Source: Luteimonas sp. JM171
GTDB lineage: Bacteria > Pseudomonadota > Gammaproteobacteria > Xanthomonadales > Xanthomonadaceae
Assembly: GCF_001717465.1 (NCBI RefSeq)
Contig: NZ_CP017074.1
Span: 1,330,873 to 1,394,872, forward strand
Reading direction: 5' to 3'
DNA length: 64,000 nt
Shown: in pieces, positions 1 through 64,000 of the stretch
Layout of the letters: every line of letters starts with the position of its first letter
Position numbering within the stretch: the stretch's first letter is position 1
Notes under the pieces: model-generated
Database searches by the model: none
What the model was told of the DNA's origin: nothing
Seen by the model: the letters and a program-made list of their open reading frames with translations, nothing else
Position numbers and translations under genes: made by a program

Positions 1-466
1 CGCGGATCCCGGTGGCTTCCTGGACGAAGCCGCCCAGCGAATGCGGCGTGTGCACCCGCGGCCTCGCCAGGTCGGCGGGGAAGGCGCCGTCGTCCAGGCG
101 CGCATAGGCTTCCTCGGTGGCGCCGATGCTCGAGGTCGAGGTACCCAGCACCAGCGCGACGCGGCTGGCCCCATGCCGCGCCAGCGCGGCCTGGATCGCA
201 TCCACCAGCCCGTCCTGCTGCAGCGCCAGCCATGCCAGCCGGTTGTTGCGGCACTCCCACTGCGCAAAGCGCCCGGGCAACGGCTCGTCCTCGAGGCCGT
301 CGACGCGGCCGATCCAGGTGTCAAGCGGGTCGCTTCCAAAGTCGTTGCGGCGCAGGCCGCTGCGGCGCGACTCCAGGGCCTGTTGCTGGGCCAGTCGGCC
401 GCGGCCAAGGGCGGTGGTGGCTGAGTAGGCGCGGATCGCGAGCGCCGGGATCGGAGAGAGCGGCAT
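1..466 (-). CDS. Beta-ketoacyl-ACP synthase, N-terminal part (runs off the left edge)
   Basis: The minus-strand frame from an ATG at 466 stays open to the window edge, giving about 155 N-terminal residues; the catalytic Cys-His-His half lies outside. The visible part carries the thiolase-fold signature of condensing enzymes, including a start that reads IPALAIRAYSATTALGRG and the segment RVALVLGTSTSSIGATEEAY, which resembles FabB/FabF-type synthases. Such enzymes join malonyl-ACP to an acyl-ACP in fatty acid or polyene synthesis. The style is close to the ketosynthases of aryl-polyene (xanthomonadin-type) clusters, but that assignment is inference because the rest of the cluster would lie to the left. 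A fatty acid FabB paralogue is the alternative. Confidence 0.75.
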   Translation of the reverse strand, partial: MPLSPIPALAIRAYSATTALGRGRLAQQQALESRRSGLRRNDFGSDPLDTWIGRVDGLEDEPLPGRFAQWECRNNRLAWLALQQDGLVDAIQAALARHGASRVALVLGTSTSSIGATEEAYARLDDGAFPADLARPRVHTPHSLGGFVQEATGIR

Positions 467-557
467 CAGGCCCTGTGGCTTGCTGTGGTCTGGCCGCGAG
501 TATAGGCGGCGCGCCAGGCGCGGCCCATGAACCCGGGTTCAGTCGTACCACGCGATG

Positions 558-1091
558 TCAGAGCGTGCGGATGGTCTCGCCGCCGAGTTCGTCGAGCGTG
601 CGCTGCGCCCGCTTGCGCTCATCCGCGTCGAAGGCGTGGACCACGACTGCCGAGCGTCCTTCCTGCAGGGCCCCCTGGACCTTGTGGATGTAGGGGTCGT
701 GGTCGGGTCGCAGGGTGACCAGCCCGCCCGCCATCAGGCCGAAAACGGCACCGTAGGCAATGATCACGGCAGCGGCAAAACCGGGCGACGACGTCACCAG
801 TTCCAGCCCTGACGCGTACAGCAGGGCGAACAGCACCGCCCCGATGCCGGCGCCAACCAGGCCAAGCTTGGCGTGCGCAATGAGCATGGTGCGGAAGATG
901 CCTCGGTTTTCGGGTTCCAGCTTGCGGCCGGGGTGGCGGTCGCCGCTGGTGAGGACCTGGACCTGGGACTGGCGCAGGCGCAGTTCGCGCCTGAGGGTGG
1001 CGGCGATCCGGCGCGCGCTGCCTTCATCATCGAAGATGGCGGCAACCTTGGTGTCTGATGTTTCGCCGGTCACCGGCGAGAGGGTGCTCAT
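558..1091 (-). CDS. Small inner-membrane protein of unknown function
   Basis: A 177-residue protein with a soluble N-terminal half (about 1-70), two hydrophobic segments at about 76-98 and 102-127, and a soluble C-terminal tail of about 45 residues. The N-terminal part has an alternating pattern (KVAAIFDDEGSARRIAATLR) reminiscent of small alpha/beta domains that sense or bind ligands, and the tail ends in a second such segment. I do not recognise a named family; proteins of this shape are often annotated as conserved membrane or general-stress-like proteins. It stands alone between a ketosynthase gene and an outer-membrane protein gene. No function is assigned. Confidence 0.7.
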   Translation of the reverse strand: MSTLSPVTGETSDTKVAAIFDDEGSARRIAATLRRELRLRQSQVQVLTSGDRHPGRKLEPENRGIFRTMLIAHAKLGLVGAGIGAVLFALLYASGLELVTSSPGFAAAVIIAYGAVFGLMAGGLVTLRPDHDPYIHKVQGALQEGRSAVVVHAFDADERKRAQRTLDELGGETIRTL

Positions 1092-1335
1092 GGGATCTCA
1101 CCTGATCGGATCTGCTGCTCAGGCTGGACGCTCCCCGATCAACGCCCCGTGACCCGCGGTGGTTTGGGCTTCCCCTGGTCAGCGCCGGTTGTGGCGCCGA
1201 TCACCCGGCGATCGCGTTGTTGAACGCCGCTTGAAACGCCAGCGTGGAGGCTGCGTCAACGTTTCGATTTGCTTCAGCCGCGCCGCGATGTACTTGCCGC
1301 GCCCCTGAAAACCAACTCGAACAATGGAGCATCCG

Positions 1336-2046
1336 ATGTACAAGCTTTTGATTCCGGCCGCCCTTGCGGCCATGGCCCTGTCCCCCATCGCAGCGGCGCA
1401 GACGCGCGGCGGCGACAACTACCGCCCCGACCTCCAGACCGGCGACGGCCACTGGTTCATCGCCGGCAATGTCGGCCGCACTGACGGTGGCAGCGCCACC
1501 CGCTTCGGCACCGGCGATTTCAACCTGTTTGAAAGCCGCGAAGGCCGCAAGACCGGTTACGGCCTGGCCGGCGGCTACCGCTGGAAGGTTTCGCCGATGT
1601 GGGCGGTGGGCGTTGAAGGCGGTTACACCGACCTGGGCAACCTGGAGATCAGCAACGCCTTCAGCGACGACAGCGTCGACCAGCGCGAGGACACCAATGC
1701 GCTGCGCGGCTGGCATGCCGGCGCCAATGCGCGCGTCAACCTGACCCCGGCCTGGTATGTCGGCCTGCGCGGCGGCTATTTCCGTGCCTCGGACAACAAC
1801 GCGCGCTACTACAACCGCGTCGGCGAGGAGCTGCGCCTGGAGAGCGGGCGCCGCGACGGCCGCAACAGCTGGTATGCAGGCGTGGGCACGGGCTGGAACG
1901 TCACCGACCGCTTCTCGCTCGGCGTGCACTACGACTACTTCCGGGCCAAGTCCGGTGACCTGCGCGATCCGGATACCGGCATCGAGTTCGAAGGCCCGAA
2001 GCGCTCCACCGCGCTGCTGAGCCTGACCGGCGAGTACACGTTCTGA
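1336..2046 (+). CDS. Outer-membrane beta-barrel protein
   Basis: A 236-residue protein with a signal peptide (MYKLLIPAALAAMALSPIAAAQ) followed by alternating amphipathic strands rich in Gly, Tyr and Trp, such as YGLAGGYRWKVSPMWAVGVE and NSWYAGVGTGWNVTDRFSLG. It ends in the aromatic GEYTF, the C-terminal phenylalanine expected for recognition by the BAM machinery. Size and pattern fit an 8-stranded OmpA/OmpX-like barrel in the outer membrane; the ligand or role is not visible. The start at 1336 is chosen because GGAG lies six bases upstream and the signal peptide begins there; an ATG at 1324 would only add EHP-like residues. A mid-protein acidic/arginine-rich loop (about 163-173) is probably extracellular. 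Confidence 0.85.
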   Translation: MYKLLIPAALAAMALSPIAAAQTRGGDNYRPDLQTGDGHWFIAGNVGRTDGGSATRFGTGDFNLFESREGRKTGYGLAGGYRWKVSPMWAVGVEGGYTDLGNLEISNAFSDDSVDQREDTNALRGWHAGANARVNLTPAWYVGLRGGYFRASDNNARYYNRVGEELRLESGRRDGRNSWYAGVGTGWNVTDRFSLGVHYDYFRAKSGDLRDPDTGIEFEGPKRSTALLSLTGEYTF

Positions 2047-2113
2047 TCGCCTGATCCGCGGGGGCCGCCGCGTGCCGTCATGCGCGTGGGCGGTCCCCGC
2101 TGGCGATGGGTGT

Positions 2114-2133
2114 GCCCGGGGCGTGCCCCGGGC
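2114..2133. other. GC-rich perfect palindrome between convergent genes
   Basis: Nine-base arms GCCCGGGGC and GCCCCGGGC are separated by GT. It lies between the stop codons of the plus-strand barrel protein and the minus-strand EF-hand gene. There is no T-run on either side, so it is not a textbook intrinsic terminator, but its position suggests a transcript-end hairpin for one or both genes. Confidence 0.4.
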
Positions 2134-2150
2134 GCGCCCCGGCCGCGCCG

Positions 2151-2522
2151 TCAGCGGATCCAGCCGCGCAGTTCCTCGCGGCTGAGCCGGCCATCCCCGT
2201 CGGCGTCAACGCCGCGGAATTCCTCCGACAGCCGCTCATGCGCGGCCGCCTCGCGGCGGCTGATGAACCCGTCGCCGTCGCTGTCCAGCGCATCGAAATC
2301 GATCGAATACTCGTTGGACAGGAATGTGGTGGGCTCGAACGAGCGGATGATCACCTGCTGGCCGCCGGCCTCGCCGAATGTGGCCATGCCGGTCTGGCGC
2401 TCGCTGCGGTCGGGCTGCGTGGGCGGCTCCTCCGGCGCCGGCAGCGGGGCGGTCTGCACCTGCGCCATCGCCATCGCCGGCACCAGCAACGCAACGAATG
2501 CGAAAGTTCCATATCGCTTCAT
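2151..2522 (-). CDS. Secreted EF-hand calcium-binding protein
   Basis: A 123-residue protein with a signal peptide (MKRYGTFAFVALLVPAMAMA) and two canonical EF-hand loops near the C-terminus: DSDGDGFISRREA at about 79-91 and DADGDGRLSREEL at about 106-118. The spacing DxDxDG followed by a Glu at position 12 fits Ca2+ coordination. The linker after the signal is Pro- and Gln-rich. It is expected in the periplasm or on the cell surface as a calcium sensor or buffer; no partner is evident. GGAGG lies seven bases upstream of the ATG at 2522, and this decides the start over an in-frame ATG further upstream at 2609, which would remove the signal peptide from the N-terminus. Confidence 0.85.
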   Translation of the reverse strand: MKRYGTFAFVALLVPAMAMAQVQTAPLPAPEEPPTQPDRSERQTGMATFGEAGGQQVIIRSFEPTTFLSNEYSIDFDALDSDGDGFISRREAAAHERLSEEFRGVDADGDGRLSREELRGWIR

Positions 2523-2550
2523 CGTCAATCCTCCATCTTTCCAATCAGGA

Positions 2551-3825
2551 TCACTGGGTCTCGCCCCGGGCCAGGTCTTCCTCGATGGCCCGGAACGCCG
2601 AATGCCCACCCGGTGGCGGCTCCGTCATCCCCGTCGCGTAATAGACCACGCCGGTGCCCGATTCCATGTCCAGCCACAGCCCCGACAGCAGCCCGTAGGC
2701 GTCGCCCGCGTGACCCACCCGGCGCACGCCGTCGCCGAAGGGGTCGTCGCGGCAGGCCTCGTGCGGCGTGACCAGGGTGTGCGAAGACAGGCCGTAGGTG
2801 CAGTAGAAGCCGTCGCTGGAGCCGTCGCTGGACTGCGCCGCCGCATCCTGCGGGCTCGCCGTGCTGCCGGCCATCGTCCACTGCGGGGTGAAGATTTCGC
2901 GCACCGAATCGGGCGTCAGCAGCGTCACCCCGTCCACGGTGCCGCCGCCCAGCAGCAGGCGGCCGATCGTCGCCAGGTCGCGCGCGGAGATGCGCATGCC
3001 GCCCTGCGGCCCGAACAGCCCGCCGTTGGCGCCCAGCCGCACCATGCCAAGGTCGCAGCTGCCGTCACTGGTCCGGTTCACCGGGCACTGCGGCCGGTCG
3101 CCGCCGTTGTTGTCGGCCGAAGGCGTGCGGTCGGCGCGGTACTGCACCACTGCGCGCGCCACGGCCTCGTCGCTGCACGAGGCCCAGCCATAGCAGGCGT
3201 CGATGCCCAGCGGCTCGAACACCAGGCGCTTCATCAGCAGGTCGAACCGCTCGCCGGTGGCGCGTTCCATCACCGAGGCCACCAGCGGGAAGTTGAGGTT
3301 GGCGTACTGGAACCAGCTGCCCGGCGCGCGGCCCGCGTTCCAGGCGCCCGGTTCGTCGAGCAGGCCCTTGAGCTCGCCGTCCAGAGGCACCTGCCAGTAG
3401 CCGGCGTCGTCGGTCAGCCCGCTGGTGTGGGAAAGCAGCAGCCGCAGGCTGATCGGCATGTCCGGGAACTCCGGATGACGCAACTGCCAGCCGAGCGATT
3501 CCGACACGTCCGCGTCCAGGTCCAGCGTCCCCGCCTCCACCAGCCGCATCACGCCGATGGCCAGCACCAGCTTGGAGATCGAGGCCATGCGCGTGGGGTC
3601 ATCCACGGTGACCTCGCGGCCGCTGGCAAGGTCGGCCATGCCGCTGGCATGTGAACTGGTGATGCCGTCGCGGTCGAAGGTGACGCGCACGGCCGCGACG
3701 GGGCCCGGATGGTTGCCGGGGGCGTCGGTCCCCGCGGCACTCGCCGCAGGCTGGTTGCTCGCACAGGCGCTTATCAGCAGGGATGCCGCGAAGGCGGAAA
3801 GAAGCGGGAGGACATACTTGGGCAT
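2551..3825 (-). CDS. Lipoprotein serine hydrolase of the beta-lactamase (class C/esterase) family
   Basis: A 424-residue protein. The N-terminus is a lipoprotein signal with lipobox LISAC (Cys21). The catalytic SxxK motif is SISK at 82-85 and the second motif is YAN at 174-176, as in class C beta-lactamase-like esterases and D-aminopeptidases. The family acylates a serine to cleave esters or D-amino acid peptide bonds, and the protein would act anchored in the periplasm. The expected third motif near the C-terminus is less clear; a HAGDAYG segment may replace KTG, so substrate cannot be inferred. Four or more cysteines in the middle (CYGWASC, CPVN, CDLG) suggest disulphides. It is transcribed alone, just upstream of and opposite to an SDR gene. 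Confidence 0.85.
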
Positions 3826-3953
3826 GGCATCGGCGTGATGAGGGACGCCCGAAGCCTAGCACCGTGACCCGCCGCGATCCCGATCCTGGCGAGCCTTGAA
3901 GCAGCGGGCGATCGTCGCCATCCCTTCGAAGACACTTTTCCCCGGAGATCCCC

Positions 3954-4625
3954 ATGCAGACCGTCCTCGTCACCGGCGCCAACCGCGGCATCGGCCTTGC
4001 CCTCGTCCAGCGCTTCCGCGAACGCGGTGATCGCGTGATCGCCGCCTGCCGCAGCTCCAGCCCGGAGCTGGATGCCACTGGCGCCCAGGTGGAGGCCGGT
4101 GTCGACGTCGCCGACGATGCCGCAGTGGCTGACCTCGCCCGGCGCCTGGAGGGCGTGCGCCTGGACGTGGTGGTCCTCAACGCGGGGGTGCTCTCACCGC
4201 AGTCCTACGGTGACATCGACGCCGCCGGCTTCCAGTCCATGCGCGAGCAGTTCGAGGTCAACGCGCTTGGCCCGCTGCGCGTGCTGCAGGCGCTCGATGG
4301 CTGCCTTGGGGAAGGCACCAGGGTCGGCATCATCACCAGCCGCATGGGCTCGATGGAGGACAACACTTCCGGCGGCCACTACGGCTACCGCGCCTCCAAG
4401 GCCGCGGTGAACGCCATCGGCCGCTCGCTGGCCGTGGACCTGAAGGACCGCGGCATCGCGGTGCAGCTGCTGCACCCGGGGTTCGTCGCCACCGACATGG
4501 TGGGCGGGCGCGGGGACGTGCAGCCGCAGCAGGCCGCAGCCCAGCTGGTCGAGCGCCTGGATGAGCTGGACCTGTCCTCCACCGGCACCTTCCGCCACGC
4601 GAACGGCAGCGCGCTGCCCTGGTAA
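3954..4625 (+). CDS. Short-chain dehydrogenase/reductase
   Basis: A 223-residue classical SDR. The NAD(P) motif TGANRGIG is at 7-14, NAG at 76-78 and the catalytic Tyr-Lys pair is Y145-R-A-S-K149. The short length and an N-terminus starting directly at the first strand are like C-factor/CsgA-type SDRs. The substrate is not predictable. GGAG lies about eight bases upstream of the ATG. The gene is divergent from the serine hydrolase and convergent with prlC, with 31 bases between the stop codons. Confidence 0.88.
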   Translation: MQTVLVTGANRGIGLALVQRFRERGDRVIAACRSSSPELDATGAQVEAGVDVADDAAVADLARRLEGVRLDVVVLNAGVLSPQSYGDIDAAGFQSMREQFEVNALGPLRVLQALDGCLGEGTRVGIITSRMGSMEDNTSGGHYGYRASKAAVNAIGRSLAVDLKDRGIAVQLLHPGFVATDMVGGRGDVQPQQAAAQLVERLDELDLSSTGTFRHANGSALPW

Positions 4626-4656
4626 CCGGGGCAGCGCCAGGCGGCCGGGCCCCTGC

Positions 4657-6681
4657 TTACGCCGCCATGCCGCTGTGCCGCAGCAGGGCATTGATCTCCG
4701 GCTCGCGGCCACGGAATGCGGTGAAGTTCTCCAGCGCCGTCCGGCTTCCGCCACGCGAGAGGATCTCGCGGCGGAAGCGCTCCCCCGTCTCGGCCACCGC
4801 TTCCGGCGCCTCCTCGAACGCCGCGTAGGCGTCCGCGCTCAGCACCTCGGCCCACTTGTAGCTGTAGTAGCCGGCCGCATAGCCGCCGGCGAAGATGTGC
4901 CCGAACTGGTGCGGGAACCGGTGCCAGGCCGGCGGCCGGTTCACCGCCACCTCGTCGCGTACCTGTTCCAGCAGCGCCATAACGTCGGTTGATCCGGGTT
5001 CAAAGCCGCTGTGCAGCAGCATGTCGAACAGGGCGAATTCCAGCTGGCGCACGGTCTGCATGCCGCTCTGGAAGTTCTTCGCCGCCAGCATCCGGTCGAA
5101 CAGGTCATCGGGCAGCGGCTCGCCGGTTTCCACGTGCCCGCTCATCGCCTGCACCCGCCCGCGCTCCCAGCAGAAGTTCTCCATGAACTGGCTGGGCAGC
5201 TCCACTGCATCCCACTCCACGCCGTTGATGCCGGCCACGGGCAGGGTGCCCACCTCGGTCAGCATCTGGTGCAGGCCGTGGCCCATCTCGTGGAAGAGCG
5301 TGAGCACTTCATCGTGGCTGAGCGTGGCCGGCTTGCCGTCCACGCCCTTGCCGAAGTTGCACACCAGGTACACCACCGGCGTCTGTCCGCCGGTGGCCAG
5401 CTCGCGGCGGTTGCGGCAGTCGTCCATCCACGCTCCGCCGCGCTTGCCCGGCCGCGCGTACGGATCCAGGTAGAACTGGCCGACCAGGCGGCCGGAGGCA
5501 TCCTTCAGCGAATAGAAGCGCACGTCCTCGTGCCATACCGGCGCCTCGTCCTCTTCAACGCTGATGCCGTACAGGTCGTGGATCAGGCCGAACAGGCCCT
5601 TCAGCACGCGCGGCTCGGTGAAGTACTGCTTCACCTCCAGCGCCGAGTAGCTGTAGCGCGCCTGGCGCAGCTTTTCGCTGGCCCAGGCCAGGTCCCAGGG
5701 TTCCAGTGTGTCCAGGCCCAGCTCGTCGCGGGCGAAGGCCTCCAGCTCGGCGCGATCGCGCTGCGCGTGCGGCTTGGCCTTGGCCGCCAGCTCGCGCAGG
5801 AAGCCCAGTACCTCTTCCGGCGTCTTGGCCATCTTGGTGGCCAGCGAGACTTCGGCGTAGCTGTCAAAGCCCAGCAGTTCTGCAAGCTCCGCGCGCAGGG
5901 CCAGGATGCGCTCGATGTTGGCGGTGTTGTCCAGCTCTGCAGGCCCGGCTTCCGAGGCGCGCACGCCATAGGCGCGGTAGAGGGTCTCGCGCAGGCTGCG
6001 GTTGTCTGCATATGTCTGCACGGGCAGGTAGCAGGGCATGTGCAGGGTCAGCTTCCAGCCCTTGCGGCCGTCTTCCTCGGCGGCCGCGCGGCAGCTGGCC
6101 AGCACGTCGGCGGGCAGGCCGGCCAGCTCGGCCTCGTCCTCCACGTAGAGGGCGAAGGCGTCGGTGGCGTCGAGGAGGTTTTCGGAGAACTTCGCCGAGA
6201 GCGAGGCCAGCTCCTGTTGCACCTCGGTGAAGCGGGCGCGCTTGTCGTCCTCCAGCTCCGCGCCGCCGAGGCGGAAGTCGCGCAGGGCGTTTTCAACGGC
6301 CTTGCGGCGGGCCTGGTCGTAGCCGTTGAATTCCGGGGACTGGGCTAGGCTGCGGTACTGGGCGTAGAGGGCCTGGTCCTGGCCCAGGGCGCTGAAGAAG
6401 CGGGTGACCTTGGGCAGGGCGGCGTTGTAGGCCTCGCGGATCTCCGGGCTGTTCATCACCGACTGGAGGTGGGTGACCTGGCCCCAGGCGCGGCCGAGTT
6501 TCTCGGTGGCGTCCTCGAGGGGGGTGACGAAGGTGTCCCAGGTGACGGGGGTGACCTTCCTGGCCTGTTCGACGGCGGCTTCGGCTTCTTCCAGCAGGGT
6601 GTCGATGGCGGGGGCGATGTGGGCCGGGGTGATCTGGTCGAAGCGGGGGAGGCCGGTGAAGTCGAGCAGGGGATTGGTCAT
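4657..6681 (-). CDS. prlC: Oligopeptidase A (M3 family zinc metallopeptidase)
   Basis: A 674-residue cytosolic peptidase, the usual length of PrlC/OpdA. The zinc motif HEMGH is at 464-468 in the context LFHEMGHGLHQML, and the third ligand region and substrate-binding tyrosines follow in the helical C-terminal half (GGYAAGYYSYKWAE). The family degrades signal peptides and other oligopeptides after proteolysis. The start at 6681 (MTNPLLDFTGLPRFD) matches the typical N-terminus of the family; the open frame continues upstream to 6840, but that stretch reads through the intergenic repeat and is not protein-like. The gene is alone, divergent from a DUF378 gene, and the shared upstream region contains the nested inverted repeat at 6807-6915. 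Confidence 0.95.
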   Translation of the reverse strand: MTNPLLDFTGLPRFDQITPAHIAPAIDTLLEEAEAAVEQARKVTPVTWDTFVTPLEDATEKLGRAWGQVTHLQSVMNSPEIREAYNAALPKVTRFFSALGQDQALYAQYRSLAQSPEFNGYDQARRKAVENALRDFRLGGAELEDDKRARFTEVQQELASLSAKFSENLLDATDAFALYVEDEAELAGLPADVLASCRAAAEEDGRKGWKLTLHMPCYLPVQTYADNRSLRETLYRAYGVRASEAGPAELDNTANIERILALRAELAELLGFDSYAEVSLATKMAKTPEEVLGFLRELAAKAKPHAQRDRAELEAFARDELGLDTLEPWDLAWASEKLRQARYSYSALEVKQYFTEPRVLKGLFGLIHDLYGISVEEDEAPVWHEDVRFYSLKDASGRLVGQFYLDPYARPGKRGGAWMDDCRNRRELATGGQTPVVYLVCNFGKGVDGKPATLSHDEVLTLFHEMGHGLHQMLTEVGTLPVAGINGVEWDAVELPSQFMENFCWERGRVQAMSGHVETGEPLPDDLFDRMLAAKNFQSGMQTVRQLEFALFDMLLHSGFEPGSTDVMALLEQVRDEVAVNRPPAWHRFPHQFGHIFAGGYAAGYYSYKWAEVLSADAYAAFEEAPEAVAETGERFRREILSRGGSRTALENFTAFRGREPEINALLRHSGMAA

Positions 6682-6806
6682 TGGGGGCTCTGGGTAAGGA
6701 CTGATCTGTAATGAGGTGGGGACGTTTTGCGGGGTCTCCAAGGGTTCGTGAGGGGGCTGAGCGATGAAGTGTTCGGTGCGTGCCTGGGTGCGCTGTGAGC
6801 TGACGG

Positions 6807-6915
6807 GCCCCGCCGCGGCCGGGAGGCCTTTTCGCTCCATGTCCCCCGGAATCCGCCTGGCGGCGGATTCCTCCTCCTTTACTTACACGAAAAGGCCTCC
6901 CGGCCACGGCGGGGC
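6807..6915. repeat. Nested inverted-repeat element, copy 1
   Basis: Outer arms 6807-6834 and 6888-6915 pair at 27 of 28 positions. Inside them lie two conserved strands, CTCCATGTCCCCCGG (6835-6849) and CCTCCTCCTTTACTTAC (6870-6886), which are not complementary to each other. Between these is an inner hairpin, AATCCGCC-tggc-GGCGGATT. The same two strands recur at 15341-15451 and, inverted, at 15511-15608, each with different outer arms. It sits between the divergent prlC and DUF378 genes. Confidence 0.9.
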
Positions 6916-6978
6916 TCGGCTCCGGTGGGAGTCGGGAGGGTCTTCCCCGGGAAGATGGGAGCGAGGGGGCGGGGCCCT

Positions 6979-7206
6979 TTGAAGATCCTCAATCTCGTCA
7001 CCCTTGCGCTCGTGATCGTCGGCGGCATCAACTGGGGCCTGGTGGGCCTGGCGCAGTTCGACCTCGTGGCCGCCATCTTCGGCGGCCAGGATGCGCTGCT
7101 GGCCCGCGTGGTGTACCTGCTGGTCGGTCTGTCGGCGCTGTGGCAGATCATGCCGCTGGTGCGCGCCGGCAGCGCCGGCGAAGTACAGGCGCAGGCCAGC
7201 CGCTGA
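6979..7206 (+). CDS. DUF378 family small membrane protein
   Basis: A 75-residue protein beginning LKILNLVTLALVIVGGINWG, the characteristic start of DUF378 proteins, with two transmembrane segments at about 5-25 and 44-63 and a short polar tail. The natural N-terminus falls on a TTG codon at 6979, preceded at suitable distance by a run of G (6964-6974) that can serve as a ribosome binding site; an in-frame ATG at 6955 would add a Gly/Arg-rich segment that does not look like protein. The function of the family is unknown. A strong terminator follows at 7234-7274. Confidence 0.8.
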   Translation: MKILNLVTLALVIVGGINWGLVGLAQFDLVAAIFGGQDALLARVVYLLVGLSALWQIMPLVRAGSAGEVQAQASR

Positions 7207-7233
7207 CCGGTCCGGCATTCGCCGGTCCGCCCG

Positions 7234-7274
7234 AAAACCCGCGGCGCGGAGGCCTTCCGCGCCGCGGGTTTTTC
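7234..7274 (+). terminator. Intrinsic terminator after the DUF378 gene
   Basis: A stem of about 13 base pairs (CCCGCGGCGCGGA ... TTCCGCGCCGCGGG) is followed by TTTTT on the plus strand and preceded by AAAA, so it can act in both directions and could also serve the minus-strand TspO-like gene ending at 7303. Confidence 0.85.
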
Positions 7275-7302
7275 CGTGTCCGGGTGGGCGCCGCTGCGCC
7301 GC

Positions 7303-8040
7303 TCAGGCCCGGCGCATCCCCAGCCAGACGGTCTGCACGGCCAGCACCACGGCAATCGCAATCGCAATCCACGCCGCGGTCGAGGAGCCTTCCAGCTCCG
7401 ATCCCGACTGGCGCGCATACACCGCCACCAGCCCCCACAGCGCCGCCGCCGCGTAGGCCCAGTTGCCACGCATGGCGTGGTTCAGCCCCAGCAGCAGCGC
7501 GCCGGCAAGCAGGAACAGCACGACGCTCCAGCCCAGCATGTTGTCGGTGGGCAGCACCTCGTAGGCCACGAAGGTCTGGGCCAGGTTGAGGAAGGCCGCC
7601 AGCGAAAGCCAGCCTGCGTGCAGTGACAGCGCCAGCCACGACCAGAAATTGCCCCGGCTGCGTGACAGCGCCAGCGCACTCCAGGCAATGCACGCCAGCG
7701 CGCCGAAGATCACCAGCACGCACACCCAGAACAGCTCCTGCGAGAACAGGGGCAACCAGATCGCGGTGAGGAAGAAGCCCGCCGCCGTCGCCGGCGCGAT
7801 CCGCCCGAGCAGGCGGTCCTGCGCGCGCCGTCCGGTCACCTGCAGCACGCCGTGCACGATGTCGAGCAGGAAGATCAGGCTCCAGATCGAAAACGCCCAG
7901 CCTGCGGCGACCAGCAGGGTGGGATAGCGGTCGGAGATCGTGCCCTGGTCGGGTCCGAACGCGCCGGTTTGCGACAGCCAGGCCACCACCGGCGTGGCGA
8001 GGGCCAGCAGCAGGACAAGAATCCTCATGCGTTGTTCCAT
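7303..8040 (-). CDS. Tryptophan-rich (TspO/MBR-like) integral membrane protein
   Basis: A 245-residue protein with about seven hydrophobic segments and many tryptophans placed near membrane edges (for example WAFSIWSLIFLLDIVHGV and AIWLPLFSQELFW). This layout resembles TspO/MBR-related proteins that bind tetrapyrroles, though the protein is longer than the classical 160-residue TspO. It would lie in the inner membrane. The ATG at 8040 has only a weak ribosome site; an in-frame ATG at 8028 (MRILVLLLALATP) is an equally good start. It lies next to haem- and oxidase-related genes, which fits but does not prove a role in tetrapyrrole handling. Confidence 0.6.
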   Translation of the reverse strand: MEQRMRILVLLLALATPVVAWLSQTGAFGPDQGTISDRYPTLLVAAGWAFSIWSLIFLLDIVHGVLQVTGRRAQDRLLGRIAPATAAGFFLTAIWLPLFSQELFWVCVLVIFGALACIAWSALALSRSRGNFWSWLALSLHAGWLSLAAFLNLAQTFVAYEVLPTDNMLGWSVVLFLLAGALLLGLNHAMRGNWAYAAAALWGLVAVYARQSGSELEGSSTAAWIAIAIAVVLAVQTVWLGMRRA

Positions 8041-8122
8041 TGGTTGCCCGCCATTTGCGGAGCACCGAGCGTCGCAATCGCCGTGGCGAGCCGATGTGAA
8101 TGCGGGCCGCCCCGCGGATGCC

Positions 8123-9064
8123 TCAGTGGCGCCCGGTGGTCACCGCCCCGCCATGCTGGCGGCGCAGCCGGTCGAACCCGTGCACCAGCAGCCACAGCCC
8201 CCCGGCGAGGTAGGGCAGGCAGCTGGGCACCCACATCAAGAGCCCGGCCAGCTGCTGGTCGGCCAGCGGATCGAGCCCCAGCAGCGGCGCCCGCAGCGCG
8301 TAGGCCGGGTAAAGGATGCGCGGCGCGAACGTCAGCAGCGCCCCGGCGAAGCCCATCACCACCGTCACCGTCACCAGCGCCACCAGCGCCGGCGCCACGC
8401 CCGCCTCCGGCTCGCGGATGCGCCGCCATACCGCGATCCAGAACCACATCCCCGCCAGCACGAAGGCCGCGTGCATCGCGAAGTGCAGCAGCGGATCCGA
8501 CAGCGCCACCGCGATCGCCGCCGGCACGTGCCACAGCACCATGATCCCGGCGTGCGCCGCCGTCGCCATTCCCAGCCGCCCGGCAAGCCATCCGTGCACC
8601 GGCCCCGCCCACCGGTGCAGCCGCCGAGACCACGCCTTCGGCAGCGCGTGCGCAATCCCCGCCAGCGGCCGTCCCGCCAGCAGCAGCGGCGGCGCCACCG
8701 CCAGCAGCAGCATGTGCTGCCCCACGTGCGCCGCCAGCGACCAGGCCGCATACGCGTCCAGCGGCCACATCGTCGCCAGCAGGAACACCAGTGCCCCGGC
8801 CCCGAACGCCGCAGCCTCCCACACCGACACCCCGCGCCCGGCGCCCGCCTGCCGCCACAGCCGCGCAACGCCCACCGCGTACATCAAGAACAGCGCAATC
8901 GGCCCCAGCAGCAGCGGCGACAGCGTCCACGCCTGGCCAAGCGCCGGCGGTGCATCGCCAGCAAAGCACACCGCCGCCGTGATCCGCGGCAGCGCCCACG
9001 CCCCCGGCGCAAGCGCCAGCAGCCCGGCCATCGCGATGAACCCCATCCTGCGCATACCCCGCAT
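8123..9064 (-). CDS. ctaG: CtaG-like (caa3_CtaG) cytochrome c oxidase assembly protein
   Basis: A 313-residue polytopic membrane protein with about seven to eight hydrophobic segments and histidines and tryptophans in conserved positions: TMWPLDAYAAWSLAAHVGQHM at about 97-117, ILVLWHVPAA-type segment after it, and DQQLAGLLMWVPSCLPYL near the C-terminus. These are hallmarks of the CtaG family involved in copper delivery to haem-copper oxidases in Gram-positives and many proteobacteria. The start is uncertain among ATGs at 9064, 9055 and 9046. The gene is divergent from the HemJ/CopD-like gene and close to the oxidase operon, which supports the role. It is distinct from the Cox11-type CtaG. Confidence 0.85.
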   Translation of the reverse strand: MRGMRRMGFIAMAGLLALAPGAWALPRITAAVCFAGDAPPALGQAWTLSPLLLGPIALFLMYAVGVARLWRQAGAGRGVSVWEAAAFGAGALVFLLATMWPLDAYAAWSLAAHVGQHMLLLAVAPPLLLAGRPLAGIAHALPKAWSRRLHRWAGPVHGWLAGRLGMATAAHAGIMVLWHVPAAIAVALSDPLLHFAMHAAFVLAGMWFWIAVWRRIREPEAGVAPALVALVTVTVVMGFAGALLTFAPRILYPAYALRAPLLGLDPLADQQLAGLLMWVPSCLPYLAGGLWLLVHGFDRLRRQHGGAVTTGRH

Positions 9065-9160
9065 CCTGACCACCCGCCCGGCAACGCCGCGTGCACGGTG
9101 TCGCGTGCATGCTCCTTGTGCTGACGATTCCCGGCAAACCTCCCACTGGAGCGTGAAACC

Positions 9161-9616
9161 GTGTACTTCTGGCTCAAGGTCCTCCACATCGGCGCCATGG
9201 CCGTCTGGTTCACCGGCCTGTTCTTCCTGCCGCGCCTGTTCGTTGCCCACGGACACGGCGAAATCGACGACGACCGCGGCTACCTCACCCCCGCCGCCAA
9301 CCTCCTCTTCTTCCGCATCGCCACGCCCGCGGCGCTGGTCACCACCATCGCCGGCATGATCCTCATGGCCTGGAACCCCGACGGCGCCTGGCTGGTGATG
9401 AAGCTCTCGGTCGTCGCCATCGCCGTCCTCATCCACCTCTACCTCGGCGTCCTCCTCTACCAGCTCGGCCAGGGCAACGACCGCCACGGCCCCTGGACCT
9501 ACCGTGCCCTGGGCTGGACCCCGTTTGCCCTGCTCCTCGCCATCGCCGCCATCACCGGCGCCAAACCCGACACCGCCGCAGACCTCCCACCCCCACCCGC
9601 GCAAGCCGCGAGATAG
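9161..9616 (+). CDS. HemJ/CopD-like membrane protein
   Basis: A 151-residue protein with four hydrophobic segments. The N-terminus MYFWLKVLHIGAMAVWFTGL and the following FFLPRLFVAH match the HemJ (UPF0093) pattern, where a membrane histidine (here H9) and a lysine after the third segment (K81) are needed for protoporphyrinogen oxidase activity. CopD-type copper proteins share the same fold, so the annotation is left open between the two. The start is a GTG at 9161 with GGAG nine bases upstream. Haem synthesis or copper supply would both fit its place beside ctaG and the cytochrome oxidase genes. Confidence 0.75.
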   Translation: MYFWLKVLHIGAMAVWFTGLFFLPRLFVAHGHGEIDDDRGYLTPAANLLFFRIATPAALVTTIAGMILMAWNPDGAWLVMKLSVVAIAVLIHLYLGVLLYQLGQGNDRHGPWTYRALGWTPFALLLAIAAITGAKPDTAADLPPPPAQAAR

Positions 9617-9657
9617 CACCCCAGCCAACGAAGCCGGCGCACCGATCGTCGCGGTGA

Positions 9658-9771
9658 GCCGTGCCCTGCCGGCGGGGGTATCGCGACAAGCAATACATGG
9701 ATGTATTGCGCGCGCGTCGGGACAGGACGTCCCGCCGCGCGAAAAGCGATACCCCGCCGGCAGGGCACGGC
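9658..9771. repeat. Large inverted repeat with two inner hairpins (cloverleaf-like)
   Basis: Arms at 9658-9684 and 9746-9771 are identical inverted except for one extra G. The 61-base interior holds a perfect palindrome CAATACAT-GG-ATGTATTG (9691-9708) and a GC-rich hairpin built on GGGAC (9719-9723) and GTCCC (9729-9733) with flanking CGCG runs. It fills most of the gap between the convergent HemJ-like and DUF2231 genes and encodes no protein. Confidence 0.85.
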
Positions 9772-9822
9772 GTCCACCCGAAGCCCGCCAGGCCACCTGC
9801 GGCAGGCCTGGACAGCTTCGAA

Positions 9823-10356
9823 TCACGCGTTCGGCGGCGCGTCTTCGCCCGGATCTTCCTCAGCCTTGGTATGCCCGTACACCCCGATCCCATGGTGGAA
9901 GCTCAGCGACCCGCCCAGCCAGCCTGCCACCCCGATCACCCCCAGCATCACACCCCCCTGCACCAGCCCCCACGGCCACACCGCCGCCTGCGGATCCGGC
10001 CACCGCAGCCAGACCCCCAGCGCCGCCAGTGCCAGCCCCATCACCGCCGCCAGGAAATGGCTCCATGCCGACACATGCCGCCGCGCCACCCGCACCAGCA
10101 GCAGGTCCATCGTCCCCACCAGCCCGGCCACCACCCCCAGCCCCAGCCCCCCGATGTTCAGCCACAGCCCAACCCGCGCCCAGAACGGATCCGAGAAGAA
10201 CAGATAGGCCAGGTCCGCCAGCGGCACCGACGTCAGGAACGCGATCGGGAACGTCACCAGCATCGGGTGGATCGGATGCCTGGCGATCGCCATCACGCTC
10301 TCCACCGCTGGGGCGCGGCCTTCGGCGACGGGTTGCTTGAGCTCTTTCTCTTCCAT
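9823..10356 (-). CDS. DUF2231 family membrane protein
   Basis: A 177-residue protein with four hydrophobic segments. The signature HPIHPMLVTFPIA near residues 27-39 is the conserved start of DUF2231 proteins, and a histidine pair near the C-terminus (FHHGIGV) is also typical. The family is unassigned functionally but is frequently found near cytochromes and copper enzymes. It is the last gene of the oxidase operon, starting eight bases after the previous stop codon. The ATG at 10356 is preferred because GAGG lies five bases upstream; ATG 10359 or GTG 10371 are possible. Confidence 0.85.
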   Translation of the reverse strand: MEEKELKQPVAEGRAPAVESVMAIARHPIHPMLVTFPIAFLTSVPLADLAYLFFSDPFWARVGLWLNIGGLGLGVVAGLVGTMDLLLVRVARRHVSAWSHFLAAVMGLALAALGVWLRWPDPQAAVWPWGLVQGGVMLGVIGVAGWLGGSLSFHHGIGVYGHTKAEEDPGEDAPPNA

Positions 10357-10363
10357 CATTTCC

Positions 10364-10762
10364 TCACGCACACGGCGGCAGCAGCAGCACCGGCAGCGCC
10401 GTGAAGCACACCGCGATGAACGCCACCACCGACACCAGCGCCGTCAGCACCGACATGAAATGGCGCCGGCGCGCAGCCATCGCCACCGGCGACTCCACGC
10501 CCTTCGCCGCCTGCACCTCGAACTTCGCCAGCCGCCGGCAGCGCAGCGCCCGCATGCCCTGCCAGGCGATCAGCGCCAGCGCCACCACCGTGGCCAGCAG
10601 CAGCCACCACGACACCATCTCCATCCCGGCAACGCGCTGGCGCTGCCAGCCCTGCCAGCAGGCCAGCCCCTGCATGATGTAGACCGCCAGGAAATGCGCC
10701 GCCCACACCGCCAGCGGCAGGGCCATCCCGCTCAAGCGCCACGGACCGATCCGCTCCAGCAT
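10364..10762 (-). CDS. Small membrane protein of the oxidase operon
   Basis: A 132-residue protein with three hydrophobic segments at about 13-33, 48-68 and 102-124 and an Arg/Lys-rich cytoplasmic loop between the second and third. No named family is recognised. Its ATG at 10762 shares its first base with the TGA of the subunit I-III gene (TGATG), which implies coupled translation and equal dosage with the oxidase. A role as an accessory or assembly subunit is therefore plausible by position only. It could be a diverged subunit IV-like protein, but it is longer and shows no motif to support that. Confidence 0.75.
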   Translation of the reverse strand: MLERIGPWRLSGMALPLAVWAAHFLAVYIMQGLACWQGWQRQRVAGMEMVSWWLLLATVVALALIAWQGMRALRCRRLAKFEVQAAKGVESPVAMAARRRHFMSVLTALVSVVAFIAVCFTALPVLLLPPCA

Positions 10763-13284
10763 CAGATCATCCTCGGGAACAGGTGGATCACCGCCCAGGC
10801 CACCGCGCCCTGGGCCACCGTGTAGCGCCACAGCGCCGCCAGCACCCGCGCCTCCAGCGGCCGTGCCGGGCTGGTGTAGCCGCGGCGGATCCGCGCCGCC
10901 ACGAACAGCGAGGCCAGCACCGCCACCGCCACGTGCACGAAGTGGAAGCCCGCCAGCGTCCACACCACCGACGCATACGCATGCGCCTGCGGCGCGCCCA
11001 CCGGCCCTGCCAGCGCAATCCAGTGGGCGGCGATGAAGCCCGCGCCGAGCAGCGCCGCCGTCAGCCAGCCAATGGCGCCGCCCCCGCGCGCGAGCGCCCG
11101 CCAGGCCCACCGGGCCGCCACCGCGCACCCCGCCAGCAGCGCCAGGGCAAGCAGCGGCATGCCGAGCGTGCCGACCCCGATGCCGGCCGGTGGCCACGCC
11201 TGCGTACCCAGCCAAAGATAGAAGTAGGCGAACACCAGCGATGCGAACAGCGCGCCGTCGATCAGCAGCGAGCTCACCAGCGCCCACCAGCCGGGCGCAT
11301 TGCGCGCCGCGTACTGCGTCGGCAGCACCAGCCCGGGCCTGGCTTCATGTTCGGCCGGCGCTTCGGGATGGCCCGTCGTCCACGCCCACACGCCAAACAG
11401 CGCCAGCAGCGGCACGACCATCAGCGCCGCCCCCAGGTAGAACTTGGCGATGAAGCAGGCCAGCAGCCCCGCCAGGGCCAGCGCCGAGAGGATCGGAATC
11501 CAGGTGGAGGTGGAGACGCGGATCACCTGCTCGGGCTTCGCCGACAGGATCCCCGTGCCCAGCAGCTCGCGCCGCCCGTGCCAGGGATTGCCCAGCAGCC
11601 CGTCGGTGCGGTCGGTGGCCTCGTCGACCTCCGGCCGGTCCCACAGCGGATAGCGGCCGTCCACCTCCGGTACCGAGGCGAAGTTGAACTGCGGCACCGG
11701 GAACGGCACCGCCCATTCCAGGGTCCCCGCCTTCCACGGGTTGCGGGCGGCCTTGCGGCCCGCGCGCAGGCTGATGATCACGTCCACCGCGATGGCAATC
11801 ATGCCCACCGCCAACAAAAACGAGGCGGCCGTGGAGAACAGGTTCAGCCACTGCACGCTCAGCTCCTGCGGGTAGGTGTAGACCCGCCGCGGCATCCCCA
11901 GCAGCCCGGTCAGGTGCATCGGCAGGAAGGTGAGGTTGAAGCCCAGGAACACCATCCAGAACGCCGTGCGCGACAGGCTTTCGGACGGCATCCGCCCGCT
12001 CACCAGCGGCAGCCAGTAATAGAGCGCGGCGAACAGCGGGAACATCATCCCGCCGATCAGCACGTAGTGCAGGTGCGCGACCACGAAGTGGGTGTCGTGC
12101 ACCTGCCAGTCCAGCGGCACCATCGCCAGCATCACCCCGGTGAGCCCGCCGGGGATGAAGATGAAGAAGAAGCCGAACAGGTACAGCATCGGCACCCGCA
12201 GCCACGGCCGGCCGGACCACAGGGTGGCGATCCAGGCGAACACCTGGATGCCCATCGGGATCGCCACCGCCATGCTCGCCGCGCTGAAGAACGCCAGCGC
12301 CAGCAGCGGGATGCCCACCGTGTACATGTGGTGCACCCACAGCCCGAAGCTGATGAAGCCCACCGACACGAACGCCAGCACGATCCACGTATGTCCCACG
12401 ATCGGCCGCCGCGCGAAGGTGGCGATGATCATCGACACCATGCCCGCCGCCGGCAGGAAGATGATGTAGACCTCGGGGTGGCCGAACAGCCAGAACAGGT
12501 GCTGCCACAGCAGCGGATCGCCGCCGCGGGCCACCTCGAAGAAGGCGAAGTCGAACGCGCGCTGGATCTCCAGCAGGATCGACGCAAGGATCAGCGGCGG
12601 GAACCCGAACGCGATCATGAAGGCGGTCACCAGCATCGCCCAGGCGAACAGCGGCATCCGCCGCAGGTCCATGCCCGGCGCGCGGTTGATCAGGATCGTC
12701 ACGATCAGTTCGATCGCCGCCAGCACCGCCGCGATCTCGGCGAAGGTCACCCCGATCAGCCAGAAGTCCGCGCCCAGCCCGGGCGAGTAGGTGGCATCGC
12801 TCAGCGGCACATACATGAACCAGCCGCCGTCCGGCGCCGCGTCGAACAGGAAGCTCGAATACAGGAACAGCCCGCCGAACAGGTAGCACCAGTAGCCGAA
12901 CGCGGACAGCCGCGGGAACGGCAGGTCGCGCGAGCCCAGCATCTTGGGCAGCAGGTACATCGCGAAGCCTTCCAGGATCGGCACCGCGAACAGGAACATC
13001 ATCGTCGTGCCGTGCATGGTCACGAACTGGTTGAAGCGCGCCGGGTCCAGCACCTCCACGTCGAACCACGCCAGCTGCAGCCGGATGAACATGCCCAGCA
13101 CCCCGCCGGCCAGCAGGAAGGCGAAGCCCGTCACGATGAACCGCATCGCCACCGTCGAGTGGTTCACCGCCTTGAGCTGGCCGACGATGCCCGGCTCGTT
13201 GCCCCAGATCCGGTGCAGCTCCTCGAGCCGGGCGGCGTTCTCCATCGGGTCGAGGGGGGCGGGGCTCACGGCATCCGTGCTCAT
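10762..13284 (-). CDS. Cytochrome c oxidase, fused subunit I and subunit III
   Basis: An 840-residue protein. Residues about 25-560 are a haem-copper oxidase subunit I: haem a ligands H91 (MHGTTMMF) and H406, haem a3 ligand H404, CuB ligands H269 and H318-H319, and the H269-PE-V-Y273 element that forms the His-Tyr cross-link. E271 follows the GHPEV pattern of A1-type oxidases. Residues about 640-840 are a subunit III domain with paired membrane segments and a HFVHV motif. D120 of the D-channel is present, but the residue matching the D-channel asparagine is S127, and the K-channel lysine position reads MGIQVFAW, giving Q347. The protein reduces O2 to water in the inner membrane. Overlap with subunit II is ATGA. 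Confidence 0.95.
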   Translation of the reverse strand: MSTDAVSPAPLDPMENAARLEELHRIWGNEPGIVGQLKAVNHSTVAMRFIVTGFAFLLAGGVLGMFIRLQLAWFDVEVLDPARFNQFVTMHGTTMMFLFAVPILEGFAMYLLPKMLGSRDLPFPRLSAFGYWCYLFGGLFLYSSFLFDAAPDGGWFMYVPLSDATYSPGLGADFWLIGVTFAEIAAVLAAIELIVTILINRAPGMDLRRMPLFAWAMLVTAFMIAFGFPPLILASILLEIQRAFDFAFFEVARGGDPLLWQHLFWLFGHPEVYIIFLPAAGMVSMIIATFARRPIVGHTWIVLAFVSVGFISFGLWVHHMYTVGIPLLALAFFSAASMAVAIPMGIQVFAWIATLWSGRPWLRVPMLYLFGFFFIFIPGGLTGVMLAMVPLDWQVHDTHFVVAHLHYVLIGGMMFPLFAALYYWLPLVSGRMPSESLSRTAFWMVFLGFNLTFLPMHLTGLLGMPRRVYTYPQELSVQWLNLFSTAASFLLAVGMIAIAVDVIISLRAGRKAARNPWKAGTLEWAVPFPVPQFNFASVPEVDGRYPLWDRPEVDEATDRTDGLLGNPWHGRRELLGTGILSAKPEQVIRVSTSTWIPILSALALAGLLACFIAKFYLGAALMVVPLLALFGVWAWTTGHPEAPAEHEARPGLVLPTQYAARNAPGWWALVSSLLIDGALFASLVFAYFYLWLGTQAWPPAGIGVGTLGMPLLALALLAGCAVAARWAWRALARGGGAIGWLTAALLGAGFIAAHWIALAGPVGAPQAHAYASVVWTLAGFHFVHVAVAVLASLFVAARIRRGYTSPARPLEARVLAALWRYTVAQGAVAWAVIHLFPRMI

Positions 13285-14033
13285 GGCGCGGCCCCCGCGG
13301 CGCCTGCGCCGATGGCGTTGTCGCGCAGCCAGGCATCCCAGGCGTCGTCATCCAGCACCCGCACGTCAAAATGCATGTGCGCATGCGCCAGCCCGCAGAA
13401 CTCCGCGCACTGCCCGCGGATCGGCGTGGCGCCGCCGTCATGGTCGGCGCGCAGGCGCAGCCGGTTCACGCGGCCGGGGATCGCATCCATCTTCCCGCCC
13501 AGCCGCGGGATCCAGAAGCTGTGGATCACATCCGCGCTGGTGATGCGGAACTCCACCATCCGCCCCAGCGGCATCGCCAGCACTTCGCGGCTCACGGCCA
13601 GCGGCGCGCCGGCATCATCCAGGTATCGGAACTCCCAGAACCACTGGTGCCCGGTCACCTCCACCACCGCCGACGGCGTCTCGCCCAGCCCGGTCAGGCG
13701 CTTGCTGTCCAGCGTGCCCCACACCAGCAGCGCGCCGAGCACCACGGTGGGGAACACCAGGCCCCCGCCCACGATCAGCCGCTGCGGCTTCTTCAGTTCG
13801 CGCGTGTTCTCCCCGCGCAGCAGCGCAATCAGGATGAAGACCACCACACCGGCCCAGATCACCACCGCCCCGGCGAACATCACCCACCAGATCTCGGCGA
13901 TGCGCTGCGCGGAGGGGCCGGCGGGATCGATGATCGAGCGCGGGCCGCTGCAGCCGACAAGCAGCAGCGCGGCCGCGACGAGGACCGCGCCGTGGAGGTG
14001 CACTGTGGTTTTGCGGTGCCCGGTGGAGGTCAT
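13281..14033 (-). CDS. Cytochrome c oxidase subunit II (CuA subunit, lipoprotein)
   Basis: A 250-residue protein. A lipobox LLVGC places the acylated Cys at 28, two transmembrane helices follow at about 46-72 and 88-107, and the periplasmic cupredoxin domain carries the complete CuA set: H171, C209, E211, C213, H217 and M220. The aromatic electron-entry patch is GHQWFWEF at about 128-135. There is no C-terminal cytochrome c domain, so it is not a caa3-type subunit. It passes electrons from cytochrome c to subunit I. The start at 14033 is chosen because it puts the lipoprotein signal at the N-terminus; ATGs at 14075 and 14111 are in frame and none has a clear ribosome site. Confidence 0.93.
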   Translation of the reverse strand: MTSTGHRKTTVHLHGAVLVAAALLLVGCSGPRSIIDPAGPSAQRIAEIWWVMFAGAVVIWAGVVVFILIALLRGENTRELKKPQRLIVGGGLVFPTVVLGALLVWGTLDSKRLTGLGETPSAVVEVTGHQWFWEFRYLDDAGAPLAVSREVLAMPLGRMVEFRITSADVIHSFWIPRLGGKMDAIPGRVNRLRLRADHDGGATPIRGQCAEFCGLAHAHMHFDVRVLDDDAWDAWLRDNAIGAGAAGAAP

Positions 14034-14125
14034 CGCGCGGCGCGTGGCCCATGGAGTGTCCGGAACAGTAGCCATGGCCGTGGACAGCGAGTGTGAATGC
14101 ACGCCCGCCATGCGAACATCCAGCC

Positions 14126-15265
14126 ATGGACCAGAGCACCCCCGACGCCGGCAACACCTCCCGCGATCCTGCGCCCCTCGGGCCGCTCGCGCGCCAGGCG
14201 CTGGTGCAGGGGCGGCTGCAGGCGATCGTCTACGGCGGCCTGCTGGCGCTGATGATCGGCTGGGTGCTGTACATCGGCCGGTCCGTGTTCGTGCCGATGG
14301 TGTTCGGGGTGATCGTGGTCTACATCATCATCGGCCTGTCGCGCGGGCTGCGGCGCCTGCCCACGGTGGGCCGCTGGCTGCCGCCCTGGCTGTGCTATGT
14401 GGCGTCGATCGCCTCGATCCTCGCGGTCATCACCGCCGGGGCGGTGCTGGTGGTCAACAACATCGGCCGGGTGGTGCAGCTGGTGCCGCAGTACGAGCAG
14501 ACCCTGCTGCAGATGATCCAGCGCGGCGCCGTGTTCCTGGGCATTGAAACCGCGCCCACCTGGACCACCCTGCGCGACCAGGTGCTGGACCAGATCAGCG
14601 CCCAGGCGGTGATCGGATCCACCGTGGTATCAGCCACCGCCATCATCGCCACCCTGGCGGTGGTGCTGCTCTACGTCACCTTCCTGCTGGTGGAAAAGCG
14701 GGTGTTCCCGCACAAGCTGCGCAACCTGTCCGATGATCCGGAGGACGTGTCACGCATCCGCCAGGTGCTCGACGGCATCAGCGCCCGGGTGGGGCAGTAT
14801 CTCGCGCTCAAAACGCTGGTGAGCGTGATCCTGGGGGTGATCAGCTGGGCCATCATGGAAATCTTCGGCGTCGAGTTCGCCGGTTTCTGGGCGGTGTTGA
14901 TCACGGTGCTCAACTTCGTGCCCTACATCGGCTCGTTCCTGGGCGTGCTGTTCCCGGTGGCGTGGGCGATCGTGCAGTTCGGCGAGTGGGGCACCGTGAT
15001 CACGCTGCTGGTGCTGCTGACCAGCGCCCAGTTCGTGATCGGCAACTTCCTCGATCCCTGGCTGCTGGGCAATTCGCTCAACCTCAGCCCGTTCGTGATC
15101 CTGGCCAGCCTCACCATCTGGGGCGGGCTGTGGGGCATCCCCGGCGCATTCCTGGCCGTGCCCATCACGTCCGTGCTGGTGATCATCCTCTCCGAGTTCC
15201 GCGGCACCCGCCCCATCGCCGTGCTCATGTCGCGCGGCGGCGAACTGCACGACCGTTCCACGTAG
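14126..15265 (+). CDS. AI-2E family transporter (PerM/TqsA-like permease)
   Basis: A 379-residue membrane protein with paired N-terminal helices (about 26-78), a long amphipathic middle region (about 105-165) and four to five C-terminal helices. The segment LNFVPYIGSFLGVLFPVAWA and the following NFLDPWLLGNSLNLSPFVI are family signatures. The family exports autoinducer-2 or other small solutes, and some members are Na+/H+ exchangers; substrate is not inferable. The gene is divergent from the oxidase operon with under 100 bases between start codons. The ATG at 14126 is preferred over 14093 on length, with no strong ribosome site for either. Confidence 0.88.
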   Translation: MDQSTPDAGNTSRDPAPLGPLARQALVQGRLQAIVYGGLLALMIGWVLYIGRSVFVPMVFGVIVVYIIIGLSRGLRRLPTVGRWLPPWLCYVASIASILAVITAGAVLVVNNIGRVVQLVPQYEQTLLQMIQRGAVFLGIETAPTWTTLRDQVLDQISAQAVIGSTVVSATAIIATLAVVLLYVTFLLVEKRVFPHKLRNLSDDPEDVSRIRQVLDGISARVGQYLALKTLVSVILGVISWAIMEIFGVEFAGFWAVLITVLNFVPYIGSFLGVLFPVAWAIVQFGEWGTVITLLVLLTSAQFVIGNFLDPWLLGNSLNLSPFVILASLTIWGGLWGIPGAFLAVPITSVLVIILSEFRGTRPIAVLMSRGGELHDRST

Positions 15266-15340
15266 TGGGGGAACCGTTCTGTCCGGGATGGTCTTGCGGA
15301 TCCGGAGCGGCTCCTGCATTTGAGCCACGCAGTGAATTGA

Positions 15341-15451
15341 GGGCCCCCCCGCGGCCGGCAGGCCTCTGCGCTCCATGTCCCCCGGAATCCGCCAGGGCGG
15401 ATTCCTCCTCCTTTACTTACGCGCAGAGGCCTCCCGGCCACGACAGGGCCC
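15341..15451. repeat. Nested inverted-repeat element, copy 2
   Basis: Outer arms 15341-15370 and 15422-15451 pair at 25 of 30 positions. The conserved strands CTCCATGTCCCCCGG (15371-15385) and CCTCCTCCTTTACTTAC (15404-15420) enclose an inner hairpin AATCCGCC-ag-GGCGGATT. The first bases of the arms next to the core differ from copy 1 (CTGCG/CGCAG instead of TTTCG/CGAAA) yet remain complementary. Confidence 0.9.
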
Positions 15452-15510
15452 GGCTCCGGTCACTGTTACGACGCTGCCCGCCTTTGACGACGCGGCCACG
15501 ACTTGTCCAG

Positions 15511-15608
15511 CGCCGGGTGGGGGTGCCCTCCAGGCGTAAGTAAAGGAGGAGGCCGGAGCGCAGCGCAGGCCGGGGGACATGGAGCCTGGAGGGCACCCCC
15601 ACCCGGTG
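15511..15608. repeat. Nested inverted-repeat element, copy 3 (opposite orientation)
   Basis: Outer arms 15511-15535 and 15584-15608 pair at 24 of 25 positions. The conserved strands appear as their complements: GTAAGTAAAGGAGGAGG (15536-15552) and CCGGGGGACATGGAG (15570-15584). The inner part is CCGGAGCGCAGCGCAGG, which differs from copies 1 and 2 but can also fold on itself. The outer arms are unrelated in sequence to those of the other copies. The remaining DNA in 15266-15655, between the convergent AI-2E and peptidase genes, shows nothing else. Confidence 0.9.
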
Positions 15609-15655
15609 CCTCCGCGTCCCGACAGCGCGAGCTTTCCCTTGGTTGGGGGAAGCCC

Positions 15656-17980
<2,325 letters not shown>

Positions 17981-18667
17981 TCAGCGGCCGAACAGGTTCT
18001 TCTTCTGCTCTTCGGTCATCGGCTTGCCCAGGTCCGGGTTCACCTGCTTGCCGAGTGCATAGGCCTTCGCAGTCGCCGGCCGGGCGGCGATCGCTTCGTG
18101 CCAGCGCACCACGTTGGGGTAGGGCGCCATGTCGATGGGGGCGCTGTCGTAGGCGTTGATCCATGGGAACACGGCCATGTCGGCAATCGAATACCCGTCG
18201 CCGGCGATGAACTCCCGCCCCCCAAGCCGCGTGTCCAGCACCTTCATCAGCCGCTGCACTTCCTTCGTATAGCGGTCGATCGCGTACTGGATCTTCTCCG
18301 GCGCGTACACGTTGAAATGCCCGTACTGCCCGCTCATCGGGCCTTGCCCGGCCACCTGCCAGAACAGCCACTCCAGCACCTCGATCCGCGCGCGCGGCTC
18401 CTCGGGCAGGAACTTGCCGGTCTTCTCGGCCAGGTACAGCAGGATCGCGCCGGACTCGAACACGCTCTGCGGCCCGCCGCCGTGCACCGGCTCATGGTCC
18501 ACGATCGCCGGCATCTTGTTGTTGGGCGAAATCTCCAGGAACTCCGGCTTGAACTGGTCGCCGGCGCCAATGTCCACCGGCTTCACCGCATACTCCAGCC
18601 CGGCCTCCTCCAGCAGCAGCGTGACCTTGTGGCCGTTGGGGGTGGGCCAGTAATAGAGATCGATCAT
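17981..18667 (-). CDS. Glutathione S-transferase (YfcG/Ure2p-like)
   Basis: A 228-residue cytosolic protein. An N-terminal thioredoxin-like domain (about 1-85) contains TPNGHKV near the glutathione site, NNKMPAIVD with the cis-proline, and ESGAILLYLAEKTG, the conserved Glu-Ser pair that holds glutathione. The helical C-terminal domain contains the SIADMAVFPWI motif. This combination is typical of nu-class enzymes with disulphide-bond reductase or glutathione transferase activity. GGAGG lies seven bases upstream of the ATG. It follows the peptidase gene in the same direction but upstream of it by 60 bases, so co-transcription is possible. Confidence 0.9.
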   Translation of the reverse strand: MIDLYYWPTPNGHKVTLLLEEAGLEYAVKPVDIGAGDQFKPEFLEISPNNKMPAIVDHEPVHGGGPQSVFESGAILLYLAEKTGKFLPEEPRARIEVLEWLFWQVAGQGPMSGQYGHFNVYAPEKIQYAIDRYTKEVQRLMKVLDTRLGGREFIAGDGYSIADMAVFPWINAYDSAPIDMAPYPNVVRWHEAIAARPATAKAYALGKQVNPDLGKPMTEEQKKNLFGR

Positions 18668-18895
18668 CGGGAACCTCCGGCGAAAAACGGGATTCCCAGT
18701 CTAGGCATCCGGCGGCAGGGTGGCGTGCACGCCCGGGCAACGCTCCGGTGCGCGGCCAGGCCCCAACGGCGCCAGTGGCGCGGGCATACCCGCGGCGATA
18801 GGCTGTCGCCAACCGCCGGTGAGGGGGGAGATGATTCCTGGAAGGCACGCCGATGCGCAGCGGCGCCAGCGACCGGCTGGCCGGCGGGGGCTGGG

Positions 18896-21859
18896 ATGAA
18901 GGCGGCCCTGGACGCGGCCGCGGCCACCCGCCGCCGGCGCGCCTGGCTGGCCGGCAGCCTGCTGCTGCTTGGCCTGGTGGCCGCGGCGGCCCTGATCGCC
19001 TGGGGCGACCTCCAGGTCCGGCGCCAGGCCGGCGAACGCTACGTGCAGGCCCTGGCCGACAGCCACGCGCGCGAGGTGGGCCATGAACTGACCGCGCTGG
19101 AGGCGGAGTTCCGCGCGCTTGCCGATGCCCTGGCCGCGGTGCGCGGCATTGCCCCGGAGACCGCGCCCCTGCTTGTGGACGAGGCACGCCCGGGCGTGGC
19201 CCGGCGCCACCCCGCGCTGGCCGGCCTGCGACTGGATCCCGAAGCCCCCGGATTCGCCCCGGCCGATATCCGTCCGCGCCGATTGGCCCTGGGCCTGCCC
19301 GAGAGCGATGCCACCGGTACCTGGCGCCTGCCGGTGGCCATGCTGCTGCCCGACGAGGCCGCCGGCAGCGGCCACTGGCTGCGCGGCGAACTGGACGTGG
19401 ACATCTTCAGCAGCGTGCTGCGCGTGCACGACGTGGGGGAGTTCGGGGTCGCCTCGGTGCTCGGGCACGACGGCACCCTGCTGGCGCGCTCGGACACCGG
19501 CGACCTGCACGCGGGGCTGCAGGCCGGGTACTCGCCCGCCATCGCCGCGCTCGAGCACGCGCCCGGTGGCGTGGTGCAGTCGCGCAGCCGCATGGACGGA
19601 GTGCTGCGGGTGGTGGGCTACCGGGCCGTGGCAGGCCGCCCGCTGGTGGCCACGGTGGGCATCCCGCCCGCGGTGCTGCACGCGGGCTGGCGCGGGTTCG
19701 TGGCGTGGCTGGTGCTGGGCGTGCTGCTGCTGATGGGCGCCTGGTGCGCGGGCCTGTACTTCCTGCGCCGGGCCGCGGATCGCGAAGAACAGATCAAGCG
19801 CTCGCTGGCACGCAGCCAGCAGGCCGTGGGCAGCCTGCGCGAACGAGTGCGCGACGCCGAGCACCAGTACCGCTTCCTCTACGAACAGCACCCGCTGCCG
19901 GCGGTGGTCTATGACCGCGAGGAGCTCACCGTGCTGGAGGTCAACGCCGCCGCCGAGTCCCAGTACCTGGGCACGCGCGCTGAACTGGTGGGCCGCGCGG
20001 TGGGCGGGATGCTGGGTGGGGGCGCCACCGAGGACGACGTGCGGACCGAGATCCGCGAGCACCCCGCCGCCTACGGCCGCCGCATCTGGATCCACCGCCG
20101 CCTCGACGGCAGCGAGTTCAGCGCGCTGGTGTTCGCCCGCGACATCACATCCTTCGACGGCCGCCCGGCGCGGCTGATGCTGGCGCTGGACGTTTCCGAA
20201 CAGGTCCGCGCCGAGGCCGACCTGCGCCTGCTGCGGCGGGCGGTGGAATCCAGCGGCGAGGGCGTCTTCATCGTCGACGCCGTGCGCAAGGAGCTCGTGT
20301 ACGGCAACGAGGCCTTCTCGCGCCTGGGCGGTTTCACCCGTTCGCGCGGGATGTCGCTGAAGCAGGTGGCGGTGGACACCATCGCCGACGACGGGGTGCG
20401 GGGGATCCTGCGCGATGCGCTGGAGCGCGGGCAGGGCGTCTCGGTGGAAGTCTCCGGCCCCTCCAACCTGGAAGGCGAGCACTGGCGCGAGATCCGGCTG
20501 TCGCCGGTGCGCAGCGAGGACGGCGCCATCACCCATTTTGTCGGCATCCTCACCGACATCACCGCCCGCCGCCTGGCCGCGCGCGACCTCGCCTGGCGGG
20601 CCAGCCACGATGCCCTCACCGGCCTGCCCAACCGCGACTGCCTGGTGGACGCCGTCGACCGGGCGCTCGCCGAAGGGGCCGACGACGGCGTGGCCGTGTG
20701 CCTGGTCAACCTGGACCGCTTCAAGCTGATCAACGACAGCCTCGGGCACTCGGTGGGCGACGAGATCATCGTCACCCACGCGCGCCGGCTGCAGGCCGCC
20801 GCCGGGCCCGATGACGTGGTGGGCAGCCTGGGCGGGGACGAATTCGGGATCCTGCTGCGCGGCGCCAGCGGCAGCGGGGTGGGCGAGCGCGCCGAGGCGA
20901 TGCGCGCGGCGCTGTCGCGGCCGGTGCCGGTGCGCGGGATCGAACTGCTGGTCACAGCCAGCCTGGGCCATGCCTGCCATCCCGCCGACGGCGCGGGCGG
21001 CGCGGAGCTGCTGCGCGCGGCCAGCCGCGCCGTGGACGAGGCCAAGCGCGAGGGACGCAACCGCAGCGTGGCGTACCACGCGGGCATGGATCCGCGCGCG
21101 GCCGAGCGGCTGGCGCTGGTACAGGAGCTGCACCGGGCGCTGGAGGAAGGGCAGTTCGAACTGCAGTTCCAGCTCAAGTTCAATGTGGCGCGCGAGCCCA
21201 CCGGCATGGAGGCACTGGTGCGCTGGCGCCACCCCACGCGCGGCCTGCTGGGCCCCGACGCGTACATGGAGGCCTGCGAAGAATCCGGGCTGGTGGTGCC
21301 GCTGGGCAGCTGGGTGCTGGAGCAGGCGGCGCGGCGCTGGCGCGAGCTCGATGCAAACGGCCATGGACACCTTCGCATGGCGGTCAACGTCTCCGCGCTG
21401 CAGGTGCGCCAGGGCCTGGTGGACGAGGTTGCCGCGGTCATGGAGCGCCACGGGCTGCCGCCGGGGGCGCTTGAGCTCGAGCTCACCGAGAGCGTGCTGC
21501 TGGCCAACCCCGAGTCGGCCAGCGGCATCATGGAAGCACTGAGCGGGCTGGGCGCGTCGATCGCCATCGACGACTTCGGCACCGGCTATTCCAGCCCGGC
21601 CTACCTGCAGCACCTGCCGCTGCAGCGGCTCAAGCTCGACCAGTCCTTCGTGCGCGGCCTGGATTCGGGCGCCGACGGCCAGGCCATCTGCCACGCCATC
21701 ATCGGCATGGCCCAGGCGCTGGGGCTGGGCACCACCGCCGAGGGCGTGGAGACCCGCGACCAGCACGAATGGCTGCGCGCCCGCGGCTGCCAGGAGTTCC
21801 AGGGCTACCTGTTGGCCCGGCCGATGTCCTTCGAGGAGATCCTCGCCCACCTCGCATAG
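18896..21859 (+). CDS. Membrane GGDEF-EAL protein with periplasmic sensor and two PAS domains
   Basis: A 987-residue inner-membrane protein for cyclic di-GMP turnover. Order: transmembrane helix 16-36, periplasmic sensor domain about 40-265, second helix about 267-291, PAS domains about 320-440 and 443-560, GGDEF domain about 565-725 and EAL domain about 738-985. The active-site motif is GGDEF at 646-650. The EAL motif is intact at 772-774, with further phosphodiesterase motifs NVSALQ, ELTES, DDFGTGYSS and AEGVET. The product-inhibition site is altered: the usual RxxD before GGDEF is G637-P-D-D640. Either or both activities may therefore operate. The start at 18896 follows a G-rich stretch; the long frame upstream is read-through of other genes. 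Confidence 0.9.
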   Translation: MKAALDAAAATRRRRAWLAGSLLLLGLVAAAALIAWGDLQVRRQAGERYVQALADSHAREVGHELTALEAEFRALADALAAVRGIAPETAPLLVDEARPGVARRHPALAGLRLDPEAPGFAPADIRPRRLALGLPESDATGTWRLPVAMLLPDEAAGSGHWLRGELDVDIFSSVLRVHDVGEFGVASVLGHDGTLLARSDTGDLHAGLQAGYSPAIAALEHAPGGVVQSRSRMDGVLRVVGYRAVAGRPLVATVGIPPAVLHAGWRGFVAWLVLGVLLLMGAWCAGLYFLRRAADREEQIKRSLARSQQAVGSLRERVRDAEHQYRFLYEQHPLPAVVYDREELTVLEVNAAAESQYLGTRAELVGRAVGGMLGGGATEDDVRTEIREHPAAYGRRIWIHRRLDGSEFSALVFARDITSFDGRPARLMLALDVSEQVRAEADLRLLRRAVESSGEGVFIVDAVRKELVYGNEAFSRLGGFTRSRGMSLKQVAVDTIADDGVRGILRDALERGQGVSVEVSGPSNLEGEHWREIRLSPVRSEDGAITHFVGILTDITARRLAARDLAWRASHDALTGLPNRDCLVDAVDRALAEGADDGVAVCLVNLDRFKLINDSLGHSVGDEIIVTHARRLQAAAGPDDVVGSLGGDEFGILLRGASGSGVGERAEAMRAALSRPVPVRGIELLVTASLGHACHPADGAGGAELLRAASRAVDEAKREGRNRSVAYHAGMDPRAAERLALVQELHRALEEGQFELQFQLKFNVAREPTGMEALVRWRHPTRGLLGPDAYMEACEESGLVVPLGSWVLEQAARRWRELDANGHGHLRMAVNVSALQVRQGLVDEVAAVMERHGLPPGALELELTESVLLANPESASGIMEALSGLGASIAIDDFGTGYSSPAYLQHLPLQRLKLDQSFVRGLDSGADGQAICHAIIGMAQALGLGTTAEGVETRDQHEWLRARGCQEFQGYLLARPMSFEEILAHLA

Positions 21860-21879
21860 GCCGGTCCCTGCCGCCCCGA

Positions 21880-21894
21880 TACAATGGCGCGATG
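21880..21894 (+). promoter_or_regulatory. -10-like TACAAT six bases before the uvrD ATG (possible leaderless start)
   Basis: TACAAT at 21880-21885 is followed by GGCGCG and then the ATG. No ribosome site precedes the ATG and no good -35 is visible. If TACAAT is the -10, transcription would begin at the A of the start codon. Confidence 0.4.
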
Positions 21895-24081
21895 GATGTT
21901 TCGCACCTGATCGACGGCCTCAACGCCGACCAGCGGCAGGCCGTCACGGCGGAGCCGGGCCACTACCTCGTGCTGGCCGGCGCCGGCTCGGGCAAGACCC
22001 GCGTGCTCACCCACCGCATCGCCTGGCTCACCGAGGTCCACGGCGTGCCCGCGCACGGCATCTTCGCGGTCACCTTCACCAACAAGGCCGCCGGGGAAAT
22101 GCGCCAGCGCACCAGCGCCCTGCTGGAGTCCAGCCCCAACGGCGGCAGCACCCGCGGCATGTGGATCGGCACCTTCCACGGCCTGGCCCACCGGCTGCTG
22201 CGCCTGCACTGGCAGGACGCGAAGCTGCCCGAATCCTTCCAGATCCTCGATTCCGACGACCAGCAGCGCCTGATCAAGCGCGTCGTCCAGCAGCTTGAGC
22301 TCGACGAGGCGCGCTTCCCGCCGCGCCAGATCGCCTGGTGGATCAACGCCCAGAAGGACGAAGGCCGGCGCCCCAAGCACATCCAGCCCGGCCAGGACGA
22401 ATGGGCCGACGTCATGCGCCGCAGCTACGCGCTCTACCAGGAGCGCTGCGACCGCGCCGGCCTGGTGGACTTCGCCGAACTGCTGCTGCGCGCCCACGAG
22501 CTGCTGCGTGACAACCCCCAGCTGCTGGCCCACTACCGGCACCGCTTCGGACAGCTGCTGGTGGACGAGTTCCAGGACACCAACGCCATCCAGTACGCCT
22601 TCATCCGCGTGCTGGCCGGCGACAGCGGCCAGGTGTTCGTGGTGGGCGACGACGACCAGGCCATCTACGGCTGGCGGGGCGCCAAGGTGGAGAACGTGCA
22701 GAAGTTCCTCAAGGACTTCCCCGGCGCGCAGACCATCCGCCTGGAGCAGAACTACCGCTCCAGCGCCAACATCCTGGAGGCCGCCAACGCCGTCATCGCC
22801 CACAATCCGGACCGCCTGGGCAAGCGCCTGTGGACCGACAGCGGGCAGGGCGAGCCGGTGGACCTGTATGCCGCCTACAACGAGATCGACGAGGCCCGGT
22901 TCGTGGTCGAGCGCATCAGCCAGTGGGTGCGCGACGGCGGCAGCCACGGCGACTGCGCGGTGCTGTACCGCTCCAACGCCCAGTCGCGCGCGCTGGAAGA
23001 GCAGCTGCTGGCCGAGGAAATCCCGTACCGTGTGTACGGCGGCGTGCGCTTCTTCGAGCGCGCGGAAATCAAGGACACCCTGGCCTACATGCGCCTGATT
23101 GCCAACCGCGATGACGACGCGGCCTTTGAGCGCGCGGTGAACACGCCCGCGCGAGGCATCGGCGGACGCACCCTGGACGCGGTGCGCCAGACCGCCCGCG
23201 CCGCCAGCGTTTCACTTTGGGAGGCGTCCCAGCGCTGCAGCCAGGATGCCAGCCTCGCGGCCCGCGCGCGCAACGCGCTGGCCGGCTTCCACGCGCTGAT
23301 CGACGACCTGTCCAACGAGGTCGATGCGATGCCGCTGGCCGAGCAGATCGAGCATGTGCTCGCCCGCTCGGGCCTGAGGGATTTCTGGGCCCGCGAAAGC
23401 CGCGGCGTGCTCGATTCCGAATCACGCATCGACAACCTGGACGAACTCATTTCCGTCGCCTCGCGCTTCACCCGCGGCGACGATCACGAGGGGCTGAGCG
23501 ACCTGGTCGCCTTCCTCTCCTACGCCGCCCTGGAGGCCGGCGAAGGCCAGGCTCAGGCCGGCGAGGACGGCGTGCAGCTCATGACCCTGCACAGCGCCAA
23601 GGGCCTGGAGTTCCCGCTGGTGTTCCTGGTGGGGATGGAAGAGGGCCTGTTCCCCAACCAGCGTTCGGTGGAGGAGCAGGGCCGGCTGGAGGAAGAGCGC
23701 CGCCTGGCCTACGTGGGCATCACCCGCGCCCGCGAAAAGCTCGTGCTCACCTACGCGGAGTCCCGGCGCCTGCACGGGCAGGACATGTACGGCATGCCGT
23801 CGCGGTTCCTGCGCGAAATCCCGGCGGAACTGCTGCACGAAGTGCGCCCGCGGGTGGGCGTCTCGCGGCCGATGCATTCGCCCAGCCCGCGCCGCGGCCA
23901 CGCCATCATCGACGACAGCGCCGGCTTCACCATTGGCCAGAGCGTCGCCCACACGAAGTTCGGCACCGGCGTCATCACCGACATCGAAGGCGCGGGCGCC
24001 CACGCCCGCGTGCAGGTCAACTTCGACGAGGCGGGCAGCAAATGGCTTGTGCTGGCCTACGCCAACCTGCAGCCCGCTTGA
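21892..24081 (+). CDS. uvrD: DNA helicase II
   Basis: A 729-residue SF1A helicase closely following E. coli UvrD from end to end. It starts MDVSHLIDGLNADQRQAV, Walker A is AGAGSGKT at 29-36, motif II is DEFQD near 224, followed by GDDDQAIYGWRGA, and the C-terminal UvrD-type RNA-polymerase-interacting fold is recognisable (TKFGTGVITDIEG ... KWLVLAYANLQ). It unwinds DNA in nucleotide excision repair and mismatch repair and removes recombinase filaments. The start is the ATG at 21892, which aligns with other UvrD proteins. It begins 32 bases after the GGDEF-EAL stop codon but probably has its own promoter. Confidence 0.97.
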   Translation: MDVSHLIDGLNADQRQAVTAEPGHYLVLAGAGSGKTRVLTHRIAWLTEVHGVPAHGIFAVTFTNKAAGEMRQRTSALLESSPNGGSTRGMWIGTFHGLAHRLLRLHWQDAKLPESFQILDSDDQQRLIKRVVQQLELDEARFPPRQIAWWINAQKDEGRRPKHIQPGQDEWADVMRRSYALYQERCDRAGLVDFAELLLRAHELLRDNPQLLAHYRHRFGQLLVDEFQDTNAIQYAFIRVLAGDSGQVFVVGDDDQAIYGWRGAKVENVQKFLKDFPGAQTIRLEQNYRSSANILEAANAVIAHNPDRLGKRLWTDSGQGEPVDLYAAYNEIDEARFVVERISQWVRDGGSHGDCAVLYRSNAQSRALEEQLLAEEIPYRVYGGVRFFERAEIKDTLAYMRLIANRDDDAAFERAVNTPARGIGGRTLDAVRQTARAASVSLWEASQRCSQDASLAARARNALAGFHALIDDLSNEVDAMPLAEQIEHVLARSGLRDFWARESRGVLDSESRIDNLDELISVASRFTRGDDHEGLSDLVAFLSYAALEAGEGQAQAGEDGVQLMTLHSAKGLEFPLVFLVGMEEGLFPNQRSVEEQGRLEEERRLAYVGITRAREKLVLTYAESRRLHGQDMYGMPSRFLREIPAELLHEVRPRVGVSRPMHSPSPRRGHAIIDDSAGFTIGQSVAHTKFGTGVITDIEGAGAHARVQVNFDEAGSKWLVLAYANLQPA

Positions 24082-24084
24082 GGC

Positions 24085-24336
24085 TCAATCGCGGATCTTG
24101 AAGCCGGGGTTCTCATTCAGGCTCCCATCGGCCTCGATCACCACCCACTTCTCACCCTTGCGGTCGAACGCCACCGGCACCGGGTCGAGGAACATCGGCC
24201 GGCGCACGAACTTCAGCGTCCATCCAAACTGCTCAAGCGTCACCAGCGCCTTGAGCTGCGCCGGGGTCAGGCCCTCGCGCAGGGCGTCCGGGTCCAGCGG
24301 CGCGCCGCGGCGGCGTTCACGGTTGATATTCGACAT
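24085..24336 (-). CDS. Conserved small protein of unknown function
   Basis: An 83-residue soluble protein, rich in Arg at the N-terminus, containing LTPAQLKALVTLEQFGWTL and RRPMFLDPVPVAFD, a pattern I remember from short conserved proteins of gammaproteobacteria with no assigned role. It is convergent with uvrD with only three bases between stop codons and is preceded by a small membrane protein gene in the same direction. The ribosome site is weak. It may bind nucleic acid given its basic N-terminus, but that is speculation. Confidence 0.75.
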   Translation of the reverse strand: MSNINRERRRGAPLDPDALREGLTPAQLKALVTLEQFGWTLKFVRRPMFLDPVPVAFDRKGEKWVVIEADGSLNENPGFKIRD

Positions 24337-24354
24337 CCGGGGGGGGCACCCCGA

Positions 24355-24531
24355 TCAGTCGACGGGGTCTTTCTGCCGTGTGCGGGAAACGCCGCCGAGT
24401 ATACCGATGCCCAGCAGCACCACCGCGCCCACGATGATCCAGTGGGTCGCCAGCCCGGCCAGCGTGGCCCCGTACGCCAGGCCACCAATCACCACCAGCA
24501 TGCCAATCAGGTAAAGCGCAAACGAGGACAT
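24355..24531 (-). CDS. Small two-helix membrane protein
   Basis: A 58-residue protein with two hydrophobic segments (about 3-23 and 27-47) and a polar, basic tail ending RTRQKDPVD. GGAGG stands seven bases upstream of the ATG, which supports that it is translated. It lies just upstream of the 83-residue protein gene in the same direction, with 18 bases between them, so the two are likely one transcript. No family is recognised. Confidence 0.7.
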   Translation of the reverse strand: MSSFALYLIGMLVVIGGLAYGATLAGLATHWIIVGAVVLLGIGILGGVSRTRQKDPVD

Positions 24532-24724
24532 TCCGCACCTCCCATTCAGGTGATCGGGATCGTAGGTACGGCCGCGTGAGCGCAAGATGCAGAACGCGCC
24601 GTTGCCCCCGTAGAATCGACGCACACAGGCCTCCACCACCCTGGGGTATGCCGGTGACACCCCGCGCAGTTCGCGGTGGTGACGGGTGGGAGGCGTTGCG
24701 CGGCAACCACGGGGATCAACGGAT

Positions 24725-26008
<1,284 letters not shown>

Positions 26009-26067
26009 ATCGGCATGCGCATCCGGGGCCATGGCCGCGCGAACGGCGCGGGATCCGCGGCCGGTCC

Positions 26068-26526
26068 ATGACCAGCGCCGATCTGCTTCTGGGGGCGATG
26101 GTGCTGGGCGTGGCGATCTTCCTCGCCCGGGGCAGCCACCCGCTGCTTGGCCTGCTCCTTGTCGTTTCGGCCGTTGCGGTGTCCGCGCTCCTGTTCCTGC
26201 CGACCCGGGAGCTGGGCGCCTGGATCGGGATGGGCCGCGTGCACCGGTTCCACGCACTTGCCGGTTCCACCCCGCTGGATCCAGCGGAGTGGATCCACCT
26301 GCTGGCCTTCGCGTGGCTCGGCCTGCTGCTGTGGCTTGGCCGCGCCGACCTGCGAAACTGGAAGGGCTGGGCGCTGCTCGTCGCGCTGGGCATTGGTGCC
26401 GAACTGGCGCAGACGCTGACGCAGGATCGCGAGCCCCGCCTGGCCGACGTGGTGCTGAACCTGGCAGGAGGTGTCGCCGGCGTGCTGCTGGCGATGCTTG
26501 TCCGCCGGATCGTCCGGTGGCTTTGA
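26068..26526 (+). CDS. VanZ-like membrane protein
   Basis: A 152-residue protein with four to five hydrophobic segments. The C-terminal [19 protein letters not shown] matches the VanZ-family signature in which an Asp precedes an Asn and a Gly-rich helix, and [15 protein letters not shown] fits the H-x3-F helix. VanZ proteins are linked to glycopeptide resistance in Gram-positives; in Gram-negatives they often sit in polysaccharide gene clusters with no defined role. It lies between the two sugar-nucleotide genes in the same direction, so a role with surface polysaccharide is suggested by position only. Confidence 0.8.
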
Positions 26527-26605
26527 TGCTTCATTGGCAGGGAGGTGCATTGATGAAAGGATCGCCGGACTGGACGACATGGGCGCCTTGTCACGGGACA
26601 TCACC

Positions 26606-27631
26606 ATGACCGCATTCGACTCCGCCTGCGCAACGCTGCGCGACCAGCCGCGGACCTGGCTTGTCACCGGCTGCGCCGGCTTCATCGGCTCGAACCTCCT
26701 GGAGGCGCTGCTGCGCCTGGACCAGCGGGTGGTGGGGCTGGACAACTTCAGCACGGGCTTCCAGCACAACCTGGATATGGTGCAAGGGCTGGTGACGGCA
26801 GGGCAGTGGGCACGGTTCCGCTTCATCGAAGGCGATATCACCGACCTGGCCACGTGCCGTGAGGCGTGCTCGGGCGTTGACCATGTGCTGCACCAGGCGG
26901 CGCTGGGTTCCGTACCGCGTTCGATCGCCGATCCCATCGCCACCAACCGCGCCAACATCGACGGCATGCTCAACATGCTGGTGGCCGCGCGCGATGCGAA
27001 GGCGGGCAGCTTCACCTATGCGGCCAGCAGCTCCACCTATGGCGACCATCCGGCGCTGCCCAAGGTGGAGGAGAACATCGGCAGGCCGCTGTCGCCCTAT
27101 GCGGTGACCAAATACGTCAACGAGCTGTACGCGGATGTGTTTGCCAGGAGCTACGGTTTCCAGAGCATCGGGCTGCGTTACTTCAACGTGTTCGGCCGGC
27201 GCCAGGACCCGGAAGGGGCGTACGCGGCGGTGATTCCCAAGTGGATCGCCGCGATGATTCGCGGAGAAGAAGTCTTCATCAACGGCGATGGCGAGACCAG
27301 CCGCGATTTCACCCATATCGACAATGCGGTGCAGGCCAATATCCTGGCCGCGCTGGCGCCGGATTCAGCGCGCACCCGCGTGTACAACATGGCGGTGGGC
27401 GACCGGACCACGCTCAAGGCGCTGTTTGCGGCGATCCGCTCGGCCCTGGAGGCCAATGGCGTGAGCTACGCGCGGGAGCCGGAGTACCGGGATTTCCGGC
27501 CCGGGGACGTGCGCCATTCGCTCGCCGACGTGGGGGCGGCGCGCGAGCACCTGGGCTATGAGCCCACCCACGACCTGGCCGCGGGGCTGGCCGAGGCGAT
27601 GCCGTGGTACGTGCGGAGCCTGGCCGGATAG
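26606..27631 (+). CDS. wbpP: UDP-N-acetylglucosamine 4-epimerase (WbpP/TviC type)
   Basis: A 341-residue extended SDR that agrees with Pseudomonas WbpP almost throughout. The NAD motif is [10 protein letters not shown] at 21-30, the catalytic Ser/Thr stretch is SSSTYG at 141-146 and the Tyr-Lys pair is Y165-A-V-T-K169; [13 protein letters not shown] is the sugar-binding loop of this group. It interconverts UDP-GlcNAc and UDP-GalNAc, or their uronic acids. With tviB it forms the two-step route to UDP-GalNAcA seen in Vi antigen and O6 O-antigen synthesis. The ATG at 26606 is chosen by alignment to WbpP. Confidence 0.92.
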
Positions 27632-27653
27632 GCCAGCCCTGCGGGCGTGGCCG

Positions 27654-28583
27654 CTACCCCAGTTCGGCCAGCCAATCGCGCGGCCTGAGATATGCAGCCA
27701 GCCCCGCTTCAGCACTGCCTTCCCCAGGCTTGAACCCATACTCCCACCGCACCAGCGGCGGCAGGCTCATCAGGATCGATTCGGTGCGCCCGCCCGACTG
27801 CAGGCCGAAGTGGGTGCCGCGGTCGAAGACCAGGTTGAATTCCACGTAGCGGCCGCGCCGGTAGAGCTGGAACTGGCGCTCGCGCTCACCGTACGGCGTG
27901 TCCTTGCGGCGCTCGATGATCGGCAGGTAGGCGTCGAGGAAGCCGTCGCCCACCGCCCGCATGTAGCCGAACTCGTTGTCGAAATCGCCGGTCATGTCGT
28001 CGAAGAACAGCCCGCCCACGCCGCGCGTCTCACCGCGGTGCTTGAGGTAGAAATACTCGTCGCACCACTTCTTGTGCGCCTCGTAACGCTCACGGCCGCC
28101 ATAGGGCTCGCACACTTCGCGCGCCACCTGGTGCCAGTGCAGCACGTCTTCGTCGAAGGGGTAGAACGGGGTCAGGTCGAAGCCGCCGCCGAACCACCAG
28201 GCCACCGTCTCGCCTTCGCGCTCGGCGCGGAAGTGGCGCACGTTGGCATGGGTGGTGGGCAGGTAGGGATTGCGCGGGTGGAACACCAGCGAGACGCCCA
28301 TTGCCCGCCACGCGGCGCCGTTGAGCTCCGGCCGCGCGGCGGTGGCCGAAGGCGGCAGCCTGTTGCCCGAGACATCGGAGAACCCGATGCCCGCCTGCTC
28401 GAACACCGCCCCGTCGCGAAGGATCCGGGTGCGTCCGCCGCCGCCCAGCAGCGGACCTTCGCCCGCCTCGCGGGTCCAGGCGTCCTCGATGAACCGGGCA
28501 TCGCCATCGGCGCCTTCGATGACCGCGCAGATGCGGTCCTGCAGGCCGGTCAGGTAGTCGCGTACGGAAGTCATGTCGTCCAT
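27654..28583 (-). CDS. hemF: Oxygen-dependent coproporphyrinogen III oxidase
   Basis: A 309-residue cytosolic enzyme. Family stretches include [32 protein letters not shown] and [20 protein letters not shown]. The protein converts coproporphyrinogen III to protoporphyrinogen IX with O2 during haem synthesis. The ATG at 28583 ([11 protein letters not shown]) is preferred, with a possible second at 28574. There is no ribosome site; instead TACAAT lies six bases before the ATG. It is convergent with the wbpP gene and divergent from the thiol dioxygenase-like gene. It complements the HemJ-like protein 18 kb away, which could be the next enzyme. Confidence 0.95.
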
Positions 28584-28595
28584 GCACGCATTGTA
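28581..28595 (-). promoter_or_regulatory. -10-like TACAAT six bases before the hemF ATG (possible leaderless start)
   Basis: On the minus strand TACAAT (28595-28590) is followed by GCGTGC and the ATG at 28583. The spacing equals that at uvrD. No Shine-Dalgarno sequence and no clear -35 are present. Confidence 0.4.
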
Positions 28596-28694
28596 GGCGG
28601 CGCGGGCACGACGCGCCCCGCATGGGACGACCGGTTTACGGGAAATTGAGGGACGGGGGGCTATGGTGGCCGCCTTTTCCGAGCCGGTTTCAAC

Positions 28695-29282
28695 ATGAGC
28701 CTCTGCAGCACCCCCGCCCCGCCGCCGCGTTTTTCCCTGCTTGATGATGTGATCGTGCTGACCGATGCGGCGGCGCGCTCCGAAGACCCGGCGAAGGTGG
28801 TGCAGGCGTTGGCCAATGGCCTGCGCGGCGTGCTGTCCGGCCCCCTGGACCTTCCGGACTGGCTGCTGGAAACCCATGCCGAAGGCCACGCCCGCCGCGA
28901 GCTCTACCGCTCGCGCGAGCATGGCTATGAAGTGGTCGCCATCACCTGGGCGCCGGGCCAGGACAGCACCGTGCACGACCACGGCGATACCTGGGGCGTG
29001 GAATCAGTGCTGCGCGGCCGGATCGAGGTCATCGACTACCGCGTGCGCGGCCAGCAGCGCGCGCTGTCGGCGCTGCAGGAATGCGGCCGCCACGTGCTGG
29101 AGCCGGGCGGCGTGATCGGCCTGCTGCCGCCCCAGGACCTCCACCGCTGCCGCAATCCGTCCGAAGACGAGATCGCGGTGTCGCTGCACGTGTACGGCAA
29201 GCACCTGCAGCACGTGAAGCGCTACACCCGCGTCGAGGGCGATCTGTATCGCCCCGAGCGGGTGATGCTGGAAACCGTCTGA
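28695..29282 (+). CDS. Cysteine dioxygenase-type cupin (thiol dioxygenase)
   Basis: A 195-residue cupin protein. Iron ligands are H94 and H96 in [11 protein letters not shown] and the third is H150 in QDLHRCRNP; a further conserved histidine, H165, precedes VYG. These motifs match the cysteine/3-mercaptopropionate dioxygenase superfamily, which adds O2 to a thiol to make a sulphinic acid. Which thiol is used cannot be read from the sequence. The gene is divergent from hemF; TATGGT at about 28662 could be its -10. It ends ten bases before the convergent S9 peptidase stop. Confidence 0.85.
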
Positions 29283-29291
29283 CGGGCCGGC

Positions 29292-31658
29292 TTATTCGCC
29301 GTCCTTCAGCACCCGCTCGAACAGCTCGTGGATCCGCCGGTACTGGTCGTACCAGGAGTCCGCGTGCTGGTAGGCATGCCGCTCCAGCGGGTAGCTGGCC
29401 ATCTCCCACTTGTCCTTGCGCAACTCGATCAGCCGCTGCGCCATCAGCACCGAGTCCTGGTAGAAGACGTTGTTGTCGATCATGCCGTGGGCGATGAGCA
29501 GGTGGTCCTGCAGGTTCTCCGCGTATTCGATCGGCGACGACTTGCGGTAGGCCTCCGGGTCGATCTCCGGGGTGTTGAGGATGTTGGCGGTGTAGGGATG
29601 GTTGTAGTGGTGCCAGTCCACCACCGGGCGCAGGGCGGCGCCGGCCTTGAAGGTGCCCGGCTCGCGGAACAGGGCCATGAAGGTCATGAAGCCGCCGTAG
29701 CTGCCGCCGTAGATGCCCACCCGGTCGCGGTTGCCCTGGCGCTCGGCCACCAGCCAGTCGATGCCGTCCAGGTAGTCCTCCAGCTCCGGGTGGCCCATCT
29801 GCCGGTAGATGGCGGTGCGCCAGTCGCGCCCGTAGCCGGCCGAGCCGCGGTAGTCCAGGTCCAGCACGATGTAGCCCTGCTGCACCAGCATGTTGTGGAA
29901 CATCTGCTCGCGGAAGTAGGTGGGCCAGCGGTGGTGCACGTTCTGCAGGTAGCCGGCGCCGTGTACGAACAGCACGATCGGGTACTCGCGCCCCGGCTCC
30001 ATCTGCGCCGGGCCGTAATACTTGCCCCACACGGTGCCGGCCCCGTGCCTGGATGGCACCTGCACGATCTGCGGCTCAAGCCACTGGTAGGCCTTGTATT
30101 CGTCGGTGCGGGTGTCGGTGAGCGTGGCCAGGCCGCTGCCGTCGGCGCCCATCACCGCAAGCTGCGGGGGCACGTAGGCGGAGGAGTGGCGCACCAGCAG
30201 GCGCGAGCCGTCGGGTGACTCCACGAAGGCCTCCACGCCATCCAGGCGGGTGATCTCGCGCGCCTGGCCACCGCTGGCCGGGACTTCGCAGACCTCATAG
30301 TCCACCGGCGCAGCCAGGTTGCACACGAACAGGAAGCGCCCGCCATCGGCCGAGAGCACCGGGTCGGCGACTTCCCACGGGCCGGAGGTCAGCGCGCGCG
30401 GGCGGCCGTTGCCGGCCAGGTACAGGTGTGCGTGGCCGCTTTCCTCGGACAGGAACCACAGGCTGCGGTTGTCCGGCATCCAGTCGAACTCGTTGAAGTT
30501 CCAGTTGATCCAGCCCGGGTCGGTGAGGCGGTGCACGGGCTCGAGCCGGGCGTCCGCCGGGTCCACCGCCACCAGCCAGCGGTCCTTGTTGTCGACCGAG
30601 TGCAGCATCATGGCGGCGCGGCTGCCGTCGCCGTTCCAGCGCATGGCGTCGCTGCGGAAGCCCTCCAGGCGCACCGGGCGCTCGCCCTTCAGCGGATCCT
30701 TGCCCGCTGCTTCGCGCAGGTCCGCCAGCGGGTCCTCGCTGATGCCGGGCAGGCTCCCCGTGTCGAGCTTGCGCGGCGTGCCGTCGCGCAGGTCCACCAG
30801 CCACAGGGTCATGCCCGCGGGATCGTTGCGCCCCACGCGAGTGCGCACGTCCTCGGTCTCCTCGTAGCCGGATTCGGTGATGAACCTGGGCATCTTCCCG
30901 GTCTGGCCGCGGTCGGCGCCCTTGGGGGTCGTGGCGGCCAGCAGCCAGCGGCCGTCGGGGGACAGGGCGCTCGCGGCCAGGGTCACGTCGCCGCCCAGGT
31001 ACACCGGCGGCGGTGGCTGGCTGGGATCCTCCCGCTGCCAATCCTGCTGCTGCCGGCGCTGGGCCTCCTGCTGGGCACGCTCCACGCGCAAGGTCTCGAA
31101 CAGGCGCAGCTGGTGCTCGCGCAGCTGGTCGGGACGCGGCGGCCCGGCGGGGTCGTCCTGGGTCTTGATCACCGCGGCCTCGGTGATCCCGCCGCCGGCC
31201 GTCCACCGGTACCAGCGGTCGTGGCCGACGCGCCATACCAGCGCGCCGTCGGTGCCCCACAGGAGCGAGGCAGCGGAGGCCTCGCTGCGGGTGAGCTGGG
31301 TCAGGGCGCCGTTGCGCAGGTCACGCACGAACACGTTGCCGTCGCGGATGAAGGCCGCGCGCGAGCGTGTGGCGTCGTATACCGGCCGGGGGGCGTCGAT
31401 TCCGGCGCGGTCGGCGCCTTCGACGATCCTGGGCGCGCCACCGTCCGCGTTCACCGTCCAGATGTCGCGGATCTGGCTGCTTTCGCGCTTGAGGTTGTAG
31501 TGCGCGCGGCGGCCGTCCCACGACCACCAGGCCTCTTCCACCGGCGGGCCGATCCAGTCGGGATTGTCCATGATCCGGTCCAGGGTGAGCTCCTGGGCCG
31601 GCTGGGCGGCAAGCGGGGCAACGAACAGCAGCAGGGACAGCGGCAGCAAGCGGATCAT
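29292..31658 (-). CDS. S9 family prolyl-oligopeptidase/DPP-like peptidase
   Basis: A 788-residue secreted enzyme with a signal peptide ([18 protein letters not shown]), a beta-propeller (about 40-530) with a long charged Gln/Arg-rich insertion near 195-225, and a hydrolase domain. The nucleophile motif is GGSYGGFM, the acid is the Asp in GMIDNNVFY and the base is the His in ERHAYQH. The clear Glu pair of DPP-IV is not obvious, so the exact specificity is open. It is the second S9 enzyme in the window and differs strongly from the one at 15656. The ATG at 31658 gives the signal peptide; the open frame extends upstream but lacks protein character. Confidence 0.9.
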
Positions 31659-31761
31659 GGCGTTGGGGATGGTCTGGCAAAGCGCGCCAGCGTACCAGCC
31701 TGATCGGGGGATCCGGATGGCCCGAACGTCCTGCATCGGGAACCGGGCCGCCACAATGAAA

Positions 31762-31784
31762 GCAGGGGCGACTGGCGCCCCTGC
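31762..31784. other. Hairpin in the S9 peptidase/ycgL divergent gap
   Basis: Arms GCAGGGGCG (31762-31770) and CGCCCCTGC (31776-31784) form a perfect nine-base stem with loop ACTGG and no T-run. The 379-base gap 31659-32037 otherwise holds only likely promoter DNA; a frame upstream of ycgL stays open but has no protein-like character. Confidence 0.4.
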
Positions 31785-32037
31785 ACACATCCCTGTTCCC
31801 GGAAGCTTCCGGATAGTCCTTGGAACTCTTTGTATCATTGGCGGCACGATGCCAACCGCGACCGCCGTCACACTCAAGGCGCCTCTCCCTCAAACTGTGA
31901 TGCCCCGCATCCTCGTGGCGCGCGGGGGTGCGCGGTCGCCGCGGCTGAACGGTCCCCGGCTCCCGGTCCCGGGGCGTTTCCCCATCGCGGCGCGATCACG
32001 CACAATCCTGTCTCGCCGCCGCTTTCCCTGCCGGGCC

Positions 32038-32310
32038 ATGCAAGCCTACGTCTACAAAAGCCAGCGTCGGCCGGATACCTATGTGTACATGGCCGGCCGT
32101 GACGATTTTTCGTGCCTGCCGGCCCCGCTGCGCGAGCAGCTGGGCGAGCTCGCCCTGGTGCTGGAGTTCGAGCTCGGGCCCGGCCGCAAGCTGGCCACCG
32201 AGGATCCCGATGTGGTCAGGCGCAACCTGGCCGATCGCGGCTTCCACCTGCAGGTGCCGCCTTCGCGCGCTGAAGATCCGATGACCGATGACTGGGGCAC
32301 CGATGCCTGA
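32038..32310 (+). CDS. ycgL: YcgL domain protein
   Basis: A 90-residue protein matching the YcgL family: it starts [18 protein letters not shown] and contains [20 protein letters not shown] and [11 protein letters not shown]. The family is a compact alpha/beta fold of unknown function common in gammaproteobacteria. The start is the ATG at 32038, where the fold begins. Its stop codon overlaps the start of the ankyrin gene by eight bases, suggesting coupled expression. Confidence 0.88.
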
Positions 32311-35300
32311 GCCGACGTCCGGGCGCGGGCACGCCATCGCCGCCTTCATCGCCGGATCCCTGCTGGCCTTGGCCGCCGGGCTGGGGAGCGTGGGCGCGGC
32401 CGTGGGGATCTGGCTGGCGCAGCCGGCCTTCGCGCTGGCGGTACGCTGGTGGCGCGCGGCGGACCAGCGACAGGGCCGCGGGCCCGCCAACCAGTTCGCC
32501 GACCTGCTCGTGCTATGGGGCGCGGCCGGGCTGGCGGCCGCCGGGCTGGCGGCGTGGCCGGTGGCTGTGCTGCTGCGCAGCGGGGCGCTGGGCGCGGTGC
32601 TGGCGCTCAGCGCGGTGGCGGGGATCGTAATGATCGCGCTGTGGCGCATCTGGCCTGCGTGGCATGCCGTGGAGCGCGAGGGACAGCCGTTGGCAGACGC
32701 CTGGCGGGCGCTGTCGGACCGGGACGCCGCCGCCACCCGCGGCGCCGCGTTCGCCGCGATCGTGGCAGCCGTGCTGGCGCTGCAGCTGGTGATGGCGTGG
32801 CCCGGCATCCTGGAGGGCACCGCCCGCTGGGTGCTGGCCGCTGCCGGGGTGGTGCTCCTGCCGCTCGCCCATTGGCTGCTGCAGCGCCTGCAACCGGCCG
32901 CAAGGCTGCCCATGCCGGTGGTCGAGATGCCGGGCGAAGTGGCGGCCGCGGAGCCCGAACCGCCGGAAGGCGACCTTGAGACGGCGCTGTACCAGGCCGC
33001 GCGCGGCGGCCGGGTCGCCCGGGCACTGGAATTGCTCGAGCTGGGCGCGGATCCGCACGCGCTTCCCCCCGAAGGCGAGCGCGACCGGCGCAGCCTGCCG
33101 GTGTTGGCCGCGGTACTGCCGGATCTTCGCCTGCTGCGCGAATTGATTGCCCGCGGCGTGGACGTCAACGCTGCGCACGGGGCGCTCACCCCGCTGCTGG
33201 CCGCCACCCGCGACAGCTGGCACGGCCGGCCCGAGGCCGTGATGACCCTGCTCGCCAACGGCGCCGATCCCCACGTGGCCGACGCCGAGGGCAACACCCC
33301 GATGCACCACGCCGCCCGCAGCTCCGATCCGGGCGTTGTGGCGTTGCTGCGCGATGCCGCGGCGGAGATCGACGTTCCCAACAACGACGGCTGGACGCCG
33401 CTGGGCGTGGCCTGCCTGGCCGGAAACTGGCGCCTGGCCCGGTTCCTGCTCGAGCGCGGTGCGCGGGTGCAGGTGGACGGGGCGGTGTCCCCGCTCGTGG
33501 CCGCCGCCGGCGGGGACGATGACGACCCGGCCGGCGTGCAGCTGCTGCTCAAGTACAAGGCCCGCCCGGACGGCGCCGACCGGGACGGCCGCACGGCTTT
33601 GCACCGCGCCGCCCATGCTGGCCATGCGGCAATCGCCGCCGAGCTTTTGGCCGCGGGCGCGGACGTGTCCGCCCGCGACGCCCAGCAGCGCACGCCGCTG
33701 CTGGAGGCCGCGCGTGGAGGTCGCCTGGCCACGCTGGAAGTGCTGGCCGAAGCTGGTGCCGGGGTCGGGGCCGTCGATGCGGACGGCCGTGGTGCACTTG
33801 CGCTGGCGTGCCTGGCGCATCCCCCCGCGCCGCCGCTGGTGCAGCGCCTGCTGGAGCTCGGGGCCGATCCGCGCGAAGTGGATGCACAAGGCAAGAGCCC
33901 GGTTGATCACGCCGCCGCGGCCGGACGCTGGTCGCTGGTGAAGCTGCTCGATCCCGGGCATCCGCTCCCGTCGAGCGTGCAGGCAGCCGACGCCGAGGCC
34001 CCGGTGCCGGACCAGGCGCCGCTCTCGCTGCTGCGCGAGGGGCTTCGCGAAGGTCGCTTCGATCAGCTCGGAGACCTGGTTGGCCTGGTGCCTGCGCAGG
34101 AGCTCGGTGCGCTTCTGGTGGACGGGGAGGCCCCGGTCTCCGCGGAGCGGATCGACTGGCTGATGGCCCGCGGCGCGGATCCGGAGCCGCGCGCATCGGA
34201 TGGCGTCCCGGCTGACACCCCGATGTTCCAGCTCCTGGCCAGGGGGCCTGAACAGGTCGAGGCGGTGAGGGCGCTGCTTGCACACAACGTATCGCCGGCC
34301 GGTGCCGGCGGCCTCGCGCGGTTCCTGTCCGCCTGCGCCCGCGGCGAGCACGGTGCACGTGGACTCGAGCAGCTGGCGCTCGAACTGTTTGAGCGCGGGG
34401 CGGATCCATTCGCCAGCGCGCCGGACGGCGATCCGCCGCTGTCGCTGGCGGTGCGCCTGGGCTGGCTGGAGCTCGCCGGGGCGCTGGCAGCCACCGGCGT
34501 GGACCTGGATGCACGCGACAGCCGCGGCATGACCGCGCTGCACCTGGCCGCGGCGCTGGGGCGCGAGCAGGCGCTGCGCGAACTGGTCCGCCATGGCGCC
34601 AACCCGGGCATCCGTGCTGCCGACGGGCAGACCCCATTGGGCGTGGCGCTGGCCGCGGGCCGTCGCGACCTCGCCCGCTGGCTGGATTGGCGCGGCTGGA
34701 AACTCCCGCGCCGGCCCCTGCAGGCGCAGGACCTGCCAGCGGCAGCGGTGGCCGGAGACGCGGACGCCGTGGGAAAGCTGCTCGACCTTGGTTTTCCGGT
34801 GGACACCGTGGACGCCCAGGGCTGCTCGGCGCTGCTGCGGGCGGCCGGCGGGGGGCACCTGTCAGTGGTTGAACTGCTGCTCGAGCGCGGCGCCGACGCG
34901 CAGCTGGCCGCGCACACCGGCGCGACGCCGCTGTCGGCCGCGGTCAGCATGGGGCATGTCGAGATCGTCGAGCGGCTGCTGGCTGCCGGCGCGGCGCTGG
35001 AGCAGCGCCTGCCCGGCGAGGTGACCGTGCTGATGCTCGCTGCCGCACTCGGGCTGCCGGAGCTGTGTGCACGGCTGCTGGCGGCCGGGGCCGATATCCA
35101 TGCCACTGATGCCCAGGGGTTGACGCCGATGCACTGCGCCGCCCTGTACGGATTCAGCTGCCGCGAGCGTGCCCGGCTCATGGCCCTGTTGGACACCCTG
35201 CTGCTGGCCGGGGCCGAGCCCGATGCCGCGGATGCCAGCGGGGTGACTCCGCTGCTGCTGCTGCTTGGCGCGCGGGCCGAGCCCGGCGCAAGCTGCGACG

Positions 35301-35584
35301 AGGAGGTCGTGGGCGAGGCGGTGGCGCAGCTCCTGGATGAAGAGGTGTCGCTGGAAGCGCAGGATGCGCGCGGATTCGGGCCGCTGCACCTGGCCAGCCT
35401 GCACGGCCTGCTCCAGCTCGCCCGCCGCCTGCTGCGCGCGGGCGCCGACCCGGACCTGCGCGACACCCTCAACCGCACGCCGCGCGAGATCGCGGTGATG
35501 CGCGGCTTCGTCGATGTGGCCGCCGAACTCGCCCCCGCCAACGCCCAGCCGGGCGTCTCCATGGCCCGCTTCCTGCGCGACTAG
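32303..35584 (+). CDS. Large membrane-anchored ankyrin-repeat protein
   Basis: A 1093-residue protein. The N-terminus (about 1-195) has about five hydrophobic segments; from about 225 to the end the protein is made of ankyrin repeats of about 33 residues, with typical forms such as [22 protein letters not shown] and [13 protein letters not shown]. Some repeats in the middle (about 590-680) are degenerate. Ankyrin repeats bind proteins, so a membrane scaffold facing the cytoplasm is likely; the target is unknown. The ATG at 32303 is preferred over 32288 because GGGG lies at a fitting distance and it minimises overlap with ycgL. A host-directed role, as for some ankyrin effectors, has no support here. 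Confidence 0.85.
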
Positions 35585-35687
35585 CGCGGCGCGCCCTTGC
35601 AGTGCCGGCTGCGGCGCCGGGTCAGGTTGAAGCGTTCCGACCCTTCACGCACCATCGTGGCCCACATCCAAGCAAAAGGGATTTGCC

Positions 35688-36545
35688 ATGTTTCGCAGGC
35701 TCGCCGTCATCGCCGGGGTCCTGCCGCTGCTGCTCGCGGCCGGCCTCGCCGATGCCCGGACCCTGGAGGAAGCGCGCGAACAGGTCGAGATGAGCATGCT
35801 CGTTCGGGGCCACGTGGACATCGATCGCCAGGGGCGCATCACGGGCCACGAACTGGAGCAGGCCGAAAGCCTGCCCGCCTACGTGGTCGACATGGTGGCC
35901 GCGGCCGTGCCCCGGATGCGGTTCGAACCAGTACTGGTGGATGGCGAGCCCGTCCTGGCCCGGGCGAAGATGACCTTGCGGCTGCTCGCCAAACCGGATG
36001 GCGACGATGTCCACCTCAGCATCCGCAGCGCCCACTTCGGCGACGAGGACGCGCTGCCGGACGAGGAGCGGGTGCGGCCGGTGCGGATGAGGCCGCCGTC
36101 CTATCCGGAGGACATCCTGCACCTGGGTGGCGCGGGTGATGTGTACCTGGTGCTCAAGATCGGCCGGGACGGTGCCGTTGAGGATGTTGCGGTCGAGCAG
36201 ACCAACCTGACTTCGCTGGGCACGGCGCGGGAGATGGAGCGGATCCGCGATGCCCTTGAGAAGGCCGCGGTCAGGCAGGCGAGGAGGTGGCGCTTTGCGC
36301 CGCCGACGGCTGGCGAAAATGCCGACGCCCCGCATTGGGCCGTGCGCGTGCCGGTGCAATACCGGCTCGGTGGTCACCCCGAATCTGCCTATGGCCAGTG
36401 GGTGGCCTACCACCCCGGCGAACGTGCAGCGTGCCCGGACTGGTGTGCGCCGGACGCTCCGGGCTTCAGCCCGGACCTGCTTGCGGCGGGTGATGCGCAT
36501 CCGGCGCAGTCCAGGTTCCGCCTGCTGGAGGCGCCGGGCAGCTGA
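35688..36545 (+). CDS. Periplasmic protein with TonB C-terminal-like domains
   Basis: A 285-residue protein with a signal peptide (MFRRLAVIAGVLPLLLAAGLADA). Residues about 133-218 match a TonB C-terminal domain: PSYPEDILHLGGAGDVYLVL, GRDGAVEDVAV, then a helix and ARRWRFAPP. An earlier stretch, HVDIDRQGRITGHELEQ followed by RMRFEPVLVDG, looks like a second, partial copy, giving a tandem arrangement. There is no transmembrane anchor or proline-rich spacer, so it is not a working TonB and may instead be a periplasmic relative. The ribosome site AGGGA precedes the ATG. The gene is followed by the rho terminator and is convergent with rho. Confidence 0.75.
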   Translation: MFRRLAVIAGVLPLLLAAGLADARTLEEAREQVEMSMLVRGHVDIDRQGRITGHELEQAESLPAYVVDMVAAAVPRMRFEPVLVDGEPVLARAKMTLRLLAKPDGDDVHLSIRSAHFGDEDALPDEERVRPVRMRPPSYPEDILHLGGAGDVYLVLKIGRDGAVEDVAVEQTNLTSLGTAREMERIRDALEKAAVRQARRWRFAPPTAGENADAPHWAVRVPVQYRLGGHPESAYGQWVAYHPGERAACPDWCAPDAPGFSPDLLAAGDAHPAQSRFRLLEAPGS

Positions 36546-36574
36546 GCCGCGGATCGGGTTGCCTTGCCTCCGAG

Positions 36575-36607
36575 CAAAAAAACGCCCCGCTCCGGCGGGG
36601 CGTTTCC
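36575..36607 (-). terminator. Intrinsic terminator of rho (bidirectional shape)
   Basis: The stem ACGCCCCGC ... GCGGGGCGT is followed on the minus strand by seven T residues, the direction of rho. On the plus strand only TTT follows, so it mainly serves rho, with weaker use by the TonB-C-like gene. Confidence 0.85.
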
Positions 36608-36627
36608 ATTTCCGGCTGCGATGGCCG

Positions 36628-38379
36628 TCAGCGGCGCATCGAGGCGAAGAACTCGTCGTTGGACTTGGTGTTCTTCATCTTGTCGAGCAGGAACTCCATG
36701 GCCGCGATCTCGTCCATCGGGTGCAGCAGCTTGCGCAGGATCCAGATCTTCTGCAGCAGCTCCGGATCGATCAGCAGGTCCTCGCGGCGGGTGCCGGACT
36801 GGTTGACGTTGATCGCCGGGTACACGCGCTTCTCGGTGATGCGGCGGTCCAGGTGGATCTCGGAGTTGCCGGTGCCCTTGAATTCCTCGTAGATCACCTT
36901 GTCCATCGCCGAGCCGGTATCCACCAGCGCCGTGGCGATGATGGTCAGCGATCCGCCTTCCTCCACGTTGCGCGCGGCGCCGAAGAAGCGCTTGGGCCGG
37001 TGCAGGGCGTTGGCGTCGACGCCGCCGGTGAGCACCTTGCCCGAGCTGGGCACCACGTTGTTGTAGGCGCGGGCCAGGCGGGTGATGGAGTCGAGCAGGA
37101 TCACGACATCCTTCTTGTGCTCGACCAGGCGCTTGGCCCGCTCGATCACCATTTCGGCGACCTGCACATGGCGCGCGGCCGGCTCGTCGAAGGTGGAGCT
37201 GATCACCTCGCCGCGCACGCTGCGCTGCATCTCGGTGACCTCCTCGGGCCGCTCGTCGATCAGCAGCACGATCAGGTGCACGTCCGGGTGGTTGTAGGTA
37301 ATCGCGCTGGCGATCTGCTGCATCATGATCGTCTTGCCGGCCTTGGGCGGCGAGACGATCAGCGAGCGCTGGCCCTTGCCCTGCGGTGCCATCAGGTCGA
37401 GGATGCGGCCGGCGATGTCCTCGCTGGAGCCGTCGCCGCGCTCAAGCTTGAAGCGCTCGCGCGGGAACAGCGGGGTCAGGTTCTCGAACAGCACCTTGCC
37501 CTTGCTGGCCTCCAGCGGCTCCTCGTTGATGGTGTCGATGGTGGCCAGGGCGAAGTAGCGCTCGCCGTCCTTCGGCCAGCGGATCCGGCCGGAGAGGTGG
37601 TCGCCGGTGCGCAGGTTGAAGCGGCGGATCTGGCTGGGGCTGATGTAGACGTCGTCGGGGCCGGCGAGATAGGACGCCTCGGCCGCGCGCAGGAAGCCGA
37701 AGCCGTCGGGCAGGATCTCCAGCACGCCGTCGGCCACCACGCCGTCGCCGTGGCGGGTGAGCACCTTGAGCAGGTGGAAGATCACGTCCTGCTTGCGGGC
37801 GCGGGCCACGCCCTCGTGGATCTGCAGCTGCTCGGCGATGTCCATCAGCTGGTGCGCCGGCATGCCCTTCAGGTCGCTCAGCGAGTACTGCGGGAAGCCC
37901 TCGGGGACGTTGGGCGGCGGCAGGCGCTGGCCCTGGTCGTTGCCGTCCTGGGGCAGGCCGTCGTCGCGGCCGCGGCCGCCGCGGTCGCGGCGGTTGCGGA
38001 AGCGGTCGCGGCGGCCCTGGCGGCCCCCGCCGTCGCGCTGGTGCTGCTCGTTGCGCTGCTGTTGCTGTTGTTGCTGCGGCTGCTTCTGCTCGCCGCCCTG
38101 GCCGGACTGGGCCTGGCCTGCGTCCCCGCCAGCGCCGCCGGCGTCGTCACGGCCGGCGCCACCGCCGCCGGCATCGGCCGGGGCGAGGGCGTCGCCGTGC
38201 TTCTTCGCCGGCTCTGCGGGTGCCGCCGGCTGGGCGGTCTCGGCCGCCGGTTCGGAGGCGGATTCCGCCTGCTTCGCCGGCGCGTCGGCCTTCACCGCCT
38301 TGCGCGCGGTCTTCTTGGTGGCGCGCTTGCGCACGCGGGGCTCGGCGGTGTCGCCGGTTTCGGGGGTATTGTCGGACAA
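36628..38379 (-). CDS. rho: Transcription termination factor Rho with long disordered N-terminus
   Basis: A 583-residue Rho, about 160 residues longer than E. coli Rho. Residues 1-160 are low complexity: an Ala/Lys-rich part ([17 protein letters not shown]), a Gly-rich part, a run of seven glutamines near residues 98-106 and an Arg/Gly/Asp-rich part. The Rho N domain and cold-shock RNA-binding fold follow (about 165-290), then the RecA-like ATPase with SPPKAGKT (Walker A), [10 protein letters not shown] and [13 protein letters not shown]. It terminates transcripts by threading RNA. The start is a TTG at 38379 with GAGGA seven bases upstream, where the sequence (SDNTPETGD) matches related Rho proteins; an upstream in-frame ATG at 38472 lacks support. 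Confidence 0.95.
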
Positions 38380-38584
38380 GTGCGGTTCCTCGCTCGCTGC
38401 GAGCGCCCGCGGCTGGGGCGGGCGGGGGTGGGAAGGAAGGTCCTTCAAGAAGGGTGCGGCGGGAGAACCCACGCCGGATCACTGCCAAAGCTAGCATCGC
38501 GCCGCGCCGGGGACAAGATGGCGCGGCCGCGGGGATGGTGGGAAAGAGGCGCCGCGCCGGGGTTCGGGGCGCGGGCGCCGGCGC

Positions 38585-38911
38585 TCAGAGCGCCTGGTCG
38601 ATCATCTTGGCCAGCTGCGGCTTGCCGACCGCTCCGACCTGGGTGGCCTGGACCTGGCCGTCCTTGAACAGCAGCAGCATCGGGATCGAGCGCACGTGGT
38701 ATTTCAGCGCCGTGGCCTGGTTCTGGTCGATGTCGACCTTGACCACCTTGGCCTTGCCGTCGTATTCCTCGGCCAGTTCGTCCAGGGCCGGAGCGATCAT
38801 CCGGCACGGACCGCACCACGGCGCCCAGAAATCGACCAGCACCGGCTCGTCGGACTGCAGCACGGTGGCCTCGAATTCTGCGTCGGTGGTGTGGATGACC
38901 TTATCGCTCAC
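38585..38911 (-). CDS. trxA: Thioredoxin
   Basis: A 108-residue classical thioredoxin with the active site W32-C33-G-P-C36 in [14 protein letters not shown] and the cis-proline in [12 protein letters not shown]. It reduces protein disulphides in the cytosol. The start is GTG at 38911 with AGGAG seven bases upstream. It precedes rho in the same direction with about 205 bases between, the common order in related bacteria, and is divergent from rhlB. Confidence 0.97.
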
Positions 38912-39099
38912 GGGTTTCTCCTGAATGATGACGGGCGCCCGCGGGTGTGGCGGGCGCCCCGTACTGTTAAACTGGGGTGTTTTCCGGCCAGATCAAGGCC
39001 CGTCTCCGGCCCGACCGATGTCCATCCGGGTCCCGGCAGTCTGCGACGCAGACGCCCTCTCGCGCAACCACGCGCATCGCAACGAAGCATTCCCAACGC

Positions 39100-41106
39100 A
39101 TGAGCGACAAACCCCTTACCGACATTCCCTTTTCCGAGTTCGACCTGCATCCGCAGCTGCTGGCAGGCCTTGAAGGCGCGGGCTTCGTGCGCTGCACGCC
39201 GATCCAGGCCATGACCCTGCCGGTGGCGCTGCCCGGGGGTGATGTCGCCGGCCAGGCCCAGACCGGCACCGGCAAGACCCTGGCCTTCCTGGTGGCGGTG
39301 ATCAACCGCCTGCTCACCCGCCCGGCGCTGGCTGATCGCAAGCCCGGGGATCCGCGCGCGCTGATCCTGGCGCCCACCCGCGAACTGGCGATCCAGATCC
39401 ACAAGGACGCGGTGAAGCTGGGGCCGGAGCTGGGCCTGAAGTTCGCGCTGGTCTACGGCGGCGTGGATTACGACAAGCAGCGGGCGATGCTCCAGGAAGG
39501 CGTGGACGTGATCATTGCCACGCCCGGCCGGCTGATCGACTACGTCAAGCAGCACAAGGTGGTCAGCCTGCACGCCTGCGAGATCTGCGTGCTCGACGAA
39601 GCCGACCGCATGTTCGACCTTGGCTTCATCAAGGACATCCGCTTCCTGCTGCGCCGCATGCCTGTGCGTACCGAGCGCCAGACCCTGCTGTATTCGGCCA
39701 CCCTCAGCCACCGCGTGCTGGAGCTGGCCTACGAGCACATGAACGAGCCGGAAAAAATGGTGGTGGAGACGGAATCCATCACCGCCGCGCGCGTGCGCCA
39801 GAAGATCTACTACCCGGCCGACGAGGAAAAGCTGCCGCTGCTGCTGGGCCTGCTCTCGCGCAACCAGGGCGCGCGCACGATGGTGTTCGTCAACACCAAG
39901 GTGTTCGTGGAGCGCGTGGCGCGGGCGCTCGAGCGCGCCGGCTACCGCGTGGGCGTCCTCTCCGGGGACGTGCCGCAGAAGAAGCGTGAAAGCCTGCTCA
40001 AGCGCTTCCAGGCAGGCCAGCTCGAGATCCTGGTGGCCACCGACGTGGCCGCCCGCGGGCTGCACATCGACGGCGTGGAGTTCGTCTTCAACTACGACCT
40101 GCCGTTCGATGCCGAGGACTACGTGCACCGCATCGGCCGCACCGCGCGGCTGGGCCGCGAGGGCGACGCCATCAGCTTCGCCTGCGAGCGCTATGCCATG
40201 GGCCTGCCAGACATCGAGGCCTATATCGAGCAGAAGATCCCGTCCGAGCCGGTGACCGAGGAGCTGCTCAAGCCGCTGCCGCGCAAGCCGCGCGCGGCTG
40301 GCGAAGCCGATGGCGAGGGCGAAAGCGTGGGCGAGATCTTCCGCGAGGCACGCGAGCAGCGCGCGGCGGAAGAGGCGCGGCGCGGCGGCGGTCGCCCGGC
40401 GGGCGGCCGGTCCGGTGGCCGCGGTGGCGACGGCGAGCGTCGCCGGCGTGCCCCGCGCGATGACCGCCCGGCCCGGCCCCAGGGGGAAGGCGGACCGGCC
40501 GCGGACCCGGTTCCCGCGGCCGAAGGACAGGTGGCCGGAGCGTTGACTGCTGAAGCACCGGCCCCGAGTGAATCCGCTGCGGGCGCGGGCCCGGATGAGG
40601 CCCCGCGTCCACCCCGTCGCCGCCGGCGTCGCGGCGGTCGCCGCGGCCAGGGCCAGGGCGAAGGCAGCCGCCAGGCCCAGGCCAATGCAAGCAGCCAGGA
40701 GTCGCAGTCCGGCGAGGGCAGCAGCCAGGCTGATGCGCCGGCCGGCGGCGAACGCCAGGGTCCGCAGGATGATGCCGCGCGCCCGCCGCGCAAGCGCCGC
40801 CGCCGTCGCGGTGGCCGTCGCGCGAACGGCGGTGAAGGCGCCGGCCAGGCTGCGGGCGAGCGGCAGGATGGCAATGGTCAGCAGCCAGGCCAGGGCCGCG
40901 GTGAGAAGCCGGCCCAGTCGCGCCGGGCTCCGGAACAGCCGGCGGCTGCGGCTGCCCCGGCCAAGGCTCCAGCCAGCGAGCGGAAGGGACCACGTCAGGT
41001 GCCCGCAAAGGCGCCCGCGCCCGCTGCCGCGCCGCCTGCTTCAGGCGGACTGATCTCGCGCATCGGCCGCGGCCTGAAGAAGCTGGTCTCCCGCGATCCG
41101 GCCTGA
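39100..41106 (+). CDS. rhlB: ATP-dependent RNA helicase RhlB with long C-terminal tail
   Basis: A 668-residue DEAD-box helicase. Residues 1-400 align with E. coli RhlB: [13 protein letters not shown]-motif, AQTGTGKT at 53-60, DEAD at 166-169, [14 protein letters not shown] and HRIGRTAR. From about 403 to 650 the protein is disordered, with repeated arginine blocks ([22 protein letters not shown]) and Gln/Gly/Ala-rich linkers, ending in [18 protein letters not shown]. RhlB unwinds RNA for the degradosome; the tail is likely to bind RNA or RNase E. ATG 39100 aligns with the E. coli start, and the ribosome site is weak. Its C-terminus is much longer than the 421-residue E. coli protein. Confidence 0.93.
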
Positions 41107-41212
41107 CCCGGATACCCCGATCGCCTGGCGCCAAGGCGCGCCAGCGCGATCACGGCGCATGGCGCCCGCGCGGGAGACCTGCGCCCGCGCGGATCTCCGC
41201 TAAGCTTCTGCC

Positions 41213-41239
41213 ATGTCCCCCGACCGTCCCGCACGATGA
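41213..41239 (+). CDS. Possible 8-codon upstream ORF coupled to ftsE
   Basis: ATG at 41213 opens a frame encoding MSPDRPAR that stops at TGA 41237-41239, overlapping the ftsE ATG (41236) as ATGA. TAAGCT lies six bases before this ATG, the same spacing as the -10-like hexamers at uvrD, hemF and rpoH. ftsE itself has no ribosome site, so translation by reinitiation from this short ORF is possible. It may also be chance. Confidence 0.3.
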   Translation: MSPDRPAR

Positions 41240-41925
41240 GCGTCCTGCGCTTCGACAACGTCAGCAAGCAGTACCCCGGCGGCCATGCCGCGCTCTCGGA
41301 GGTCAGCTTTGATGTCGGCGAGGGCGAGATGCTGTTCGTCACCGGGCATTCGGGGGCGGGCAAGAGCACGCTGCTCCGCCTGGTCCACCTGGCCGAGCGC
41401 CCCACGCGCGGCGCCGTGCTGTTCGGTGAGCGCAATCTGGCGCGCGTGCGCGGCCGCCGGGTGGCCATGCACCGGCGAGACGTGGGCGTGGTGTTCCAGG
41501 ACCACCGCCTGCTGACTGATCGCAGCGTGTTCGAAAACGTGTCGCTGCCGCTGATCCTGCGTGGAATGCGCCGCGGCGACATCGCCAAGCGCGTGCGTGG
41601 GGCGCTCGAACGGCTGGGCCTGGGAGCGCGCGAGCGCGCCCTGCCAGGTGAGCTCTCCGCCGGCGAGCAGCAGCGCGTGGGGATTGCCCGCGCCATCGTC
41701 GGGGAGCCGCGGCTGCTGGTGGCTGATGAGCCGACCGGCAACCTGGATCCAACGCTCGCCGCCGAGATCATGGCGCTGTTCGAATCGCTCCCCGGGCGCG
41801 GCACCAGCGTGCTGGTGGCCAGCCACGACCTGGCCCTGGTCAAGCGGATGAAAAAGCGGGTGCTGGTGCTCGACCACGGGCGCCTGGCCGACGACATCGC
41901 CCCGGAGGACCTGGCCGATGAGTGA
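41236..41925 (+). CDS. ftsE: Cell division ATP-binding protein FtsE
   Basis: A 229-residue ABC ATPase. Walker A is GHSGAGKST at 37-45, Q-loop glutamine is Q88, the signature is LSAGEQQRVGIARA at 140-153, Walker B is LLVADE at 160-165 and the switch histidine lies in VASHD. With FtsX it links the divisome to periplasmic amidase activation. The gene overlaps ftsX by eight bases. No Shine-Dalgarno sequence precedes its ATG (see the 8-codon ORF at 41213). Confidence 0.96.
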   Translation: MSVLRFDNVSKQYPGGHAALSEVSFDVGEGEMLFVTGHSGAGKSTLLRLVHLAERPTRGAVLFGERNLARVRGRRVAMHRRDVGVVFQDHRLLTDRSVFENVSLPLILRGMRRGDIAKRVRGALERLGLGARERALPGELSAGEQQRVGIARAIVGEPRLLVADEPTGNLDPTLAAEIMALFESLPGRGTSVLVASHDLALVKRMKKRVLVLDHGRLADDIAPEDLADE

Positions 41926-42865
41926 GCAGCGCGCAGCCGCGGCGCCCGCCCGCCGTTCGGGCCTGGGCACCTGGGGCGACCACCACCTCTACAGCTTTGT
42001 CTCCAGCCTCGGGCGCGTGTTCCGCCGCCCGTGGGCCACCGCGCTCACCATTGGCGTGATGGCGGTGGCGCTGGCCCTGCCGCTGGGCCTGTGGCTGGTG
42101 CTGGACAACGTGGCGCGGCTTTCGGGCAGCGTGCAGCAGTCGCGCGAGATCAGCGTCTTCCTGCAGCCCGACATCCCGGTCCCCGAGGCGGAGGTCCTCG
42201 CCGCAAACCTGGGCGAACGCGCCGACGTGGCCTCGGTGGAGCTGCGCACGCCCGAGCAGGGGTTGGCCGAGCTGCGCGAGCGCGGCGGGCTCGGCGAGGC
42301 GATCGATGCCGTGGGCGACAATCCGCTGCCGGTGCTGCTGGTCGTGGTGCCCACGGACGACGGCGCCGCGCTGGCCGAGGCCCTGCGCGGCCTGCCGGAA
42401 GCGTCGCTGGTGCAGCACGATGCCGAATGGCGGCAGCGCCTGGACGACTGGCTGCGCTTTGGCGGCCGGGTGGTCCTGGTGCTCGGGCTGCTGCTGGGCC
42501 TGGGCGCCCTGCTGGTGGTGGGCAACACGGTCCGCCTGGACATCCAGGCCCGGCGCGAGGAGATCGGCGTGCTGCAGCTGCTGGGCGCCACCGATGGTTT
42601 CATCCGCCGCCCGTTCCTGTACCTGGGCGCCTGGTACGGGCTGGCTTCCGGTGCCCTGGCGCTCGCGGTGCTGGCGCTGGTTGGCCTGGCCCTGCGCGAA
42701 CCGGTGGCCGGGCTCGCGGCAAGCTACGGCAGCGGGTTTGCCCTGCACGGCTTTGCGCCTTTGCACGTGCTCTTGGTGCTGGTGGGTTCGGGGGTGATCG
42801 GGTGGCTGGGCGCCAGCGTGGTCACCGGCCACTTCCTGCGCCAGACCCGACCGGTGGATACCTGA
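41918..42865 (+). CDS. ftsX: Cell division protein FtsX
   Basis: A 315-residue permease-like protein with the FtsX layout: cytoplasmic N-terminus, transmembrane helix 40-64, a periplasmic domain of about 115 residues, then three helices (about 180-202, 233-258 and 280-305). The segment RLDIQARREEIGVLQLLGAT between helices two and three is the conserved coupling loop that meets FtsE. The protein would activate cell wall amidases through EnvC-like partners in the periplasm. It starts inside the end of ftsE. Confidence 0.95.
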   Translation: MSEQRAAAAPARRSGLGTWGDHHLYSFVSSLGRVFRRPWATALTIGVMAVALALPLGLWLVLDNVARLSGSVQQSREISVFLQPDIPVPEAEVLAANLGERADVASVELRTPEQGLAELRERGGLGEAIDAVGDNPLPVLLVVVPTDDGAALAEALRGLPEASLVQHDAEWRQRLDDWLRFGGRVVLVLGLLLGLGALLVVGNTVRLDIQARREEIGVLQLLGATDGFIRRPFLYLGAWYGLASGALALAVLALVGLALREPVAGLAASYGSGFALHGFAPLHVLLVLVGSGVIGWLGASVVTGHFLRQTRPVDT

Positions 42866-42869
42866 GCAG

Positions 42870-43712
42870 ATGACCGGTCCCGATCCACACAGCCTGCGCC
42901 ACGTGGCCAGTGATTCCCCGCGGATCATGGTGGCCGACGGCTCGCGCCTGGTGCGGCGGCTGATCGGCGACGTGCTGCGCGCGGAGCTTGCCAACGTGGA
43001 GGTGGTTGAATGCGCGGGGCTGGCCGAGGCGCAGTCGGCGCTGGAGGCGGCGCCGGTGGACCTGGTGACCACCTCGCTGGTGCTGCCCGACGGCGACGGC
43101 ATGCAGCTGGCGCGCAGCGTGCGCGAGGCGGCCGGCCAGCGCTACGTGCCGGTGATCGTGGTGTCCGGCGAGGCGCAGTCGCACCTGGAGATGCGCCGCT
43201 TCACCGAGGACGTGACCGACTATTTCGACAAGGCCCAGGGCCATGCGGCGCTGGCGACGTTCATCCGCGGCTACGTCATGCCCGAGCCGGTGCCGGGCGC
43301 ACGGGTGCTGTACGTGGAAGACAGCCGGACGGTGGCGGTGGCCACCCGGCGCTGGCTGCAGGCGCGGCAGATGGAGGTGACCCACGTGCTCAGCGCGGAG
43401 GAAGGCCTGGCCTACCTGCAGGAGCGCACCGGCACCGACGATGCGCCGGGCACGGACCTGCTGTTGACCGATGTCTACCTCAAGGGCGAGATGAGCGGTC
43501 GCGACCTGCTCAAGGCCGTGCGCGGTGAGCTCGGCTACGGCAAGCGCCGGCTGCCGGTGCTGGTGATGACCGGCGACGACAACCGCATCAACCAGATGGG
43601 CCTGCTGCGCGAGGGTGCCAATGACCTGGTGCTCAAGCCGATCGAGGAGCGGCTGCTGGTGACCAAGGCGCTGTTCCAGCTGCGCCTGTCGCGCCTGCCG
43701 GCGATGGCATGA
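42870..43712 (+). CDS. Response regulator with a degenerate and an intact receiver domain
   Basis: A 280-residue protein of two receiver domains and no output domain. In the first (about 17-135) the phosphoacceptor aspartate is replaced by S69 in [11 protein letters not shown], so it cannot be phosphorylated normally. The second (about 144-270) has the acidic pair E150-D151, acceptor D201 in [11 protein letters not shown]234 and K256, so it should be active; the usual proline after the acceptor is a lysine. It starts four bases after ftsX and ends overlapping ung by ATGA. A signalling role tied to division or DNA repair is suggested by position only; the partner kinase is not in the window. 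Confidence 0.85.
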
Positions 43713-44422
43713 CGGCGGCCGCCGACCGCATCCGGCTCGAGCCCTCGTGGAAGGCCCGCGTGGGCGACTACCTGCTGCGCCCGGAGATGCAGGCCCTGTC
43801 GGCATTCCTGCGCGAGCGGCGCGCGGCCGGCGCCCGGATCTACCCGCCGCCGGCGGACATCTTCGCCGCCTTCGACGCGACGCCGTTCGAGCGCGCCAAG
43901 GTGGTGATCCTCGGCCAGGATCCCTATCACGGGCCCGGCCAGTCCCACGGCCTGTGCTTCTCCGTGCGCCCGGGGGTGCGGGTGCCGCCTTCGCTGCAGA
44001 ACATGTACAAGGAGATCGAGCGCGACATGGGCATCCCGCGGCCGGACCACGGCTATCTCATGCCCTGGGCCGAGCGCGGCGTGCTCCTGCTCAATGCCGT
44101 GCTCACCGTGGAGCAGGGCCAGCCGGGGTCGCACCAGGGCAAGGGCTGGGAAGGTTTCACCGACCACGTGCTGGAGACGCTCGACCGGGAGTGCGAGGGA
44201 CTGGTGTTCATGCTTTGGGGCAGCTACGCGCAAAAGCGCGGACGCATCGTGGACCCGCGCCGGCACCGCGTGCTTCGCACCACGCACCCTTCACCCCTGT
44301 CGGCGTACCGTGGCTTCCTTGGCAGCGGCCATTTCTCCGCCGCCAACGCGTATCTTGAGCGGCGTGGGACGGCGCCGATCGACTGGTCGCTGCCATCTCG
44401 ACAGGCCTTGGAAGGCCTTTGA
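43709..44422 (+). CDS. ung: Uracil-DNA glycosylase
   Basis: A 237-residue family-1 UDG. The catalytic water-activating motif is [10 protein letters not shown] with D71 and H74, [20 protein letters not shown] is the minor-groove/Pro-rich loop and [11 protein letters not shown] is the DNA-intercalation loop. It removes uracil from DNA at the start of base excision repair. The ATG at 43709 overlaps the stop of the receiver gene (ATGA), so it is likely translated with it. Confidence 0.96.
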
Positions 44423-44467
44423 AAATCAATTGGATACGTTCTTTCGCGTTCCATTTGAAGAACGCTG

Positions 44468-44496
44468 GGAACTTAACGACCCCGTTAGCAGTCACA
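44468..44496 (+). promoter_or_regulatory. Sigma-E-like promoter of rpoH
   Basis: GGAACTT (44468-44474) is followed after 17 bases by TCACA (44492-44496). E. coli sigma-E promoters read GGAACTT-N16-TCTGA, and E. coli rpoH has such a promoter. The predicted start would lie near 44502, about 18 bases before the ATG. Confidence 0.6.
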
Positions 44497-44514
44497 TGTG
44501 AAGACTGCTAAAAT
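44485..44514 (+). promoter_or_regulatory. Sigma-70-like promoter of rpoH with overlapping dyad
   Basis: TTAGCA (44485-44490), 18 bases and TAAAAT (44509-44514) form a -35/-10 pair. The -10 lies six bases before the ATG. The same DNA is a perfect inverted repeat, TTAGCAGTC (44485-44493) and GACTGCTAA (44503-44511) with a nine-base spacer that contains part of a second palindrome, TCACATGTGA (44492-44501). The dyad covers both promoter elements and could be an operator. Confidence 0.55.
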
Positions 44515-44520
44515 AGGCCC

Positions 44521-45399
<879 letters not shown>

Positions 45400-45423
45400 C
45401 CGCATCCACCAGGCAGCAACCAC

Positions 45424-45455
45424 GCAACGGCCCGGCAACCCGGGCCGTTTTTTTG
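45424..45455 (+). terminator. Intrinsic terminator of rpoH
   Basis: ACGGCCCGG-CAA-CCCGGGCCGT pairs into a GC stem followed by seven T residues on the plus strand. Confidence 0.9.
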
Positions 45456-45483
45456 TGCAGCAGCGCGCAATGCGCGCGCGCCC

Positions 45484-46290
45484 TCACCAGTTGAACAGCA
45501 CCAGGCTGATGGCCATCGTGCCCATGCCCACGACCAGCCCGTATACGGTCTCGTGCCCCTTGGCATAGCGCTTGGCGGCAGGCAGCAACTCGTCCAGGGC
45601 CAGGAACACCATCACCCCCGCGATGACCCCGAACACCGCGCCAAACAGCGCGTCGGACATGTAGGGGCCGAGCACCACGTAACCCACCAGCGCCCCCAAC
45701 GGCTCGGCCAGGCCCGACAGCATGCAGGCGGCGAACGCATAGCCCTTGTTGCCGGTGGCGTAGTACACCGGCACCGCGATGGCGATCCCTTCGGGCACGT
45801 TGTGGATCGCGATCGCGAACGCCAGCGCCAGGCCCACCGTCGGGTCGGAGAGGGTGGCGAAGAACGTTGCCAGGCCTTCCGGGAAATTGTGCGCGGTGAT
45901 CGCGGCCGCGGTCAGCAGGCCTACGCGCCTGATGTAGGCGGGGTTGTGCTGGCGGAAGAACGGATCATCGGTTTCCAGCCGCTGGTGCGGATTGGGGATC
46001 AGCCGGTCGATGATCACGATCAGCAGCACGCCGGCCAGGAAGGCGAAGGTGCCATACGAGAAGCCGCGCTCGCCGAAATCCAGCGCGAACGCATCCACCG
46101 ACTTGCCCAGGATGTCGGTCAGCGACACGTAAACCATCGCGCCGCCAGCGAACGCCAGGCCGAAGGCGAGCATGCGCGCGTTGGGCGCCTTGGTGGTGAA
46201 CACCAGCAGCCCGCCCACGCCGGTGGCCAGGCCGGCGGCGGTGGTGACCATCAGGGCGAAGAGGACGTCGGGGGTGAAGATGTCGGTCAT
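45484..46290 (-). CDS. ZIP family metal transporter (ZupT-like)
   Basis: A 268-residue protein with eight hydrophobic segments. The two metal-site motifs of the ZIP family are HNFPEG (in ITAHNFPEGLATF) and HNVPEG (in IAIHNVPEGIAIAVP), as in ZupT of E. coli, which imports Zn2+, Fe2+ and other divalent metals. The first half contains a long loop with HQRLETDDPFFRQHN that is cytosolic in ZIPs. The ATG at 46290 removes a GC-rich, unprotein-like extension present if 46362 is used. No operator for a metal regulator is evident. Confidence 0.9.
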   Translation of the reverse strand: MTDIFTPDVLFALMVTTAAGLATGVGGLLVFTTKAPNARMLAFGLAFAGGAMVYVSLTDILGKSVDAFALDFGERGFSYGTFAFLAGVLLIVIIDRLIPNPHQRLETDDPFFRQHNPAYIRRVGLLTAAAITAHNFPEGLATFFATLSDPTVGLALAFAIAIHNVPEGIAIAVPVYYATGNKGYAFAACMLSGLAEPLGALVGYVVLGPYMSDALFGAVFGVIAGVMVFLALDELLPAAKRYAKGHETVYGLVVGMGTMAISLVLFNW

Positions 46291-46397
46291 GCCGGGCCAG
46301 TTCGGGGTCACCGGCGCGACGCCGACGATGGCCGCACCCGGCCATCGGGGCATGCTACCCAAACAGTCGCCCGGCGCGCCATGCCCGGCGCGCGCGG

Positions 46398-47345
46398 TCA
46401 GGCCAGGCGCTGGGCGAGCATGTCCTCCAGCTTGCGCTGGTCGGCCGCGAAGCGCCGGATGCCGTCGGCAAGCTTCTCGGTGGCCATGGCGTCCTCGTTG
46501 TGCTGCCAGCGGAAATCGGGCTCCTCCAGCAGCGGTGGCGGATCAGCGCGCGTCCCGTCGTCGGCGAGGCCGCGCGTGACCGGCGCATTCGACGCCTCGA
46601 GCTCGCCCAGCAGTTCGGGCGAGATGGTGAGCCGGTCGCAGCCCGCCAGGGCCAGCACCTGGCCGGTGTTGCGGAAGCTCGCGCCCATCACCACGGTCTG
46701 GAAGCCGTGGCGCTTGTACCAGTTCCAGATCCGGGTCACGGACTGCACGCCAGGGTCCTCCTGCGGCGTGGCCGGGCGCGCGGCGCCGCTGGCCAGGTGC
46801 CAGTCGAGGATGCGCCCGACGAAGGGCGAGATCAGGAACACGCCGGCTTCGGCGCAGGCCACGGCCTGCGCGAACGAAAACAGCAGGGTCAGGTTGCAGT
46901 GGATGCCCTCGCGCTCGAGCTGCTCGGCCGCGCGGATGCCCTCCCAGGTGGCGGCGATCTTGATCAGCAGGCGGTCGCGGCCGATGCCCGCGTCCGCGTA
47001 CAGCTCCACCAGGCGCCGGGCATTGGCGATGGTGCCGTTGGTGTCGAAGCTCAGCCGCGCATCCACCTCCGTGGAGACCCGGCCCGGGATGAGCTTGAGG
47101 ATCTCGCCGCCGATCGCCACCGCGAGCCGGTCGCAGGCATCGGCCACGCGCGCCTCCCCCTGGCCCTTCGCCGCGGACAGCGCGCCCTCGATGACGTCGC
47201 CATAGGCAGGCAAGCCGGCGGCCTTGAGCAGCAACGAGGGATTGGTGGTGGCGTCCTCGGGCCGGAACCGTCCAATCGCCTCGATGTCGCCGGTGTCGGC
47301 GACCACGGTGGACAGCTGGCGCAGCTGTTCAAGCTGGTTCGGCAT
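46398..47345 (-). CDS. tal: Transaldolase
   Basis: A 315-residue transaldolase B-type enzyme. [10 protein letters not shown] at about 31-40 is the family start motif and the Schiff-base lysine is K129 in [13 protein letters not shown]. It moves a dihydroxyacetone unit in the non-oxidative pentose phosphate pathway. GGAG stands six bases from the ATG at 47345 (three from the adjoining ATG at 47348), so the second ATG is chosen. It is divergent from the NYN-LOTUS gene. Confidence 0.96.
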
Positions 47346-47450
47346 CATTCGCTCCTGCAAAGACCTGCGCCCATTGTCGCACCTGGCCTGCCGTGGCGCC
47401 GGACCGGTGCGCCGGGTAGGCTTCGGGCAGGCACACCACCCCGGATCCAC

Positions 47451-48215
47451 ATGGCCGACACCGAACTGCGCATCGCGCTGCTGATCGACGCCGACAACGC
47501 GCCGGCCAGCAAGATCGAGCCGATCCTCACCGAGCTGGCCCGCCACGGCGTGGCCAACGTGCGACGCGCCTACGGCAACTGGAAGAACCCGCACCTCAAG
47601 GGCTGGGAGGACTGCCTGCACGCCTACGCCATCCAGCCGGTGCAGCAGTTCGCCTACACCGCGCGCAAGAATGCCTCGGACATGGCGATGGTGATCGACG
47701 CCATGGACCTGCTCTACACCGGCAACCTGGACGGATTCGCGATCGTCTCCAGCGACGCCGACTTCACCCCGCTGGTGATGCGCCTTCGCAACCAGAACAT
47801 GCGGGTGTTCGGCTTTGGCGAGGAGAAGACGCCCAAACCCTTCGTCAACGCCTGTTCAACCTTCCTCTACCTGGAGAAGCTCGAGGCTGCGGACGGGGAG
47901 GGCACCCAGGCCGCTTCCCGGCCCAAGTCCAGCTCCGAGCTGCAGCGCGATTCCCGGCTCATCCACCTGCTGCGCAACGCCGTGTCGGCCACCTCCGATG
48001 ACTCCGGCTGGGCGCACCTGGGGATGGTGGGCAGCCACATCCGCAACCACACCTCGTTCGACGAGCGGAACTACGGCTATCGCAACCTCAGCGCCCTGTT
48101 CGAGGCCACCGGCCTGTTCGAGCTGCGGCGCGAAGGCCAGCTGGTGGAAATCCGGGAGAAGCCCAAGGCCAAGGCCCGGACCAAGCGCGCCCGCAAGAAG
48201 GCCGCGGCTCAGTAG
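47451..48215 (+). CDS. NYN domain ribonuclease-like protein with OST-HTH/LOTUS domain
   Basis: A 254-residue protein. The NYN (PIN-like) domain (about 1-150) has acidic residues [17 protein letters not shown] and SSDADFTPL, which build a Mg2+ site for RNA cleavage. The C-terminal part (about 165-235) matches an OST-HTH/LOTUS winged helix, a fold that binds RNA or G-quadruplex structures, and the tail is Lys/Arg-rich. The architecture is found in LabA/MARF1-type proteins. Target RNA is unknown. The stop codon overlaps the end of priA on the opposite strand by seven bases. Confidence 0.88.
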
Positions 48216-50440
48216 AGGTCGATGGGGTCGACGTCGAGCGACCAGCGCACCTTGCGCGCCTCGGGAAGAGCGTAAAGCGCCGGTACCAGCGCGTTGAGCG
48301 CGGCGTGCAGCGGAGCACGCCGCGGCGCCGACAGCAGCAGCTGGGTGCGGTAGTGGCCGGCCCGGCGCGCCATAGGTGCCGGCATCGGCCCGTTGGCCTC
48401 CACGTCCGACGCCGCCGGATTGGCCGGCTCCAGCGCCCTGCGCCAGTCACCAAGCGCGCGCCGGGCGGCATGCAGGAAGGCCATGGGCGGCTCAGCGTGC
48501 TTCGCCTCCGCGCGCAGCATCGCCAGGTGCGCGAACGGGGGGAAGCCCGCCGCCTCGCGCTGGGCCAGCTCAATGTCGGCGAACGCGTGGTAGCCACCGT
48601 TGATCAGCGTTTCCAGCAGCGGATGGTCCGGGTGGTGGGTCTGCAGCAGGACCTCGCCGGCGCGCTCGGCCCGCCCAGCGCGCCCGGCAACCTGGATCAG
48701 CAGCTGGGCGAGCTTTTCCGCGGCGCGGAAGTCGGCCGAAAACAGGCCTTCGTCGATGCCCACCACCGCCACCAGGGTGAGCCCGGCCAGGTCGTGCCCC
48801 TTGGCCAGCATCTGGGTGCCGACCAGCACCCCCGCACGCTCGCCCAGTTCGGCGAACAGCTTCGCGAGCGCATCGCGCCGACGCGTGCTGCCGCGGTCGA
48901 TGCGCAGAACCGGATAGTCGGCAAAGCGCGCGGCCAGCAGCTCCTCCAGCCGCTCGGTGCCGATGCCCTGCGGCTGCAGGCCCAGGCTGGCGCAGTCCGG
49001 GCAGGCCGTTGGCGCGCCCCGCCGGTGCCCGCAATGGTGGCACTGCAGGCGTCGGCCCTGGGCGTGCACGGTCATGGGCCTGGGCTGCTCCGGGCTGGAG
49101 CAGCGCGGACAGGCCGCGCTCCAGCCGCAGTCGTGGCATAGCAGCACCGGCGCATAGCCGCGGCGGTTGCGGAACACCAGCACCTGGCCACCGGCGGCCA
49201 GGGCGTACTCCACGGCCTCGAGCATCTCGCGCGACAGGCCCGCTTCCAGCGGCCGCTTGCGCACGTCCAGCACCCGCACCCGCGGTGGCCTGGCGGTGCC
49301 GGCGCGGCGCGCCAGGCGCAGGTGCGTGTAACGCCCGCTGCGCGCGTTGTGCAGGCTTTCCAGCGACGGCGTCGCGCTGCCCAGCACGATCGGCACGTCC
49401 AGGGCGCGCGCCCGCACCAGGGCGAAATCGCGGGCGTGGTAGCGGAACCCGTCCTGCTGCTTGTAGCTGCCGTCGTGCTCTTCGTCGATGACGATCAGCC
49501 CAGCCTCCGGGAGCGGGGTGAAGACCGCCGAGCGCGTGCCCACCACCACCCTCGCCTCGCCGCGCAGCGCCGCCGCCCAGGTGCGCGCGCGATCCGCGTC
49601 GGCAAGCCCGGAATGGCTCACATGCACGGGCACCCCCAGGCGCGCACGGAAGCGGCCCAGCAGCTGCGGGGTGAGCCCGATCTCCGGAACCAGCACCAGG
49701 GCCTGGCGACCGCGCGCAAGGCACTGGGCGATGGCGTGCAGGTACACCTCCGTCTTGCCGCTGCCGGTGACGCCGTCCAGCAGCATCGGCGCGAAACCGT
49801 CGGCGGCTCGGATGGCTTCGATCGCCTCGGCCTGCTCGGGGTTGGGCTGCGGGCCCGTGCCCGGCGCCGGGGCCAGCTGCGAGGGCGGCAGGGCGACCTG
49901 CTCGGCCAGGCCGCGGCCGGCCAGCGCCCGTGCGGCCGGCCGCCAGCCGGGCATGAGGTCATCCAGCATCGCTTCGTGGCGCACGCCGCCATGGAGGATG
50001 CCGGCGAGGTCGCGGGGACGGCCTGCGCGCATCGCGGGCAGGGCGGTGGCCCCGGCTTCAGTGAGGCGCCAGGCCGGTTCACTGGTATCGGGCACCGGTT
50101 CGCCGCGGCGCAGGGACGCGGGCAGTGCGGTCGCCAGCACCTCCCCGGGGGGGGCGTGGGTGTAGCGGGCGAGCCAGCGCACCGAATCCAGCAGCTCGCC
50201 CTCCAGCAGGGGCGCCGGGTCGATCCATGCCAGGGCCTGGCGCAGGCCGGCCGGATCGACGCCGGCCGGGCCGCAGCCAGCCACGATGCCTACCGCTTCC
50301 CGCTGGCCGAAGGGGACGCGGACCCGGCGCCCGATGTCAGCCGCACCGGCCTGGCTGCCGGCGGGTGGGAGGTAGTCAAAGAGGCTGGGCAGCGGCACGG
50401 CCAGGGCGACGTGCAGCACCGTTTGGGCATGGACGGGCAT
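48209..50440 (-). CDS. priA: Primosomal replication protein N' (replication restart helicase)
   Basis: A 743-residue SF2 helicase. After an N-terminal DNA-binding domain, the Walker A motif is GVTGSGKTEVY and the DExH motif is DEEHD. The zinc-binding insertion is seen as CHDCGWSAACPRCSS and CHHCGHRRGAPTACPDC, eight cysteines in the classic pattern. It loads the replisome at stalled forks. The start is the ATG at 50440 (MPVHAQTVLHVALAVPLPSLFDY), which aligns with other PriA proteins. Its upstream region holds inverted DnaA boxes. Confidence 0.96.
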   Translation of the reverse strand: MPVHAQTVLHVALAVPLPSLFDYLPPAGSQAGAADIGRRVRVPFGQREAVGIVAGCGPAGVDPAGLRQALAWIDPAPLLEGELLDSVRWLARYTHAPPGEVLATALPASLRRGEPVPDTSEPAWRLTEAGATALPAMRAGRPRDLAGILHGGVRHEAMLDDLMPGWRPAARALAGRGLAEQVALPPSQLAPAPGTGPQPNPEQAEAIEAIRAADGFAPMLLDGVTGSGKTEVYLHAIAQCLARGRQALVLVPEIGLTPQLLGRFRARLGVPVHVSHSGLADADRARTWAAALRGEARVVVGTRSAVFTPLPEAGLIVIDEEHDGSYKQQDGFRYHARDFALVRARALDVPIVLGSATPSLESLHNARSGRYTHLRLARRAGTARPPRVRVLDVRKRPLEAGLSREMLEAVEYALAAGGQVLVFRNRRGYAPVLLCHDCGWSAACPRCSSPEQPRPMTVHAQGRRLQCHHCGHRRGAPTACPDCASLGLQPQGIGTERLEELLAARFADYPVLRIDRGSTRRRDALAKLFAELGERAGVLVGTQMLAKGHDLAGLTLVAVVGIDEGLFSADFRAAEKLAQLLIQVAGRAGRAERAGEVLLQTHHPDHPLLETLINGGYHAFADIELAQREAAGFPPFAHLAMLRAEAKHAEPPMAFLHAARRALGDWRRALEPANPAASDVEANGPMPAPMARRAGHYRTQLLLSAPRRAPLHAALNALVPALYALPEARKVRWSLDVDPIDLY

Positions 50441-50536
50441 GGCCGCCAGTCTAGGGCTTCCGGCGGCCGGAGGCGGGCCGGGGCAGTTGCGAGCCAAAGC
50501 TGTGCGCTCGGACACGTTTGGGCCGCAAGCCCCGGT

Positions 50537-50578
50537 CGGCAAAGGAGATTTGCCGTTATCCACACAAGATGTGGATAA
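50537..50578. promoter_or_regulatory. Inverted DnaA-box pair with adjoining dyad upstream of priA
   Basis: TTATCCACA (50556-50564) and TGTGGATAA (50570-50578) are both perfect matches to the DnaA box consensus in opposite orientation, five bases apart. Immediately to the left is the dyad CGGCAAA-GGAGA-TTTGCCG (50537-50555). They lie about 100 bases upstream of the priA start on the minus strand. Confidence 0.75.
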
Positions 50579-50638
50579 GTCTGTGCATGGCTGGCGGGAC
50601 AACGCCTCCCGGCCCTTCACATATGCGGGTTTAATGAA

Positions 50639-50679
50639 CTTGGCGAAAAAAGCGCCAAGGCATGTTTCTTTTTTATAAT
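50639..50679 (+). promoter_or_regulatory. Hairpin with T-rich tail and TATAAT in the priA/DUF3106 gap
   Basis: CTTGGCG-AAAAAAG-CGCCAAG (50639-50659) is a perfect seven-base dyad followed by GCATG and a T-rich run into TATAAT (50674-50679). It could be a weak terminator, an operator or part of a promoter for the plus-strand gene at 50873. The gap 50441-50872 is more AT-rich here than elsewhere in the window. Confidence 0.4.
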
Positions 50680-50872
50680 CAACTACTTGGCCGTGAAACA
50701 ATGCGGTCACATTGGCCGCGCCTGCGTGATGGCGCGCCCTTGTGACATTCCAGTGACGGCTGTGTACAACCATTTCCGCATGGGGGCGCGGCGGATCAAC
50801 TGCCCGCGGATTGTCAAGCACGCCCGGGGGTGTCGCACTCGCTATGATGCGCAGGCCGATGAAGCCGATCCG

Positions 50873-52384
50873 ATGCCCGTCCGACCCGTGACCGACGCCG
50901 CCTCGGCCGCCCCAGCGCTGACCGCCTTCCTGCGCGGCGTGGAGCGGCGCGGCGCGGTGTTCGCGCGCCTGCAGGCCGGCGATCCGGACCAGGGCCTGGC
51001 CGCGCTGGCCTCGGCGATGGCCAGCTTCCGCGCCGTGGCCGCCCGCACCCCGTTCAGTGATTGGCCCCGGCGTTTCTGGGCGTTGCTGCTGGCCACGCCG
51101 CAGCTGCGTGAACCGGTGGCGGGCGGCTGGTGGCCCGAGGGGTTCCAGGCCCTTGAGCGCACTGGCCGCGGCCCGCGCGCGGCACTGCTGCTGCGGCTGG
51201 TGGCGCATGTCAGCGAAGCCGACGCTGCCGCGGTGCTGGGGGTGGGGCGCCCGGTGTACCGGATGGCGCTGCGCCGCGCGTTGCCACGCCGGCCGGATGG
51301 AAGCGCGGACGCGGAGGCGTGGCGCGAGCTGGGCGAGGCCGCGCAGCGGGCGCTGCGGGAACTGTCCCCCGAGACCCTGGCCGAACTTGCCCGGCTGCGC
51401 CAGGCTGCGCTGGAAGGCTCTGCCTGGACCCCGGCGGCACCGGAGCCCGAGCCGGAGCCGCGCCCGCGACCGCGTTGGCTGTGGCCGGCCACGGGACTGG
51501 TTGCCACGGCGGCGGTGGCCGGGATCGTGGCGGTCCAGCTGCTGTCACCGCAGGCGGCGACCCCCGGCCCCGGGCCGGAGGGGATCGTGCGCGAAGAGCT
51601 GCCCGCCACGCCGGCGGCCGGCACCTGGGACGCCGACCTGCTGCTGCTCGCGCACCCGGATTTCGAGCTGCTGGCCAACGGCGGGCAGGACCCGGCGATG
51701 CGCGATCCGGCCTTCCATGCGTGGCTGGTGCACCAGCTCGAAGGGCTCCCGCCGATTGAAGACCCGGCCGGCGAGGCGGCCGGTCCGGAGGCGGTCGACG
51801 ACGCGGCCGCGGCGGCGGTGATGCCGCCGGAACTGCAGGAGCACGCGGCGTCCCTGCCGCCGGCGGAAGCCCGGCGCCTGGCCCGGCGCCAGGCACGGCT
51901 GCAGGCGATGCCCGCCCACGAGGTCCTTGCATTGCGCGAGGAGGCGATGGCCTGGGACGCACTGGGCCTGTCCCGGCAGCGCGCGCGCCGGGACGCCTGG
52001 CAGGCCTGGAACCGGCTGCCGCAGTCCGACCGCATGTTGATGCGTCAGGCGGCTGCCGCTTATGCCGAACTGCCCGCGCAGGATCGCGCCGACCTTGCCG
52101 ACGAATTCGCCGCCCTGGACGCGCTGGAGCGCAATGGCTGGCAGCTGGGCCCGCGGCTGGGCGCGGACTGGCCGGAGCTGCATCCGCTGTTTGCGCTGGT
52201 CCCGGTTGCCCAGCAGGAGGCGCTGCTTGATGTGCTGATGTCGATGGGTGCGGTGGAGCGGGCGGACCTGGCCGTCGTTGCCCAGCGCACGCCCCCGGGC
52301 GAGCGCGAGGCCCTGCGCCAGGCGCTGTTGACCACGCCGCCGGGCAATCGCCCCGCATGGCTGCGCAACCAGGCGGGGCGCTAG
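50873..52384 (+). CDS. Sigma-region-4-like / transmembrane / DUF3106 fusion protein
   Basis: A 503-residue protein. Residues about 1-140 look like a diverged ECF sigma factor; the clearest part is the helix-turn-helix-like PRAALLLRLVAHVSEADAAAVLGV at about 101-124. A Pro/Glu-rich linker leads to a transmembrane segment at about 201-224. The C-terminal part (about 365-500) contains DUF3106-type repeats such as AWDALGLSRQRARRDAWQAW and RMLMRQAAAAYAELPAQDRAD. Such modules are usually separate neighbouring genes. The N-terminus would be cytosolic and the repeats periplasmic. TATGAT at 50843 is a likely -10. A short frame overlaps the start region and is not annotated. Confidence 0.75.
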   Translation: MPVRPVTDAASAAPALTAFLRGVERRGAVFARLQAGDPDQGLAALASAMASFRAVAARTPFSDWPRRFWALLLATPQLREPVAGGWWPEGFQALERTGRGPRAALLLRLVAHVSEADAAAVLGVGRPVYRMALRRALPRRPDGSADAEAWRELGEAAQRALRELSPETLAELARLRQAALEGSAWTPAAPEPEPEPRPRPRWLWPATGLVATAAVAGIVAVQLLSPQAATPGPGPEGIVREELPATPAAGTWDADLLLLAHPDFELLANGGQDPAMRDPAFHAWLVHQLEGLPPIEDPAGEAAGPEAVDDAAAAAVMPPELQEHAASLPPAEARRLARRQARLQAMPAHEVLALREEAMAWDALGLSRQRARRDAWQAWNRLPQSDRMLMRQAAAAYAELPAQDRADLADEFAALDALERNGWQLGPRLGADWPELHPLFALVPVAQQEALLDVLMSMGAVERADLAVVAQRTPPGEREALRQALLTTPPGNRPAWLRNQAGR

Positions 52385-52403
52385 CCGGGGCCGGCCGCGC
52401 GGC

Positions 52404-53558
52404 TCAGAACGTCAGGATCACGTAGACCGCCACCAGGGCGGCCGTCGTCACCAGCAGGATCAGGTAGGCCAGGCCCACCAGCGCGAACTTCCACAGCGTC
52501 ATCGGCCAGGACTGCGCATAGACGCGCTTCTGCATCCACAGCAAATAAAGCGGGATCGCAGCCAGCGCCAGCCCGCGCAGCCATGCCAGCGGCGTCAACG
52601 CCCACGGCGCGTGCGGTGCCAGCCATGCGCCTGCAAGCACGAGGATGAAGTAGACCAGCAGCACCAGCATCATCCAGGCGTGGCTGTAGAGCGCCACCAC
52701 CAGGTGCTCCAGGTACAACCGGTTGCAGAACAGGTAGGCGAGCTTGAGCATCACCGCGAACAGCGGCACGGTAATGAACATCGCCATGGGCGCCGCGCCC
52801 AGCAGGTCGCGCAGGTAGCCGCCCGGGTCGTTCGCCAGCCGTTCCACGCTGCGTCCCAGGCGTTCCATTTCCTCCGGGTGGCCCGGTTCCCCGGCCGCCT
52901 TCGCAGCGGCGTCGCCCGATGCCGCCTGCGGTGCGTCTCCTTCGGCGGGTGCCGGTTCAACCGGCCGGTGGCCGGGGGAGCCGCCGAGCGCGGCGATGCG
53001 CGCGTCCGCCGCCCGCTGGATGGCGTTCCTGGCCGAGACCAGGGGGGCGTCCAGCCCAGGCATGAAGGGAGGGAGCTGCGCCTGTACTTCCGCCAGGCCG
53101 GTGAGCCACTCCTCGCGCACCGCCTCGACCTCCTCGACCGTCTCCGCCGCTTCGATCAGCTGCACGGCGGCTCCGACCTCCACCCCGAACCGCGACGGTT
53201 CGGCCCCGGCCGGCCCGCCGCCGCCGGCAGGAACCAGGAACTGGGCGACGAAGAAGGTCAGCGCGGTGAGGATCACGAACAGCCGCATCGGCGCCACGTA
53301 GCGGACCCGGTGCCCGGCCAGGTATTCGTTGGCGATCCGGCCGGGCACCCAGATCCAGCGCAGGGTGCGGAAGATCCGCCCGTCCAGGTGCCAGAACGAT
53401 TCGAACACCTCCTCCACCGCATGCCCGACATGGCGCACCGGGCTGGCTTCGGGCTGCCCGCACACGTGGCAATAGCCGCCGCGCAGCGCGGTGCCGCAGT
53501 TCTCGCATGCGCGCAGCGGCGCGCCGTTGCCGGCGGGAGCGTGGGTGGACTCGGACAT
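52404..53558 (-). CDS. DUF3667 zinc-ribbon membrane protein
   Basis: A 384-residue protein. The N-terminal zinc ribbon is CENCGTALRGGYCHVCGQ at about 18-35, followed by the DUF3667-typical EVFESFWHLDGRIFRTLR and PGRIANEYLAGHRVRYVAPM, then a transmembrane segment, a long charged loop (about 120-230) and four C-terminal helices. The function of the family is not known. TATCTT lies eight bases before the ATG on the minus strand. It is convergent with the sigma-like fusion gene and divergent from the MATE gene. Confidence 0.85.
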   Translation of the reverse strand: MSESTHAPAGNGAPLRACENCGTALRGGYCHVCGQPEASPVRHVGHAVEEVFESFWHLDGRIFRTLRWIWVPGRIANEYLAGHRVRYVAPMRLFVILTALTFFVAQFLVPAGGGGPAGAEPSRFGVEVGAAVQLIEAAETVEEVEAVREEWLTGLAEVQAQLPPFMPGLDAPLVSARNAIQRAADARIAALGGSPGHRPVEPAPAEGDAPQAASGDAAAKAAGEPGHPEEMERLGRSVERLANDPGGYLRDLLGAAPMAMFITVPLFAVMLKLAYLFCNRLYLEHLVVALYSHAWMMLVLLVYFILVLAGAWLAPHAPWALTPLAWLRGLALAAIPLYLLWMQKRVYAQSWPMTLWKFALVGLAYLILLVTTAALVAVYVILTF

Positions 53559-53642
53559 GGGCGGCTAAGATAGGGCCCGCCGCGACCCGGCGCCAGCGCC
53601 GGGAGCGGACCGGTGCGGCCGTAGTCGCGACCGCCGACCCCC

Positions 53643-55010
53643 ATGCATCCAGTCTCCCGCCCCGTGCACGGCTTTGGCCGCGAGCTGCGCACCACCGCCG
53701 TGCTGGCCGGCCCCCTGGTGGCCGGCCACGTCGCCACCGGCCTGATCGGCCTGGTCGACAGCCTGATCGCCGGCCGGCACGGCACCGGCACGCTTGCAGC
53801 CGTTTCCGTGGGCACGGCGCTGTTCTGGCTGCCCATCATGATCCCGATGGGCACCCTGATGGCGCTGCCGCCCACGGTGTCGCAGCTCGATGGCGCCGGC
53901 CGGCGCGGCGAGGTCGGCGCGGTGTTCCGCCAGGCCCTGTGGCTGGCGGTGGCATTGGGCGCGCTGATGTTCGCCCTGTTGACACTGGCGGTGCACTTGC
54001 TCGGGCCGATGGGCATCGCCGAGGCGATCCAGCCTGGCGCCGCCGACTTCCTGCGCGGGATCCGCTGGGGCGTGCCGGCGCTCACCCTCTATTACTGCAT
54101 GCGCTACCTCAGCGACGGCCTGCACTGGACCTGGCCGACGATGGTGTTCGGCTTTGGCGGCCTGCTGTTGCTGGTGCCGGCCGGCTATGCGCTGACCTTC
54201 GGCGCCTTCGGCTTCGCCGGGCGCGGGGCGGGCGGTCTCGGCCTGGCCTCGGCGCTGATGCTCTGGGCACAGGCCATCGGGTTTGCCCTCTATCTCTGGC
54301 GCTCGCCACGGTTCGCGCCGCTGCAGCTGTTCGCGCGATTCGACCCGCCCGATGCGCGCCAGATCGGCGCCCTGCTGCGGGTCGGCCTGCCGATCGGCGT
54401 CACGGTGGCGATGGAGGGCGGGCTGTTCGTCGGCACCGCGCTGCTGATCGGTCGCCTCGGGCAGCTGGAGGCCGCCTCCCACCAGATCGCGCTCAACATC
54501 TCCTCGCTGTGTTTCATGATCCCGTTCGGCGTGGCCGAGGCCACGACGGTCCGGGTCGGCCACGCCCATGGCGGCGGCCTGGGCCGGCTGGGCGTGCGGC
54601 GGGCCGCACTGGCCGGGCTGGTGCTGGTGCTCGCCACCCAGCTCGCCAGCGCCACGGTGCTGCTTACCGGCAGCAGCTGGCTGGCCGGACTGTATTCCAG
54701 CGATGCGGCCGTGGTCTCGCTGGGCGCCTCCCTGCTGCTGCTCGCCGCGGTCTACCAGATCCCCGACGGCATCCAGGTCATTTCAGCCGGGGCGCTGCGC
54801 GGACTCAAGGACACCCGCGTGCCGATGCTGCTGGCGGCGATTTCCTATTGGGCCGTCGGCTTGGCTTGCGGGGCCTGGCTGGGGCTGGGCATGGGATGGG
54901 GCCCGCGCGGCATGTGGATGGGCCTGATCGCCGGCCTGTCGGTGGCCGCGGTGCTCCTGGGCGCGCGCTTCCTGTGGCGCAGCGCCCGCCTCGGCCCGCC
55001 CCGCGCCTGA
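53643..55010 (+). CDS. MATE family multidrug efflux transporter
   Basis: A 455-residue protein with 12 hydrophobic segments in two homologous halves, the size of NorM/MdtK. The N-terminal stretch GHVATGLIGLVDSLIAGRHG and the segment LPTV-like LPPTVSQLDGAGRRGEVG are family-like, and FMIPFGVAEATTVRVGHAHG in the second half is the conserved MATE loop. It exports cationic drugs or metabolites in exchange for Na+ or H+. Substrate is not predictable. It is alone on its transcript; sppA follows 76 bases later with its own ribosome site. Confidence 0.9.
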   Translation: MHPVSRPVHGFGRELRTTAVLAGPLVAGHVATGLIGLVDSLIAGRHGTGTLAAVSVGTALFWLPIMIPMGTLMALPPTVSQLDGAGRRGEVGAVFRQALWLAVALGALMFALLTLAVHLLGPMGIAEAIQPGAADFLRGIRWGVPALTLYYCMRYLSDGLHWTWPTMVFGFGGLLLLVPAGYALTFGAFGFAGRGAGGLGLASALMLWAQAIGFALYLWRSPRFAPLQLFARFDPPDARQIGALLRVGLPIGVTVAMEGGLFVGTALLIGRLGQLEAASHQIALNISSLCFMIPFGVAEATTVRVGHAHGGGLGRLGVRRAALAGLVLVLATQLASATVLLTGSSWLAGLYSSDAAVVSLGASLLLLAAVYQIPDGIQVISAGALRGLKDTRVPMLLAAISYWAVGLACGAWLGLGMGWGPRGMWMGLIAGLSVAAVLLGARFLWRSARLGPPRA

Positions 55011-55086
55011 GTGACCTCCGGCGGATGTTGGCGCCGGCCCGTGGCGATAGACTGTGCACCATTTTCCGATGCATGCAGGAAGCGAC

Positions 55087-56973
55087 ATGAACGAACCTCG
55101 CCGCCGCGGGCCGGTAGCGCGGGTGCTGGTGGGCATCTGGGATGCCATGAACTTCACCCGCCGCCTCATCTTCAACCTGATCTTCTTCGCCCTGCTGCTG
55201 TTTGTGCTGGCGCTGCTGGCCGCCGGCGAGACCACCAAGCCGCTGCTCGAGCGCACCACGCTGGTGATCGCGCCGCAGGGCCGGATCGTGGAGCAGTACA
55301 GCATCGACCCGGTCTCGCGCGCGCTTGCGCGCATGAGCGGTGACCGCAGCAACGTGCAGGTGCAGCTGCGCGACATCCTGCGCGCGATCGAGGCGGCGAA
55401 GGACGATGCGCGCATCGAGCGCGTGTACCTGGACCTGGACGGCCTGCAGCCGTCGGGCATCGCCCCGCTGCGGGAAGTGGCCGCGGCCCTGCGCGACCTG
55501 CGCGAGTCGGGCAAGCAGGTGGTGGCTTTCGGCCACGCCTACGGCCAGGACGGATACCTGCTGGCCGCCCAGGCCGATGAGGTCTACACCGATCCAATGG
55601 CCGGCGGCGTGCTGCTCGAAGGTTTCGCCAGCTACCGCCCGTACTTCGGCGAGGCGCTGCAGGACAAGCTCAGCGTGGATGTGCACGTGTTCAAGGTCGG
55701 CGAGTTCAAGTCGGCCGTGGAGCCCTACATCCTCGACGCCGCGTCGCCGGAGGCCAAGCAGGCGGACCTGTACTGGCTCACCGACCTGTGGCAGCGCCAC
55801 GTGGCGGACATCGCCGCTGCGCGCGGGCTGAGCGCCGGCCAGGTCGAGGCGGGCATCGACGGCATGGCCGACGGCATCGCCGCCCTGGATGGCGACTTCG
55901 CCCGCTACGCGCAGCAGCAGGGCCTGGTGGACGGCCTGATGACCCGTGGCGAGGTCGAGGACATGCTGGCCGAGCGCGGCGTGGCGGATGAGGACGCGCC
56001 CGGCGGATTCCGCGCGGTCGACATGGAGGGCTATCTCGCCCACGTGGACCGCGACGGTCCCGTGCTCAACCCGCGCCAGGCGCAGGTGGCGGTGGTGGTG
56101 GCCGAAGGGGCGATCGTGGACGGCCGGCAGCCCCCGGGTGGGGTGGGCGGCGAGTCCACCTCGGCACTGCTGCGCGAGGCGCTGGAGGATGAGCACGTCA
56201 AGGCGGTGGTGCTGCGGGTGAACTCGCCCGGCGGCTCCGCGTTCGCCTCCGAGCAGATCAACCGCGAGGTCCAGGCCCTGCGCGAAGCCGGCAAGCCGGT
56301 GGTGGTGTCGATGGGCCACGTCGCTGCGTCCGGCGGCTACTGGATCAGCATGAACGCCGACACGATCTACGCCGATCCCTCGACCATCACCGGGTCGATC
56401 GGCGTGTTCGGGATCCTGCCGAACTTCACCCAGACCCTGGACCGCCTGGGCATCCACACCGACGGCGTGGGCACCACCCGCCTGGCCGGCGCGTTCGACC
56501 CGACCCGGCCGATGGAGCCGGACGTGGGCCGGCTGATCCAGGCGGGTATCGAGAAGACCTACGCCGACTTCATCGGCAAGGTCGCCGATGGGCGCGACAG
56601 CACCCCGCAGGCGATCGACCAGATCGCCCGCGGCCGGGTGTGGAGCGGTGCGCAGGCGCGTGACCGCGGCCTGGTGGACGAACTGGGCGGCCTGCGCGAC
56701 GCCGTGGCCGATGCCGCCCGCCGCGCGGAGCTGGAGGATTACCGCGTGCGCTACGTTGAGCCCGAACCGTCGGCGTTCGCGCGGTTCCTGGAAGGCATGG
56801 GCACCACCCGTGCCGGCGCGCTGCTGCTGGGCGACAGCGCGTTTGCCCGGGCGCTGGCCGTGCGTGCGCTGCCGGAGATGGAACAGCACCTGCGGGTGTT
56901 CGAGAACGCGCTGCAGAACCGCCGCGGCGGCGTCGCGGGCACCATGGCCTACTGCTTCTGCGGCCTGCGCTGA
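55087..56973 (+). CDS. sppA: Signal peptide peptidase A (67-kDa type)
   Basis: A 628-residue membrane protease with an N-terminal anchor (about 27-47) and two tandem ClpP-like domains. The catalytic lysine of the first domain is in [11 protein letters not shown] and the serine of the second in [14 protein letters not shown], so the long E. coli type active site across two domains is complete. It degrades released signal peptides in the membrane. The ATG at 55087 has GGAAG nearby; an upstream ATG at 55054 is less likely. A GC hairpin (56978-56998) follows. Confidence 0.95.
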
Positions 56974-56977
56974 GGGC

Positions 56978-56998
56978 GCCGCCGCCACTGGCGGCGGC
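56978..56998. other. GC-rich hairpin after sppA
   Basis: GCCGCCGCC and GGCGGCGGC form a nine-base stem with loop ACT between the convergent sppA and lipoprotein genes. There is no T-run, so only weak terminator function is suggested. Confidence 0.4.
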
Positions 56999-57004
56999 CA
57001 ACGC

Positions 57005-57229
57005 TCATTCGGAGGCGTGCTCGACCTGGGCGCGCTGGGCCGCCGCCGCATCCTGCACCGTGGCTTCCACCGCGCGTGCCGCGTCCAGCGGCGCCTGCAG
57101 CGAGTCGTGCAGGGCGGCCTGCGGCTCCGGCGGGTCGTCGATGGGCGGCGTCTCCGGCGGCGGGGAGCACGCGGCGGTGCATGCGGCGATGATGGCTGCG
57201 GCCAGCGGCCGCGCGGTGATCCCGGTCAT
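57005..57229 (-). CDS. Small putative lipoprotein
   Basis: A 74-residue protein starting [21 protein letters not shown], where AC at the end of a hydrophobic stretch (TAAC) could be a lipobox; the rest is Pro- and Ala-rich and looks disordered. AGGA precedes the ATG at 57229 at a fair distance. It is divergent from the SDR gene. Too short to classify. Confidence 0.6.
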
Positions 57230-57292
57230 GTTCCGTTCCTGCGAGGGCCCGGGGGTTATCCTACGCCCACTGCAATGACGGGACGTGTTCGA

Positions 57293-58069
57293 ATGGATCC
57301 GCAGCGCTGGCGCCTGGATGGACAGCTTGCACTTGTCACCGGCGGCAGCGCCGGCATTGGCCGCGCCATCGCGCGCGAACTGCTGGGGCTGGGCGCCGAC
57401 GTGGTGATCGTCGCGCGCGACGGCGATGCGCTGGAACTGGCGCGCGATGAGCTGCTCGAGGAATGCCCCGATGGCGAGGTCCGCGGGCTCATCGCCGACG
57501 TGGCCGACGAAGAGCAGCGCCGGGAGATCCTCGACTGGCTGGAAGACCAGGGCCGCGGTCTCAACATCCTGGTCAACAACGCCGGGGGCAACCTGTCCCG
57601 CGGGACCACGGAGTATTCCGAGGACGAGTGGCGGGAGATCTTCGAGGTCAACCTGTTCAGCGCATTCGAGCTGTCCCGCTACGCGTTCCCGCTGCTCACG
57701 GCGCATCCCGGGTCATGCATCGTCAACGTGGGCAGCGTCTCCGGGCTCACCCACGTGCGTACCGGCGCGCCCTACGGGATGAGCAAGGCGGCCCTGCACC
57801 AGATGACCCGCAACCTGGCCGCGGAGTGGGCCGAGGATGGCGTGCGGGTCAACGCCGTGGCGCCGTGGTACATCCGCACCCGGCGCACCTCCGGCGCCCT
57901 GTCGGACCCGGACTACCTGGACGAGGTGCTGCTGCGCACGCCCATGGGCCGCATTGGCGAGCCCGAGGAAGTGGCGGCGGCGGTGGCGTTCCTGTGCCTG
58001 CCCGCGGCCGCCTACATCACCGGCGAATGCATCGCCGTGGACGGTGGCTTCCTCCGCTACGGCTTCTAG
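57293..58069 (+). CDS. SDR family oxidoreductase (tropinone reductase-like)
   Basis: A 258-residue classical SDR. The cofactor motif is [12 protein letters not shown] is in LVNNAGGN, the catalytic serine is in NVGSVSG and the Tyr-Lys pair is Y-G-M-S-K; APWYIRT and the end [15 protein letters not shown] are typical of tropinone-reductase-like enzymes. Substrate unknown. GGGAC lies before the ATG at 57293. Its stop codon overlaps the end of the convergent uspA gene by four bases. Confidence 0.9.
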
Positions 58070-58515
58070 GCCGGCGGGCGGAACACCAGCACCGGGACGG
58101 TCGAGCGGGTCAGCACTTCCTGGGTCACGCTGCCCAGCAGCAGCGCGTTGACCCCGCGCCGGCCGTGCGAGGCCATGGCCACCAGGTCGCATCCATGTTC
58201 GGCGGCGGCATCGATGATCGCCTGGTCCGGGTGTTCGCTGCCCACCAGCACTGACCTCGCCTCCACGCCCAGGGCGGCCGCGCGCTCCTTGGCCGCCTCC
58301 AGGATGCCGCGCGCGGCATCGCGCGCGAATTTCTCGTACTGCTCGCGGGCCTGGCCGTAATGCTCCTCGGAAGCGGCGAAGGCATAGAACGGCTCGACCA
58401 CGGTGATGAAGGTGACCCTGGCGCCAAGGGCGTGCGCGAGCTCCAGGCCGCGCCCAACGGCATCGCTGGACAGCGGCGAGCCGTCGGTGGGAAGGAGCAG
58501 GTGCCGGTATGTCAT
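58066..58515 (-). CDS. Universal stress protein A family, first copy
   Basis: A 149-residue UspA-fold protein. [10 protein letters not shown] is the start of the ATP-binding fold and [21 protein letters not shown] carries the nucleotide-binding glycines, with Ala in place of the first one. It probably binds ATP and acts in stress survival. It overlaps the start-side neighbour by four bases (ATGA) and is a tandem duplicate of it, with the same motifs but many substitutions. Confidence 0.88.
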
Positions 58516-58961
58516 CGCTCGTCCCCGCGGATGACCAGCACCGGGACGCTGGAGTGGGTGAGGACCTTCTGGGTCACGCTGCCCACCAGCAGCCCGCTGA
58601 CCCCGCGCCGGCCGTGCGAGGCCATCACGATCAGGTCGCAGCCGCCTTCGCCCGCCGCCTCGATGATCTGGCGATGGGGCTGGCTGCCGGTGACGACCGT
58701 GGTGGTGGCCGGCACGCCCAGCGCGGCGGCCTGGTCGGCGGCCGCCTGCAGCGTGCGGTCGGCGGCCTCACGCGAGCTTTTCTCGAAGCTCTCGCGGACA
58801 TCCGCCAGCAGTTCGGATGACGCGTTGAATGCGCGCAGCGGCTCAAGCACGGTGACGATGCTGGCGTGAGCGCCCAGCTGTTGCGCAAGGCGCAGGCCCT
58901 GGTCGATCGCGCGGGCCGAAAGCGGAGAGCCGTCGGTTGGCAGCAGCAGGTGTTTGAACAT
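58512..58961 (-). CDS. Universal stress protein A family, second copy
   Basis: A 149-residue UspA-fold protein starting [20 protein letters not shown] with [21 protein letters not shown] near the end. It is the upstream partner of the overlapping copy at 58066-58515; both ends of the proteins are well conserved and the middle differs. AGAGGA stands ahead of the ATG. The pair most likely arose by local duplication and may form a heterodimer, which is inference. Confidence 0.88.
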   Translation of the reverse strand: MFKHLLLPTDGSPLSARAIDQGLRLAQQLGAHASIVTVLEPLRAFNASSELLADVRESFEKSSREAADRTLQAAADQAAALGVPATTTVVTGSQPHRQIIEAAGEGGCDLIVMASHGRRGVSGLLVGSVTQKVLTHSSVPVLVIRGDER

Positions 58962-59008
58962 GAATGGGTCCTCTGGCCGGGATTCGAGAGATTACGCCAA
59001 ACCCGACC

Positions 59009-59641
59009 TCAGCCGGGCGGGGCGCTGCAGGTGCTGGCTTCCAGGGTGGCCGCGAGATCCTCGTATGCGGCCCGCAGCGACGTCGCCCCGGCGCCGGGCC
59101 CGGCGAACTTCCAGCGGAATTCGGCCTCGCGCACGCGGGTTTCCCAGGCCCGGCACAGCGCGTCCCCCGGCACCGGCTCGCATTCGTCGTGGACCCGCTC
59201 GCAGGCCTGGCCCGCGCCGATGCCCGGCAGGCCGCCGATGCCCACCGTCTGCAGCGGGCGACAGTGCGATGGCGGAGAGTCGTCGTCATGGAAGTAGCGG
59301 TGGCCGTCATAGCGCACGCACTGGAACAGCGCGGGCGGTTCCACTGGCTCGGGCGCTGGCGCGGCCTGGCCGTCGTCGCCCGCCGGTCCGGCGCGCAATA
59401 CCGGCAGCGCCTGCGGCTGCAGGCGTCGTTCGGAGACGAAGGCCGGCTGCAGGGTGACCGGGGGCGGGGGATCGACCACGCGGATGCGCTGGGGCCGCCC
59501 CTCGGGGCAGGGTGAACCGGCACGCACGGTGATGATGCCGTCGGGTTCGGTGCACTCGTAGACCGTCACCGGCTCGCCGTGCAACGCCGGGATCGCGGCC
59601 AAGGGCAGCAACGCAAGCAGCCACGCGTGCCTGGAACTCAT
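59009..59641 (-). CDS. DUF4124-like periplasmic protein
   Basis: A 210-residue secreted protein with signal peptide (MSSRHAWLLALLPLAAIPALHG) and an N-terminal DUF4124-like stretch, VTVYECTEPDGIITVRAGSP, followed by two Cys-containing segments, one with VRYDGHRYFHDDDSPP. The two-Cys Tyr-x-Cys pattern is that of the family, whose function is not known. It begins inside the end of the next gene (ATGA). Confidence 0.75.
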   Translation of the reverse strand: MSSRHAWLLALLPLAAIPALHGEPVTVYECTEPDGIITVRAGSPCPEGRPQRIRVVDPPPPVTLQPAFVSERRLQPQALPVLRAGPAGDDGQAAPAPEPVEPPALFQCVRYDGHRYFHDDDSPPSHCRPLQTVGIGGLPGIGAGQACERVHDECEPVPGDALCRAWETRVREAEFRWKFAGPGAGATSLRAAYEDLAATLEASTCSAPPG

Positions 59642-60390
59642 CGGATGTCACAGTCCTCGTTCAACCGGGCAGTGATGTCCCGTTCTTCCTCCCGCAGCTC
59701 GGCGCGCTCGGTGGGCTGTGCGTTGAACATGCGCCGCCGGATCTCCGTGCGCCGGTCCGTCAGCACGCTGCAGGTGCGTGCCTGCGGCAGGCGGTGGCAC
59801 TGGTCGCGGATGAGGCCGCCGCCGTACGCGTGGCCGAACCCCGGATGGCGGTGGCCGCGGTGCCCGCGCCGCGCAGGAGGCGGGGGCGCCTGCCGCTGCT
59901 GGGGCGGGGTGGTCAGGCGCGCCCCGGGGGACGTGCTCATGCCCGGCGATGCGATCCCCGATTCCCGGCGGCTGGTGACCGGGCGCGGGCCGGGCGCGAC
60001 GCCAGGCGGGGTCCACGGCGCGACGGGATACCAGACCGGCGCGGGCCGCGGATTGCCGTCCCCGCTGTCGCTGAGGTAGGTCTCACCGCCCGGTGTGGTG
60101 CACTCGAACATGGGTCGGGGCGGGGCGCGGACAACCACTTCCGCGGTCGCCGGAGGTGGCGCAGCCGGCGCGGGGGCGGGGGTTGCGGGGCCCTCCGGGC
60201 GCGGCGGCGGGTCCTGGGGCCTGGGTATCGTCCGCGCCTGCTGGTCCTCCCCGTCGGCGCAGGGGAAATCCTGGATCGCCACGCGCCCTGCGGCGTCCGT
60301 GCAGCGATACAGGGTGACGTCGTCGGCTGCGGCCGGAGGCACCGTACCGGCCGCGGCGACAAGGACCAGCAGCGGCAGCAGCATGCGCAT
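59638..60390 (-). CDS. DUF4124-like periplasmic protein, second copy
   Basis: A 250-residue secreted protein starting MRMLLPLLVLVAAAGTVPPA with a DUF4124-like region VTLYRCTDAAGRVAIQDFPC, a long Pro/Ala-rich spacer, a second Cys-containing segment (FECTTPGGETYLSDS) and an Arg/Glu-rich helical tail. It is the upstream partner of the overlapping 59009 gene; together they look like a diverged pair. ATG 60390 or 60384 are both possible; the G-run suits 60384 better. Confidence 0.75.
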   Translation of the reverse strand: MRMLLPLLVLVAAAGTVPPAAADDVTLYRCTDAAGRVAIQDFPCADGEDQQARTIPRPQDPPPRPEGPATPAPAPAAPPPATAEVVVRAPPRPMFECTTPGGETYLSDSGDGNPRPAPVWYPVAPWTPPGVAPGPRPVTSRRESGIASPGMSTSPGARLTTPPQQRQAPPPPARRGHRGHRHPGFGHAYGGGLIRDQCHRLPQARTCSVLTDRRTEIRRRMFNAQPTERAELREEERDITARLNEDCDIR

Positions 60391-60495
60391 GCCCCCGATC
60401 ATGCTTGCCCGGCCGCGTTGGCGGAAGCGGAAGGCTGCCACCGGGAGGGCCCTGTTCAGCTTGCAGCCAGCACCCTCGCGGGTTCTCCCGCCCAG

Positions 60496-61062
60496 TCAGC
60501 GCAGCACGGCGCCGGTCAGGGCGTCGCGGATCGTGGTTGGCCGCGCAAGCGATCCGGTTTCCCCCTCCAGCACCGAATCGACCCCATCCAGCACCGCCGG
60601 GTCGAACCCCTCCAGCTCGCGCGGGGGCGGCGCGCCGGCTCTGTTGGCGCTGGTGGACACGACGGGCCCGCCGAAAGCCCGGCACAGCGCCGCGGCCGGT
60701 GCATGCGCGGTGACCCGCACCGCGACGCCCGCATGGACCCCGCGGATCCACGGCGGGACGGTCGCGGTGGCAGGCATGACCCAGCTGTTGGGCCCCGGCC
60801 AGCTGCGCCTGATTTCATCCGCGCGTTCTGGCGGCAGGGCCCCCCAGTCAACCAGCCCATCGAGCTGCGCGACCGAGGCCGCCAGCAGGATCAGGCCCTT
60901 GTCGACGGGCCGGCGCTTGAGCGCGAGCAGGCGCAGGGTCGCCCGCTCGTTGGCGGGATCGCAGGCCAGGCCCCACACCGCCTCGGTGGGATGGGCCACG
61001 ATGCCACCGCCGCGCAAGGCGTCGGCGGCGGCATCAGCATTGTCACGAGGCCTTGCGCCCAC
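60496..61062 (-). CDS. tsaC: Threonylcarbamoyl-AMP synthase (Sua5/YrdC/TsaC)
   Basis: A 188-residue YrdC-fold enzyme. PTEAVWGLACDPAN near residue 25, LALKRRPVDKGLILL near 47, and STSANRAG near 135 are the substrate-binding motifs. It makes threonylcarbamoyl-AMP from threonine, bicarbonate and ATP for the t6A modification of tRNA. The start is a GTG at 61062 just ten bases after the end of topA, so the two are probably co-transcribed. Confidence 0.93.
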   Translation of the reverse strand: MGARPRDNADAAADALRGGGIVAHPTEAVWGLACDPANERATLRLLALKRRPVDKGLILLAASVAQLDGLVDWGALPPERADEIRRSWPGPNSWVMPATATVPPWIRGVHAGVAVRVTAHAPAAALCRAFGGPVVSTSANRAGAPPPRELEGFDPAVLDGVDSVLEGETGSLARPTTIRDALTGAVLR

Positions 61063-61071
61063 CGCGCAGGC

Positions 61072-63645
61072 CTACCAGGGCGCGTCGTCGGGGGCCGACT
61101 TCTTCACCACCCGCTTGCGGCCGGGCACGACCTCGGCGGGAGTGGCCAGGGGGCGTGCCTCTTCCCGGTCGCCGGACAGCGGCCGGCTGCTGGCGCGCTT
61201 GGCGGCGGCCTTTTTGGTGGCCTTCTTTGCAGTCTTCTTCGCCCCCTTGCCGGCGGCCTTTTTCGCAACCTTCTTGGCGGCCTTCTTCGTCGCCTTCTTC
61301 GCGACCTTCCTGGCAACCTTCTTCGCCGCCTTCTTGCCGAAACCGCGCCGCGCGGGCTTGCCGGTTTCCTCCAGCAGCCGGGTCACCTCTTCCAGGGTGA
61401 GCGAAGCCGGCTCGCGGTCCCTGGGGATCTTGCCGTTGAGCCGGCCGTCGGAGATGTACGGGCCATAGCGGCCGTTGAGGACCTGGATATCGCTGCCTTC
61501 GAATTCCTTGATGATGCGGTTGCGGGCAATCTCTTCCTTTTCCTCGATCAGCTCCACCGCCCGCTCCAGGGTCACGGTATGCGGATCGTCCTCCTTCTTG
61601 AGGGAGGCGTAGGTGGTGCCACGCTTGACGAAGGGGCCGAAGCGGCCGATCCCGGCGCTGACCTCCTCACCCTTGTCCTCGCCCAGCACCCGCGGCAGCA
61701 GGAACAGCTCCAGCGCCTCCTCCAGGGTGATGGTGTGCATGGACTGGCCGGGGCGCAGGGAAGCGAACTTCGGCTTCTCCTCGGCGTCTTCGGCAGTGCT
61801 GCCAATCGCGGCGTACGGCCCGTAGCGGCCCAGCCGCACGCTCACCGGCTTGCCGGTCTTGGGATCGGTCCCCAGCTCGCGAGCGCCGGTGGCCTGGCTG
61901 CGGTCGACGGATTCGATCTTGTCGTCCACCAGCTCCTTGAACGGCCCCCAGAACTGCTCCATGAGCGGCACCCAGTCCTGCTCGCCGCGGCTGACCGCGT
62001 CCAGCTCGTCCTCCAGCCTGGCGGTGAAGTCGTAATCCACGTAGCGGGTGAAGTGGCTGGACAGGAACTTGGACACCGCCCGCCCGACGTCCGTGGGGCG
62101 GAAGCGGCGGCTCTCCAGCTCCACGTACTTGCGGTACTGCAGGGTCTGGATGATCGAGGCGTAGGTGGAAGGGCGGCCGATGCCGTATTCCTCCAGCGCC
62201 TTCACCAGCGAGGCCTCCGAATAGCGCGGGGGCGGCTCGGTGAAGTGCTGGTTGGCGTCCACGCGCTCCAGAGGCACCTTGTCGCCGGGCTTCATCACCG
62301 GCAGCTTGCGGCCTTCGTCGTCGTCATCGGCGCCCTTGGTGTCCTTGCCCTCCTCGTACACCGCCAGGAAGCCCGGGAAGACCACCGTGGTGCCGCTGGC
62401 GCGGAATCCGTGGTCGCTGCCGGCGGCCAGGTCCACCGAGACCGTGTTGAGGGTGGCCGGCACCATCTGGCAGGCCACGGTGCGCTTCCAGATCAGCTCG
62501 TACAGGCGGCGGCCGTCGTCATCCAGGTAGCGCGCCACCTGGGCCGGGGTGCGCAGGGCGGAACTGGGCCGGATCGCCTCGTGGGCTTCCTGGGCGTTCT
62601 TGGACTTGGTCTTGTAGAAGTTCGGCTTGTCGGGCACCGAAGCGGTGCCGAAGTCGCGCGCGATCACGTCGCGGATCTCGCTGAGCGCATCGGCCGACAG
62701 GCTCACCGAGTCGGTACGCATGTAGGTGATCAGGCCCACCGTGCCCTCCTCGCCCAGCGACACGCCCTCGTAGAGCTTCTGCGCCACCCGCATGGTGCGG
62801 CTGGTGGTGAAGCCGAGCTTGCGCGAGGCCTCCTGCTGCAGGGTCGAGGTGGTGAAGGGCGGCGCCGGGCGGCGCTTGCGCTCCTTGCTGGTGACGTCGG
62901 TGACGTGGAGCGCGCCGCCGGCGGCCGACGTGATGCGCTGGCGGGCGGCCTCGGCGGTTTCGCCATCGGTGATGGTGAACTGCTCGAACTTCTCCCCGTC
63001 CAGGCGCACCAGCTTGGCGGCGAACGGCTGCGCGGGATGGGCGAGCTGGGCGGCGATCGACCAGTACTCGCGGCTCTTGAAGGCCTCGATCTCCTCTTCG
63101 CGCTCGACGATCATGCGCAGCGCCGGCGACTGCACGCGCCCGGCCGAAAGCCCGCGCTGGACCTTGCGCCACAGCACCGGCGATAGGTTGAAGCCCACCA
63201 GGTAGTCCAGCGCCCGGCGCGCCTGCTGGGCATCGACCAGCGGGCCGGCGATCTGGCGCGGGTTGGCCATCGCCTCCTTGATGGCACGCGGGGTGATCTC
63301 GGTGAACACCACCCGGTGCAGGTCCTTGTCCTCGAGCAGGCCGCGCTCGCGCAGGATCTCCACGATGTGCCAGCTGATCGCCTCGCCCTCGCGGTCCGGG
63401 TCGGTGGCCAGGTAGATGCCGTCGGCCTTGGCGGCGGCCTTGGCGATCGCCTCCACGTGCTTCTCGTTCTTGTCGATCAGGTCGTAGCGCATCCGGAAGC
63501 CGTGCTCCGGATCCACCGCGCCCTCCTTGGGCACCAGGTCGCGCACATGGCCGTAGGAGGCCAGGACCTGGAAGTCCTTGCCGAGGTACTTGTTGATCGT
63601 CTTGGCCTTGGCGGGCGACTCGACGATGAGGAGGTTCTTGGCCAT
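61072..63645 (-). CDS. topA: DNA topoisomerase I
   Basis: An 857-residue type IA topoisomerase. The TOPRIM domain has VESPAK at the N-terminus and ATDPDREGEAISWH; the active-site tyrosine is Y308 in LITYMRTDSV. The C-terminal part lacks the zinc-finger cysteines of E. coli and instead has repeated FGPFV/YGPYI modules (topoisomerase C-terminal repeats) and a Lys/Ala-rich histone-H1-like tail (KKVARKVAKKATKKAA). It relaxes negative supercoils. The ATG at 63645 (MAKNLLIVE) is the natural start; a frame to 63663 is not supported. Confidence 0.95.
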   Translation of the reverse strand: MAKNLLIVESPAKAKTINKYLGKDFQVLASYGHVRDLVPKEGAVDPEHGFRMRYDLIDKNEKHVEAIAKAAAKADGIYLATDPDREGEAISWHIVEILRERGLLEDKDLHRVVFTEITPRAIKEAMANPRQIAGPLVDAQQARRALDYLVGFNLSPVLWRKVQRGLSAGRVQSPALRMIVEREEEIEAFKSREYWSIAAQLAHPAQPFAAKLVRLDGEKFEQFTITDGETAEAARQRITSAAGGALHVTDVTSKERKRRPAPPFTTSTLQQEASRKLGFTTSRTMRVAQKLYEGVSLGEEGTVGLITYMRTDSVSLSADALSEIRDVIARDFGTASVPDKPNFYKTKSKNAQEAHEAIRPSSALRTPAQVARYLDDDGRRLYELIWKRTVACQMVPATLNTVSVDLAAGSDHGFRASGTTVVFPGFLAVYEEGKDTKGADDDDEGRKLPVMKPGDKVPLERVDANQHFTEPPPRYSEASLVKALEEYGIGRPSTYASIIQTLQYRKYVELESRRFRPTDVGRAVSKFLSSHFTRYVDYDFTARLEDELDAVSRGEQDWVPLMEQFWGPFKELVDDKIESVDRSQATGARELGTDPKTGKPVSVRLGRYGPYAAIGSTAEDAEEKPKFASLRPGQSMHTITLEEALELFLLPRVLGEDKGEEVSAGIGRFGPFVKRGTTYASLKKEDDPHTVTLERAVELIEEKEEIARNRIIKEFEGSDIQVLNGRYGPYISDGRLNGKIPRDREPASLTLEEVTRLLEETGKPARRGFGKKAAKKVARKVAKKATKKAAKKVAKKAAGKGAKKTAKKATKKAAAKRASSRPLSGDREEARPLATPAEVVPGRKRVVKKSAPDDAPW

Positions 63646-63700
63646 TGGTATCCGCTGTGACACCCGCTCCGGCCGTCGGACGCGGGCAGTGTGGACGGAA

Positions 63701-63722
63701 CGCCCGGGGCGGGCCCCGGGCG
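63701..63722. other. Perfect palindrome upstream of topA
   Basis: CGCCCGGGGC and GCCCCGGGCG are separated by GG, a ten-base perfect stem in the gap 63646-63870 between topA and the truncated gene. Its role is not clear; there is no T-run next to it on the minus strand. Confidence 0.4.
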
Positions 63723-63870
63723 GTCAGTCAGGTCTTTTAACAGGAATCACGCCCGCTCGCAGGCTGTCAAGCCGGCTGCCCATGCCGCGGGCCCGGGAAC
63801 GCGGTGCGCATTATGTGCCAAGCGCGCCGCCAATGCCCGCCGCCGGGCGGGGCGCCGGGCCGCGCGGGCC

Positions 63871-64000
63871 TCAGGAACGGCAGTCTGCGGGCAGATAGTC
63901 GTTGGGAAGATCCGAATAGCAGCGCCAGGTCCCGTTGGCGACCGCGTATTCCAGCCAGACCTTGGCGCCGTCGGGCAGGTCGCCGGCTTCATCGCGCAGC
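63871..64000 (-). CDS. C-terminal part of a protein truncated by the window edge
   Basis: A minus-strand frame is open from the right edge to a TGA at 63871, giving about 42 C-terminal residues: LRDEAGDLPDGAKVWLEYAV is followed by ANGTWRCYSDLPNDYLPADC and a final Arg-Ser. The composition (Trp, Tyr, two Cys) is protein-like. The family cannot be named from this fragment. Transcription runs toward topA. Confidence 0.6.
   Translation of the reverse strand, partial: LRDEAGDLPDGAKVWLEYAVANGTWRCYSDLPNDYLPADCRS

Follow-up and report, generated by a model that had tools for sequence, protein, structure and literature searches.

A large family of inverted hairpin pairs with a nearly invariant purine-rich loop in Luteimonas and Burkholderiales

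The three repeat copies detected in a 64,000-nucleotide stretch of the Luteimonas sp. JM171 genome (hereafter the window) belong to a large family of hairpin pairs that is apparently undescribed, no published description having been found in the open-access literature searched (subscription papers were outside its scope). Each unit can form, on one defined strand, a long stem on the outside and a variable hairpin on the inside, separated by a small purine-rich internal loop, with the layout 5'-stem-TNAAGGAGGA-hairpin-GGGGGACA-stem'-3' on the folded strand. Both helices are backed by covariation: compensatory changes mark the evolution of the stems, with very little change in the loop. The two conserved strands of the original prediction were recovered where it had placed them, with 0 mismatches (Table 1), and a comparison with relatives at the window's own loci showed that synteny was lost.

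Table 1. Repeat units and adjoining genes in the window.
Feature	Position	Strand	Remarks
M3 peptidase gene (PF01432)	4657..6690	-	adjoins copy 1
Copy 1, subfamily Y, single	6805..6916	-	outer arms 6805-6834 and 6887-6916; minus is the strand inferred to fold
Copy 1, internal loop, 3' side	6840..6847	-	GGGGGACA on the folded strand
Copy 1, internal loop, 5' side	6872..6881	-	TAAAGGAGGA on the folded strand
AI-2E family transporter gene (PF01594)	14093..15265	+	flanks copies 2 and 3, converging on the pair
Copy 2, subfamily Y, first of the pair	15341..15450	-	arms 15341-15370 and 15421-15450; loop strands 15376-15383 and 15406-15415
Spacer between inverted copies 2 and 3	15451..15510	.	differs from pair to pair
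Copy 3, subfamily Z, second of the pair	15511..15609	+	arms 15511-15535 and 15585-15609
Copy 3, internal-loop strands	15541-15550; 15572-15579	+	TAAAGGAGGA and GGGGGACA, respectively, on the plus (folded) strand
DPP IV / S9 peptidase gene (PF00930, PF00326)	15656..17947	-	flanks copies 2 and 3, converging on the pair

The window genome (G000, a single contig of 2.99 Mb) contained 39 exact copies of the two-strand pattern, compared with 0 for the reversed-pattern control. TCCTCCTTTACTTAC was present in 48 exact copies and 5 copies with one mismatch (reversed control: 3), and the covariance model returned 53 matches. The search of the genome and its relatives proposed with the original prediction thus gave 53 copies in G000 alone and further ones in relatives, and the three copies seen at first are not the only ones. 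Once classified, the 53 copies comprised 36 of subfamily Y, with arms as in copies 1 and 2, and 17 of subfamily Z, with arms as in copy 3. All Z copies (17/17) had an inverted Y copy close by, and the opposite orientation noted for copies 2 and 3 is this same inverted Y/Z arrangement. The reported difference in outer arms between copies was likewise borne out, one core lying within at least two unrelated arm sequences (Y and Z) in the same genome.

Within the genus, the covariance model matched 18 of 52 genomes, with 3 to 87 matches per genome (up to 90 candidates were scored in each). A generalised pattern retrieved at least 120 stretches from the GTDB contig set; the matches listed included Lysobacteraceae as well as genera of Burkholderiales and Rhodocyclaceae, such as Hydrogenophaga, Rhodoferax, Rubrivivax and Variovorax. 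The exact pattern was found in 4 of 369 genomes sampled across the class, three of them (G000 included) in the family of the window, and in 83 of 250 genomes and 59 of 141 genera of one other family (reversed control: 0). Overall, family members are scattered over numerous bacteria of soil and water, and across Burkholderiales this loop was found combined with unrelated stems. Among plasmids, one pair used as query gave 4 partial matches (21-28% of the query), and the L. terricola element described below gave no match. A viral contig collection yielded one exact match (L342:7376), which resembles a real unit and may be host flank; phage carriage was rejected, as this sole match sits near the end of its contig. 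Units with Stenotrophomonas-like arms were also present in records titled Bacillus subtilis SK7B5 (L132, L149, L160, L199, L206, L212), an assembly for which mislabelling or contamination is likely.

Thirty-five diverse copies, drawn from 40 sharing one core length, were aligned without gaps; 91.7% of cells pair and 33 of 39 pairs were altered on both sides (346 cells). None of 500 shuffles reached the observed covariation, and sliding the register by one base destroyed the signal. Four of the rows omitted (L159, L184, L200, L213) have another arm offset and pair at 16-20 of 20 positions in their own register; the fifth (L179) has hybrid arms (15/20). A second alignment, of 40 copies from two species chosen from 69 distinct copies, had an outer helix that was 97.2% paired, with 9 of 14 pairs changed on both sides.

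The mismatches in the outer stem point to one folded strand. Across 136 copies, which share ancestry so that mismatch counts are not independent events, the strand reading GGAGGA..GGGGGACA had 224 outer-stem G.U pairs and its complement 37, the excess lying on the former in 98 copies and on the latter in 4. G.A-type mismatches in the outer stem followed the same direction (53 vs 12), and the control beyond the stem (d at least 32) gave 9 vs 17 G.U pairs. Near the loop, G.A/A.G mismatches and Watson-Crick pairs alternate at the same positions among copies. The strand inferred to fold was also predicted to be the more stable one in 132 of 147 copies. Bias and stability together assign the folded strand to minus for copies 1 and 2 and to plus for copy 3, so that for copies 1 and 2 it is the complement of the strand quoted in the original prediction. 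The prediction's reading of compensating change at two levels, and hence of a fold under selection, receives strong support from the covariation and the G.U strand bias.

A few units depart from this layout. Unpaired outer flanks, named beforehand as evidence against the fold, were seen in rare copies: L077 (979-1150), of subfamily Y, whose loop and right arm are intact and whose left arm is replaced by terminator-like sequence, and L179 (3311-3410), a hybrid that combines one Z-type with one Y-type arm (best 15/20 arm pairs). At L136:4910 (minus) the inner hairpin is missing (GG-A-CC), the inner stem being dispensable at least once. The left arm of L216:6222 (+) matches L121/L204 and its right arm differs, which suggests recombination between units. 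Coding potential was rejected, as no frame is common across copies; a common reading frame is broken because the inner hairpins differ in length.

When up to two mismatches were allowed per strand, stems of 17-18 pairs out of 18 were found in 236 of 930 distinct candidates, compared with 2 of 341 for a scrambled motif. In the 254 copies with stems of at least 15 pairs, hardly any position of the loop TNAAGGAGGA / GGGGGACA varies. The exceptions are N, for the most part A or C, and two bases that face each other: A38, which is G in 14 copies, and G65, which is A in 20. These two bases mostly vary together: with stems of at least 17 pairs (236 copies), 12 copies had both changes, 1 and 7 had a single one and 216 had neither, the corresponding counts for stems of at least 15 pairs being 13, 1, 7 and 233. 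The A/G to G/A swap was thus present in 12 of the 13 G-bearing copies (p = 1e-14, uncorrected for relatedness). Eight almost fixed Gs, arranged as GG-N-GG and GG-N-GG, surround the inner hairpin, and this pattern of fixed and variable bases suggests that the two duplexes may flank a two-layer G-quadruplex in the loop (GG-N-GG / GG-N-GG). A bolder and rather doubtful proposal is that the units form a new class of shape-recognised, paired, strand-specific hairpin, whose sole fixed feature would be a purine-rich quadruplex-like loop, its middle bases co-varying, between freely evolving duplexes, and which a host-wide factor would keep in two bacterial families independently of any carrier transposon. 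The family also lends itself to testing, on natural sequences, if selection acts on quadruplex-duplex structures in bacteria.

Concerning the arrangement of units, tolerant matching at L115-L234 identified 53 close pairs in the order + then -, 1 in the order - then + and 5 on the same strand, in addition to 55 singles. One inverted orientation is therefore common to 53 of 59 close pairs, and the core-to-core distance was 101-129 bases in 48 of the 53. About two thirds of the counted copies lie in close pairs, nearly all of them inverted and with differing arms. Gene context was assigned with an unvalidated custom gene finder after 29 units at edges had been dropped: 31 units were in convergent gaps, 5 in divergent gaps, 58 in codirectional gaps and 1 within a gene, against 44 convergent, 83 divergent and 168 codirectional background gaps.

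This placement after genes, with convergent gaps enriched and divergent ones depleted, would suit a structured RNA, in which the transcribed folded strand acts as a 3'-UTR element, a terminator-adjacent hairpin or a small RNA, and the inverted pair provides one folded copy from read-through on either side. The wobble and the covariation are RNA-like as well; G.U tolerance is most familiar from RNA, and G.T is also tolerated in DNA hairpins. Five loci (four from Hydrogenophaga and one from a MAG titled Burkholderiales bacterium) possessed a shared unit just after tyrS (NCBIfam TIGR00234), tens of bases past the stop codon and with compensated arm changes in place; these copies would be transcribed, which also speaks for an RNA role. 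Against such a role, no orientation bias relative to transcription was detected in codirectional gaps, the folded strand being sense in 24 cases and antisense in 23 (16 and 14 when partners were sought tolerantly), and antisense singles retain the strand-specific wobble excess (22 to 3). They had somewhat more other mismatches per copy than sense singles (1.36 vs 0.38; n = 14 and 16; rank test on disallowed pairs, p = 0.80), the direction that would be expected of an RNA role. Terminator-like hairpins were found within 150 bases of 19 of 100 units compared with 17 of 500 random points (11/33 vs 8/165 in G000; 7/16 vs 6/80 in L. terricola), an enrichment that is overstated because the random points lie mostly inside genes; that some copies adjoin such hairpins counts against the RNA explanation. 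A known Rfam RNA was rejected, as the window gave 0 Rfam matches and six loci and the pair region matched only below the gathering score. The structured RNA raised in the original prediction is thus the main rival explanation, with a lower probability, supported by fold and placement and weakened by the lack of both an Rfam family and a strand bias to flanking genes.

On balance, the family probably consists of structured DNA modules, the hairpin acting as single-stranded DNA whose purine loop is read by a putative protein, with spread by an ISL3 transposase in Luteimonas. A single-stranded DNA structural site is favoured over an mRNA element because the units show no orientation bias to genes: selection on the fold acts on one strand whichever way transcription runs, and the inverted pair always exposes one good hairpin. 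The protein, of host or element origin, would recognise the loop by shape, by analogy with attC sites or REPs. Whichever strand is exposed, for instance as lagging-strand template, would bear one correctly folded copy, and the differing arms would prevent the two copies from forming a single long, perfect inverted repeat. The excess of other mismatches in antisense singles would argue against this single-stranded DNA explanation. A structure that persists while its stems turn over, and that one third of the genomes sampled from one family (83/250) share with a second family, suggests that common environmental and opportunistic bacteria possess a recognition system so far overlooked. A covariance model exists for the structure, its folded strand is defined, and the two-base swap is bench-testable.

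In Luteimonas, the pair is carried in a non-autonomous ISL3-type MITE of ~400 bp, whose two distinct terminal repeats match autonomous ISL3-family insertion sequences (IS). In L. terricola, the pair lies inside a ~400-bp element with ends GGTTCATCTCCCAACTCCGGGGAA and GGTTCTTCTCCCAACTGAGGGAAT, beside A/T runs. Both ends were present in 7 of 20 fetched loci, 339-414 bp in length (L346, L347, L352, L354, L356, L359, L362), and they match the ISL3 elements L363 of G000 and L374 of G070. An exact 8-bp target duplication was found in one of the seven complete elements (L352); the other six adjoin A/T runs without an exact 8-bp duplication. L363, an ISL3-family IS (PF01610), spans 1309 bp; its two ends are almost identical to those of the L. 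terricola element and its 8-bp duplication is exact. A second ISL3 IS of G000 (L393), ~80 bases from a Y copy, has a related end and an exact 8-bp duplication. The Luteimonas elements thus resemble ISL3 IS and MITEs in their terminal repeats (GGTTCATCTCCCAAxTCCGGGGAA / GGTTCTTCTCCCAACTGAGGGA), and A/T-rich targets, and may share the 8-bp duplication, which is exact in some; the ISL3 transposase would have dispersed them in trans. The family differs from known ISL3 elements in the hairpin module, which was not found in the autonomous L363, and in that ISL3 ends were unseen at Burkholderiales pairs.

Purely selfish cargo, with the hairpins as internal parts of ISL3-type MITEs conserved only through the youth of the copies, would account for the near-identical dispersed copies of L. 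terricola, which share terminal repeats and in which the arms move with the core, and would fit the autonomous ISL3 elements of G000. However, this is unlikely, as the G000 copies, those of the window included, had no ISL3-type ends detectable at up to 4 of 16 mismatches, yet their loop strand is exact in 48 of 53, and as the same loop occurs with unrelated stems across Burkholderiales, where such ends were unseen. If the G000 copies once had ISL3 ends, the hairpin has outlived them, the loops there being intact. When outer flanks were compared in 68 pairs, 12 were similar at p of at most 1/100, seven from Luteimonas and five not (L177, L189, L192, L202, L230); among these 12, ISL3-type ends were seen only in the seven Luteimonas pairs, and none were seen at Burkholderiales pairs. 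T-run-linked end remnants were present at some Stenotrophomonas-like loci (L147, L199, L231).

Two Burkholderiales pairs (L189, L202) have long, similar inverted flanks beyond the stems, which may be element ends of another kind. At L072:1200-1245 (G000:C1, ~103.5 kb), an ISL3 IS end lies within a Z loop sequence (GTAAGTAAAG|GGTTCATC) and truncates the unit; at its far side, the IS region shows a partial duplication and contains an N.

The original prediction had also proposed a mobile core that inserts into existing hairpins, and it would agree with the finding that, within a single genome, the core is enclosed by at least two unrelated sets of arms. Nevertheless, the arms are common to dozens of copies and move with the core, in Luteimonas as part of a repeat within the ~400-bp element with its own terminal repeats. 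They also covary in place, both arms of the orthologous copies beside tyrS changing together. A core that targets palindromes is hence scarcely credible.

The inverted palindromic pairs located after genes also recall BIMEs and REPINs, which raises mobilisation of REP/BIME or TIR elements by a RAYT/TIRYT transposase (Y1_Tnp). Like REP, BIME and REPIN sequences, the units are short intergenic palindromes with a high copy number, inverted pairs and a position mostly downstream of genes, but they are longer (~100-115 bp) and have a double-stem fold. REP sequences have a 5' GTAG foot, whereas the element is conserved in its internal loop, with GGAG there and not in an outer foot; no GTAG-type foot at the end of a 20-40 bp palindrome was found, the conserved strands lying inside a double stem of ~100 bp. 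The GGGG-rich motif recalls the GGGGWSAS motif given for TIRYT repeats (PMC3733652). It does not match it, as the base after GGGGACA is T in 33 of 35 rows and G or C in 2, and no Y1_Tnp gene is adjacent. Some Y1_Tnp gene was found in 27 of 39 element-bearing genomes, where action in trans would be possible, but PF01797 was absent from the copy-rich genomes G000, G013 and G036. None of the 68 Y1_Tnp loci inspected, 47 from element-bearing genomes and 21 from the relatives set, holds the element, and 25 of the 47 have other inverted repeats around the gene. With two mismatches per strand, these loci gave 80 loose candidates with a best stem of 15/18, real copies having mostly 17-18. RAYT/TIRYT mobilisation was accordingly rejected as very improbable.

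In integron attC sites, one strand folds and is read by shape, the stems vary and few unpaired features are conserved. The units share with attC the single folded strand, the variable stems, the conserved unpaired bases and an inner hairpin that varies or vanishes (L136), and differ in the additional long outer stem and the inverted pairing. The beta-proteobacterial repeat element BRE (PMC3110155) is described as a ~90-bp, GC-rich, mostly intergenic repeat that occurs in Bordetella, Polaromonas, Rhodoferax, Delftia and other genera; it has mobile-like features, one transcribed copy, head-to-tail tandem arrangement and >70% identity. Compared by this description only, BRE resembles the units in GC-richness, length, mostly intergenic position and mobile-like features and differs in its head-to-tail tandems with >70% identity.

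As for recurrent neighbours, no mobility gene was recognised in the 25 largest neighbour-gene clusters (named by eye), and the genes between the G000 copies at 2815160 and 2821355 were ordinary by eye. A 72-aa ORF runs through copy 1 (window 6764-6982, +), probably by chance, and similar ORFs may get annotated as small hypothetical proteins. The spacers of the G033 pairs (L037, L041, L042, L046, L048, L051) contained GTAGGTCGGGGCTACGCCCCCGAC-like palindromes that are REP-like, with GTAG.
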